Of a stretch of DNA of 64,000 nucleotides, positions 1-64,000 are shown piece after piece. How positions within the stretch are numbered: position 1 is the first letter of the stretch; each line of letters opens with the position of its first letter. The stretch comes from Dictyophora rubrovolvata. Taxonomy: Eukaryota; Basidiomycota; Agaricomycetes; Phallales; Phallaceae. The position numbers and the translations under genes are program-made. Location of the stretch: NCBI GenBank assembly GCA_029959195.1, contig CP114121.1, positions 1,240,001 to 1,304,000 of the forward strand. Reading direction: 5' to 3'. Under the pieces are notes generated by a model, which searched no databases, was not told the DNA's origin, and was given only the letters and a program-made list of their open reading frames with translations.

Positions 1-315
1 TCCAACAGGATCTGACTTTTTGGACACAGGAAACAAAGTTTTTGTGAGCTATCATTGAATTTTCTGATTCCTTTACATACGGAGATGAAGCATCGCGTGA
101 TTAACAGAAAATCAACTCTATTGACATGGATCCGGTAGGTCCGATAATACTCACATTTGTCTGACTTGTCTGAATAAGACTCTAGGGGCAATGCCCGTCT
201 TTAGTCATTTTGAGAATGACGTACTATCCGCTGTAGCTCTATTTAAACGGTCTGCATTTCTCTCCAGACGTCCCAGCTCGATAAAAGCAAAACTAATTCG
301 ATAAAGCTAGAAACA
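1..315 (+). promoter_or_regulatory. Upstream region of the DUF427 gene
   Basis: No coding signal is seen here. An ATTTAAA TATA-like box lies at 241-247, about 70 bases before the ATG at 316, which is a plausible core promoter. The rest shows nothing I can name; it could hold the end of a gene lying outside the window. Confidence 0.4.
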
Positions 316-1233
316 ATGTCGTCCAAATCGTTCTTCTCTATTCCTCACGTTGAAGACAGTCCTAAGAGGATTAGGGTACTACACGCAGGGGTTTGCTTGG
401 TGGATTCGAAAAACGCAAAGCTTGTGTGAGTCATTCCTCTATTTTCTGTGATTATATCAAGGGATAAACTCGTCGAACAGTTGGCTTCATGAGGAATATC
501 CTTTCTATTTCTTTCCTGAAAACGAACTTCCTAAGGAATATTTGAAGCCGACCAAATTGAACACCGAAGATGCCACGATTTTCGACCTGACGTTGGGGGA
601 ACAAAACACGGAACCCGAGGAAGTCGTGACGCATCACCACAAAGGCGCATTAGCCGGGCTTTTTACAATAAAATTTGATAAAGTGGACATGTGGTTTGAA
701 GAAGACGAGGAGATTGTTGTCCACCCCAAGGATCCTTACAAGGTATGTGTTGGGTGTTTTCAAGGGCAGTATTTGTGCTTCTTTACTCTATTTCGATTAC
801 TTGACAGCGCGCCGATGTTCTTTGTTCTACACGCCATGTCAGGGTTGAAATTAATGGCGTGGAAGTAGCCAACACGAGGACGCCTCTTCTTTTATTTGAA
901 ACCTCTTTACCTACGCGTACTTATATTCCAAAAACGGAGTGTCGCTTGGACCTGTTTCGATCATCGACTTTAAAGACATCTTGTCCGTATAAGGTATGGC
1001 TGGTAACTCATTTACTCTAGTCATCAAATCTAATTACGACATTTATGATTATATAGGGTCAGGCCAGTTATTACCATGTGCAAACACCTTCGGGGTTAGT
1101 TGAAAATGTTGTGTGGTGGCACCCATACACGACGCTTGAGTGCGCGCCCATAAGAGGCTTGGTTGCCTTCTATGATGAAGAAGTGGATGTATGGGTTGAT
1201 GGCGTGAAGCAACAAAGACCAAGAGCCCATTGA
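316..1233 (+). CDS. DUF427 domain protein (two DUF427 modules)
   Basis: Four exons (316-425, 481-742, 808-993, 1057-1233) join into a 244-residue protein with consistent GT-AG phases. The C-terminal half carries the DUF427 signature: TYIPKTECRLDLF, then a YKGQASYYHV segment, ENVVWWHPY and a closing VAFYDEEVDVWVDGV. The N-terminal half repeats the layout in weaker form (WLHEEYPFYFFPENELP; KVDMWFEEDEEIVVHPKDPY), so I read two DUF427 modules in tandem. The family is widespread in fungi and bacteria and has no settled biochemical role; a soluble cytosolic protein is likely since no signal or membrane segment is visible. The start is the first ATG after the TATA-like box and begins MSSKSFFSIPHVEDSPKR. 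The family call is firm, the function open. Confidence 0.85.
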
Positions 1234-2080
1234 TTTTCTTAGTTTTGTCAGTGCCGCTGTAATGCGTAAATACAAATTAAGCACTGTTTGTTGTTTTTCC
1301 TTTCTTTTCTTATTCTTTATGGAAGAGGTGTCGAGACGCTAAAGTCACAGAAGGGTCCATTACTAGTAAGTAACACCGGTCCGAGAGTACATATCTGACA
1401 GGCACTTGGATGAGTCTCACAGGACGACTAGCCAAATATGTGAGCGTAATGTACATATGTATATATATGCATCATTCGGATTTGGGGTAGCAACCTGAGG
1501 AAGATGCATAGTAAATAGTTTTAATTTGGCTACGAAAACACTGCCCCGGCCATTGGCTTCAGATAACAAACTAATGATAGCCGTACTAGTACATATATTC
1601 AAGGAAACATCTATACGTAGCAGACCTATCGGACGAATCCTTTTTGAGTCGAAATGATTTATGAGCTTGGACCCGCTGCTCGGTTTATGTAACCAAGCTC
1701 AATGTTTCTTAGACACCGACGCACGCATATGATCTTCCAAATCCGTATGTTCCGACAACTATGCAGCAGCTAGCTTGTTCAGGTTCGGAACTTCACGTGA
1801 GTCGCGGTGAGATCGATGAGAAGCAGAGCCTGACAAATAGAGATTTACTGGCAGCCCCATGACAGAAATGCATAATTCCTAAAAGGAGCTTTTTTCTGCA
1901 AGCGTTCATCAAAAACATGGATGGACTAGGGTCGGTCACGGTCATCCTGAGGCGACCTTTTCAAGCGCCTAAAACGCGTTTAAAAGTGTGCAGGAATGGC
2001 ACCCTCAGCTCATTTTGCTAAGGCTGTCGTCTCGCCGAGTCGTTTCTATTCATTTCCAATAACCCATTCCTCACTCTGCT
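1234..2080. other. Intergenic, no gene recognised
   Basis: About 850 bases between two genes on the + strand. Both strands contain only short open frames (about 60 codons) without recognisable protein sequence. The distal part presumably holds the amidohydrolase promoter, but I see no clear TATA box or repeat. Confidence 0.4.
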
Positions 2081-4734
2081 ATGGCCGCTGGTCAAGATCC
2101 AATCAAGTTTGTACAGCAGAAAGCTGAGCACAAGCCAACCGTGACCAAGTATGCCAAGTTTTCTTCTGCAAGATGGCGGATTTTGAGCCGCGGTCGAATC
2201 CATACCATCCTTGCCTCCATCGTGCTTGGAATCTGCTTCGTCTTTTTTCAGCTAAATACCAAGGTCTTCCCAAAGTCCTATATTTTATGCTCTCGCGACA
2301 ACAAGATCTACACTGTCGACCAAAATAAACTAGTAACCGAATGTATTCTCGTTCATGGGAAACTCATCATGGATGTTGGATCATTGCGTATGTGCCTTTT
2401 TTACATGTCTACTATTACGACATACTTATTTTTAACTTGATCCTATGGGCTCATCCCATTTTTAGACGACGTCAGGAAGACATGGAGACACCATCATTCG
2501 AACGAAAATATCACAATTCGATACGCGAAGCGGGGTTCTATTATAGTCCCAGGCATGATTGATTCACATGGTCATATTTTAGAGCACGGAAAGAAGCTTC
2601 AGCTAAACCTAGACGGTTTCTCGACTCCTGCAGGTAAATCGTGGCTCCAATGCCGGGCCAGTTGCCAGTGATCGCTAATGCACTAGCTGACATTTTATGT
2701 TCTGCCGCAGACGCTGTGAAACGTATTCGCAAATATATCGAAGAGCGGCCCAATTTGTTAAACGACACAAATACATGGATTCACGGTGGAGGATGGGACA
2801 ACAGCCTTTGGCCCGGCTGGCCAACAGCCGTAATTACATTTCCCATTCTTTTCTCAAATTCTTTTCTTTTTTAAGATGTGTTTTTTTTTTCAAGGCGGAC
2901 TTGGAAAGCGATCCTGTCGTCCGAGATCGGCCTATCGTGCTCCTCAGCAAGGATGGTCACGCCTTCTGGTGTTCCAAAAAGGCAATATCACTCTCGTCCC
3001 CGATTCCGGAAACTGTCGAGGGAGGCATAATTGAACGCGATGAGAATGGTGAACTTATTGGTCTGTTTATTTTTCATACTCCCCCTTCTGTGCTTTTTGA
3101 TTTCATATTACGGCTTTCATAGGTACCTTCCTTGATAAAGCGATGGATATAATTCGCGTTCCGCCCTGGACCGAGGAGCAAGTTTTAGAGTACTTCAATG
3201 CGACAATATATGACGCGCTTTCACACGGACTCACCGGACTTCACGATGCAGCACTTTCACCGGACTTGGGTGCAATCCTTGAAAGGTGATTACAGTCGTG
3301 TTCCGTACATCTTTTCTCTGCTTCTTTTTCTCATCAAGTACTCATAGGTTAGCCGATGAAAACAAATTACCGGTGAGAAGACGGTTCTATTTGACCGAGA
3401 GACACTTTTGGAAACTGAGTAAAAAAAGATACGCATATATGCTATGAGATTCTTCAATGAATCGGAAATTTATTGGGGGGATTCCACTCCAAAAATTTTC
3501 GGGAAAGCCGATGAGAGACTTACCATGAGAAGCGTCAAAATATTTACTGATGGTAATATGGCACATCTGTTCTGACCATGGTTCCGAATCTTCAGACTAT
3601 TAACATTTGTTTCACTAGGCGCTCTTCGTTCAGCTGGTGCAGCGGTAAGCAACTGAGCTAGCCAACTTCACCAGTACTCCAAAATGCCAGCATGATGTTT
3701 TTGTTAGTTGTACGAACCATACTCTGACGATCCAACCTCCCGAGGATTTTTCCGGACGCCGCCTGAGGTGCTCCAAAAGATCATACCCCAATTTTTGAAA
3801 GACGGTTGGCAAGTGGTAAGCTGTCACTGGTTGATTCAATCTACTTTACCAAAAACATTGTCAGAACACACACTGCATCGGAGATCGTGCTAATGGTTTT
3901 TTCCTCGATCTCATGGAAAATCTGACTCAACATATGGACGTCTCCTCTTTACGTCCTCGAGTCGAACATGCACAGATACTAACTACCGAGGATTTTTCAC
4001 GTATGGGGAAACTCGGAGGTAGCGTCTTCACTTTTTTCCGTACTCGGGTTCATTAAACCTTTTCAGTGATCGCCAGTATCCAGCCTAGTCACGTGTAAGT
4101 ATTTTCGTCTCCACTTTTGAACTCGTGCCATATATTTTTCCAGGATTGACGATATGGGCTTTGCGGAGACTCGATTGGTTAAGTTCTTTGTATCCCCCTG
4201 GATAAGACAGCCAAGGCTAACTAGAAGCTCGTAGGGTCCTCAACGTATCAAGGGCACCTATGCTTTTCGTAGCTTTTTAAATAACGGTGTCTCAATTACT
4301 CTCGGAACCGATTTCCCTGTTGCCGATATTAACCCATTGGCGACGTTTTACGCTGCCATAACAAGGTTATCAGTTCACGGGGACTCTCCTCACGGTCCAT
4401 CCGGGTGGTGAGTCGTACCTTCTGAAGTCGTAATCCATACAATAACTGTAAATAGGTTTCCAGAACAACGATTGACTCGACAAGAAGCTTTGAAAGGTAA
4501 GCTATGGTCAAAAGATTGAAAAAACCCAGTTTAAAAACTCTATAAATAGGAATAACTCTCGCTCCAGCTTATGCGTCTTTCTCAGAAGGTTCATTAGGTT
4601 CTTTGACTCCAGGGAAACGAGCCGACTTTGTCATACTGTCTAAAGACATTATGTCAATTCCCCCGCAAGAAATTTTGCAAACGAAAGTAGTTGCTACAGT
4701 GCTAGACGGGCAAGTTGCTTACGGAAAGATCTAA
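2081..4734 (+). CDS. YtcJ-type amidohydrolase (Amidohydro_3) with N-terminal membrane anchor
   Basis: A many-exon gene encoding roughly 590 residues. After a short cytosolic lead (MAAGQDPIKF) comes one hydrophobic segment (ILASIVLGICFVFFQ), so the enzyme is probably a single-pass, signal-anchored protein with the catalytic part in the secretory lumen or outside. Metal-site motifs of the amidohydrolase superfamily occur in order: GMIDSHGHI (HxH), VKIFTDGALRS, NTHCIGDRAN, RVEHAQIL and GTDFPV. The end (TPGKRADFVIL, then AYGKI and TAA) is the typical closing beta-sandwich. The exon after LADENKLP must begin IRIYAMRFFNES (intron about 3373-3428); reading on instead meets a stop. The substrate is unknown: YtcJ-like enzymes hydrolyse C-N bonds, often in formamides or N-acyl compounds. 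Confidence 0.88.
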
Positions 4735-5009
4735 AGAAATCTATCTATTGAGAACTTTTCTATCATAAGATTGCTATAATGGTAATAATTGTCATTAGAC
4801 TGGCTCAATGGTATTTTTCCACCTGTGTTTTTATGTAGCCTTTTTTCTTTGAGCGCGCAGGCATTCAGCCTTACTATCATATGACTTACGGCGTGAGCGT
4901 CAGAGTTTGGCGTGACAACGCGAATACGTAAGCAAGTAACGTGATCGTATTTTGTCGCGCAACCCAACAGTCGAAATTGAGCGTTCTCCTGTCTTTGGTT
5001 TATGCGGTA

Positions 5010-8000
5010 ATGAATGCTGAATTTGTACTCCCTCAGAAAAGAAAGGCCGATGTTGATTCCCAAGACAAAGGTGCTCAGTCGAGAGTTGATTTCAGTAAAG
5101 AATCGAGGTGGAACGTCCAGTGGTGAGGATGCTGCCTGATACTCAGGCCTCGTCATCGACAGTGTTGACGTGGTGTATCTTTTTTTTTCTAGGAGGGCTC
5201 CACAAACCAAGAAACACAAAACATGGGATGGTGATGCCATAGTTGGGATTACTCCTGGTGTCAATGGCTCTTTCTGTACTCTTTACGATGGCAAGGGCAA
5301 TTTGTGAGCAGGCAAATTAGAACAATTACATTCTCGATTACTGATGCATTTTAGCTTATTTCGGCAAGTAATTCCTTTGGAAAATCCTAAGGAGGGTGAC
5401 TTTTTTCGGATGGCCGAGAAAGACTTTCAACTAGATTATCCTCTCTCACCGGAATCCGTCGTTCATAGACCGGCGGTTGTTTCCACGTTTCGGCCTAAAG
5501 TGTCATCTAAAAAAATCGCATCCAAACCCTTGCTGACCATCGAGGCAAACGTGCCGAAGACTATTCCAGATCCCCCGCTTTCCGGATCCGCTAAACCTTC
5601 TGGTTTATATGAGAGCGATGTAGACGAAACCAAGGAGGGGCGTTGGGAGGTTAACCTGTCAGTGAATATCATAAAAGTTATCTTCAGATGTTGAAGTCAC
5701 ACAGGAGAAAGTCTTTGTCGTCGAAGAATGCTCCATGGCAAGAAGACGGGTTCTTGGAGATCAAAGGGACTACGTTTCGATTGTTTTCAGAACACATGAA
5801 ATTGTCAGTCATTTTCTTCTTCTTTATTACTTACATTATTGAAATACATTGCAGACTATGTTCAGGCTCGTGGAACAAACCTTGGCCGCACGTTGATCAG
5901 CAAATATATGTCTCAAATAGACAAGTCCGTGTCCATTTTTCATTTGACTTACCACCTCGTTTTTAATTAGCAATAGATTAGAGTGGTTGCTCTTTCCGAA
6001 GGCGCAGGACTACCTTGTGTGATCGACGATGATCCTAGTGAGGTGACGGCCGAAATACTTCCAAACCCTCCTTTACCGCAGGTTCCTCCAATTCCGAAAT
6101 TTGTGCCACCCACGCTTAAAATTGCAGCTCCTCAGAAAAAAATTAACACAAATCCCAGGTATGTGCTTGGCCTGTCGAGTCGTTGGATATCTTTGAGCAC
6201 CTACTCTGTACAGACATGACCCGGAAGCGGAAGGAGCGATTGTTATGAAATCTCCAAACACGTTGCATCAAGCTAAACATAATAAAAAGTTTATTTCGAT
6301 TGAATTATAGGGGGTTGACTTTGAACTCACGCCTTACAGCAGCCATCCTGTTGTTCCAGTCGTTATTGATCCTATTCTATGCAAGAACCTCCGGCCGCAT
6401 CAGAAAGAAGGTATATGATTTAAAGAAGATATTTCATGCATAACACCATGTTTAACCACTTACAGGCTTGAAATTCATGTATGAGTGCGTGATGGGCATG
6501 AAAAGACACGAGGTACAGACATGCTTATATGCTTGACTAATATTTTTATCGTGCATGTATTCAAAGGGATATGGCTGTATTTTAGCGGATGAAATGTGAG
6601 GGTTCTTTGTGATGGTCTGTTGACATTTTCTCATCTTTCATAGGGGTCTCGGTAAAACGCTGCAAACGATAGCCTTGATATGGACATTGCTTAGTACGTC
6701 TGCCTTATACTGCCATCCATGTTTACTGAATTATCTGTAGAGCAATCGCCTTATGCGGGTGCCCCTGTCATCGGTAAATGTTTAGTCGCATGTCCAGTAT
6801 CACTGATCAACGTGAGTACGAGTATTGGAAATGAATTCTACCATCATCTGTTAACTAATTTAGAACTGGAAAAATGAATTTCACAAGTGGATTGGGAGGG
6901 ACCGGATTGGGATTTTTGTCGGAGACAAAGACAAAGCTACAATCAAACAATTCATCAATTCGTATGCAGTAAACTCATCAGCTTATAATCATCCAACTCA
7001 ATAGCTCCAGGAGGATTCACCATGTTCTCATCATAGGATATGAGCGTTTGAAAAGCGTCATGTAAGCATCTTCGTTAGTATTTCACAATTTTTTTGAATA
7101 GTTGCAGTCACGATTTGGCCTATTGCCAGTATGTAATGTCCAGCAGACCAGTATCAACCGCTTTAACCACGATGGTAGCCCGCCTATTGGTCTTATTGTT
7201 TGTGACGAAGGTGAAGCTTTAGTATTACAGAAATTACTTCGAGAAAACTAAACAGATGAGGCACGCAGGACACCGCCTTAAGTCGTCCCAAAGCAAAGTC
7301 AATCAGATGTTTGCAGCTTTAAGGACGCCCAGACGAATAATACTTTCCGGGACGCCTATTCAAAATAATTTGGAAGAACTTCACGCCATGGTACGCGGTA
7401 TAACTGGCTTTTCGGAATGATTTGTTGCTTATCTAGCTTCGCTGCCGGGGAAGTCCGATTTTTGCAATCCTGGTTTACTCGGTAATCATAAATCACATAT
7501 TACGTTTTTATGTTGCTGACCTAGATGAAGATGACTATTCCACATTCAAAAGACTTTACGAAAGTCCTATTGTGAAAAGCCGGACTCCGGGTTGCTCAAA
7601 AAAGGAACTAGAGTTAGGGAATACTCGTCTAACTCAGGTACGCATACATGGTGGTGTATCTTCCCAACTTATATTATCATCATTTTTTAGCTATTGGGCG
7701 TTTGTGAAAGTTTTGTTTTAAGGAGAGATGCGAGTCTTTTATCCAATTATCTTCCTCCAAAGTGTGAGTTTATGAAATATATTGATTTTTAATCCGGGTT
7801 TGATCACTCTTATAGTCGAATATGTCGTCTTTGTCAAGCCGACTCAACTGCAGAATTCCGTTTTCAACATATTCCTTCATCAAAATTCTCTGAGTTCTTT
7901 GATTTCTGGATCCATCGCTAAATCCCTTGCATTAATTACGAAGTTGATGAAGATTTCAAACAGCCCAGTCCTCCTGGGTTCGAAAGATATCGATCATGAT

Positions 8001-9683
8001 GAGGACGAAAAAGGCGACACTGAAAGTCATAATGATTTGCTTGGGGAAGCAACGAAACTTCTTCCTCGGAATGTTGATCCAACTGATATCACGCTTAGCG
8101 GTAGGCCTTTCCTGTGGTGTCGAGCTTTCTCATCAATTGGTTGTGATACAGGGAAATTAAATGCGCTCTCGGATATCCTAAGGGTCCTTCGACAGGTGAG
8201 AATTTTTATATCCTTGAAAGAACATCTTAATGTGTGAGTCGACAGGAAACCGAAGAGAAATGTATCATTGTCTCTCAGTTTATTACCACTTTGGATATTA
8301 TTCAAAAGCTGTGTCAGAAAAGACGATATACTTGTAATCGATTAGACGGGTGAGAGCGTTCCATTTCCGAATATTGTTTCCCGCAGTAAACTCTTCGCAG
8401 ACAAACGAATTCCGCTAAACGACAAGAGCTTGTAGATCATTTCAATAAAAGCTCACAACGAGACTGCTGTCCGTATAGTTTCCCCCCCCACAAAAAACAC
8501 TGCTCATGACGTGTTAGTCGTATTTCTGCTTAGTACCAAAGCGGGAGGTGTTGGTTTAAATTTAATTGGTGCTTCTCGGCTCGTACTCTTCGACAGGTGA
8601 CTTCTGTTTTCTTGGTTCGACCGGTTCCTAAAAGTTACATAGTGGGTGGAATCCGAGGTAAAAAGATGCGGCTTTTGATAATGTGACAATTCATGATAAT
8701 GTGCAACTCTTCAAGCAACGACTTACAAGCGATGGCGCGCATTCACAGGTAATTCCAAGCTCATAACGTTTGATCATTTAGTATATCTTACTTACTATCG
8801 AATATTAGAGATGGTCAGAAACGACCTGTTTATATTTATAGACTATTGACGGCAGGCACGATCGATGGTATGGATAGTACTCACGAGGTTTTAAACTCAA
8901 CTTACACATCTTGTAGAAAAAATATATCAGCGACAAGTAACGAAGATGGGTCTTAGCCATGGTAGTTGATGTCCACATTCATTTGATTTTTATTGATATA
9001 AGATTTAAGCTTTGATGGCAAATAACTCGGACTCGAAGTCTAAATCGAATTTAGACTCATTCACACCACAGGAGGTGAGAAGACGATTCATTTTTAAAAC
9101 GAATGGACATAAACACTAACACGTCAATTAAGTTGCGGGACTTGTTCACTTTTCATGCGTCTACGCCATGTCATACTCATGAGCTGCTTGGATGTGCTTG
9201 CCAGAACGCCTCTGCTGATCCGGGTGCTGACGGCGAGGGTTTGAATTTTCCAAGCGAAGACGAGACTGAGGGTGGCTGGACCATAGCCTCGCAATTAAAT
9301 ACAGATAAAGTGAATCAAAAAGTAAGTCAAAAGATGGCACCTAATACTCAAACATTGACATTTTTAATTAGTTCATCAAACAAAAGAAGGAAGAACTTGC
9401 TACACTTACCAGTGAATGGAGCCACACCAACTGCTTGATTCCACTCGGACATGAGAGAATTCAGGACGACATACTTAAAAGTGTCATCTCGGACAATAAA
9501 CCAGAAAAATGTTCAACAGGGGGACTCGGAAATACCTCTAATTTATCTCGGACGGAGCATTTATTGGCCGTAATGGATGCATGGTGCGATCAGCTGGGGG
9601 AGGAAGAACAAGGGAAATACTTAGATACCTCGGACCTGCCAGGGGGGCATATCACTTATGTTTTTGAAAGAAAATCCACTTGA
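5010..9683 (+). CDS. RDH54: RAD54B/Rdh54-like SNF2 DNA translocase
   Basis: A long, intron-rich gene. The N-terminus has the RAD54B signature [17 protein letters not shown], then a linker with [11 protein letters not shown] and the helicase entry [18 protein letters not shown]. Helicase motifs follow in order: [28 protein letters not shown] (the DEGH form of the Rad54 family), [33 protein letters not shown] and [14 protein letters not shown]. The C-terminus carries the family's [23 protein letters not shown] block. Rdh54/RAD54B remodels Rad51- or Dmc1-bound DNA in homologous recombination, notably in meiosis. The start may be the ATG at 5010 or the in-frame ATG at 4941. Exon joints between 5640 and 6000 are uncertain. 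Its job in recombination fits, by chance or not, the gene conversion seen next door. Confidence 0.9.
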
Positions 9684-11176
9684 AACTTGATCATCTATTA
9701 CACACCAGAGGGATAGTCTGGCATGACTAGGTCCCCCGCACTTTGTATTAGAACCAGGCTTTGTTGAAAGCTTGATGCTGTAGAACATAATGTATCATTA
9801 CTACTGAGCGTTAAATGTTAAACGTAACACTCAAAATCAATCGTAGTTGTGCATGATCTTATTGCAACAGGCCGCACATGGGACACGCACGCAACGGCCC
9901 CTTGTTGTATAAACTTGGATTGTGAAAAGATCTCATCGAAGCCTGCTTTAAAAGGGACTTTCGAGCGGCATCCGATGTACGGAAAGGCTAAAGCTTGGTA
10001 CGTGTTTTTACCGCTTGCGATTTGCTTTCTGCATTTAGATTTGGTCCTCATTATTGCACCATTAATTCTGTTAAGCGTATCACGAGAAAAGAATTGGTTC
10101 CAATTAAACGAAGAGTAGTATTACGTGTAATATAGTAAGCATAAATAATGCTAATTGAGTATAAACGAGCGGAAAAGACGTAATTGAGATGTGGACAGAC
10201 GAACAGAAGAAGAGTCACGAGTCTAGCAGAAGTTTCATTTTTGGCTACCACTTCAATCGGCGATAGTATATCGGAGCTTAAAATCAACGATGTCAAGCTT
10301 CAAGAACGTCGGAGATCTCGCCCGGCTTGAAGGCTTCAGAAAATTTGCCAGTTGCACGTTTGTGCGTTTCTGATCATTTATTGACATTCTCATGTTTCTA
10401 TAATCTGGTGTTCATATGATGTTTACGATTGTTTCCGACGCGACTACTTCTTGTCACTCGAGTCAGGCTGTCATTAATTGTATCGGCGGTTCGAGGGTGT
10501 GAAAGCCCGAGCAATCAACTCAATTGAGCCGACTTAACGAATTTTCGGTCTGAAGACATCTTTTATTACATTTTGGACAGATATCAAGATCGTTGCCCTC
10601 ATTAAGCTCGAGTTCCGATTCAAGCACTACTTTCCATTGCCTCATAGGCACCCATAAACCATTTTTGTCTAGCGATACCCCTAGGAAGTTCTACAACTTC
10701 CGTTTGATGACATTTGATAGTGAATAATCTACCACTTTCGCAATGGCGGCCTAGGTACCTACATCGATCTGGTACAGCTCATGTCGGCGATTATTCACTC
10801 AGACCTTGTGCTTCAAAGCCTTGGTACCTATTGTTATTTCAAGATTTATGGCAATAGGGATAGGGGAACAGGTACCCTCGAAAAACATTGATCAGAAAGC
10901 GCTGTGATATCAACCTGGTCATCGCCGGTCTGTCGGTTTTATTCTATCTCATGTCAGATTTTGAAATCGCTTGGTTCTAATTCGGAGTTGCGTCTTTCGA
11001 TGACAGGAAACAATACATTTCGCGTGTAATATGGGTACCAGCCCAATGCGAAGCATACGCCTTCATGGCCGATGTTTGCCGCGGTTATCCGGGATGACAC
11101 TGTCACTTCCAAGTTCTGACGGTTCTGGAGGATATAAAGCCAGAGTCCACCCCGGTATGTTACTGTAGACATTACC
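9684..11176. other. Intergenic region holding the Ppo copy 1 promoter and inverted-repeat arm edge
   Basis: No gene is recognised in about 1.5 kb. From about 10,595 onward the sequence is alignable, with about 75-80% identity by eye, to the reverse complement of the region upstream of the second Ppo copy (up to about 39,345). That marks the outer edge of the old duplication. A conserved TATA box closes the region. Confidence 0.6.
11133..11138 (+). promoter_or_regulatory. TATA box of Ppo copy 1
   Basis: TATAAA within GGAGGATATAAAGCC, 39 bases before the ATG. The same CTGGAGGATATAAAGCC string is kept before the second copy although the surroundings have diverged, which supports a real core promoter element. 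Confidence 0.65.
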
Positions 11177-14100
11177 ATGTCTAATGCCCTTGATTTCACT
11201 CAGACTGGCCTAGTCGTGAGTTGCGCTATCGAGCTTGCCGTCCTTGTCGCTATCTGACGCATATACCTCAGCAATTTGCAGACTTAGTTCACCTTACAGC
11301 GCGAGCTCCCCCCAAAGCACCCGATGGATATTATGACTATGAAGCCGACGGAACGGTAGCAAGTGGTCAAGATGATATGCATTCCAGGTTGTACAGTATT
11401 GCTCATGGTGCGCAAGAGCTTCTGAAGCCATGGCCACCACCAGACCCAAACTTGATTGTGGGTTCCTTAATTATGAATCTCATTTGTTATCGAGTACCCT
11501 TGTATATTCATTGATTGATTGATTGACAGGCCGGTGTCAACAGTTTGGTCCTGAGCCCGAACGCATTGGATGACCGCACATATGTGGTATATGCCGTTTC
11601 ATTATTGGTCAATACTTAGCCTGATAGTCTCGTAGTTCAATAAAGCTCTGTATGCCCTTTCAAGGATTCCTCCCGGCTCGGTACAGACTTCGCTCAATAA
11701 TGCTGTCATTAACATCCTCTACAATACGGTTCCTCATCCTCCAGCGACTTTCCAGGGAGATCAGCTCCGTAGTGCAGATGGTAGTAACAATGCTGTCAGT
11801 TATCCCAACCTTGGCAAAGCGGGTATGCCCTATGCTCGTAGTGTCCAGAACAAGAGACCTCAACCTGCTAATACCCTGCCCGACCCGGGGCTTATTTTCG
11901 ATACACTCCTTAAAGCTAGGGATGTACGTGGCGACTTTTAAATGTTGTTCGAGATTCCTAACCAATTCGTTACCATAAGTTCAAACCTCATCCAGGAAAC
12001 AACAGCTCCCTAACCTTCGCCTTCGCCTCCCTGGTCACTCACTCGCTCTTCCGCACCAACCTTTCCAACTGGAACATCAACAACACCTCCTCCTACCTCG
12101 ACCTCTCCATACTCTATGGCGAGAACCAAGACGCTCAAGACAAAGTGCGAGACAAATCTCAAGGTCGCGGACTTCTCTACCCCGACACTTTCTCTGAAGA
12201 CCGCTTCGGATTCGTACCTGCTGCTGCTTCTGCCCTCCTCGTGATCTTCTCGCGGAATCACAACTATATCGCTGATATGCTCCTGAAGATTAACGAGCGC
12301 AAACGCTGGACGAACCCGCCTCCAACCGACCCTACTGCCCTCGCCCAACAAGACGAGGAGATTTTCCAGACTGCACGTCTCGTCAATTGTGGTCACTTTA
12401 TGGCCGCTATATTCGGCGACTACGTCGCTGGTTTCCTTGGTTTGGGACGCGACGGTAATGCATGGTCGATGCAGCCGTTCGACGAGTTCACAGACTCGAA
12501 AGGCGACATCGTTCCGCGTGGACAAGGCAATCATGTCAGTGTCGAGTTCAATTTACTCTATCGCTGGCATGCAACGACTGCTGCAGAAGATATTACATGG
12601 ACGGATAACATGTTCAAGGGTGTCTTTGGTGCGAATGCAGATTTGGCTAGCGTGACGCCTGGAGACTTTGGGGCTGCAGCGAAGAATGCGTTGACCGCCG
12701 TAAACCCTGATCCCAAGACGCGCACGTTTGCAGGATTAAAGCGTGGACCTGATGGGACTTTCAGCGACGATGATCTAGCGAAAGTTTTGCAGGACGCAAC
12801 TGAGCATGTCGCAGGGGCATATCGCGCAAGGGGTATCCCCGAGTCGCTCCGCGTCATCGAAATTATGGCAATGCAGCAGGCGCGTCAATGGGGTGTTTGT
12901 ACCATGAATGAATTCAGGCGATTCTTGAAGCTGAAGCCGTTTAATGATTTTGAGGACTGGAACCCGGATCCAGTCATTGCCAATACGGCAAGACAGTTGT
13001 ATGATCATATCGAGAATTTGGAGCTGTACGTTGGTCTGCAAGCTGAACAGACTGAGGAATTAGGACCTGGAAGTGGGATTTGCTGTGGGTACGTTTAGTT
13101 CTTTTTCAAGTATTCCAAGACTATGAGCCCATTATGATATTCTGTTTAGCTTCACCATGACACGTGCAATCCTAGGTGACGCTATCGCCCTCGTCCGCGG
13201 TGACCGCTTCTACACTACCGACTATACACCAAATAACCTCACCTCATGGGGCTTCCAAGACTGTGCACGCGACCCAAACAACGGTGCCTTCGGGGCTGCC
13301 ATTCCCAAGCTACTCTTCCGTCACCTACCACGACACTATCCCGCCAACAGCGCCTATGCACTCTTCCCATTCTTTATACCCTCCGAGACGAAGAAGAATC
13401 TCACTAAGCTCGGGGTTGCAGCAAACTACGACTTTTCGCGTCCCAAGCCACAACCGATCCCGAAGGTCCTAACCACCCTCACTGGTATAAGGAACGTCTT
13501 CGCAAATAATAATACATTCAAGGTGATCTATGGTGCTGATATGGCGGCGCTGACGAACGGGTATGGATTTTTCCTTACATTCGATGACGAGAAGAGGCAC
13601 ACGGCGGATAAGGCGATATGCATGCGAGCATTGTGGCCGGACGCACAGACGGTATCGGACTATGTTACATGGTATAAGCAAACGACCACGAATCTCATCA
13701 AGCAGAAGTCTTTCTCATATGATGGTATACCTGGAAAGGTCGTGGACATTGTTAAGGACGTCATCAATCTTGTCAGCGTGCATTGGGCTGCCGACAAGCT
13801 CTGTGGTATCTCGCTCAAGACAGCTGATCAACCGCGTGGAACGTTTACGGAGCAAGAAGTGAATGATATGTTCAGTATTCTTTTCACGTGTGTATTCGAG
13901 AATATTTCGCCTGAGCACGGATGGTCCTTGCGTTCAGGTGCGGAGCAGGTAGCCGGGATCGTGAATGGGATCATCCAACAGAGTATCAACGAGGCAGCGC
14001 CGAGTGGCCTGGTGAGCGCCGTGGAGGGGCTGGGCGGACACATACTCTCTTTAGGACAACAAAAGGAGTGTTATCCATTTTTGAAAAGACTCGCGGCCAG

Positions 14101-15023
14101 TGGACGACCGATGAAAGATCTGGTGGCGTGCGTTATTGGATTGGCAGTCGGGTCTTCGGTCAATTACTCCCAAGGTAATAATAATAGATGTCTCTCTTAA
14201 GGTGATAATAGCTTATTCTTTCATAGCTTGTGCTCAAGTTCTTGACTTCTACCTCGATGACGCACGCGCCACCGAACGCGCCGCGCTCATCGACTTGTGC
14301 AAGAAAAGCGACGCGCAAAGTGCAGAACTACTTCGAGGCTATGTCCGCGAGGCCATGCGCCTCAACCCGCAGTTCGGCGGGCTATTCCGTGCTGCTGTTG
14401 CAGATGCGACTGTTCCTCAAGGCAAGGGATATCCAGATTTGCAAGTCAACCCGGGAGATTTGGTGTTTGCTAGCTTCAAGACTGCGAATCTGAATGTATG
14501 TCTCCTCATCTAGCATTTTGTCACGCCTTATTTTATTTGATGTCTGACACTCATACGTACATAGCCCAATGACTTCCCTAATCCTCAGACCGTTGACCCG
14601 ACCAGACCCAAGGATAGCTATCAACTTCAAGGCGCAGGCTTCCATAACTGTCCTGGAGTCGACTTCGTCGCTCAGGTACGTTAATGTCTATCTTTCTCCT
14701 TTCATTCATTCTAATATGCTGGTGTAATATATAGACTCTCCCTGAAATCATAAAGATCATCTTCAATTTGCCTAATCTCAGACGTGCACCGGCTCCACAA
14801 GGCGTGCTGGCTAGCTTCATAGATAGGCAGTTCGAGGTGAGGCAATCGGACTTGTGTTAGGGAATACTGCTCATTCATCCTTTTTAATAGACGGATAACG
14901 TAATGTACATAACATCGAGTGGCAATTGGGGACCGTGGCCTGGGTCGCTTTACGTCGTGGTATGCTCATGGTTTGTTCTTAGCGCAAATCTGTTCTGATG
15001 ACCCTTTTCAGTACGATGGTTGA
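11177..15023 (+). CDS. ppo: Ppo-type fatty-acid dioxygenase/P450 fusion, copy 1
   Basis: Eleven exons (11177-11215, 11272-11457, 11530-11586, 11636-11923, 11980-13088, 13150-14174, 14227-14495, 14565-14675, 14735-14836, 14891-14959, 15012-15023) give 1,088 residues, the usual Ppo length. The N-terminal haem peroxidase part shows the distal-His segment LTFAFASLVTHSLFRTN, SSYLDLSILYG and the catalytic Tyr/proximal-His motif EFNLLYRWHA. The C-terminal P450-like part shows GYVREAMRLNP (ExxR) and the haem-thiolate segment GFHNCPG with its Cys present, so both domains look active. Ppo enzymes oxygenate linoleic acid to hydroperoxides and rearrange them; in mushrooms they are linked to oxylipin signals and, by inference, to C8 volatiles such as 1-octen-3-ol. 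The first and last exons differ from copy 2, while the core is almost identical. Confidence 0.93.
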
Positions 15024-15726
15024 AAGTAGGCTCGAAATCACTCGCAAACTCTCATGCACAATAGTAATGCTTGCATCTATGCGGAATGTTTGTATTATAC
15101 TTTTTGGATTGAATAAAACCTGATCCTGGTCTGACATAAATATGCTTTAAACCCATAACTTGCAGTAGCCTGGTCGTATAAATCAAACCCATGTTTAATA
15201 GGCTTAGTGGATAAGGACAGCAGTCTGTAATAGAGATTGGGAAAGACGTTCAGCTGAAAAAAGTATGAAGACTTCTCCGTCGATAACAGTGGTAAAGGCA
15301 ATTTATAGCTTTGGCACGATCCGTCGACTATAGACGAGAATAAAATGACGGCCGCGAAGTGAGATCCTCGTGATCAAAATAAAACTCCAACTCTTCTACT
15401 ATTCCTCGCAGAATCTTAGTCGGCGATAGACCACACTAAATCTCATGGTCCCCTCCAGAAGATCAACTTGTCATTGAGCTGTTATCAATATTAACTCTAG
15501 ACCATGGGACAGCGGGGGTACGGAAAGCACATACCCCCAGGCGTACAAGCACTCGACGCTATTTAAACGATTTGAAAACTTATGAGTCTGAGGGGGAAAA
15601 ACAAGATGCATGGGTATTCTGTTAAAAGAGGTTCGCTGCCGGTATGTATTCTTCTGACGTGTTCCCCATCATTGCAAATTCAGCAGGACCTACAGTTATC
15701 CTGCCGGTCTTGATTCTCATCCAGAG
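15024..15726. other. Intergenic region, 3' flank of Ppo copy 1
   Basis: About 700 bases between the Ppo stop and the convergent pterin dehydratase stop. The first about 165 bases align in diverged form to the 3' flank of copy 2. An AATAAAA string at 15113 could serve 3'-end formation. Nothing else is recognised. Confidence 0.4.
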
Positions 15727-16430
15727 TTAGGTGCTCTCGTCAGTAACACTTGGAGGGCGTAAGTTATGCACCAAATCAAAGTCTGTAGGCTGGAAGGAAG
15801 AAGAACATGAATTTGGCTTTTGAGTGTGATAATTGAGCAAAAGTCTTTCCATGAGCAGAGCGAATCGAATGTCGCGGAGGGTGATTCCCGGTCGTTTCTG
15901 GGAGATCTCCATGTCCGTGTCATATTGGTCGTCTTTATTCTTCCGCCCTTCTGGGGCCATCGCGCTGTGGGTAAGGACGCGAACATGAACAACGTTCTCC
16001 AGACGTTCCCAAGCAGGATGATGCTGTGGTCTGTTGAATATTTGTTCACATGATCCTATTCACATACATTCTCCGATTTGATTATCGCCTCCTCCGCCTC
16101 TTGCATGAAACTCAACGCCAATTCCGGAGACTCAAGGGCGACACGCCTTGCCAACATTGTGCTGGGAATCGAGTTGTTATTGTTGTTTGATTTGCCAACT
16201 GAAATCGTCCAGCCTGATTTGTAAAGCACTGGCAAGTATTTTCTGATTTCGTCTGCAGATATGAAAGGACAAGGGTATCGGGGTTTGCGAGGCAAGCTTG
16301 TCATACCGGACTCGGGCATTGATGGGACTGAGTGATAACAATTGAAAAAGACGACGGTGCCCACCCTCGCCGTATGCGGGACGCTCAGAAGTCGGCATTT
16401 AGCCAACGACAGGGATTTAAATTTGAGCAT
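15727..16430 (-). CDS. Pterin-4a-carbinolamine dehydratase (DCoH/PCD family)
   Basis: Two exons on the - strand (16430-16068 and 16023-15727) with a 44-nt intron, giving about 220 residues. The family core is visible: LYKSGWTI, a LALSFMQEAEEAI helix, then ENHHPAWERLENVVHVRVLTHS, and a closing TLRDIRFALLMERLL helix. The HHP motif falls exactly at the exon joint and holds the catalytic histidines. The enzyme dehydrates 4a-hydroxy-tetrahydropterin in pterin cofactor recycling. An N-terminal, Arg/Ser-containing lead of some 50 residues (MLKFKSLSLAKCRLLSV) could be a mitochondrial presequence; this is inference. An insertion between HSAMAPEG and GITLRDI makes it longer than the usual about 100-residue enzyme. 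It is divergent from MVD1 with 98 bases between the start codons. Confidence 0.85.
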
Positions 16431-16528
16431 GGTTTAAAGACCGAGAGAGCTGAGAAGACCCGGAGACTCGGCTAGCCTATAATATATATTGGCTCATAAT
16501 ATGAGCTCATTCTGACAGTGTCTGCAAA
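16431..16528. promoter_or_regulatory. Bidirectional promoter, PCD / MVD1
   Basis: Only 98 bases separate the two divergent start codons, so the genes must share one promoter space. An ATAATATATATT run at 16481-16492 is the only A/T box seen. Confidence 0.55.
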
Positions 16529-17842
16529 ATGCTCACTTACCAGGCTACTGCCTCTGCCCCGGTCAATATCGCCTGCATAAAGTACGCCAAACTTTTTATA
16601 ATAACTTGGCTCTGACAAAAAAATCCAGATACTGGGGAAAGCGAGACACCAAATTAATTCTACCCACAAACTCGTCGTTATCAGTTACACTTGATCAAGA
16701 TCATCTTCGTTCAACAACGACATCCAGGGCGGATCCTACCTTCAAAAAAGACAGATTATGGCTGAATGGTACAGAGGAAGAGATAAAACCTGGTGGCCGA
16801 CTAGCGACTTGCATCGCCGAACTCAAGGCACGTCGTCGTCACATCGAGGACAACGACCCAAATCTTCCCGCTGTGAGTTTTGTTCTACTAGACTTCTACC
16901 GTTTCTTGACCGTCGTGATAGATCTCAAGTTATGCCATTCATATTTGTTCTCACAACAACTTTCCAACAGCGGCAGGTTTGGCATCTTCAGCATCCGGAT
17001 TTGCTGCTCTAGTTGCTTCTTTAGCAGCCCTTTATAAACTGCCAGCCACACCTAGCGAGCTCTCTCTAATTGCACGCCAAGGATCAGGTTCAGCATGCAG
17101 GTCACTCATGGGCGGTTTCGTTGCTTGGGAAAAAGGTGAAAAACCCGATGGCTCAGATTCTCTCGCAGTTCAAATCGCCACTCGCGAACACTGGCCCGAC
17201 TTGCATGCTGTTATTGCGATCGTCTCAGATCACAAAAAAGGTACATCTTCCACCGCCGGGATGCAGCAAACCGTCGAGACCTCTACTCTTTTACAACATC
17301 GAATTGCCAAAGTCGTCCCAGAGAGAATGGCAGCTATCAGCGATGCCATAAAAGCAAAGGATTTCGACACATTTGCCAGGATCACTATGCAGGACTCTAA
17401 TCAATTCCATGCCGTCGTTCTTGACACCGACCCTCCCATCTTCTACATGAACGATGTCAGTCGAGCTATCATTGCACTGATAGTAGAATACAACCGAGTC
17501 GCAGTTGCCACCACCGGTCATCTCAAAGCCGCATATACCTATGATGCTGGTCCCAACGCCGTCATTTACGCCCCGGCAGCAAACATTCAAGAGATTCTAA
17601 ACCTCATCATACGCTTCTTCCCTCAAACGCAGCAGTTCTCAGACCCTTTCAAACTATTTGCGAATCAAACACCACCAGGTGAACTTCCCCTGCCAAATGG
17701 ATTCAACGACCAAGTCGTAAAGCAAGCAGAGAAAGGTGCGGTCAAGGGACTCATCCACACACGCGTCGGCGATGGTCCTCGGGTTCTTTCAGATGACCAG
17801 GGTTTACTCGGTCCGAATGGTTTACCGAAAGAACCTGCTTAA
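16529..17842 (+). CDS. MVD1: Diphosphomevalonate decarboxylase
   Basis: Three exons encode about 400 residues, the normal fungal length. The short first exon (16529-16581) gives MLTYQATASAPVNIACIK and joins across 47 nt to YWGKRD, making the family's NIACIKYWGKRD. Then come LPTNSSLSVTL, SHNNFPTAAGLASSASGFAAL (substrate and ATP site, spanning the second intron) and GSGSACRSLMGGFVAW, all hallmark GHMP-kinase-like motifs. The enzyme converts mevalonate diphosphate to isopentenyl diphosphate in the cytosol, feeding ergosterol and terpenoids. It is a single-copy housekeeping gene in fungi. No oddity is seen. Confidence 0.95.
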
Positions 17843-18141
17843 AACCAATTTGTTGTTGTTTTTGAAATTACTGTCTACGTTACTTTATAGTGATTGTTTT
17901 TTGGCTTACATAAGAGCTTTTTCGGTCATTGTTTCTCTTCTCTTGTTCTCTCACATATATTCATTCCTGATGCAAAATGGCAATCAATTGAGCAATTACA
18001 TCGGCTGGGATATAGTTTTTGAACATTTTTTGAAAAGTGTAGATCAATTCTAGTTTTCCGGATCGCTTTTCTGAATCGAAATTTCTGTTCCTTCGATGAC
18101 AGGCTGGTTTAGAACAGACTTTAAAAGGGTTCAAAAATGAT

Positions 18142-19330
18142 ATGATTGTTATGAACCATGATTGGGAGACTGAAGAGGTTCATCCTGCATTGCAAAGAAT
18201 GGCATCCAATCTTCAGGCAAGCCTCAGTCGTTCTGTGCAGTTCTTTTTCCCATCAGACAGTGATGACAAGTAGGAATTGTTTCAAAGTGGACAAAGTCCT
18301 CAGACCATTGTTCAGGAAGAAACGAAACTCGAGTGGATTTCCTTTGCAGATAACGCGACGCCATCAACGCCTTCGCAGGTAAACATGCACATTCAGCTTT
18401 ACAAAAACAAACAAGTAAATAAATAACATACAGCTGAATCGTACAATATCAAAATTCATCGCTCAAAATCGTGCCAAAAATAATTTAAGCAACCGTAACG
18501 AGTTTTTACGGAAAAGAAGACGTATCACTATTATTGGTTCCGAACCCGATGCGACAACCGAAGTCGATGCACCGACATGCGCAAGGACCGATGCTATTCC
18601 AATCAATCGAGACGCCCAAATAAAATATGATATCGCAAAAAACGAACATGGTCCTCTGGCTCGAACCCTGAAACTCGAACAAGGCCACTCAGAGACGTAT
18701 CATCAACCGAACAATGATATGGTCGAAGCTGGCAGAAGCACCACGGTCACGTCCGATCCCAGCCAGAGGCATTCTGGTATTCTGGAAAGATTTTCCAATT
18801 TGGAAGACCACCTGGCGGTCAGACACGGTAACAACATGCTCCTTTTTCCTTTTAATTCCAGGTTCATACCGACGTTTACTTTACTTTTTACTTTTTACTT
18901 CCTAGTTCCCTCGCCGCCAGTATCTTTGTTAGATCGTATACGATTTTTAGAAGAGCACATAATTCGTCTCGAAAAAGATTATCCGCCTTGGGCGGCTTTA
19001 CACTTTAAGCAGCCAAATAGAGGGGTGAGTAAAAAAAATTAATACTGCGTCGTTCTATTTTCGAATGATTTAAACCATCATTGAAACCAGTGGCCACCGC
19101 CTCCTCGTGCTACTCCCTTGATCATACCCACACATCTCACGGCAGCTTCAAATCTCGCCCCTGAAGTATCTGATTCAGGAGCAACAGCAACAACAGCCCA
19201 AGGCATTTCTCCCACAACTTTACCCCGATCATCAGGCACCTCAAAACCACCAAAGAAGAAAAGCAGCAGTCTCCATAGAGCCGTATTAGAAAAGCTTGAA
19301 GTTAAAAGGGCACTCGCTGGCGAGGATTAA
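18142..19330 (+). CDS. MAP3K12-binding inhibitory protein 1 (MBIP)-like protein
   Basis: Several exons encode a mostly low-complexity protein whose conserved part is near the C-terminus: LLDRIRFLEEHIIRLEKDYP followed by PWAALHF and RGWPPPPR. I associate this block with proteins annotated as MBIP1-like in Agaricomycetes; in animals MBIP is a subunit of the ATAC histone acetyltransferase complex. An RKRRR basic run in the middle suggests nuclear location. The tail is Lys/Ser-rich (PKKKSSS). Near the 5' end an in-frame TAG lies at 18271-18273; a 39-nt intron 18235-18273 ending in that TAG restores the frame, but this is unusually short. The start is the ATG at 18142 or 18151. The 5' model is uncertain, the family call moderate. 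Confidence 0.6.
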
Positions 19331-19495
19331 AAAAAAAAAACTTTTGCTTGTAATAATAATATAAAAGTGTAATCAGTGTTATGTTATCACCGAATGCGCA
19401 TATAATGATAATAATACCATACATAATCTAACCATATGTATAAACAAGAAAGAAGTACCAAGACGGAAAACAAGTGCTTTGCAGTGTAGAAAACT

Positions 19496-22494
19496 TTAGT
19501 ATTGAGAATCACTGTCGCTGGTGTTACTATCACTCTCGTCATGACCCCATACGGCAAATGCTCGACTGGCTCCACGATCAGCCGACAATGAGCGTGTGCG
19601 ACGATGGGGAGCTGGCATAAGACGAGAAGGGGGGCGATGATGATGGGGATGGGAATGATGGTGTTGACGTGAGGGATGTGCCGATTGAACTTCGAGAGGT
19701 CGAGCACGAGACATCTCAGGGTGTCGTGGATAATGTTCATGCGGTCGTGGAGTACGGACATTTTCCGAGTCTAAATCTCTATGTAAGGGTATCTTGCTCT
19801 TAGAGCTTTCTTTGGCGGTTCTAGGTCCGCGAATGTCATCACGATACCCGGTCTCGCCCTCAAGACGGTATTCATCGTATCCAGGAGAAGACGGGTCTGG
19901 TTGATAGGCCGTGACATCTTCCACAACGTGATGCCTGGGTGAGAGAGGTCGAGGATGGGGTACAGGTCCAGCAAATCGATTAGGCGAGTTAATTCCGCTG
20001 CTAGAATGACCCGATTCTGAGAGTGCGCCATTATTATGCATGATCGCAACTGCGGCATTCCTAGCTTTGACATTCTCTTCCATAGCTTTCCGATGACCAA
20101 CTGCTTCAGTGGCACTGTCTGCTGCGACCCCCTCTGCTGCGGTATCAATATCATAGACCTCTTCTTCTTCTTCTTCATCATCATCATCGTCGTCGTCGTC
20201 GTCATTTTCATCTTCCTCGTCTAATTCACCTTGATGTTCTTTAATGCCGTCGACTCTATCAGCCGCTACATTTTGACTGCGAGAAGTATTGGAAGATTCC
20301 TCAACTACAACGAAACTCTTTTGTCGTTGTCGTTCGTTCCATTTAAGTGTCCGAGAAATAGCATGGAACCAATCAGTCGATTGCTTGTCTGCACATACAG
20401 TTGGGAAAGGGTATTTAGAAGCAGTCACTTTAATGTGATCGCCCTCTGTAAGAGGTAATTCATCAGGTTTGTTTCTTCCGATAATGTTATAAACGGCCTT
20501 ACGTTTCAATTCAACCCTACCGCGACCATCGAAGCTAGCCCAAGCAGTGCTGCGGGAATTATAAGGAACACATATGCGCAGCTCCATACTGTCTGGAAGT
20601 AACATAGGTCGGAAAGAAAGGGTATGGGGACAAATAGGAGTAATGAGTAGCGCTGGTATCTCTGGATGAACAAGAGATCCGCCAGCGGAAAGCTAACGGG
20701 GAGGTTAAGTAATAAGTTACCATCAAGGTAAAGCAAAGGCATACCGAATACGCCGTCGAGCCCGTAGGAGTAGAGACCGTCAAACCGTCGGCTTGTACGG
20801 TTGTCATGTGGTGTTCGTCACCTTGAAATAAATGAGGAAAGTCGTGCCACATGAATTGAAGATACTAACCGAATAACTCCAACAGACTAACGTATGGGCT
20901 CGGCCCTCTATCGACGACTAACTCGTTGAGGACTTCAAAGCTCTCAACGGGCCGCGTAGTGAAACACATGATTTCCTTGTCTTTTGAGGATGGCGGTGTT
21001 ACAGTACCACTGCCAGCCCAACCACCTTCGAGGGCTTCCCAGCCCTCTTTTCCAATATTTTTCATCATAATTTCACCTGTTTCGGCTTTTTTTATGGCTT
21101 TTCGACCCTTGCCTCTTTCAGGGGCTATGGCCCGGTAAACCGTACAAGTAAAGCGCATGCGCAGATTCACTCGTATGCCTGAATCAATGGCAGAATCCAT
21201 CACTACTTGGTGATCAGCAAAATCGAAATTGGTCAAAAATCCTAGAGACCCGAGCGCAAAGGGTAAAACTGGGGGAACAATACGCTGGAATAACCAAGAA
21301 GTGAATAAAACGGTGCCATCGCCGCCCAGCTTAGAAAAAAAAAGAAAATTAGAAAATTAGCCAAAGTGGAGACAGCGATAAGCTCGAATGATGCATACTG
21401 TTACTACAAAATCAAACAGTTCGGGATTGCGACTGCACATGTCGCTAGTCCAATAGCGAAGGAGACCATGACCTCTTTCGTCTTTTGGGCGATCTCGCTC
21501 CATCTTTTCTGAAAGGGATGAAAGAGAAGTGTTGCTGGAAGATCGTCGTTTTGGAGAAGGCACAAAGAGTTCGGGATAGTCCCTCTCGATACCTGCGGCA
21601 TCAAAGCGTTTTGATGTTCGAAGCTGGGAATCAACATAGCTGAAATTTCCACTGAGACTGAGATTATAACGCAAGTGAACGATGTCACCAACACTATTAA
21701 TCCTCGTTTACTACCATTGCGGGGAGTGCTCATCAAATAAAGAGCCAGTTCTCGCGTTAACTTGATGAGGTGATTATCTCGTGCCTTGGTTATGATCATC
21801 ACGCTCTGAATGTTCGCTTTGACTCGTGCACGTCCTGAAAAATATCCGCACACTAAGGACGGATGGTACAGGTCTGAAGCAAGCGAGACTTGCCTAGCTG
21901 TTTGCTCATTTCTCGCACCCCTACTGCTGTCTCGGCTAGCTGGCGGGTAAGACTACTGGTACCCTCGAGATCGTCAGTTTCTTCTTCAAAGTCTTCCTCA
22001 TCCACGCTTTCCAGATCTATGGGAGGCTTATCGGACGAACCGAATGAGTAGCGTTTTCCTTCGAGATCGTCAGGTATTCGGGTAGTGTTTTCAGGGATCG
22101 GCAATGATTTGGCCACTTCGATACTTGCTGCTCTAGTCTGCTGAAGCCATTCTTGGAAGGACACGCCTCGGTCTAATAACGAGTGTACAAAACAAGGGGA
22201 TTTTGGTTGTTTAGGGGAGCGAACAAGAGGCTGGGATGAATGCTGTAACAAATCCGAGTGAAAAGCAGCCGGTCTGTTTGGAAATGTTGGGTTGTTATGT
22301 GAGTCATGGGAAGTCATAGAGGATGTTTTGTTCCGGGAGCCGCCACCGTGAACGACGTTTGATGTCCATTCTCCGCCCGAATGTGGAAGCCGTAAGCGGG
22401 GTCTATAGTGAGTAGCGGAGTGACTGGCTGCCGTGGGTGTTTGCAATTCCAAGTCAGATTCAATCATATGCGAATGCGACGAGTAAGTGGGCAT
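19496..22494 (-). CDS. NAD kinase with long disordered extensions
   Basis: A multi-exon - strand gene. The catalytic core has the diagnostic LGGDGTVLFTSWLFQ (GGDGT, formed across an exon joint), LGSLGFLTNFDF, then DGLTVSTPTGSTAYSLSAGG and a FDGRGRVELKR block, all typical of ATP-NAD kinases making NADP+. The N-terminus (about 200 residues) is Ser/Pro/His-rich. The last exon encodes 369 residues. Its early part completes the catalytic domain; the rest is low complexity, with a run of about 20 Asp/Glu (19 to 20 codons of GAT/GAA triplets near 20160-20215), then His/Pro/Arg-rich sequence and an SDSNTSDSDSQY end. The core is conserved; the tails are likely regulatory or disordered. The Asp/Glu tract is a trinucleotide microsatellite. 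Confidence 0.92.
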
Positions 22495-22851
22495 GTTGTT
22501 AGAAATTTGAAAGTAAGAAGGTGCACACTCTTATATATACATTACTGCATCACCATTTAGACACCCATCATTCATATTCGGCGTCAGTCAGTGAGAAGGC
22601 TCAAGGTAAATGAATCTGATTAGTGGATTTCCAGCCGAGTGGTTCTGCCAGCGAGTGACGCACGCCCGTTGCCTGGCAATTTCAAAATGCTCGGTATAGT
22701 ATTACGGTGATGATGGTATGAATAGAATAGAACAGGATGATCCAAAATATGATACGTATCATATACAAGTACACCAGAAAAAAAAGGAAAACATCACAGT
22801 CCAGTCTTAATTAGAGATCACCAATCATTTGTATCAGCATTGAAGATCCCG
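22495..22851. other. Intergenic, promoter side of NAD kinase
   Basis: About 357 bases between two tandem - strand genes. A TATATATA stretch at 22532-22539 (TTATATATAC) lies about 40 bases before the NAD kinase ATG and is a likely TATA region. Nothing else is recognised. Confidence 0.4.
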
Positions 22852-25800
22852 TCAAGATGGCCATGTTTGTGGTGTCAATGCCCCCCAGCTGTCCCAGGAC
22901 ACTGATCTCCAATTCCAAGCTGTATCCCAAAGTCGCTTCCCAACGTCTTTCATTGTATATCCCATCTCAATGTTTCCAATCGTATTGGGAACGCTAAATA
23001 CTGACCAGTTAACAGGCAACATGTTGGGATGATTCAGAATCATAGGTTGCAATTTGTGAATGTAGAGCGCAGGGTAGAAGGGGTCGAAATGGGTTCCTAG
23101 CCAGAGGTGCTTAGAATGCACCAGAGCAATCCTGAAGATACAGCATGCAGTCTGTAAGATATTTGTTGACGTGTAAATCATCAACCTTACCGATATCCTA
23201 AATATAGAAAACAAAATTCCAATATCAAACCAAGGAGGAGTAGCCGCCATCTTCGTAGCCACCAACTGCCGCGGGGTGTATGTGCCGACTGTTAGTACGT
23301 AACGCACATGAGATGTGTATTTTTTTCCCAATACGGAACATATTACTTACCGTGCTGCGCGCAGTAAATAATCTCTTTTGTATTTTTCCCTCGGCATTTT
23401 TTTCTGCTTCCAGTCGGTGAGCAAGCTTTTCTCTCTCTAAGCGCGCCGTCCTGGACACGGTTGCAAGGCTATTCAAGCGTCCATTATCTATAGCCTTATC
23501 TTTGGATAATGATGTAGCTAACCTGAAAATGGCAAATATGATTAAAACAATACACGCGCATAAAAATGATGCTTACGTTTCTTCTTCTTGAGCCAAAGCC
23601 GCTTGCATTTTTCCCAGCGACTTCGTTAGATGAGCAACCACCGCTCTCTTGTCGTTCGGCTCAGTGAGATATTCGCTGTTACTATTTTCTGGTCGATCCG
23701 TAGGATATTCCACTGTTTCAATACTAGTATTCCTCATGCTCTGCTGCTCAGTCACACTAATCGGCTCAATTCCGGACAGAGAGGCTGACTGCTGCTGCGC
23801 TGTTATATCTGGTTGGGAGACGTTCCCTTTCCGATCTAAGGGAACTTCCATCCCATCCTCAGTGAACTTCCTAACTCTCCCATATTCATCTACAAGCCGA
23901 AGCCCTTTCCTCCTCGTTACGGCTTCCAGGTTTTCGCTCTCCAGATTCACGACCAAAGTATCCGTTGCCTGACTTCTCAATTCCGGAGTTAAATTGCGAT
24001 CAGCCGAGTCTTCGTGAGGTGTATCATTGGTCTCTGCATCATCAAAGCGAACCACTTTAAGAATACCCTTGCGTTTGGCGGTCCCTGGTGTCGTGCGATA
24101 TGCACCAGGAGGTGCAGGGGTTGCTAAAGTGGTCATATCATTATTAACGTAGGAATCTCGTCCATTATGCTCGGAATCTGGACCAACGCTTGGGGAAGGG
24201 GTGTCCGGGAACGGAGCAGAATTACCAGCTTCACGTTTTACCTGTGAATAGGGAGTCCCAAATGCACCTGGAGGATTGGGAGTCTTAAGGTATGTCGAAT
24301 TGGCGGACTGTTCGTGTCGTAAAGGTGTACGTGTGTCGTCAACAAGAACCGCTGCATGAGATGATAGCTCATCTTTCAAATCATGCAAGGATTCCTGAGG
24401 TGGGGATAAGTCTCGAGCTTGAGCTGAAGACGGTGATGGAAACGTAAAGTCAGGTTGAATAGCTTTGTGTAATCGCGCCAGATCTGCCTGCACTGTAGCT
24501 TTACCGATAGACTCAGTTGAGGAAGAAGGCGAGCCCGGCGAGGAAACTTTCACATCAGGTAGTTTCGATAGTATCGACGGTTTTGACGTCGGTGTGCTCA
24601 TGTGTGGCGGCTCTATAGGCTCGTATGAGAAGAGGTTAACGTGCAAAGAGAAGTGTGAACAAACCAAATGTTTCAGCACTAATATCTGATGCCAGAAAGG
24701 ACTGTGCAGGACTTGACGGTCTAGTCAATTCGGATAGTTCGGTAACTGTTCTACGGTGTCCTTTGGAAAATGGTGGATGGGAATCTGAAGACGTCGGTGG
24801 ATCGTACAGACTGGGGGTATCTAGCTTCGGACGAGAACCACGGCCCAGGGAACCAGTACTGGAAGCACTTGATAAGGAAGTCAGAGGCGTTTCTATTCGT
24901 TGGTGGTCAGGTAGTTCGTCAGTATTTCTTTCCTTCAAAGGAGTCCGCGGGAAGCCAATGGGCTGTTGTTGCGATTGTGATTGTGAAGCTTCACTGAAGG
25001 GAGTCTCTGGTGTGTGGAATGCTGGCGAAGAACTATTTGGTGAATGGCTACGGGGGGAATGGGGACTAGTGCCATGAAGGACACGACGCGAATGCTCATG
25101 AGATACTCTTGAGGTCTGCAAAAAGTGCCTAGGTTTCGGTGAATTCCAATTACGTTCCTTCTCATACAACTTCTCGACTCCTTCATCTGAGGACGTGGAC
25201 GCTACCGAAGGAGAAGCTCTACGTCCAGACTCTTGTCGTGAAAGAGATGGTTTTAGAGGTAGCTTTTCGTGGTCATGACTGTTATGGTCGTCCCGCGCAT
25301 GACTTTGACTTTGAGAGGCAGATTCCATGCTATGCATTGGTGAAAGTGAAGGACGAGATCGATTCCAATTTCGCTCCAGCTCATGCTCCCTTTTTCGTTC
25401 GGGGTCCGTGTCCTTGAAATGTTCATCGCCTAGATTGTGGGATATATCAATAATTCCGCGGAGAGAATGTTATCTTACGTTCAGAAGCTGATATTGGTGT
25501 GAATATAACTGAGTAGACACGTGTAAATGTATGGTTTGTAGTTACCGTCTTTATAGTTGCCATAAGACTCTTTGTGAAGCAACTTTCGAGATCTTGCGCT
25601 GGTAGGGCTTGAACCAAGCGTAGGTAGCAGTAACCGTGCTTTTGTACTTGTTTCGGTACGTGCAGATTTGGGAGATGGCGTCCGAGAACTTGAAGTCGAT
25701 AAACTAGGCGAGCTGGGTCTTAGGTGGTTGTCGGCTGTGGGGGTTAGTGGTGGGCGATGTAAATGACATTGAGCCTGATGTTTAAAAAACAAACTCACCG

Positions 25801-27148
25801 GCAGCTTTCCCATTTGTAGCATTCAAATTCTGGGCTACAGATAATAATAAAAAGGGGAAAGTGAAGAAGAAAAGCACCTACATTTTAATGACTCTTTTGT
25901 TGCGTCAGAATTCAGATAAGAAGCAAAGTTGTCGGCTAATGAGATAAGTCAAAGAAAGGTCCCGTATAGTAACAATAAACTTACGATTGAAATTGGAAAG
26001 TATTTGGTGAGATTTCGACGTACGTCCTAATACCAGGAGAATCAGCTAAGTGACATATCGGCGAGATATTTCATTCACCTTGGTTTTTCTCAGGCGAGGA
26101 CAGTCCGCTTTCAGATGAAATCGGTCTAAAGGGTTCAAGATCCTTGTCTGCTTATTTTTAAGTATCAGAAATATTTGTGATAATGCATGTACTGACGAGA
26201 TCTATGTCGAGTCATAAAACCAGAACGAAACGGAATTTTTGAAGTATGATGCGAAACTAAAAGTGGGGGAATTTATGAACAAAAAAACATTACTAAAACT
26301 TGTTACATACTTTTCTCCGGCGTTGTTGCCTGTGCTGACGCGTCCTGATCATCTGCAACGGAGGTGAGTCCGAATTATTAGGAAGAACTATTAGACGATG
26401 TATACTTGGCTGAATCGAGTTCGAAGCAATGACACCAGTGTCCAGTTGAGAAGTAATTTGAGCTATAATTTCGGTGAACAACGTCATCGCAGGAACATGA
26501 TGAAGAAAACAAACATTGGGCTTCGCGCTCCTCATCGCTCAAGCTTCTGCGGATGGTTTTATCCACCCTCGGACTATCTGAGGCATTAAAACTAGCACGT
26601 CGCATCAACTTTGACTTCTGTGGCGTGTCGCCGGGCTCTCTCAGCGCATTCTCGATCAGGCTTCTGATACTGTGTCGCGCAGATTGAGCAGGTTCGAGAT
26701 CAAAGTCAAAATCCGGCTCCGAGGGAGTTGGGGGCATAGAAACTCTTGAGGTGGAATTTACTGCACGAATGGGTTTATCAAAACGCTCCAGAATGCTTCT
26801 CAAGCGATGGCTAGTCTCGCTTGTATGGAGACTGTCGTCCGCAGGAGGCAGAGACGCAGAGAGCAATCTTGTGTTAGGACCTTGCGCTTCCTCAAGGGCA
26901 AAATCATCTTCTGACGTCGATTGATAATCCTGAGACATTGGTGCAGCGACGAAATTCATATGCTCGGAAGCTCCGCTGTTGTTTTCGAAGGTATTTCGCC
27001 AGGATGTTGGATCCGTTAAGGTGTTCCTCGTTACCCGCAATCTCGGGACAGACGAGGTGGAGTATTGATCCGATTGCTCCATTTCCGTTATGAGAGTAGG
27101 GTCACTCTGCCAGTATTTTCGAAAAGGTGTGGCAACGGACAATTGCAC
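22852..27148 (-). CDS. Large disordered protein, possibly Cut12-like spindle-pole protein
   Basis: A long - strand gene with many exons, starting MQLSVATPFRKYW at 27148 and ending with a Trp-rich tail (WDTAWNWRSVSWDSWG) at 22852. Most of the sequence is Ser/Pro-rich and disordered. Visible blocks: SILERFDKP and SLIENALREPGDTPQKSKLMRR near the N-terminus; a repeated ERNWN motif (ELERNWNRSRP and KERNWNSPKPRHF); repeated TPxPPGAF/Y motifs (KTPNPPGAFGTP, ATPAPPGAYRTTP); a KGILKVVRFDD motif; a coiled coil (LGKMQAALAQEEE through LEREKLAHRLEAEKNAEGK); and an aromatic C-terminal domain. The PPGA, RF and coiled-coil layout recalls basidiomycete proteins annotated with a Cut12 spindle-pole domain, but I am not certain. 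It could be two genes, though frames join well at 24600-24680. The middle exons (25400-26300) are short and approximate. Confidence 0.6.
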
Positions 27149-27313
27149 TGGAATAGGAGCGCCCCAAACGAGAGTTTCAGCTTTTCATTGTCCGCTCGGA
27201 ATTCACCGTCCGAATTCAGTTGCGTACGTGACCGGCGCGTTGTCACACACTTGCGTTCGGACCCGACGACTGTCTCGTACTCTAGTGACGTTTACTCCTT
27301 CAGTCCGCATACT
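27149..27313. promoter_or_regulatory. Bidirectional promoter, Cut12-like / CTF4
   Basis: 165 bases separate the divergent start codons. A CCAAAC/CGACTG-containing stretch is present, but no TATA box is visible on either strand. Confidence 0.45.
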
Positions 27314-30300
27314 ATGGCGCATAATAATCATATTACTGTCAATTCAGCCCATGCTGAATCTCGATATACTTGTCTAGCGTTTTCTCGGGACGGATCGTGA
27401 GTGATTTCTCTTCTCCTTAATATAAACGCGGTCAATAACCTCGTTATCAGAAAAATATATACAGGTGGTGCGGAAGGTTACGTTAGAATTTGGAGGACGG
27501 ACTTGGGCGATACCCAAGAGCCAGATGTTGCTACCGAAGGACAGGACGGCATTAACTCGATATCAACATCGGTAGGTGTGGTCAGATAAAGCCAACTTTA
27601 TTGAGGAACTCAACTCTATCAGCCCGAATGTTGGCTCTCTGGAAGCTCGGATACATGTGTACGCGCTTATGACGCGGAAAAGTCGACTATGCGAGGTTTG
27701 GTGACTCGCACTGTGGCTGTTCCTGTACGCTGTGTTGCACTCGATCCCAAGGGACAGCGAGTAGCTGTGGCGTCCGAGTACGTCCTCTTCCGTCGCCTAT
27801 ATTCTGCTCGGTTTTAATTACTACTCGCAGTGAATTGGAAATTAAAATAATTGACCTTGCCTCTACAACCAACATTCAGAAACTAGAGGGCCATCAAAAA
27901 GGGGTCCGAAAAGTTACATGGCATCCTTCTGGTACAATTCTTGTGGGTTTGAATTCTCCGATCCGTAATGCAGCTCAGCCTGAAATCTCTTTTTGTTAAG
28001 ACTAGCAGCGGATGCGACGGAGAGGCCATTGTATGGGACATCCCGGGGATGGGAGAGAGTCAGCGCGTAAAGACTATTTCAGGCCTTTTATCGACTACCG
28101 ACCCAGAGTGAGTCTCTATCTTGAAGACGAGTACCCCTTTCTGACTTTATCATCCTAATGCAGTTCCGAGGAATACGTATACGATTGCTCATGCGTATGG
28201 CATCCTTCAGGACAGTACTTTTTCATAGCCACTCGGGCGCATGGTGAGTGTCATGCTTTGCTTAGGCATATGCAGCTTCACGTGGAGAGCCAGAAATCGT
28301 GACCGTTTCCAAGGACACATGGCAAAAATCACACACTTTTTCTAATGACGCTGTAACCGGGGTGAGCACTACATTCAATATTTGGGCTTTATCCCCTCAG
28401 TTAAGTTATACATAGGCCGTCACTGCCTTAGCTGTATCAAGCAATGGAGTATACCTTGCTTCCGCTACGGTCTCTGGCGTATTCATTTGGTCTACTATGA
28501 CTAGAAAAATACTGTTTCAGTAGGTTGTATGTAAATCAACATCTAATGCTAATTTCTTATCTGTTGTAGATACACACCCGAGACGAGTTTTTCAATAGCT
28601 ACGCACCTGGCGTTTTCACCTACCGAGAATCTTTTGGCCTGGACCGATGCAGACGCGAATCTGATAAGATGGAGTAAACCTGTGTCTTCTTCCTTCCCCG
28701 ACCCAGTCAAAACAAATTCATCCATTACCACTCTTCAAAAGCCCATGACGCTAGACAAAGCAGATATGCTAAAGCTTGTCCCCGGCCCCACTCACCAGGT
28801 TGCAGAAGAGAAACAGGTCGATGATTATGAGATGGATGATGACTGGATGATTGACGACATCGGGTTACATGACCATCCAGACAAAGAGCCAAATCCCGAA
28901 CAGCCCCACACCAAAGAAATGGGTGTGTATATCTATAGAAGAGTATTACAAACATATTCACCTTGATACCGTAGTCAGCGTCACCAAAGCGCAACCCGCG
29001 TTTCAGCCGTCTTCAACGCCAATGATTAACAAGAAAAGATATCTAGGTGCGGTCCCATTCCGCCGTTGTCATACACTCGATGAAAACTAGCCTTTAGCTT
29101 ACAATATGATCGGCGTGATTGAAATAACCGATCAAGATACTCACAATGTTGTCAATATCGAGTTTCATGACCGTTCTACGAGGATAAGCTCCCACTTTCA
29201 GGATTACAATAAATGTCATATGGCATCATTGGGTATCTCTTTCCATTTATTTGCTTAATTCATCCCCTTCAATTTTACAATTCAGGGGAGCGTGGCGCTT
29301 TGTATGCATGTCCAGAAGAAGGTGAACATTCCGCACAAATTATGTACAAGCCGTACTCTGCGTGGGGCTCTTCTGGCGAATGGGATTATTCTTTGTCTAC
29401 AGGAGAAACTGTACTTGCTCTTGCGGCTGGTGGTAGTTCGCCTTCTAAATCATTGCGAAGGAAATCTTCGGACGGTGACATGGAAGGAAACGGAAATGTG
29501 ATTGTAGCCACAAGTCGAGGATATATAAGATTTTTTAGTGGTGGTGGTGTCCAGCGATATATTTGGAACCTTGCGGTTGATGTTGTCAGCATGACAGCAG
29601 GGCGTGAGTGGGTATTTATCATACACCGGGACGGCGGTACAAGTCTAGATGGTAAGTTTATAACGAGAAGTATATTGTAATAATTTCATACCTATTCGAA
29701 AGGCTGTCAAAATCTGTCTTACAGCTTGGTGGGCTTTGATACTTTTAATATAGTGCAAACCGGACGGTTACCTATACCACGGGGAGCTACGCTAAAATGG
29801 ATTGGCATCAGCGAAGAGGGTGTACGTTCTAGACTCTTACAGTTTCTTCCAAGTCGCTGAAAACTGTCTAGGCCCCGGCCATGTACGACTCTAACGGTTT
29901 ACTTTCTATTCTGGATCGCTTTAGAAGACCCACACAAGCGCGATGGATTCCCCTTCTTGATACAACTTCTTTAGCACGACGTCAAGGCAAGGACGAATCA
30001 TATTGGCCAATTGGTGTCTCAGGCAGTCTCTTCATGTGCATCATCCTTAAAGTTCGTCTATTTCGCTCAATCATAATGACCCTACTAACACACGACTCAG
30101 GGAAAAGAAGAGTATCCCGGCTTCCCTCGGCCATTGATACAAGAGTTGGAGGTACAAATGCCCATCTATTCTCTCGAAGAGCCATCTGGCCGAGCGGAAG
30201 AAAAGTACTTCGCTATTATCCTCAGTTTACCCCTTCTAACCCTTTTTTGAAAACTAGAATCATACGCGAAAAAGTACATATCGACTTTATTCAAGATGGC

Positions 30301-31453
30301 CTAGGTCCAGACATCATTGATGAAGATATTTCTCGACGGATTTTGAATCTGAACAAGGAACTGATACAACTCATTCAGTTAGCTTGTAAAAACGACAAAC
30401 TTCAGAAGGCCTTGGATTTGGTAACCCTCCTTCATAGTACTTCATCTTTTGATTTAGCTATGAAAGTGGCGGATTTTTATCATCTACCTGGACTCAAGAG
30501 CAAAATTCAGACTATGAAGCAGGAAAGGGTTCGTAAGGACAACTTGGACAATACATATGAGGAAGAGACAATCTCAAAAGAACTCGCCCCCATACCAGCC
30601 CCGCGCAAAGCTCAAACGTATTATGCCAGACCTCATTCAGAAAGTTTTACAACTTCAACGACTGTTCGTAATTCATTGGCACCTGCAATCCCGGTTGCTG
30701 CGTCTTCCACTTCGTTCGAAGCCGTCGGCGCCGGTACAAACAGCATTCCTTTTGGCACACTCGACACATCTGACTCACTCCCATATGTTTGGGATACACC
30801 AATCGACGGGACACAAGAAACGGATAAAAAGCGAAAGGATTTTGAGGCCCCCGAAAGCCAGGATCAAAGTGCGTCAAAAAGAATATTGCTGTCCACAACT
30901 GAGCCGATTTTAAATAAAGCCGGTATGTATGCATTCTATTCTACTACGCATGACAAATTCTCACAACTGATTAGGATCCAACCCATTTGCCAAGAAAAAT
31001 CGCAACAATCCGTTTGCTCAATCGGGATTGAAATCACACGAAACGACTCGCAGCAACAGTTTTTTTGACAAAATTGACGACTCGCAAAATAAAAATGCGC
31101 CGATGAAAGCTAAACAAAAGAATGCATCTCGCCAAACCACGTTGTATGATCTCCCGTCCGGTTCCTCGATGGAAAAGAAGCCTCGTCCGAAGACGAAGCA
31201 CAAAGATATTGCCACCATAGATGATGTCCAGACACCGGGAACCATGTCATCCGCGCAACCTGTGGATGAATTGCAAGTATCAATGACAGAGGATACAGCG
31301 CCCACTTCCCCGATTATCGTATAGTTGATTTTTCTATTGAGAAGAGCTTGAACTCTAACATTTCTCTATTAGAATCCTGACGATGAAATCGAATGGCCGG
31401 AATCACCACCACGCATACCCAAAGGACTAGATATTAAACTTGCCGTAAACTAA
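27314..31453 (+). CDS. CTF4: Replisome adaptor CTF4/WDHD1 (Mcl1, SepB) homolog
   Basis: A many-exon gene of about 950 residues. The N-terminal half is a WD40 propeller (TGGAEGYVRIWR, LEGHQKGVRKVTWHPSG, CDGEAIVWDIPG, CSCVWHPSGQYFFIA, SGVFIWS). An acidic linker follows (DDYEMDDDWMIDD), then the second propeller of the SepB/Mcl1 middle domain (FHDRSTR, GERGALYACP, ILDRFRRPTQARWIPLLDT), a helical bundle (LNKELIQLIQLACKNDKLQKA) and a disordered tail with a PIP-box-like QTTLYDLP and an NPFA repeat. Ctf4 is a trimeric hub that ties the CMG helicase to polymerase alpha at replication forks. The intron at about 30206-30256 must be removed to link GRAEEK to IIREKVHIDF. It lacks the HMG box of animal WDHD1, as is usual in fungi. 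Confidence 0.9.
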
Positions 31454-31500
31454 GTTTACATTTATGTATTCTACATTAACAACTTGTACAATATAATTGC

Positions 31501-34484
31501 CTAGCCTATAACCTCGAGGACCTCGTCAGAGTCTTCAGTTCCATCGGCACTGGCAGCTTCTTCCTCTTTCGGATAGGAGGGCTCCAGCCTTTTACTGTTG
31601 TCTACCCGTTCACGTTCGTAGACATCCGTATCGGCTCTAAAGGTGACGACATCCTTTTCATCAATCACAACTGTTTCAGAAACGCCCGAGGTATATGACT
31701 CTGCAAGGTTACTAATAGTAGCAACAGCCATATCTAGGACACTTTCCACGCGCTTTTTCAAAGCCTCGTAGGCGCTACTTACAGTCTTTTCGGGATGTCA
31801 ATAGAAGTAGGCTTTTAAAATTGATGAACATACTAGTGTCGCGAGGTCTATACTGGCCTCATAACCGTCAACTCGTATTAAAATGTGTGGATCGAGTCTA
31901 TGGCCCGTTTCTTCTTGTTTGACTGGGGTCTCATCCACCGTGGAATGTAACTCGATATCCCCAAAGTGAGACTCTAAAAATATCGCTAGGCGTTGAATGC
32001 GCAGGTCAGCGAAGTCTTCATATACAGTCGTTGCATGAGGATGATGGTGTTGATGTGTTGTCACTGAAGCCACATTAATGATTGAAATATAAACATTGTG
32101 TAGGAATCACAACTTACTTTTGACAGAAGCAGGACTGCTATCAATACCAAATATCAAAGCAATCGCTGCATCTGCTATCATATCATTACTCGCACTCGAA
32201 TCCCATTCCAGGCAAATCTCGTGCAGGCCGGTTTGTTTGATAACTAATGCATTCATAATCTAGTAGACGTATTCAAAAGCGATAGAAAAAAAGAACAATA
32301 AGACTCACTTTCATCATCGGGCTATCATCCTTGTCTGCACTTGCTTCTACGTAACCAAACATACCCTCAAGATGCCACTGGATCAAGGACCATCCCACAC
32401 TGACAGTAATTTTTTGACGTTGGGTAACCACACAGGTTGATAAACCAGTAAAATCCCGAAGGTCTTGAGGATCAAGTAATGTATAGGAATAATCTTTTGA
32501 CACTAACAAACCGGACAGAATGGAATCGGGTTGTGGTGGGTTTGCTGCTAATTTTCCTATGGCCTAAACCGCTCTCAAAAACAAGTCTGTAAAAAGCGTT
32601 ATCTTTTCTCACTTTTGCTACACGCTCGCCCCTAAAATTTAGCTGTAGAGTCTCCAGATTCCTTGGTGTATGAATTTTAACGTCTTCATCGCGATCCTTG
32701 TATCTAGCTTGAAGGGCTGCCTTCAGCCTGCCCATAGCAGTCTGTTCGCCGTGAACCAGTACCTAGCATCAAAGGATTAGAGTTCGCCAGAATTGTAAAT
32801 GAAAATAACCACGCACAACGTGCTGCGCTTTCACTTGTTCAATGAATTCGGAATTTTGGGAATAATCGACATGAGCCGAGAAAGAGATATAGTCCACTGA
32901 CAATCGACGTGGAATTGGATTCCCTTTCAAAGATGTAATTTCGTCGGGTTCATTCATAATATCCTGGCAGGTAGGTTAGAAGGTACTTAAAGATTATGTC
33001 TTCGGGTCGTTGAGGAACCACTCAGGAAGACGAGATTTGGAAATTTGAAAAAAAAATGTATTGTTCGAGTGGGATATACAGAAATACCTGGAGTAAAAAG
33101 AAAGAACAATGAAGTACTCACTCTCGCCATAGTCCCTTCCACGGAATATCCAGTGACAATAAGTCCATTCCGACCATCCGGTGCCCAAAGTTCCAGCAGT
33201 TCTCGACTCATTCCACTTTGAAGCATACCAGGACTAGCAAGTACTACACAAGGCGGGCCTTCGGCAATCTTTTTTTCAAGGCCACGTGTTTGCGGAAGAT
33301 GTGAAATGTGTCTGAAGCCTGATTTAACACAATGCGACGAGGAAACATGGTACGTACTTGAAGACAAATGGATTATCCCGCCTGGCGAAACGAGCTCTGA
33401 TGTTTGCATTCATGGTATGTATGTACGTTTGATAGACTGCCATACACTTTTTCGCCAAATTGGACGCATAATAAACAGGAACGTTATGTAGGTCTGGATG
33501 GGCTTTCCAATAGTCGTCTAGAATCAACAATAATTCCTGCGCCCGTCCAATAGCAAACACAGGAAGAAGGACGTGTCCACCTCTACGCATGATATGATGC
33601 ACTAAAGACGTGAATCGCTGTTCTTTGACCTCCCGTGTTTCTAAGCTTTGTACGCCATACGTGCTCTCGATTATTAAAACGTCAGGGCGAATTGGCGGAA
33701 CCTCCGCCCTGACAAGATGTCGATCCTCTTCCCGAGAATAATCGCCCGTATATAACACTTTCAAACCAGCAATATCAATCATGAACATGCATGCACCAAC
33801 GACGTGACCAGCATGATACGGCGTGAAAGACAGTCCAGGACATGGCGAGATGAGCTGGTGAGCGGAAACCGGAATAATGTTTGGTAATGAGAGTGAGAGA
33901 TCCAGAGGAGTAAAAAGTGGATCAGCAGAGGCCGAACTGCGTTGGTTGAGGAAATAATAAGAGTGGGACGTCAAAAATTTGCTGACCTCATTCTCACGTA
34001 GTCTTGCATGATGAATTTATAAACGGCTTTTGTAGGGTGGGTCATGTAAACTTTTCCTTTTCCATCCTTGAAGTTTGTCTGCGCAAGAATTAGGTGAAAA
34101 GTTCAATTTGAGCTGGACACAGATACGTACCTTTTCCATTATGTATGTTAGTGAAGCCGCATGATCAAGATGGAAACTGTTCTCGTGTCAAATTGGTGGC
34201 GCTATTCTAGGACCAAATATATCTCACTGGGTTATCAGAACAGCATCCACTGTACTCCAGTCCAACTCGTCAACAAATGGCAACGACGCCATGCCACTAT
34301 GCGCAGGATGAATGCCTGTCTTCCATAAAAAAACTGCTAAATACTGACCAAGAAAAGGGGACTAACCGGCATCACATACGACCGTTTTGCCTCGATATTG
34401 CAGGACGCAACATGACCTTCCAACTTCCTGCCCAGCTCCCAATAATGTTACACTCAATGTGGGTGAATCCGCTGCATTGGACAT
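31501..34484 (-). CDS. YSH1: mRNA 3'-end endonuclease YSH1/CPSF73
   Basis: Starts [20 protein letters not shown] at 34484 and runs through many exons to TAG at 31501. Metallo-beta-lactamase motifs appear in order: [21 protein letters not shown], the zinc motif HFHLDHAA (created by splicing across 34180-34240), [29 protein letters not shown], then the beta-CASP region [48 protein letters not shown] and [10 protein letters not shown], and the C-terminal CPSF73-100 domain. This is the endonuclease that cleaves pre-mRNA at poly(A) sites in the nucleus. All expected zinc ligands that I looked for are present. It is convergent with CTF4; only 47 bases lie between the stops. Confidence 0.94.
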
Positions 34485-34903
34485 CGTAGATGCACGAACG
34501 AGTGCCAGTCACGGCCGTTGGCACATTACGTAGTCATTAAGCGCCCGAGTCGAACGATATTCGACGGAGAGATCCTCATACATACTTTGTTTGGTTGAAC
34601 GTCTTTTCCAATCTCTATTATAAAGTGCTATATTTATCCACAAAGTGCATTGATATATATATTAAACAGACCCCAATCAGACAACCCAGGAAAAGCAGCC
34701 CATCATCAGAGCTGCTCAGCTCGTAGACTCGGAGCTCGATCGAGAAGATAAGGTTGATACATATGTTTGACAACTTGGCTATTGCATATGTCGGACCGGG
34801 GTCAAATTTTATTTCCAAAAAAAAGTATAAAATGAATATATTTCACGTTAGATGCAAGCGTGACTATCGTACATGAGAGGTGAGTGAATTCGAGTTTACA
34901 AGT
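34485..34903. other. Intergenic, YSH1 promoter and Ppo copy 2 3' flank
   Basis: About 420 bases. The right part (about 34740-34903) aligns in diverged form to the 3' flank of Ppo copy 1. The left part must hold the YSH1 promoter; no clear box is seen. Confidence 0.4.
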
Positions 34904-37900
34904 TCAACCATCGTACTGAAAAGGGTCCTTAGAACAGATTTAAGCCTAAGAACGAGTCATGAACATACCATGACATAAAGCGATCCAGGCCACGGTCCCG
35001 CATTGCCACTCGACGTTATGTACGTCCTGTTGTCCGTCTAATGAAAAAATGAATGAGCAGTAGTCCCTAACACAAGGCCGATTGCCTCACCTCGAGCTGC
35101 CTATCTATGAAGCTAGCCAGCACACCCTGTGGAGTTGGTGCACGTCCGAGATTAGGCAGATTAAAGATGATCTTTATAATCTCAGGGAGGGTCTATATAC
35201 ACCATTAGAATGATGAGGGGGGAAGGATAGATGCCAACGTACCTGCGCAACGAAATCAACTCCAGGACAGTTATGGAAGCCTGCGCCTTGGAGTTGGTAG
35301 CTATCCTTTGGTCTGGTCGGGTTGACAGTCTGAGGATTGGGGAAGTCGTCGAGCTATGTACATAGGAGCGTCAGGCATCAACCAAAAAGGTATGACAACG
35401 CCAAATGAGGAGACATACGTTAAGATTCGCAGTCTGGAAACTAGCGAACAGCAAATCTCCCGCTTTGACCTGCAAATCTGGGTGTCCCGCGCCTTGAGAA
35501 ACAGTCGCATCTGCAACAGCAGCACGGAATAGCCCGCCGAACTGCGGGTTGAGGCGCATGGCCTCGCGGACATAGCCTCGAAGTAGTTCTGCACTTTGCG
35601 CGTCGCTTTTCTTGCACAAGTCGATGAGCGCGGCGCGTTCGGTGGCGCGTGCGTCATTGAGGTAGAAGTCAAGAACTTGAGCACAAGCTATGAAAGAATA
35701 AGCTATTATCACCTTAAGAGAGACATCTATTATTATTACCTTGGGAGTAATTGACCGAAGACCCGACTGCCAATCCAATAACGCACGCCACCAGATCTTT
35801 CATCGGTCGTCCACTGGCCGCGAGTCTCTTCAAGAATGGATAACACTCCTTCTGCTGTCCTAATGAGACTAAGTGTCCGCCTAGCCCTTCTACGGCCCTC
35901 AAGATACCATGGCCATGCGGCGCCGCTTCGTTGATGCTCTGTTCAATGATCTTGTTTACGATTGCCGCAACCTGCTCCGCGCCGGAACGCAAGGACCATC
36001 CGTGCTCAGGCTGAACATTCTCGAACACGCACGTAAAAAGAATACTGAACATATCATTCACTTCTTGCTCCGTAAACGTTCCACGCGGTTGATCAGCTGT
36101 CTTGAGCGAGATACCACAGAGCTTGTCGGCAGCCCAATGCACGCTGACAAGATTGATGACGTCCTTAACAATGTCCACGACCTTTCCAGGTATACCATCA
36201 TATGAGAAAGACTTCTGCTTGATGAGATTCGTGGTCGTTTGCTTATACCATGTAACATAGTCCGATACCGTCTGTGCGTCCGGCCACAATGCTCGCATGC
36301 ATATCGCCTTATCCGCCGTGTGCCTCTTCTCGTCATCGAATGTAAGGAAAAATCCATACCCGTTCGTCAGCGCCGCCATATCAGCACCATAGATCACCTT
36401 GAATGTATTATTATTTGCGAAGACGTTCCTTATACCAGTGAGGGTGGTTAGGACCTTCGGGATCGGTTGTGGCTTGGGACGCGAAAAGTCGTAGTTTGCT
36501 GCAACCCCGAGCTTAGTGAGATTCTTCTTCGTCTCGGAGGGTATAAAGAATGGGAAGAGTGCATAAGCGTTGTTGGCGGGATAGTGTCGTGGTAGGTGAC
36601 GGAAGAGTAGCTTGGGAATGGCAGCCCCGAAGGCACCGTTGTTTGGGTCGCGTGCACAGTCTTGGAAGCCCCATGAGGTGAGGTTATTTGGTGTATAGTC
36701 GGTAGTGTAGAAGCGGTCACCGCGGACGAGGGCGATAGCGTCACCTAGGATTGCACGTGTCATGGTGAAGCTAAACAGAATATCATAATGGGCTCATAGT
36801 CTTGGAATACTTGAAAAAGAACTAAACGTACCCACAGCAAATCCCACTTCCAGGTCCTAATTCCTCAGTCTGTTCAGCTTGCAGACCAACGTACAGCTCC
36901 AAATTCTCGATATGATCATACAACTGTCTTGCCGTATTGGCAATGACTGGATCCGGGTTCCAGTCCTCAAAATCATTAAACGGCTTCAGCTTCAAGAATC
37001 GCCTGAATTCATTCATGGTACAAACACCCCATTGACGCGCCTGCTGCATTGCCATAATTTCGATGACGCGGAGCGACTCGGGGATACCCCTTGCGCGATA
37101 TGCCCCTGCGACATGCTCAGTTGCGTCCTGCAAAACTTTCGCTAGATCATCGTCGCTGAAAGTCCCATCAGGTCCACGCTTTAATCCTGCAAACGTGCGC
37201 GTCTTGGGATCAGGGTTTACGGCGGTCAACGCATTCTTCGCTGCAGCCCCAAAGTCTCCAGGCGTCACGCTAGCCAAATCTGCATTCGCACCAAAGACAC
37301 CCTTGAACATGTTATCCGTCCATGTAATATCTTCTGCAGCAGTCGTTGCATGCCAGCGATAGAGTAAATTGAACTCGACACTGACATGATTGCCTTGTCC
37401 ACGCGGAACGATGTCGCCTTTCGAGTCTGTGAACTCGTCGAACGGCTGCATCGACCATGCATTACCGTCGCGTCCCAAACCAAGGAAACCAGCGACGTAG
37501 TCGCCGAATATAGCGGCCATAAAGTGACCACAATTGACGAGACGTGCAGTCTGGAAAATCTCCTCGTCTTGTTGGGCGAGGGCAGTAGGGTCGGTTGGAG
37601 GCGGGTTCGTCCAGCGTTTGCGCTCGTTAATCTTCAGGAGCATATCAGCGATATAGTTGTGATTCCGCGAGAAGATCACGAGGAGGGCAGAAGCAGCAGC
37701 AGGTACGAATCCGAAGCGGTCTTCAGAGAAAGTGTCGGGGTAGAGAAGTCCGCGACCTTGAGATTTGTCTCGCACTTTGTCTTGAGCGTCTTGGTTCTCA
37801 CCATAGAGTATGGAGAGGTCGAGGTAGGAGGAGGTGTTGTTGATGTTCCAGTTGGAAAGGTTGGTGCGGAAGAGCGAGTGAGTGACCAGGGAGGCGAAGG

Positions 37901-38757
37901 CGAAGGTTAGGGAGCTGTTGTTTCCTGGATGAGGTTTGAACTTATGGTAACGAATTGGTTAGGAATCTCGAACAACATTTAAAAGTCGCCACGTACATCC
38001 CTAGCTTTAAGGAGTGTATCGAAAATAAGCCCCGGGTCGGGCAGGGTATTAGCAGGTTGAGGTCTCTTGTTCTGGACACTACGAGCATAGGGCATACCCG
38101 CTTTGCCAAGGTTGGGATAATTGACAGCATTGTTACTACCATCTGCACTACGGAACTGATCTCCCTGGAAAGTCGCTGGAGGATGAGGAACCGTATTGTA
38201 GAGGATGTTAATGACAGCATTATTGAGCGAAGTCTGTACCGAGCCGGGAGGAATCCTTGAAAGGGCATACAGAGCTTTATTGAACTACGAGACTATCAGG
38301 CTAAATATTGGCCAACAATGAAGCGGCATATACCACATATGTGCGGTCATCCAATGCGTTCGGACTCAGGACCAAACTGTTGACACCGGCCTGTTAATCA
38401 ATCAATGAATATATAGATATAATGGCGCTCGACACCAGAATATAGCAGTAATTCAAATAAAAATCAAGGAACTCACAATCAATTTTGGGTCTGGTGGTGG
38501 CTGTGGCTTCAGAAGCTCTTGCGCACAATGAACGAGACTGTACAACCTGGAATGCATGTCTTTTTGACCACTTGCTACCGTTCCGTCGCCTTCATAGTCA
38601 TAATATCCATCAGGTGCTTTAGGGGGTGATCGCTCTTTAAGGTGAGCCAAGTCTGCAAATTCCTGAGGTATATACGTCAGGTAACGAGAAGGACAGTGAG
38701 CTTAATAGCGCAACTCACGACTAGGGGAGTTTGAGTAAAATCAAGGTTCTTTGACAT
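34904..38757 (-). CDS. ppo: Ppo-type fatty-acid dioxygenase/P450 fusion, copy 2
   Basis: Same eleven-exon layout as copy 1, about 1,090 residues (two more, in a loop reading HGHGILRAVEG instead of SGLVSAVEG). The peroxidase motif EFNLLYRWHA, the P450 ExxR helix and GFHNCPG are all intact. The exon encoding the peroxidase centre (complement of 36822-37775) is identical in protein to copy 1. Differences cluster at the ends: start MSKNLDFTQTP versus MSNALDFTQTG, KERSPP versus TARAPP, ATVSQGAGHPDLQVKAGD versus ATVPQGKGYPDLQVNPGD, and several residues in the last exons. Both proteins should therefore have the same peroxidase activity, while promoter and P450 tail may differ. It is transcribed toward YSH1, in tandem orientation with it. 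Confidence 0.92.
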
Positions 38758-40236
38758 GGTAAATGTCTACAGTGACATATCGAGGTGTGCCTCGGGCTTT
38801 ATATCCTCCAGAAACCCTCAGAACTTGGGGATGACAGTGTCATTCCGGACAACCGCGGATACTGTCGGCCATGAAACGTGTATGCTTTGCATTGGACTGG
38901 TTCACATATCACTATCAAAGGATAAATGTATTAATATTTCCTGTCATCGAAGGCCGCAATTTCCGAATTAGGGCTAGAGCCTTCAGAATTCGACATATGA
39001 TATAGGATAGTGGCGAGGACCAAAGCGCTGTTTTTAACAATGTGTTTCGACGGTGTTTCTTTCAATGTTGTTTCAAAAATTATGGCAATATGGATAGGGG
39101 AATGGCCAAGACCTGAAGCGGCGATTTGAAACACAGGTTCGGGGTGGTACGCGTTAAAATGATGACGCAACAAATAGCAGGAAGACCTACTGTTAAAGGT
39201 CCCTTCGTAAGTCCACGACTTCCGTTTAATAACACTTCTGAATTATCTACCATTTACTAAACAGAAATGGTGAATTACTCCGATAATGCTTACGAGACAA
39301 AGTAAAGTAGTGCTTGAATTGGAACTTTGATGAGGGCAATAACCTAGAGTGCTGTACAAAACGCGTGGAGAGCCAATGTAATAGGAGAGGACCTCGGCCC
39401 CATTGATGAGATCCCTGACCGAGGAAAGTTTATGGGGTGAATCGAGATGCTTGTTCAGGTTTCCATGCCCATCGTCGCCAATTATGTAACTAATATACTA
39501 CTCTTCGCTCGAGCCAATTCTTTTCTCATACACCTAACAAAGCTAACGGTGATGCAATAAGGGCCAAAAACTAATAAATACAGAAGGCGATAAGACGTCA
39601 GGAAGGTCAAATCGCAAGCGGTAAAAACACGTACCAAGCTTTCCGTGCATCGAATGCAGCTTTAAGTCACATACCATGGGGTGATTCGAACGCTGGTAAT
39701 AACACCGAGGATCAAAAACATTTCATGCGTGGTTCCATTGTCCATACTACCGCCCGGTCGTATCACCGGTGCAGCTGCAAAGCCCGACTTCGACCGAGAC
39801 GTCGTGGTGTAAAAACTTCAAAAAAGTACCTTGTTCTGACGTTAGCCAGCTTTGTTCATGCCTTTATATAAATATAAAACTATAAATACATTCGTCTCAA
39901 AAATGCGATGTATATGCGCCACTCCGGGTTGTCAACACAAGAAAAACAAACCACCTCCTATCTCTAGGAAGGGTGAGAGCAATACGGTGATGAAGGACAG
40001 CGACCTCATAACGGAACCAAACCTAACTTGAACGATAAGCTAGAAGTTTTCTTACAAGTTTGACGAAACTTGCGGTCTATGTATATACTACACATGTAAT
40101 TTTGCGTTTACAGAAGGGATTATATGCCTCAATTCGGGATTCTAGAATGCAGAATTGGTCGGAATTGGATGGGGTGGGACGATACGCTAGTAGCCGCGAA
40201 CAAGGTCAGCATCGCGCGCTAAGGCGCTAAACTCCT
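38758..40236. other. Intergenic region upstream of Ppo copy 2 and ARFRP1
   Basis: A divergent 1.5-kb spacer. The first about 590 bases are the diverged counterpart of the copy 1 promoter region. The remainder (39350-40236) has no recognisable coding sequence, repeat or RNA gene. Confidence 0.45.
38798..38803 (-). promoter_or_regulatory. TATA box of Ppo copy 2
   Basis: TATAAA on the - strand, inside the same CTGGAGGATATAAAGCC string as copy 1, about 40 bases before the ATG at 38757. Confidence 0.65.
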
Positions 40237-41151
40237 ATGTACCATCTGCTCACAGGTTTTCATGAATATCTGACAAGGTAGAGGGACCTGGTTTCGTTTA
40301 ATGAACAATTATACCTAATCGTGGACTTTTTATATAGGAAAGATGAATATTCAATCTTGATTCTAGGTCTTGCTGGGGCAGGAAAAACGGTGCTTTTCAA
40401 ATCCATCAGATGACCAGGTCTCTTCACTAAACAACATTGGAACAAGACCCTCCTAGAACGAATAAAAAGTACCTATAACCAGACTCATATGTTATCACCC
40501 GATAAAATTACACCAACCGTTGGACAAAATGGCACGTATAGCGGCTACTTATGAATTGAAGGGCTTAACATTTTACAAGTGGGGAAAATTATACTATCAT
40601 CCAGTATCCTTCAATTTTGGGATCTAGGGGGGCAAACAGGTATAAGAAGCATTTGGAATCGATACTATTCCCAGTGTCACGCTGTCGCATACGTTCTTGA
40701 CGCCGAAGATCGTGAAAACTTGAATGAAGGATGGGAAGTTTTTCGTAAGGGGGATTTGTTCTAGTTTTCTCTTTAAACAAGCTCAAAACATATCACACCC
40801 CCCTCGAAGATAGCGTTTTGTCTGATCCCCAAATATTGGATGTTCCGCTCCTCCTCCTCGCTAATAAACAAGACAGTTCAGAAAGCCTATCGGCTGGAGA
40901 AATTCGAGAGTCCTACGAAGCGTGGTGGCAAGCCAAGCTAAAAAGCGTTTCCACAGATGTTACTAGGATATCGCAAGAGAGAGTTGCCAGCTTACAAGTT
41001 ATTGGTATATCTGCCCTCAACGGGTATGTCGGTGGATTTCTCAGTCTCTTAGTCGGCAACATTTTGCTTACTTATGCTTCTGAAAAGGGAAGGCATAAGA
41101 GAGGCAATCGACTGGCTTTTCTTAAGAGTGCAAAATACGAATCATCACTAA
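40237..41151 (+). CDS. ARL3: ARFRP1/Arl3-type small GTPase
   Basis: Six exons. The first (MYHLLTGFHEYLT) joins to RKDEYSILILGLAGAGKT, then LLERIKSTYN, PTVGQNVGKI, WDLGGQTGIRSIW, LLLLANKQD and SALNGEGIREAIDWLFLRVQ. GTPase motifs G1, G3 (DLGGQ), G4 (NKQD) and G5 (SAL) are all present. It starts Met-Tyr rather than Met-Gly: Arl3/ARFRP1 lacks the myristoylation glycine and is N-acetylated and targeted to the trans-Golgi, where it recruits Arl1. The P-loop reads GLAGAGKT where relatives usually have GLDGAGKT or GLDNAGKT. Intron 40532-40579 must be GC-AG to keep the conserved frame. The last intron removes a long in-frame read-through that would otherwise end at 41201. Tail-to-tail with the SDR gene, 55 bases apart. 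Confidence 0.9.
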
Positions 41152-41206
41152 GCTATAGTCCAGTCATTTCCAAAAAGTACTACCAAAAAATAAATGAATA
41201 ATTCTA

Positions 41207-42779
41207 TCAGACTGACGTGATATCTTGCAATTTTTTTGTAACCGAAGGTATGACACCATTTGTCCATCCTAAGAAGATCAAAGGAAGTAGAGCAACGACA
41301 AACAGCCTGAATCCACCGATATTTACGAGCTCTATAACCGTTTGAACGTAGTAGTGTGCCTTAGAGTAACCCCTTATATACGAGATATTTTACTAATCAA
41401 CACTAGAAAGACTAATCAAGACGCACATTAGAAGTGACTCAGCTCTGTCTCTCAGTAACTTATAAACTCCAGTATCAAGAGCCAATTGTTCACGATCAAG
41501 TCGAAATGTTTCCCCGTGGTCAGGTAACGTATACACGGCACCGTTCGTGTTGGGGTTGGCATCAGTGGCGGCCTTCACTATGGCCCCTGCTACCCTTTTA
41601 ACAGGAGTGAATGGAATTCCCGCAAGGAAGATTTTGAGAGGAGTAATCAATATTTTCGTATCTTGAAAGAGAAAAAGGATCGACTATACTAAATAGGTTG
41701 TTTCGGGAAGCGAGAAATTTGGCTGACCTGTAAACCATGGACATACAGTTGTGATACGAATTTTTTCACTATAAATACCGTATAACGATCTTTGGAGCCC
41801 AATGACGGCGTGTTTTGAAGTGGTGTATAATGTGCCGAAAGGTATGCCCTCAAAAGATGCTTAGCTTATAGTCAATAATTAGGTACTGTTGTATGAATAA
41901 GAGGTACACAAACACATGGAGCCGATTAGAACTAAAGATTTCAATGCCCCGGGCCCGGGCTGATGGTCCAAAAGTAGATAGTGCTGAGCCAAGTGAGTTG
42001 CTAGAGTGGACCAACGCTTGAGAACGGTGTAATCAAGACGAAACAAGACTTTACTGTATAATACCCCAATGAGATTAACGTTAATTGTAATCAATTTTGG
42101 TTTGATCGGGACATTGTTCACGTCGACTTCTGCTGGGACGAAAGGCCCTTTTTCAATGATGCCTGCGTTGGCAACCACGACGTCTACAGTGCCGTATTCT
42201 TTTAATGTCCTTTGGAAGAGCTCGAGCTGCTGTTCCCAAGATGTCACGTCGCAGGTGTGGGCAATAGCTTGGCTATTTGAGAATATGGTCAACAATTTCC
42301 AAAAAAAAAACTCTTAGAAGAGGGTGAATCATTTCGGAACCTTCCCAATTCCTGTATTTCATTGACGACTTTCTCTGCTCCTTTAGTGTCGCGGTCAGCA
42401 ATGACTAGTTTCGCTCTAGTTGACCGTCAATCACCTTGATACAGAAGAGTTCTTTGTAAAAGAAACCTTACCCATGACGCGCGAAGAGAAGTGCTGAAGT
42501 TCGTCCAAAATCACCGGCCCCGCCTGTGGAGAGGCTAAATTAAAGGCCTGAATGATAATCCAAAACAAACAGACCTGTAATGAGAACCACTTTGCCTCGT
42601 ACTCTCTCTGCGTCACTTAGCAGTTCGTTGTCTGGTATACTGGTCATGATGGCCGCCGGAAGGGTAACTTCGGCTTTGGACTTTTTCGGTCCAAATTCAT
42701 GGCTGGCGCAAAAAGCGATATCTCGGGTATAGAGTGCATACAGGAAAAGTAGAATATTTTCAATCAAGAAAAGCAACAA
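41207..42779 (-). CDS. Membrane-bound short-chain dehydrogenase/reductase
   Basis: A multi-exon gene of about 370 residues. The N-terminal hydrophobic stretch (MLLFLIENILLFLYALY) is a signal anchor. The Rossmann motif VVLITGGAGDFGRTSALLFARHG forms across an intron; CDVT, VVVANAGI and the catalytic LYTTSK (YxxxK) follow, with the serine strand LVLIGSM before it. After ALDTGVYKLLRDRAES the last exon adds a hydrophobic segment (LFVVALLPLIFLGW), so both ends are membrane-embedded, as in ER or lipid-droplet SDRs acting on retinoids, sterols or lipids. The substrate cannot be told. Ends ITSV and TGA at 41207. Confidence 0.85.
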
Positions 42780-42925
42780 TTATAGCATATTAAATTTGAG
42801 CTTGAATTGTTCAGCCTCAGCTTGAAGTTTTCTACCGCCCTGACGATGTCAACTCCCTGCAACCTGCAAGCGCTCATCTAGGTACCTGGTACTACTCGTT
42901 AGTACTCTAGTACTTCAGCGGTGGC
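42780..42925. promoter_or_regulatory. Bidirectional promoter, SDR / CLC
   Basis: 146 bases between the divergent starts. No TATA box is evident; a repeated GGTACCTGGTACTACT-like stretch lies at 42880-42900. Confidence 0.4.
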
Positions 42926-45900
42926 ATGCGACAAGAGTCTCCCGCTTTTCAACAATTCAGATATGGGGAAGAATTCGAAGAAATAAGGTAATATATTTTT
43001 TCCACATGCAAAACGTGTGCAAAATTGCTCACACCCTAAAGGCGTTACGAAGGTAATGAGGTTCGAAGTGTATTTTCAGTCTGATTGTTTATTGGTTCTG
43101 TGAAGACTTTAGTACGATAGGTTTGGTTTATTTGTTTTTCGCGTGTTGATTCCTCAGCCTAATCTTCTGCTACAGATTGGATTGAAGATTCTTTATTAGA
43201 ACGCAATAGACGTTTGCGTCGCTTTCAGGAAGAATTATTATCAGATAATACGCATACCGCCTTCTCGTGGCATTCGATTTCATCTAACTTAGCCCGCTCA
43301 ATCAAAGATGGTCAGGGCTGGTTTATTATAAGTCTCGCTGGTATGTTTACTCTTGCTCCGAATCCTTCTGAGCTGTCCTTACTTCGTTATAGGCATTTGC
43401 ATAGGCATTAATGCCGCTGTAATTTCTATCGTCACTGTGTGGCTTTCAGACATGAAAACCGGTTACTGTAAAGATGCCTGGTGGTTAAATCGGCAATTTT
43501 GCTGTTGGGAGATTGACGTGGAAGAAGGTGATTGCTCCTCATGGAGACTCTGGGGTTTCTACACCCCCGAAAAATGGATTATATATGTATTATTCGCTGT
43601 AGGTCGCATTTTATCGGTTTTTATGAACTTTCAAAGTTTATGTTTTTGATGACAGATTCTTTTCTCTTTCCTTTCAGCCTCCCTCGTAAAAACGTTTGCC
43701 CGTTATGCCGCTGGCTCGGGAATATCAGAAATAAAATGTATCATAGCAGGATTCGTAATGAAAGGTTACTTAGGAGGTTGGACGTTATTCATAAAGAGTT
43801 TAACTTTGGTGAGGCGAACGATTTGCACTGTGATCTTTGCGTGCTGGTCTTCTGATCGCTATCAGCCTTTAATTATCGCGTCGGGTCTCTCCATTGGAAA
43901 AGAAGGCCCGTCTGTCCACGTGGCTTGCTGCATTGGAAACTTAGTCGCTAGATTATTCAACACGTATTCTCGCAATCAAGGTAGATCGTAGAACCAGCAA
44001 TGTGCTCAAGGGAGGTTCATCGTCCCTATAGAGAAAATGCGCGAAATTCTTTTAGCTGCCAGCGCAGCCGGCGTTGCTGTGGCGTTTGGATCCCCTATAG
44101 GCGGCGTTCTGTTTTCTATCGAGGTAAACTAATCTTATTCGTCGAATTTGATCTCCACGCTAAATGATATACCAAGGAAATGAGCCATAATTTCAGCATC
44201 AAAACTACGTGGCGAAGCTTCTTTTGTGCCCTAGTTGCCACGGCTACTCTATCTGTCAGTTTCTGTATTCGGTGGCAGTTTGAGAGTGTTCACGACATAG
44301 TAATAGGCGATGAATCCATTCAGAACTGGAAAGCTTGTACTCTTCCAAATCACGTATGATCGCGACTGGCACTTTTTTGAGATTGCGTTCTTTATAATTT
44401 TGGGAATATTTGGTGTAAGCCTTTTTTCTCACGCTGAATATGTTTTCTTTTTAGACTTGAGTTTGTTCAGGGTCTTTATGGTGTGCTCGTAACGAAGCTG
44501 AATCTTCAAGTTGCTGCATTCCGTCGTAAATATTTGTCCAATTATGGCGTTTTGGAGGTTGTCGTCCTTGCCGCCATCACGGCTCTCGTAGGATATTTCA
44601 ATCGATTCCTGCGGATTGATATGACAGAAAGTTTGTCCGTTCTATTCCGAGAATGTGACAATGGAGGCGATTACTATGGTCTTTGCCAGTACGTGATAAA
44701 GTTTGCATGTTTTTCCTTGTTCCTGATTGTCTAAGAACGGCTTATCAATGGCGCATGGCCAATTCCTTGTTATTGGCCACTGTGTTTCGGATCGTTTTCG
44801 TAATTCTTTCGTACGGGTCCAAAGTCCCTGCCGGCATATTCGTTCCCTCTATGGCAATTGGTGCGACATTCGGAAGAATGGTCGGTATAATCGTTAAGGC
44901 AATTTATAGGTTTGTATCTCCGAGCATTCCTCAAGATTTTTTACTGCAAGTCTGTATTTAACTATTTTCTTAGAGTTTATCCGCAATCTGGATGGTTCGC
45001 TGTTTGTCAACCAGACGTACCATGTATAACTCCCGGTACATACGCATTTCTGGGCGCTGCTGCGGCTTTAGGGTGATGTTCTCATGCGTTTGTTTTGAAG
45101 CACTCATTGACTGGGTTTGAAGGGGTGTGATGCGACTGACTGTTTGTGTTGTGGTTATCATGTTCGAACTCACCGGCGCCCTAACGTATATTCTTCCCAC
45201 CATGGCAAGTATTTTATACATATATGCATAAACAGGCCATGTTCAATCCAAATCAGATAGTCCTTCTTGTCACAAAGGCAGTCGGCGACTTTTTTGGAGG
45301 TGTCGGGATTGCAGACGAATTAATTCGATTTAATGGATATCCACTACTGGAGAAAAAAGAGCACTCCTTCAATATATCAGGTAAATATTGGAAATTAGTT
45401 GCCGAATTGGGGAATAAAACGGATCTTTCTAGTCTCTAGGGTCATGACGACCGACCTGCATACCCTAAAAGCAGTAGGAATGACGTTAGGAGACGTCGGT
45501 GCGTATACTGAAAATCTCTTTTTGGCTTAACTGGTTAATTATTTTTAGAACACGTTCTTCGAGAAACTCAGGTGAAAGGTTTTCCAGTTGTTTCCTCTGA
45601 TGGCCGGAACTCCCTGGAAGGTTATCTAGGTCGAAACGAAATTGAATACGTTTTGAGTAATAAACCTCGTGGTTTCGACGAATTTATACTCAGTATTTTT
45701 CAGGGAAAATGCGCCGCAATCGTAATTTAGTGCCAGAAACTCCCTGTAATTTCTCTATTGAGGCTGCGCCGCGACGCAATGAGAACATTCCCGCCACAGG
45801 CACAGCTCTGGGGATTGATGATGAAGGGGACAACTTCATTCGATCTGCTGCTTCAGATACTGGTATCAATATGTGGCTATGGGTAAACCAGGTATGTATG

Positions 45901-46284
45901 TGGCTTGTCCTTAACGAGTTACTGAACTGTCGGTAGACACCTTTGACTGTTTCGCCTCATCTTCCGTTGGAAGTAGTGGTGCAACTCTTCAAACGAATGG
46001 GGTAAGAGCAACAGTTGACTTGTATATCATCTCATCGCATCTCATCTCGGTTCACTAATAGACCCCGGGTAATATTGGTTGAAACACGCGGTGTTCTCGT
46101 TGGATTAATTACAGTTAAGGATGTCTTGAAATTCATCGCTCTGGAGGAACGTGGTTCGACGTTATCTTGGGGCTCTCAGAGAAACTCGGGGGAAATTTAT
46201 GAAGAAGCCTCGATGTGGTTCTCCCATCTTATCGATCGTACTTTCTCTCGTGTCCGAAGTCTAATGTCACCAAATCAAACATGA
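42926..46284 (+). CDS. CLC-family chloride channel/exchanger (Gef1-like)
   Basis: A many-exon membrane protein of roughly 770 residues. CLC signatures in order: [29 protein letters not shown] (the gating glutamate is in GKEGP), [52 protein letters not shown] and [13 protein letters not shown]. Two cytosolic CBS domains follow ([21 protein letters not shown]... and [19 protein letters not shown]...[16 protein letters not shown]). Presence of the gating glutamate and similarity to the CLC-3/4/5-Gef1 branch favour a Cl-/H+ exchanger of Golgi, endosome or vacuole. The extracellular loop is Cys/Trp-rich ([22 protein letters not shown] split in the text). The start ATG at 42926 gives [20 protein letters not shown]. 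Confidence 0.93.
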
Positions 46285-46614
46285 TCTAACTTGCACAATC
46301 TTAGAGTGATGTTTGTTAACTATTTATCTCCCACCCGATATTGTTACTTTCATCCTCTCATCGATATCGATGAGATTCAAGGGTACATTTAGGGTAACGA
46401 AATGAAGTAATGCCAAGCTGTGAAACAAACATATCAAATTCCAATTTGATTTTCTGATGTAAAATCTATGGCCGACGATGCCAGATTGAATTTCTGACCC
46501 CAGAATTTACATTTGTGTTTGCAGATGATATCCGCCGCTCGTGAATTTGCGAAGGGTTAAAAGGAGGCAATTGACAATTGATTGCTCCTCATTCCTCTCT
46601 ACTCAAACTTCCAA
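46285..46614. other. Intergenic, CLC end / CBM5-12 gene promoter
   Basis: 330 bases. No coding signal; a short direct repeat of TCGATATCGATGA-like sequence near 46360. The promoter of the following gene lies here. Confidence 0.35.
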
Positions 46615-48130
46615 ATGGCTCAACCGTGGTGTCCTGGAACAAGCTACCAGTTTGGTGCTGTCGTTGAAGTAGGTTGAAGTTCGTTCTCAGTTACTACCTC
46701 TCATAACTTGAACGACTGTTGCTAGTATGAAGGTGAGATTCGGGAGATTCTGTCGGTTCTCCGCGCTGATCTCAGTGTTGTTCCAAAGGCTTCAGGTATA
46801 AAATAATTCAACCTCACACAAGTCAGGTATGGTTGTAATCTAGTTATCAGTAGGATATGTACTGATGAGCTTGCTCCATAGAGTGATTGGACCCCTCCAG
46901 CAACCCCAGGTCAGTTGACTGGCATCCAAACAAAAACCTGAAATAACCCCAAGCAGCATTGTGGGGACGAATCCCCAATGAAGTTCATGAGTGTCGTGAG
47001 CAGTATCACGAGCAGCGTCACGAAGAGGCCCCAAGATACGAGGAAAAGCCATTGATTCAGCCCCAAACATCCGCCACTCTGCCCCCAGAGCAGCGGGATA
47101 AACACTGGTATGATCTGAACGACAAACAGAAAAAGGGATTGGAAGTGAGTGCCATTGATATACTTAAGAGTCATACATATTAAGACGCTGCGATGTAGAT
47201 TGGAGGCGGCGTGGCAGCAGGGATCGGATTATTGGCAGCGGGCTTTGGAGCCTATCGTCATGTGGGTCATGGTACATTAAACCCAACTATACTGTATTCA
47301 CCGTGATCATGCAGCATGAAAAGAAAGAGGAAGAGGTATTTGTTTTGGACAAAATGAAAGAGAACATTAACTTGAGACTTAATAATAGAAAAAAGCGTTA
47401 GCATGGAGTGCACAGAAGTGGATTGAAGACGCGCAAAAACGCACTCAGGAATTCTACCAATATGGTCCAAGGGCACCCACTACTTGGTACGATACATCTC
47501 AATCTCTTTCCCTATGACTGAATTTTCTCCTCAGGGTCATGGTTCACGGCAAGCAAATTCCATCGGGTGCTATCGTAGCCGGGAGACTTAACGGTCACCC
47601 TGTGTATGTCGCAAGGGCATTCTATGAGGGCGGTATTCGTAAGTGACAGTATAGTATGCGCTGTAGTGATAAGCCTGTTCAAGTATCCAATGGCAGAGGT
47701 CGGTCATGCAAGCCTTTCATGCTCTAGAGGCGCTAGGATCGGTTACGGGCACCATGTTATTGAGGTGAAGCTCTTTCTGTAGGGAATTAGGTTTTAAACT
47801 GATAACATTTATAGCTTGAAACCTACGAGATACTGATCGGAGACAGGTCAGCTATCACCTGGGTTGACGTAGAAGGACGATTTAAGCCAGAAAACTTTTC
47901 TTGCAACTTTGTCGACGGAGGGAGAGAAAGCGATGGCACCCCTCTTTTCATCGCTCTAGTCAACCACAACGACATTGAGATTCCGGGAAAGGCCTCAAAG
48001 AATTTGGATGGTGAGTGCTGAGTGAATGTAATTCAATTCTTGACTTGAATTTTGAATCACAGGTGCATTGATTGCATATGATGGAACTGAAAAGCGAGGC
48101 AAAGAATATAAAGTCCTAGCATACGTATGA
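46615..48130 (+). CDS. CBM5/12 plus DM9 (DUF3421) repeat protein
   Basis: Seven or eight short exons. The first residues form a chitin-binding CBM5/12 fold: WCPGTSYQFGAVVEYEG, YKIIQPHTSQ, SDWTPPATPALWGRIP, assembled across four exons. A charged linker follows, then KQKKGLEIGGGVAAGIGLLAAGFGAYRH cut by an intron; the Gly/Ala part is hydrophobic and might be a membrane or glycine-zipper segment. The C-terminal half is DM9/DUF3421: WVMVHGKQIPSGAIVAGRLN, PVYVARAFYEGGI, ARIGYGHHVIELETYEILIGD, DGTPLFIALVNHNDIEIPGKA. DM9 proteins bind mannose or other glycans in animals; fungal versions are poorly studied. There is no classical signal peptide, so a cytosolic lectin-like role is possible. Its partners are unknown. 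Confidence 0.85.
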
Positions 48131-48224
48131 AATGTCATGTCATGTTGTGACTGGAGCGATTTCCAAATTGTATGTTGCTTATATAAGCTGGATTAAAAAT
48201 GTTCCCCCCGTTCTGTCGTGCCCC

Positions 48225-50527
48225 ATGGATAGGAGCAGTTTAGAAGATATAATCAAAACAGAAGAGAGCATTCTTTCCGCTGTCAATCGCTTGCACATTC
48301 AGCATGGATTTCCCTCTTCTTTCATGCAGGAATTGCATCCCTTCGCTGAGGGCTATGACGATGTCCAACCCGTCTTACCTCAGTTAACCAACATTATGGA
48401 CATAACTTCTCTCATAGCCGTAGCCTTGTTATCTCACGTTTCAATTCCAGTGTCTGATTCGAAACTGATATCACTGCTTCGCCAACGTGCCGTCTTAGCT
48501 CAGGAATTGAATATGGTGATTTACATTTGTTCAGATTTTTTAACAGAGTTTTGCGGTTGCTCATGACTACTAGACCGAAGCCGCTACGCGTTCAAGAATT
48601 AAAACCCTTAGAGCGCGTAAAGGTGTTGATTACGGGGAGGAAATTCCTCCTCGTCTTGTCCGTATTGACGAATGGTTCACCGCACAGTTGGAGAGCTGGA
48701 CCAAAGAAGCTGGGATGCAGGTGTACACGGACAGAGAGGCGCAGGACAAGATCACGATTATTTTATCCGGGAAAATATTGGTTATGGATATCGAAATAAG
48801 AGTTCAATACACGCCTAAACTAAGCCTTGACATGATATCTCTGAAAAGCACGCAAGCCTTTCCTTTGGATGCTGCTGCGGCCACAGCACCCTCATTACCA
48901 ACTTCTGGCTCCTTCATTGACGATTTTATTCTCAAGACATTTCGGGATTACCTTTGTGAAATACAAAAGGCTCCTGAAGACATCAGTGTAGAATATACCG
49001 CCAAGCTTTGTAGAAGTCTGAAACGAGATTTACATCACCTTATGAAGTTGGACAACCTCGCTCAAAGGGTGCACGAGGGTGGTTCAAGGTGGTTTACAGA
49101 AGTCGATGATTTAAGTTCAGTGGCCAAACAACTAGCTCCCAAAGAGGCCACTAGCGTCGCAAGGTGCACATTGATATTTTATTAGGCAACTGCGGCAATT
49201 ATAGTGGAACTGATGAACTCTTTTCATAGGGACCTTCAGGTATCACACGCACCATTGGACATTCTTCTAATTCGGGGACATGCTTTACCTTTACCTTATC
49301 TACGTATGCTTGCGCCTTCTTTTCTTGTTTATGTTTCACCTTTATGCTACTTGGCTTTATCCTGCGCCAGCAAAGGAGTGGAAAACAATACAAAAATCGA
49401 CATTCCCTTAAATATATTGGAACAGTATTTGGCGAAGGACATCCTACCTAAGGGCTGCATCTTGGCTAATCTGTGTATGCAACCGTCTTCGCAGCCCCAT
49501 ACAGCCGAAATGATCGGCGGTCCACGATTCCCTCTCGTTTCTTCTGAAGAGAGTCTGGGGGAAACCGATTTTGACCACATCTTACCGATTGATAACGGTC
49601 CTGACGCGTGGGTGATAGATTTTGGCCCAGGAGTTGTAATGTCACAGAGTCGGATGTGGGAGCTCCAGGCGCTGTTGAAACGCACCCCGGATGCCCATGC
49701 TTTACCAATAATGCCTTTTGCTTATAGTGGAAGTTGGGTGGACCTTCTCGTAAGTGGAAGTTCCAGGTCGGACACGGCATTTTTGTTTTAAATGTTGTTA
49801 GATTCAAAAGCCCGATGAGCTAATTCCCTATGAGGCTTATACTAGCGTTTATGTGTGTGCACCGATCGTATACTTGTCCTTTTGCCGTTGTGACCATATC
49901 CAATAGACATCGCCGACACAATCGCATCCTCCATTGCATTTTAGACTAACCGTTCCTCAAGAGCCTGGATTTATTCTCCGCAAGATTCGAGTGCAATCTA
50001 TGCATCAAGCTTGGAGGATTTTTGAAGTGGGTATTAATTCGATTTCTTCCTTGCACCAGCTGATTTTCGATAGATTGTGAGGGATCAATCTTGGTATAAT
50101 AATGTCATATACTCGTGTCAATGGAAACCGGCAACCTCGAATGAAAGTATGCCGAATTCAGTTTCTCAAAGTTCTTCATTAAATGGTATGTGCGCATGTC
50201 GGCTTCTTATGGTTCTTTACAGAAGTGTTTATAGATACGGATGCCGTGTTACCGAAGTATATCCCTGTCGCTATTTATTTCGGACCCCCGGTTACTACTC
50301 CATTATATGAACCTTCATCGCACCGTGAGCACCCGTCTGTGTTCATGGTATTCCCCCGAAATTCTCCCGGGACGTCGATCTCAAATGTGTCAGTTCGGTT
50401 GGATACCTCAGCTTCCCATGGCGTAAGAGTGACTGTCAATGGATACCCAGACACTAAAGGACTGGAAGAAATGGTTCGGAGAGGAGGCATCTTTGGATTA
50501 CCTGGACAATTATGGAAGGACAAATAA
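48225..50527 (+). CDS. MED1: Mediator complex subunit 1 (MED1)
   Basis: About 650 residues in several exons. It begins MDRSSLEDIIKTEESILSAV, then TEAATRSRIKTLRARKGVDY, DEWFTAQLESWTKEAGMQVY and a core with NSFHRDLQ, FLVYVSPLCYLAL and ISNVSVRLDTS. The order and spacing match the fungal Med1 domain. Med1 lies in the Mediator middle module and links activators to RNA polymerase II in the nucleus. The intron at about 48516-48564 must be spliced so that AQELNM runs into TEAATRS; other joints give stops. No classical metal or catalytic motif is expected. The call rests on overall resemblance, so it is less certain than the enzyme calls. Confidence 0.72.
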
Positions 50528-50627
50528 CATTCATTTTTTCATCAACATTGCAACTGGTAGAGCTGTAATAATTAAAACAACGAGTCCCATACAGCGGATT
50601 TCATTCAATAAATACATATCGCATGAA

Positions 50628-51877
50628 TCATTGTACAACTAATCTATCACGTTGGGGAAAGTCGCTGGGTCTGAAGACGCCAACATACTCTTTAATAACC
50701 GCGGCCAAATATTTTGAATAATGTAGATGTCCGCCTTCACAGGCTATGAATTTGATACGGTCTTCCAAATCCAGTTTCTTCAGCCCTATCCAATCCTCGG
50801 TATACAGTGGCTGCTGTCTCAGTGGTATAATGGCCGGCTCCTGAGCGACGGGATCGACCAACTCATCCAGGGAAGCGTAGGTCCCGAACCAACTACTTTC
50901 CTTGGGAATAACTGTGGTGTCCTCAGTGAAGAGGACGAGGACCAGGTTTTCGAGTGACGCGAGATTACTTGCATACGTTTGATTCCGTGAAAGAGGTCGC
51001 TCGTTGTTGATATCCGCTAAGAAGTGGTTACTGTCAAGGTACTTCTCCATTTGCGAGGGATCGCGGAAATACTGTGCCTGTGATTCTAAAAATTAGATTA
51101 TAAAGGAGGAGTATCGAATGCGAACACACGGGCACCACAGAATTTTGAATCCAGCTGCTGTACACTCCAAACTTGATTATACTCTGAACCAACAGACAAA
51201 GGAAGTCAGCAGGTTCGCAATCTGCTGTTTTTGAAATGCCCATGTGCTGGGAACCCAGAGTGATTAAATTGTGAATGGGGGGATCATTGAAACGCTCGTT
51301 ATAAGCTCTCAAAAATTGTCCACCTGTTAAGTTTCCAAGGTCGGGTGCGACTTTGAGAAGGGAGCGTATCAGAAGAGAAGGCAGCTCTCACCTTGTGAAA
51401 AGCCTAAGGCATTAAATCCTTGGTTTAGAGCCGGAATTGCTTGAAGCTGACTAGCCACTAGTTCAACTTGATCATTCACATTTCCGAACTAGATTCCGAG
51501 TTTAAAATGCGAAACGTATTATAGACACTAATAGATAGTAGAGTGTGCGCACCCATGATGCTTTTCGATCTTTATCCTCATCTTCATCAACGTACACTGA
51601 ATAGGCTGTAATTCCTGGAAAAGCGTCCTGAATTTCGGTAATCAGATTTACAATTCCAGTTGAGTTATATGTATCTCCTGAAGAGTGAACGTTCCATCAA
51701 ATGAGAAGCTGAACTTGACAACCAAGACTCACCTAATCCATGCCATATTACTAAAGGGAGATATTCATTGAGAATTGAGGGAAGTTGGTTATTAGTATGG
51801 GGTACAACATAGCAATACACATTGAGAATTGCGGAAAGTAGGAGCAGAAGGAATTTTGTGGGGTTAGCAAGCATCAT
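50628..51877 (-). CDS. PPT1: Palmitoyl-protein thioesterase (PPT1)
   Basis: A five- or six-exon gene of about 320 residues. The likely start at 51877 gives MMLANPTKFLLLLLSAILNVYC, a clear signal peptide; an in-frame ATG at 51955 would add 26 charged residues before it. The alpha/beta hydrolase features are LPLVIWHGLGD (oxyanion), GFNALGFSQGGQFLRAY (nucleophile Ser in GFSQGG), ITLGSQHMGI, LVLVLFTEDTTVIPKESSWFG and the catalytic His in EGGHLHY. PPT1 removes palmitate from cysteines of proteins in the lysosome or vacuole; its loss in humans causes infantile neuronal ceroid lipofuscinosis. All triad residues look present. Convergent with MED1, 100 bases between stops. Confidence 0.92.
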
Positions 51878-51953
51878 TGCCCCAAAACCTAGTAGAGTTC
51901 GCGGAAGCAAATTTTCATTTGAGATCACCCGCTTTCTTTTCCTTACTTCGACC
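51878..51953. promoter_or_regulatory. Very short bidirectional promoter, PPT1 / MPC
   Basis: Only 76 bases separate the PPT1 ATG at 51877 and the MPC ATG at 51954. Transcript starts of each gene are likely to lie close to or inside the other. Confidence 0.5.
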
Positions 51954-52415
51954 ATGTCAGGTGCAGCAGCTTCAGCTGGTGCTTCTCGATTTCAGAGTTT
52001 TATGAACCACCCAGCAGGTGTGTTTCTCGAACAATGACCTATTTGCATCCTCAATATTGTTAGGTCCCAAGACCGTGTTCTTCTGGGCTCCCTTAATGAA
52101 ATGGTGTCTTGTTATTGCAGGTTTGAAGGATTTGTCTCGCCCCGCAGATAAACTAAGTGTTTCCCAAAACGTTGGTACGTTATTCTACTTGGATATCCAA
52201 AGATTCTGGTTACTAAAGAGATTTTCCAGCGTTGGCATCGACCGGATTCATTTGGGTACGATATTCGCTCGTGATCACACCCGTGAACTATAGTTTGGCA
52301 GCGGTACATTTATTATTCAGTCTATTACCCTCCCTAGTCGTCAACAGTATTGTTTTAGGTCAATTTTTTCGTAGGAGCGAGTGGGCTCAGCCAGCTCTAT
52401 CGTATATGGGAGTAA
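51954..52415 (+). CDS. MPC2: Mitochondrial pyruvate carrier subunit (MPC2/3 type)
   Basis: Four exons encode a protein of about 105 residues. Signature segments are FMNHPAGPKTVFFWAPLMKW, AGLKDLSRPADKLS, STGFIWVRYSLVITPVNYSL and NFFVGASGLSQLYRIW. The final exon is reached only after splicing 'gcagcg|gtacat' to 'ttttag|GTCAAT', which restores the family's YSLAAVNFFVGA. It forms with MPC1 the pyruvate importer of the inner mitochondrial membrane. Length and motifs are normal. The ATG at 51954 is in good context (ACCATGT). Confidence 0.93.
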
Positions 52416-52591
52416 GTAGGCTTCTTAACTACTAATTGGGAATTCTATACGAGAGACGCTAACGATACATTTAAAAAAAAAGTCATAGACGGAAACATCC
52501 TGAAGCCATTGTATCAACCGCATAAAGAGCTTATTAGACCTAATAATTGTATATGACAAACGCTTCCATCATTTCGTAATCTGGAAATACC

Positions 52592-53233
52592 TTATCTTGA
52601 CTTGACCTTTCCCTTAGCTGACCTCGATGATCTTTTGAGTTTCTCTGGGGCATCTGCGGCAAATACTAGTCGTGAGAATGTTTGCTGCCATCCCTGACGA
52701 ACCACTTGTTGAGTAACGCCCGCGACCTCCCCTATAATTTCGTGAATAATATCCGTAATCTCCTTTGGACGGGATTCGGCGTTTCGCCACCTCTGATGTT
52801 CTGCAAATGTGTCCCATACGCGTGGTCCGGACGTTCGATGTCTATGATGTTTGCTACTGCTAAATGAGCCTTTGGAGAAGTAACCGACAGCTGCTGCTAT
52901 AATTGCAATTATACCGCCCCATTTGACAAAGAATAGTGTTGTTCGAATCAAGAGCGTTGTTGTTCGATAGAGTGAAAGAAGCGTTAGGTAAACTGCGAGC
53001 ACCATGATCAACGGAGGGAGCAGTCTTTGAACAGAAAGAAAATCGAATATTTGGTGGTAAACATATTCAGCGTAATCGACGATAAGAGTGAAATAGTCAT
53101 TGTTTACGATGCCACGTAGTAAGTCGAAGATGCTGGTGTTCATGAGCATTTGATCTGTGCACCCGATAGGGAAATTCACAGCCGTCCAGTCACGGCACAT
53201 ATTTCCGGCAATAGGGGGCGTCTGTCTGGTCAC
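52592..53233 (-). CDS. Apq12-like nuclear-envelope/ER membrane protein
   Basis: A single-exon gene of 213 residues. Two hydrophobic stretches lie in the middle (LPPLIMVLAVYLTLLSLY and FFVKWGGIIAIIAAAVGYF), separated by an Arg-containing turn (RTTTLLIRTTL). A basic, His/Ser-rich cytosolic tail follows, ending KGKVKSR. This layout fits the Apq12 family, which acts in nuclear pore assembly and membrane lipid balance, but the similarity is short. It is convergent with the MPC gene, 176 bases apart. The absence of introns is unusual in this window. Confidence 0.5.
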   Translation of the reverse strand: MTRQTPPIAGNMCRDWTAVNFPIGCTDQMLMNTSIFDLLRGIVNNDYFTLIVDYAEYVYHQIFDFLSVQRLLPPLIMVLAVYLTLLSLYRTTTLLIRTTLFFVKWGGIIAIIAAAVGYFSKGSFSSSKHHRHRTSGPRVWDTFAEHQRWRNAESRPKEITDIIHEIIGEVAGVTQQVVRQGWQQTFSRLVFAADAPEKLKRSSRSAKGKVKSR

Positions 53234-53399
53234 CGGTCACACGGCATTTCGGCATTATCGGGTCTATAAAGTAGCCAGAGCAAGTCTGGCTATAACGGAG
53301 TTTAAACCTACCTATTTCCTTTGTACCCTCACCTCCCACACCAGCGTCGCCAATTCACACTCGTCGCCTTTCTTCTAAATCAACGACCTTTCACTCACA

Positions 53400-54108
53400 A
53401 TGTCACTCAAACGTAAAATGTCCTTCGACGATGAGCTATCGACTCTCAAAGAATCTGTAGGCGTCTTTGTTTTTGCCACGACGACAGTAGCTGAACTGAG
53501 TCCGTCGACAGCGACCCATGAAGCAAGTACGTATTCAGCTCTCTCTCAACAATCAATCCGACGACATTGCCATGGACGACGCCTCTTCTGAATCCAGCAG
53601 CGTGTTGCTTCATTCATCCACCGTTGATATAGGTGCCGCATACCATTTCATTCCGGGTCAATGCAGCTAAATGTAGCATATAGCCGACTATCCACAGTTC
53701 AGCTTGTATCCATTTCCTTCCTGTGACGTGACAGGCGTGGATATGGATGGGGTAACACAGACTTATCAATTAACTTCTTCTTCCGAATTTCGTACTAGCT
53801 CTGACGCGTCCAATGATTCCTCCGTTGGTCTTCTTACACCAAAATCCTCTTTCATTCACAATGTGTAAGGCCGGATTTTGTTGTCTTTCGCTTATCCCAT
53901 TGCTCTCGAATTGGGAGACTAATCGTTCTTTTTTTTCTTAAAAGTGCGAACTGTGTGCAAATACCTCGCCTTCGTGTCGCCTGTGAAGCTGGACTCGGTG
54001 GTTCCCGTACTCTTTGGACTCAGTAAAAAAAATTTCGCCGATCTGCGGTCGCTTTGCTGATGACAGTCTAGATGTGATCAATGTGGGGCTATCGAAATGA
54101 TTGCTTAA
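53400..54108 (+). CDS. Small conserved basidiomycete protein with C-terminal CxxC motif
   Basis: Five exons that join in frame: MSLKRKMSFDDELSTLKE..., a short AAYHFIPG exon, a Ser/Thr-rich exon (SSSEFRTSSDASND), IPRLRVACEAGLGGSRTLWT and finally CDQCGAIEMIA with TAA at 54108. The IPRLRVACEAG...CDQCGAIEMIA block recalls a conserved tail I have seen in short Agaricomycete proteins of unknown role. The four-residue-spaced cysteines (CDQC), with the Cys in RVAC, might bind a metal; this is inference. About 145 residues. No signal or membrane segment. The exon set is my own assembly and rests on splice-site and phase agreement. Confidence 0.55.
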
Positions 54109-54842
54109 AATGATTTTTCTAGTTCTACTCGATTCTTGGTTACTCAGTCTGTATGTCAACAAGTTCTGTCAGCCTCGCCGTTCCCGCAACCACGACTATC
54201 ATTAACCAATGGGCCTGCTCTCTTGCTTCCTCTGGATAGGCTCCACTCCAATGATCGCTTGTTCTTCAAAAAGTCTATCTCATCCTACCTGGCTTATACA
54301 CCCTCTGACCTTTTCCTGGCTTAAATCCACTTTTCAACCACTTTGATTTCTGGCTTCATATTCACCATCAGTCTTCTCGAAACTTGTCTCAATCTCTCTT
54401 CTCCGATCCAACACAATGAAGCTAACAACAGTAATTCATCAAAAAAATGACCTACGCTCAAAAATCTAAGATAGTACAAAAAAGACCTCGGTCCAACCAG
54501 ACCGATCAAGTCGTCTTAGGTTTGTTTCACTTCTTTTCGCTTTCAAATTCTGCTCTGCGTTATTTGTGTACATGCTTGTGTATTATTATTGAATGGGGCT
54601 CAACATATTGGTTTTCGTAACTGTTGCGATGGAGTGATCGTCAAAGCAGCTTCACCGCTTTTCTATACAAAATTTATTGAAATGAAAGGGTTTGAATAGA
54701 TAAATCAGGGGCTTGACAAAAAAAAAAAACAATACTACGGATACATGAAACAATAAATAAACCGCAAGACGACTATAAAGCATAATTGGATAATTACTAC
54801 GTAGTGTGTCGACATAAGTAAAATTCAACAAAAAAGATGGAT
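54109..54842. other. Intergenic, convergent genes, nothing recognised
   Basis: About 730 bases between two convergent genes. Short open frames on both strands carry no recognisable protein. An A-rich run (11 A) lies near 54720. Confidence 0.4.
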
Positions 54843-56132
54843 TCAACCGAATGTGCTAAGGAGTCCAGCGCAAAGTGTGATCCACCATCCTCTGTAAAGA
54901 GCTCTCCAGCCTTCTTCGGCAACCATACGCTTAGCTGCATCGGTGAACCCATTGTAGGGATCATATTCGCTCCGCAGTCCAATTACGTCTTCAATGCCAG
55001 CGTACATTTCCTCGGGTTCGGCCACTTCTTCTTCGGAAACAGCTTGGTAAGGTATTGTCGCAGGATGATTACGCTGCAAGGATAGCCTTGTAGCAATGAC
55101 CTCCAATGGGCATAGAATGGCCACGCTCAGTGTGGCGATGATCATGTACGTGCCGATTCGCAAGACTGTGAAGTCCGCAGGAATACCGGCTTTGCGGTCA
55201 TAATCCCCGTTGGCCATTTTACTGACGGAGGGTAATAGAAGCGTCCGAAATGATCTCAGGACAAGGACGACATAAGCTAGATGTAGTAGTTTTGCTCCAA
55301 GTAGGCCCGGAGTTGCGTACAAGATCCAAGGCTTAGCAAGCTCGGTCGGTGTGAATAACCGGCGCAAAGCGTAACGGGCGTTTGTCCAAGGTAACAGATA
55401 TGGGGTGGTCACTGCCCTGTAGAAGCAAGACAGTTGGCAGGCTCATTCTATAGATAGGGAAAGAAAGCATGGGATTTGACATACCGATTGATAAGAATGG
55501 TGATAGGAAGGCCTATGATAGCAACAACTACACTATAAACCAACACCTGATGGGGTGAGGTGGCCGGAGAGCTATAACGACCGGGGTTGGTTGGAATAGT
55601 TGATCCAATATAAATCCAGAGAAACAGGGTGACTGCGAATGTAGACAAAACGCTGGGCACTAATGTAGGGGATGAGCGCGATCACCATATGAAAAAGATT
55701 TCAGAACTTACTTAAACCTTTGAATAACCCGGACCATCCCTAGAGAGGGGGTCAATCAGTTATTGTCCTTAACGCCCAGTTCTAACGGATGAAAACTAAC
55801 CTCCAACTTCACTACCCTTCCAAACATGGAGAAATAAGAATTAACTACAGGGCCGGCGTGGGGCTGAGTTCCACCATCTTCATCAAGAGTAAGGCCCTTA
55901 TAATATCATGAGACACGTTTGCATGAGAGACCAACGAAGGCGGTGGCATACCTTGGGTGAAAAGTTGGCCCTGAAACGAATCAGCACTCCAACTGCCACC
56001 AACACAATTTAATAATCTTATACTTTCAGAGAAAAAAAAGGATGACTAACCAAAAGGAATGGATACCAATTCACCAAGACATACACCTAGAAAAACTAAG
56101 ATACCCGTAAAGACTAAGGTAAAGATATTCAT
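54843..56132 (-). CDS. Mitochondrial-carrier-like membrane protein
   Basis: About seven exons, starting MNIFTLVFTGILVFLGV at 56132. Then come SIPFVGVLIRFRANFSPKGL, a short loop, FSMFGRVVKLEGWSGLFKGLMPSVL, membrane helices LSTFAVTLFLWIYI and VVVAIIGLPITILINR, a second half with TYMIIATLSVAILCPLEVIATRLSLQ, and EEGWRALYRGWW near the end (AGLLSTFG, TGA). The 'GWSGLFKG' and 'GWRALYRGW' loops and PLEVIATR match the SLC25 repeat (PxExxR and GxxxLYRG), but other copies of the motif are degenerate, so it belongs to the divergent carrier-like group seen in fungi. The substrate is unknown. Confidence 0.65.
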
Positions 56133-56299
56133 TAGAAAGCTTAAAAGCGGAGAAGAATAACGACGCGTAAACGATGTGACAACAGAGTCACACGTTCTTA
56201 GAAATTTCTGACGTCAACGACTCAGCCAGGCTGTACCTTACGGTTCCTCATAAGATTCGGGCCAGTTATAATATTCTCTAATATTACAGAAATCGAAGA

Positions 56300-57030
56300 A
56301 TGGGCTACACCAAAACAACTCACATCAGTATGTCAAACCTCTTTCTCTGTTGCATAGTTCCTCTGCTTAGTTCTCTCCTTTGCAGCTCTGTTCACTCTCC
56401 TGATACTGCTGGCTATAATTGAGGGATGTATATCGTCATGGCTGACTGCGAGATATAACTCGGTTCCTTCGAGAGCCTCCAATAGCATCAGGGAACGAAC
56501 ATACTTTTTATTATTTGTGTCGTGGTGGACGGTTGCCGGTTCGGTGTTGTACTTAGTGATGTCGTTATATTCGTCATTGGACGGAAATGTCATTGCAAGT
56601 ATAGCAAGCCACGCTATTTTGTAATTGCTTTTTATTTATCCCGTTTTTTGATCGCATATTCTGATGGTTTCTTCAGTCTGACCCTTACCTGGATATTCTG
56701 GACAGCTGGTGCTATTGCAATAACCGTATCTCTCGGCGGAGGCAACAACTGCTCGTATGTTTATTTTTAAACAATATAGAGTTTTTCCAGACGATCCCCA
56801 TTTCTTCTACAGCTCCATCAACCATGTATTGATATATTGTGACCAATTGAATGCACTAGAAGGCAAGTACACTTGTACGTTATTACTGGGGTGGCTGAAT
56901 TACCCGCTGCTACTTAGGTTTTGCGTGGGCATCATTTATCATCATAACATGCTTACTCGCGTTTGTGTTTTGGCGCGGTATAACCGGTTTCCGCCGTGGA
57001 GACGGTGCAAGAGGGTCAATTCTTGCATAA
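56300..57030 (+). CDS. MARVEL-domain membrane protein
   Basis: Five exons: MGYTKTTHI, then LFTLLILLAIIEGCISSWL with ARYNS, a helix SWWTVAGSVLYLVMSLYSS, LTLTWIFWTAGAIAITVSLGG, the Cys-containing loop NNCSSINHVLIYCDQLNALEG and the last helix FAWASFIIITCLLAFVFW. Four helices and the CxxLNALEGFAW signature match fungal MARVEL proteins. They sit in eisosome-like or vesicle membranes. The junction after NALEG uses a GC donor (GCAAGT at 56863); the nearby GT site would break the conserved FAW. About 170 residues; ends GSILA. Confidence 0.85.
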
Positions 57031-57466
57031 GTATCCAGCTCAGGATTTCTTCTTGAATATATTATACATGTGTTATTCCTTACCTTGATTTGAGTTAATC
57101 CAATAAGAACTTTTTTCTAAATTCTCCATTCGACAAGACAACCATTCGACATACATATACCCGTCATTTAAGCGCGTGAACCAGCGCTTCTTTGTCCCGA
57201 TAGGGGATCGCGGAAGTAAATTTCGGCAACCTCCGTATCTCGTCAATAAACACACATCTGCTCGTTGTTGACAACAGCGTAAACCTTGGTTCCATAAAAA
57301 AAAGTACGTATCACTTATTTCTGAAAGCTTTGAAGCAGCGGTATCATTCGTTATTTCAATTATTTGTTCTTGCAAACTGTGGACATTCGGATGGATGGCA
57401 ACCTCACTGTCCGGATGAGCTGAATTCTGATCATGAGCCTTTTTAGATACAGGTCTTGAAAGCGCT
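57031..57466 (+). promoter_or_regulatory. Upstream region of RPS18
   Basis: About 435 bases without a recognised gene. It must hold the RPS18 promoter. A CATTCGACATAC/ACATACATATAC stretch lies near 57150, but I see no motif I would name. Confidence 0.35.
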
Positions 57467-58099
57467 ATGTCTCTCGTCCTCCCCGAAGCCCATCAACAAT
57501 TTCAAGTACGTTTTCTATAAGCCTCTCCTTGTTAACTTGTATGCCGATGGATTTCAAGCACATCTTGCGGCTGTTGAACACTAATGTGGACGGTAAACGA
57601 AAAATCATGTATGCCCTAACCGAAATCAAAGGTGTTGGTCGTCGTTACGCAAACATTGTCTGCAAGAAAGCGGACGTCGACCTTAAAAAACGGTATGTTG
57701 TGCTAATTTGCAGTTTGACTATTCCTTCCGTTTACCGTTGTACCGTAGAGCCGGTGAGCTCAACCCGGATGAACTAGAGCGCATTGTCAATATCCTTCAA
57801 CATCCCATGTCTTTCAAGATCCCTAAATGGTTCTTGAACAGACAGAAAGATATCGTTGATGGCAAAGACTCGCAACTACTTGCCAATCAAGTCGATTCTA
57901 AAATACGTGAGGATCTGGAACGTTTAAAGAAGATCCGTGCCCACAGAGGTCTTCGTCATTACTGGGGTGTCCGTGTCAGGGGTCAACACACGAAGACAAC
58001 AGGTCAGTACCTCATCATTTACGCACAGACACATGGGTTGACTTCGTATGACAAGGTCGTCGCGGAAAAACTGTTGGTGTGTCGAAGAAGCGTGGTTAG
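57467..58099 (+). CDS. RPS18: 40S ribosomal protein S18 (uS13)
   Basis: Four exons. The first is 39 bases ([13 protein letters not shown]), followed by [76 protein letters not shown], and the end [22 protein letters not shown]. This is near-universal eukaryotic S18 sequence of about 155 residues. It is a component of the small subunit head. The final 14-residue exon (58057-58099) is reached by splicing at GACAACAG|gtcagt. Codon use looks like that of a highly expressed gene. Confidence 0.97.
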
Positions 58100-58317
58100 A
58101 CGATGTGGTCAGGCTATATTACGGCATATACTTTTGCAGCCTCAGATACATATGGAAATATGCTTGCTATCATATCTTTTAAGCTGTATGGCAGTCAATT
58201 TTATGAATCTTTTTTATTACATAATATCACCTATGATCTGAGTAAAATTTGCTGTTCAGTAACTACCAATATTCCCGTCTCTCTTTCAACTTCTATTCCC
58301 CCAACGTTCTTTTCTTT

Positions 58318-59903
58318 ATGGAGGACATACACTTGGCGTATGTAGGCTTAATATCGTTAGCGACTGTAACGATCTATGCCGGTGCATGGGGCTCTTTACC
58401 CGTATGTCAAAACAGACGACGATCGTCGCGATGACTCTGGACAGAGGTTAAGGGTAGCTCATTTTTTCTTGGAGTCATCCCCTAAAGCTCCTAGTAAAGG
58501 CGACGACAAAGACAGGATTAAGGAAGAAGATGTGAGCTTCAGCTTTGACGAGCGGTAAGACGTGCAGGCACCCCGACCCAGACGTATCTCACTAGTTATC
58601 ATGTATGGTTCACCAGGATATCTTCCTCTGACGCGTATCTCTTTCCTCTTATGGCATCTGTGGGATTATTTGGACTCTATATGGCACTAGAATACCTAAG
58701 CAAGGTATTGGATTAATTATTTAACTCTTTTCCTTGAAAATTTCCTCGCTGCTTTCAGGAATGGATCAATTGGCTACTCGGTAAGCATCGCTATACTTTC
58801 CCAATGACTATTCAATATTCAATGATATTTAACAAGGCAACTATTTTGCATTGATTGGTATCGGAAGTGTATGGAGGGTGCGCAAGATCGTGTACCCAGT
58901 TACAAGTTGTTCTCACTGGCTCTATTACTTGATAGGTTTCAGTTTCGTTGTCCAAACTTCTCTTGGGCAGAGACGTGTGGAATTCGTTGGACCGCACACA
59001 AATTTTATTGGTAAAGAACCAATCAGGTACATTGGTCGTTGACTTAAAACCAAATATACTGTGCATTAATGTATGTTCTTTTTCAAACTTTGCAGAACTG
59101 CTTCGTTTATCCTTTCGAACGCCAACTCCGTTTTTGCTTCCATTCGCTGCTATACCTTCTACAATTTATATACTTTCGGATTCAATCAACAAACCGGCAT
59201 TGATAACCAATATCCTCAGTCTTTCCTTCGCTTTCAACGCATTATGTCTCCTCAAGCTGGATAGTTTCAAAACGGGCACAATTTTACTTTCCGGGCTCTT
59301 CTTATACGACATCTGGTGGGTTTTTGGAACTAAAGTGGTAAGAAAAATCACACTATAATGAAGAGAACGTACGTTTGAGTCATTGTAGATGTTACATGTT
59401 GCCAAAACTCTCGATGCACCTATCAAGGTTTTATGGCCCAAATCAAGGCTTCCCTCTAGTGGATACATGCTATTGGGGCTGGGAGATATTGTAGTCCCAG
59501 GCTCATTTATCACTTTAGCTTTGCGCCGTGATTTATTTGCTTCTCCTTCTCGAGATCCTTGCAAAGCTTTTAAGAAACCGTACTTCCGTGCCCCAATTTT
59601 CGCCTATGTTTCCGGTCTCTCTGTAACGATGTACGCTATGCACATCTCGGGAGTTGCTCAACCCGCCTTGTTATATCTGAGGTATGGAACGTCTTGTTTG
59701 ATTCCAGAAAACCATTCTTATCTAATTTCTTTTCCCTAAGTCCTGCTTGCGTTATTTGTTTTTTCTTGACGGCAACTATTAGAGGTGAATTGAAGGGCGT
59801 TTGGAACTGGAAAGACGGCTCTCAAAAGCTCACAAGGAATAGGATGGATGCGGTACCGGCCGATGTGCAATATAACATCACCTCGCAAACGGACGCACAG
59901 TAA
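58318..59903 (+). CDS. Signal peptide peptidase (presenilin-type aspartyl protease)
   Basis: Begins MEDIHLAYVGLISLATVTIYAGAWGSLP, then a 43-nt intron (58402-58444) leads to RLRVAHFFLESSP; skipping it resolves what looks like a frameshift. Transmembrane helices follow (ISSSDAYLFPLMASVGLFGLY; WINWLLGNYFALIGIGSVWR). The catalytic motifs are present: LLSGLFLYDIWWVFG (YD) and YMLLGLGDIVVPG (GxGD), with HISGVAQPALLYL (PAL). The enzyme cleaves signal peptides and tail-anchored helices in the ER membrane. The tail ends DVQYNITSQTDAQ, without the KKXX-type ER signal of some SPPs. Total about 390 residues. Convergent with the Ser/Thr-rich gene. Confidence 0.93.
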
Positions 59904-60034
59904 AATTAGGTGACATAGACATTTCAGTCTTAGTGTTAATATAGGATCGTAATTTTCTCCCAAAGGTATATAGTGTGGCAATGCTCGATACATTTTTAAA
60001 TACATGGGTATAACGAATGATTCACTACATTTAA

Positions 60035-62032
60035 CTACATGCAAGGATCTTCACCGTCAATGAACAAAGCATCTCGCAAGTTGGCAGACGGAAGTATTGA
60101 TCCTCCACCTACTGCCCCGGGAACAGCAGGACCTTGAGGGACGGGGAGAGCGACCTTGGGTTCCGTATTCACACCGGTGACAGCAGAAGGGAATAATCCA
60201 GTAACAGCAGTAGGGGAGAGCAATCCACCGGTGGCAGCGGCATTACCGCGAGATGCAGGCAACAAAGAAGCAACTGTGACAGTGGTCTGAGTGGTAGTTG
60301 TAGTTTGAGTACTGATTGTGCTGGAGAACTGCGCTGATACGGATACCTCGACAGAGACACTCGGAACAATCGAGAGCACTGTGGTCGTAAAAAGCTCTTG
60401 CACGACGCTTGTGCTGCCGACCGGGAGGGTGCTGGTGGTGCTAGTGATCTCAAAGGCTGTCGACGTCGAAGTTGAAACCGAACTCGATACGCTTGTACTT
60501 GACGTAGTCGCGAAGCTCGTACTAAAAATTGTAGTAGTACTTGACGCGGTAATCGTACCCGAGACCGAGGTCGAAATGGTAGTAGTAGGAGATGGGATGA
60601 CGGTGGTCGAGACGGTTAAGCCGGAAATGACACTCGTGCTAAGAGTGGAAGTGACATCCGTCGTCAGTATAGTAGAAGTAGCGGTACTGGTAATGACTGA
60701 TTGATCAGTCACAGTGGAAGTGGTTATTGTAGTGCTCGTGGAAGTCGTAGTGGTCGGGGTTGTTAACACAGTGGTGGTAGTAGTCGAAATTGTCAGGGTG
60801 GATGGGACTGATGAGGGGCTTGTCGTGGTCGTCGTGGTTGTTTCGGTAGTAGTAGAGAATGTGGTCGTTGTGGTTGTATCCGTGGAGATGGCCCGAGGCC
60901 CCAGAACGAGAGCTCTTGGAGCAAGAAGAGATGCAGAGAGAGTCACCGCGTCACTAGCCGTAGTGGTTGTAGTTGTAGTAGTTGGTGTCGCTGTCGTTAC
61001 GGTCACAGAGGCGGTCGTGCTAGTCGTGACGGTGGTAGGACTGGTTGTAACCGTGGTTGTAGTAGTAGGACTAGCAGTAGATACAACAGATGTATCAGTG
61101 TTTGTTGTCGTGGGAGTAATGGAGGAGTCGCTAAAAGTATCCGTCGGGAGTAATAACCTCAGGCTTGGAAGAGAAACACTCGTCACGACTTCTGTGGCGA
61201 CCTCCGTTGGACTTGCGTTAGTAGTGGTTGTCGATGCTAATGTGGGAAATGTGGTGACTGAAGTGCTCAACGTAGTAGCAAGTTCTGTGGTTACTACAGC
61301 TGTCGTGCTGGTTACCACAGAGGTTGAGAATGCAGCGACGGGGCTTGTCGATATTGCTGTTATAACTTCGGTGGTCGTCGTGGTGGTAGACGCAGAACTA
61401 GGCTCTGAATTGGACGAAGCGCTTGAGTATGTAGAACTTGAACAACTCTTAGTTTTGGAATAAGGCTTGGGATAATAGGGTTTCTTTGGGTAGTAAGGCT
61501 TCTTCCACCAATGATGATGACGGCCGTGGTCGGTTTTCCACTCATTATTGCCAAATTTCATGTTTAAATGACGCGTAGAGTCGTCTTCAGCAGGTGAGCC
61601 GACAACATTGTCTTTCTCCGCATCGTTCGATTCCTTGTTGTGATTGACAACAGCAACCGGGACCAATTTGCTATTAGCATTACATTCGCCGTTAACATGC
61701 GGGGTGAGTGTCAAAAGGGCGGTGTCTAGGCAGATATGCGAAGCCGTAAGTTGTCTCTAAACGAAATAGAACGTATCAGGTTGTTAACTACAGCGTTAGA
61801 AGAACAGATGTTATCGTGCCTTGTCGATGGTGAAGGATTCCGGAAGTACCACATATGTATGCCCATCGTGCTCAATAGGGGGGAAGGGAGAAAGAGACTA
61901 AGCGGAAAACTTCAGCGGACGATTTGCATAATGGGGACTCGGATTGCTCACTACGATATCATCCACATTACCGAGAGGAGCAGCGGCAGCCAGTCCACAA
62001 AGCAACGTCAAAAGACCTGCAAACGATAGCAT
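60035..62032 (-). CDS. Secreted Ser/Thr-rich mucin-like protein
   Basis: Two exons. The first starts MLSFAGLLTLLCGLAAAAPLG, a textbook signal peptide; the second, joined to make RPLKQLTASHICLDTALLTL, carries over 550 residues. The mature part has two cysteines near the start (HICLDTALLTLTPHVNGEC), a His/Trp/Tyr/Lys/Pro-rich stretch (HGRHHHWWKKPYYPKKP repeated), then about 350 residues almost entirely Thr, Ser and Val, broken only by a few short segments such as LLAPRALVLGPRA and LPSLRLLLPTDTF. It closes with a short conserved-looking tail (NLRDALFIDGEDPCM). I infer heavy O-mannosylation and a cell-wall or matrix role; I see no GPI signal. Long opposite-strand frames in this gene are shadows of the Thr/Ser codons. 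Confidence 0.8.
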
Positions 62033-63285
62033 ACTTGAAGGGGGCTTGCCAATATTAAAGAACGTGAGCAAAATAATGAAAGAAGGAGGGAGATTATAGA
62101 GAACGAAATCGAATACTCCAGATTTATATACCTACACCTGGCTGGGTTCGAAAACAAAATCTTGAGAAAACGAAAAAGTAGGAAGATGACACAAGGCGAT
62201 ATCCAACGCATTTTCAGACAAAACACACAAACTCATACCTGGATTAGATTATTAAAATAGCATATATTCCAATTTACGCAACATCAATTTTTTTGCGAGG
62301 AGACGTATACCACTGGTGGGGATAAAGTGGAATTCCTAGAACAGTGGTGAGCTCGGAACAAGCTCGCAACTTGCCGGGTCAACAATTGTCAATAAGCCAG
62401 AGTTATTCGACAATATGCAACTTGGTGGCAGCTCCAATTACTAGCAAAAATGATTAGTGAGTAAATCACGGATAACGATTTTTCACCAGGGCGAGTGAAA
62501 CAACAGCTTACTATTAACTCGATCGTGATCTGGTGACAATACCCTACTAATAGGTGTACCTTGCCAAATCCCGCGTAAAGTTTGTTTTCAGTGGTGTGAA
62601 TAAAGTCCGTAAAGTCTAAATTTTGTCAATCAATGCTTTCTTGTGTTATCTTCGAACATAATATGGATTGAACGTATGGCCGTTCTGTTTAAGCACGACC
62701 GAATGAAGTTGAGACTGAAGAACACACTATGAACGTCGCCTGAGTGTAATTTATTTCTTCTGAAAAAGAGATGAATTCATCCTAAAGAGTAAACAACACA
62801 CCACGGTCGAGAATGTTGAACGTGAATGTCACGTTTGACATTTAGTTCTAACTACTGGAAGCAAACGTCCATAAGGTCGCCTTTGTCAAGCTGTCCGTCG
62901 TCCCAAAAGACCTTGGACACGGGTGTTATTCGGACACATACCAGCCTTCAGAATGCGGCATTTCAGATAACAGATAGTAGGCTAATGAACGCTTTGGGAA
63001 CATTTCCCGGCTTTCCTTTGTCTTTCTGGCTTCAGACAGAGTCAAACAGAGGAAAAGTTGCTGTCAGACAAAGGAAAGGGTAAAGTCCTTAGCTTGTTCA
63101 TTATCCACAGAAATGCGTCCAGATAATGCCAGTGTCCAAGGTCTTTCGGGACAATGGATAGAGTGACAAGAGTGACCATGTCCTACTAGTGCCGCCGTTT
63201 GCTCCAGTGTACAATCGTTGTCAGACCGGGATGAGCTGAGTTTCAAACTTGTCGAACCATCCATACACTTGCCATACACGCAGCA
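62033..63285. other. Intergenic, divergent promoters, nothing recognised
   Basis: About 1.25 kb between the divergent Ser/Thr-rich and SLU7 genes. A TTTATATA box near 62122 precedes the secreted-protein gene by about 90 bases. Small open frames on both strands (for example 62826-63083) have no recognisable sequence. Confidence 0.4.
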
Positions 63286-64000
63286 ATGGCAACAGCTAGT
63301 ACCTCAGGTAATTGTATTTCTAGTATAGTTTGACTGATACTAATATTCGAATTTCAGCAATCGGAAAACTCTCCAGAGAGGAGTTTCGTCGTCAGAAAGA
63401 TCTTGATGCCGCCCGAAAGGCCGGTACGGCACCAGCTGCTGTGGATGAGGAGGGGAAACCGATTAATCCTCATATCCCGCAATACATTTCACAGGCACCC
63501 TGGTATCTTGACAGTGGACAACCTTCTTTAGCCCATCAGCGACGAGCACAAGAAGCTGCCAGTCCGTTGGACAACTGGTATCAGCGAGGCCAAAAAGCTG
63601 GTCCCGCCGCCACCAAGTATCGAAAGGGTGCATGCGAAAATTGCGGTGCTTTAACCCACCACCGCAAGGATTGCATGGAACGCCCTCGCAAAAAAGGTGC
63701 AAAATATACCGGGAAAGATATTCAGGCAGATGAAGTGATTCAAGATATACAAGCCGGTTATGCTGCCAAACGAGACCGCTGGAACGGATACGACCCTACG
63801 GAATACCAACAAATCTATGAGGAATATGCAGCAGTTGAGGCAGCTCGTCAGAAGCTTCGGGAAGAAGAGATCGATAACCAAACAACAACCGATCTCGCTG
63901 CTGTGCGGAAGGTTGCCAAAGCCAAGACGGGAGCGGACGATGAATTTGGTTCCAGTGATGACGAGAATGAAGATGAAGACAAGTATGCGGATGCAGCTGA
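63286..64000 (+). CDS. SLU7: Pre-mRNA splicing factor SLU7 (5' part, runs off window)
   Basis: Exon 1 (63286-63307) encodes MATASTS; the second exon from 63358 is open to the window end. Slu7 landmarks: AIGKLSREEFRRQKDLDAAR, NPHIPQYISQAPWYLD, then the zinc knuckle GACENCGALTHHRKDC (CCHC), ERPRKKGAKYTG, and DEVIQDIQAGYAAKRDRWNGYDP. Slu7 acts in the second step of splicing, helping 3' splice-site choice. The downstream part lies outside, so the C-terminal half cannot be judged. Confidence 0.95.

Follow-up and report, generated by a model that had tools for sequence, protein, structure and literature searches.

The window, by which we mean the whole stretch of 64,000 nucleotides analyzed here, contains two intact Ppo-type genes, copies A and B, which are inverted relative to each other and whose facing ends lie ∼19.9 kb apart. 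Both genes were spliced by hand, and in both the models gave GT..AG introns and no internal stop.

11177..15023, + strand: copy A, intact Ppo-type gene, 11 exons, 1,087 aa (hand-made splice model)
11177-11215, 11272-11457, 11530-11583, 11636-11923, + strand: copy A, exons 1-4 (hand-made splice model)
11980-13088, 13150-14174, 14227-14495, 14565-14675, + strand: copy A, exons 5-8 (hand-made splice model)
14735-14836, 14891-14959, 15012-15023, + strand: copy A, exons 9-11 (hand-made splice model)
34904..38757, - strand: copy B, intact inverted paralog, 11 exons, 1,089 aa (hand-made splice model)

A Pfam scan of copy A matched PF03098 (An_peroxidase, E 2.4e-33) and PF00067 (p450, E 1.2e-5, with 24.8 bits where the cut-off is 22.8), while copy B was assessed by its motifs. 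YRWH, starting at residue 383, THSLF (209), the ExxR motif (in REAMR) and the P450 heme motif GFHNCPG are present in each copy, as a preliminary description of this DNA had said of the catalytic motifs. Ppo is a fair family name, since the source names of homologs include linoleate 8R-lipoxygenase and psi-producing oxygenase, and, judged from their sequence, both genes are predicted to encode a fatty-acid heme dioxygenase fused to a P450-type domain, with a predicted role in linoleate oxidation. The same arrangement of an N-terminal heme dioxygenase and a C-terminal P450-related domain is described for CcDOX1 and CcDOX2 of Coprinopsis cinerea (PMC9579011), where Tyr-395/His-398 are reported as catalytic residues; by likeness to this pair, the Tyr and His of YRWH are likely the catalytic Tyr and the heme His (PMC9579011). 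In CcDOX1 and CcDOX2 the His and Cys of the P450 heme signature are reportedly replaced, and members of subclade c have the complete motif (PMC9579011). Unlike CcDOX1 and CcDOX2 as reported there, the Ppo copies retain both residues (QGAGFHNCPG), with Q in both copies at the first F of the published FxxGx(H/R)xCxG (PMC9579011), and by motif alone the pair resembles subclade c of that report.

In a protein search that scored at least 7,995 candidates and found at least 1,171 homologs, the best match among the best 120 listed was the Sphaerobolus stellatus protein P0001 (1,087 aa, 81% identity over 100%), the one protein with a Sphaerobolus name among those 120 of at least 1,171. Other Ppo-like matches in the same genome, with 27-57% identity to this protein, lie on contigs C6 and C8. 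In the spacer between the two genes, 10 reading frames were scanned, of which 4 match Pfam families: one is mevalonate diphosphate decarboxylase-like, one is beta-CASP metallo-beta-lactamase-like, and two are pieces of one Ctf4/Mcl1-like gene.

Remnants of homology in inverted register are found upstream of both genes (9964-10024 with 39608-39661, and 10571-10650 with 39287-39361), and this sequence evidence suggests that the duplicated unit originally extended at least ∼1.2 kb upstream of the start codon. Also upstream of both genes is a 37-bp stretch (10832-10868 and 39066-39102, 89% identical) that has the same orientation despite the inverted arms; its direction with respect to the gene is thus reversed in one arm, and it may perhaps be a promoter element common to both genes or the trace of a minor local inversion. 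Elsewhere in the window, 62875-62939 and 63113-63177 form a 65-bp inverted repeat, 77% identical, with a spacer of ∼170 bp.

Near-identical tracts, their borders and the local background

When copy A was aligned with the reverse complement of copy B, the pair was found to be a mosaic of two near-identical tracts, a diverged patch between them, and diverged flanks on either side.

10940..11615, + strand: copy A, diverged 5' flank (promoter side, exons 1-3)
38305..39009, - strand: copy B, diverged 5' flank (alignment with copy A)
11616..13884, + strand: copy A, main conversion tract (codons ∼94-803, introns 4 and 5, end of intron 3)
36036..38304, - strand: copy B, main conversion tract (reverse complement aligned to the copy A tract)
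13885..14086, + strand: copy A, unconverted patch (202 bp; 36 substitutions and a 6-bp gap relative to B; dS 0.81)
35828..36035, - strand: copy B, unconverted patch (pairs with A 13885-14086)
14087..14414, + strand: copy A, second conversion tract (codons ∼872-963, intron 6; 1 mismatch in 328 bp)
35500..35827, - strand: copy B, second conversion tract (pairs with A 14087-14414)
14415..15138, + strand: copy A, diverged 3' flank (end of exon 7 to exon 11, 3' end)
34787..35499, - strand: copy B, diverged 3' flank (alignment with copy A)

The two arms of the main tract, 11616-13884 and the reverse complement of 36036-38304, are each 2,269 bp long and differ by 5 mismatches (at 11765, 11799, 12120, 13350 and 13354), all 5 of them transitions and 2 of the 5 silent. 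These coordinates and the equal length of the arms had been given exactly in the preliminary description, and the differing sites it placed near 11799, 12120 and 13350-13355 are real, but its count of 4 has to be raised to 5, since 11765 was overlooked. Overlooked as well was the renewed identity at 14087-14414, past the diverged patch at 13885-14086.

A two-state HMM applied to 10950-15138 returned 11616-13884 and 14087-14414 as its low-divergence segments, with rates of 0.25% and 17.7% in the two states and lnL of -818 (Viterbi path), compared with -1049 for a single rate. Flank identity, measured in 100-bp windows, is 77-93% over 11001-11600 and 81-91% over 14401-15100, and homology fades beyond, so that an earlier figure of 75-85% for the flanks is roughly correct near the tract. 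The right border of the main tract is abrupt, while the left border is softer, with 4 mismatches in the 59 bp of 11557-11615; the sharp borders first described hold at the right edge. The soft left border and the lower synonymous divergence of the 5' flank (dS 0.18, compared with 0.48 in the 3' flank) could possibly reflect an older partial conversion there.

The placement of the differences was also compared with chance. In the gene region, 226 columns differ between A and B, and the longest gap between differences is 1,230 bp, whereas the longest gap was 260 bp when the differing positions were placed at random in 20,000 runs, with columns at one shared A position counted once.

For tract 1 (711 codons) the synonymous divergence between A and B, calculated by the Nei-Gojobori method, was 0.006, and for tract 2 (92 codons) it was 0; by contrast, the values for the 5' flank (93 codons), the patch (67 codons) and the 3' flank (124 codons) were 0.18, 0.81 and 0.48. 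The true value for tract 1 is lower than 0.006, because one of the three silent differences counted comes from a codon straddling the right border. Outside the tracts dN/dS pairs were 0.09/0.18 (5' flank), 0.10/0.81 (patch) and 0.07/0.48 (3' flank). The introns gave a matching picture, and here the identical introns of the preliminary description were borne out: those lying wholly within the tracts (4, 5 and 6) differ at 0 of 169 sites, compared with 66 of 348 aligned sites in those lying wholly outside (1, 2, 7, 8, 9 and 10; Fisher p 6e-13), with intron 3, which is cut by the border and has 4 differences in 52, excluded from the count. Near-identity is thus bounded, with divergence outside it (HMM segments, dS contrast), and it reaches the near-neutral sites, intronic and silent, both of which are expected of ectopic gene conversion.

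Searched against its own genome (28.24 Mb, 11 contigs), the main tract was found in 2 places, both on contig C5, which is 2.75 Mb long and carries both arms. At the DNA level, this search of 28.24 Mb in 11 contigs revealed no third copy that could have been the donor, and the other Ppo-like genes, on C6 and C8, were rejected as donors because they are merely 27-57% identical.

The local background was evaluated by a self-BLAST of 264 kb of C5 (200 kb plus the window; pairs of at least 150 bp, E up to 1e-10), which gave 70 pairs, the Ppo pair included. A dense repeat cluster lies at C5 ∼1062000-1104000 (∼22-64 kb of the 264-kb stretch), ∼150-190 kb from the Ppo pair, and from the pattern of its matches it probably consists of mobile elements. 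Two repeat pairs in this cluster on the same contig are 97-98% identical over 2.3-3.0 kb, so near-identity is not unique to the Ppo pair, and with such pairs present elsewhere on the contig we do not claim that it is rare in this genome. Among 4 pairs profiled outside the repeat cluster, the longest gap between differences was 108 bp. One of these 4 is a second set of linked inverted paralogs, at C5 ∼1129800-1132500 and 1145300-1147900, ∼13 kb apart and 82.6% identical over 2.67 kb; its identity climbs to 91-98% over ∼600 bp, with 98% as the highest value of any 100-bp window, and then drops, with no sharp plateau, and its longest gap is 85 bp.

Conservation in relatives and competing explanations

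Copy A is 77.2% identical to P0001 in the 5' flank, 80.5% in tract 1, 77.6% in the patch, 87.0% in tract 2 and 83.1% in the 3' flank, and the corresponding values for copy B are 70.7, 80.5, 74.6, 85.9 and 79.0%. Measured against P0001, tract 1 is therefore conserved to much the same degree as the flanks of A, and to a slightly higher degree than those of B. Between A and B themselves, protein identity is 99.6% in the core and 84-86% in the flanks and patch. On a fixed tree of 61 sequences (A and B plus 59 homologs, namely P0001-P0060 with P0058 excluded; none was lost to the length filter), from which columns with at least 20% gaps had been removed, leaving 799 in the tracts and 279 outside, the A-B distance was 0.005 within the tracts and 0.177 outside. 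Bootstrapped A-B protein distances, normalized to 12 homologs, were 0.012 (95% 0.003-0.025) and 0.235 (95% 0.169-0.313), respectively. At the protein level, then, the identity of A and B in the tracts goes beyond the constraint seen against outgroups, whether 4 homologs, 59 homologs, or P0001 plus 12 homologs are used. The flank tree and the core tree both join A and B as sisters with 100% bootstrap, and the clade of A, B and P0001 also has 100% bootstrap. The duplication therefore appears younger than the split from Sphaerobolus, as judged from one Sphaerobolus protein. By the same comparisons, the overwrite came long after the duplication.

Several explanations of the mosaic other than gene conversion were weighed. 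The near-identical core contains the dioxygenase catalytic center, and might simply be the most conserved part of the enzyme, kept identical by purifying selection; across the family its conservation does exceed that of the N-terminus (71% in the core and 45% in the 5' flank between homologs P0001 and P0002), and its 80.5% identity to P0001 is somewhat above that of B's flanks (71-79%). However, 80.5% is close to the values of A's flanks, and because the same core is merely 80.5% identical to the S. stellatus protein, constraint cannot account for 99.6% identity between A and B. The introns are also identical and the silent sites nearly so, and on the fixed tree P0001 is farther away in the tracts than elsewhere: scaled to the mean among 25 other homologs, its distance is 0.36 there, compared with 0.21 (A) and 0.27 (B) outside them. 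We give purifying selection practically no credence, and the preliminary argument against selection on the protein stands, on the identical introns, the tract dS of 0.006 and 0, and the 80.5% identity of the core to P0001. Near-identical repeats are a weak point of assemblies, and the core of one arm might have been collapsed or mis-copied into the other; but a copied consensus would be identical, and here there are 6 dispersed differences, 4 of which change an amino acid, along with a diverged patch between two near-identical tracts. The contiguity of the assembly (a contig of 2.75 Mb, with 11 contigs for 28 Mb) suggests that long reads were used, and with these observations an artefact appears very improbable.

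A near-identical core with diverged flanks would likewise result from a young gene duplication in which flanks and patch were later replaced from other paralogs or alleles. This course would require at least three separate imports into one gene pair (5' flank, patch and 3' flank), the other Ppo-like matches on C6 and C8 (27-57% identical) are unfit as donors, and outside the tracts the nearest relative of each copy is the other copy (100% support), all of which makes such a history hardly conceivable. Of the explanations considered, a recent ectopic gene conversion between inverted paralogs of older origin accounts for the mosaic best by far, and we put its probability at roughly 93%. It is also the reading proposed in the preliminary description, and the HMM borders, the identical introns, the near-zero dS inside and the ordinary divergence outside uphold it.

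Probable course and direction of the conversion

We infer the repair mechanism, its timing and its completion in a single event as follows. An ancestral Ppo gene would have been duplicated to an inverted pair after the split from the Sphaerobolus lineage, and the copies would have diverged over a long time, to a silent divergence of ∼0.2-0.8 outside the tracts. Much later, with ∼1-2% of that divergence still to come, a break may have occurred in one copy and been repaired with the inverted sister ∼20 kb away as template, so that 2.27 kb and 0.33 kb were overwritten. A single repair event spanning ∼2.8 kb could have left the 202-bp patch unconverted if heteroduplex was resolved unevenly. Had there been a crossover, it would have inverted the spacer.

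One event is the simplest course because the residual divergences of the tracts are alike (5/2269 and 1/328). Two or more separate conversions (tract 1, tract 2, and perhaps an older one in the 5' flank) are nearly as likely: a patch with dS of 0.81 divides the tracts, and the dS of the 5' flank (0.18) is lower than that of the 3' flank (0.48), while the similar divergence of the tracts (p 0.56) speaks against separate events with low power, there being 1 difference in the short tract.

Conversion might also be recurrent and favored by selection, with a shared dioxygenase core and ExxR P450 region while promoters, N-termini, patch and C-terminus diverge; if so, the pair would evolve as a single catalytic core with two regulatory and tail variants. 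We regard this as unlikely. The suggestion, made in the preliminary description, that conversion maintains an intact peroxidase center gains no support over a neutral event, as the copies are intact and dN is lower than dS outside the tracts as well.

The differences that remain within the tracts, including 14256 in tract 2, are transitions in 6 of 6 cases, copy A having C/G and copy B T/A each time (two-sided p 0.03), and 4 of the 6 change an amino acid. Symmetric mutation after conversion does not predict such a one-sided C/G to T/A pattern, which counts against a simple conversion account. Classical RIP has a CpA pattern. RIP-like mutation was rejected, since the changed C precedes T in 4 of 6 cases and G in 2 of 6 (by eye) and so is not in CpA. 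When sites were polarized with 4 outgroup proteins, the outgroups carried F or Y at 11765, favoring the B state as ancestral, and at 14256 they favored the A state, while the remaining four sites were silent or gave no clear state; because of 11765, decay of B alone does not account for the pattern.

Three approaches to the direction of conversion gave conflicting answers. The polarized tract sites point both ways, one to each copy. Relative distances were 0.51 in the tracts (95% 0.45-0.59) and, outside, 0.35 for A (0.28-0.43) and 0.44 for B (0.35-0.54), which leans toward B as donor. Branch lengths outside the tracts were 0.131 for B and 0.048 for A, and the A/B stem within the tracts (0.127) was about equal to the P0001 branch (0.128), which leans toward A, the slower copy. 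Outside the tracts, A matches the outgroup residue at 21 sites and B at 8 (p 0.024). As the distance test and the branch test disagree, we name no donor.

Comparison with known systems

In the Ppo pair, ectopic conversion can be followed base by base in a natural basidiomycete case: the paralogs are inverted and lie ∼20 kb apart, and the two converted tracts enclose a patch that was left unconverted. For such pairs whole-gene trees and dates are misleading, because the distance blends a duplication that is old and an overwrite that is recent. If isolates were resequenced, the pair could be used as a direct test of tract structure, donor bias and conversion rate in these fungi. A literature search combining psi-producing oxygenase, basidiomycete and gene duplication gave no match, and we make no claim that the case is unpublished.

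The pair is a clean further case of a known process, ectopic conversion between inverted paralogs. In Drosophila, Hsp70Aa/Ab, Hsp70Ba/Bb and Amy-p/Amy-d are described as palindromic pairs homogenized by ectopic gene conversion, and it has been proposed that the palindromic layout may limit copy-number change via crossing over (PMC3924832). Like the Hsp70 and Amy pairs reported there, the Ppo copies are linked, inverted and homogenized (PMC3924832). For the Drosophila pairs, however, ongoing conversion is reported from several species and from shared polymorphism (PMC3924832), while the Ppo pair presents one recent mosaic, in a single fungal genome, with the copies ∼19.9 kb apart. Caenorhabditis also has converting inverted paralogs, among the reported examples the hsp16-48 modules and an adjacent inverted hsp70 pair (PMC3966223), and the Ppo genes share with them conversion between linked inverted duplicates (PMC3966223); the hsp16-48 modules are given as 416 bp apart (PMC3966223), whereas the Ppo spacer is ∼19.9 kb long and holds unrelated genes. 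Among filamentous fungi, recursive ectopic gene conversion between paralogs in one region is described for Aspergillus flavus/oryzae (PMC12844118), and the Ppo pair is similar in that paralogs of a filamentous fungus undergo ectopic conversion (PMC12844118). In the Aspergillus case, as reported, gene splitting, loss and raised mutation accompany conversion (PMC12844118), whereas both Ppo copies are intact.
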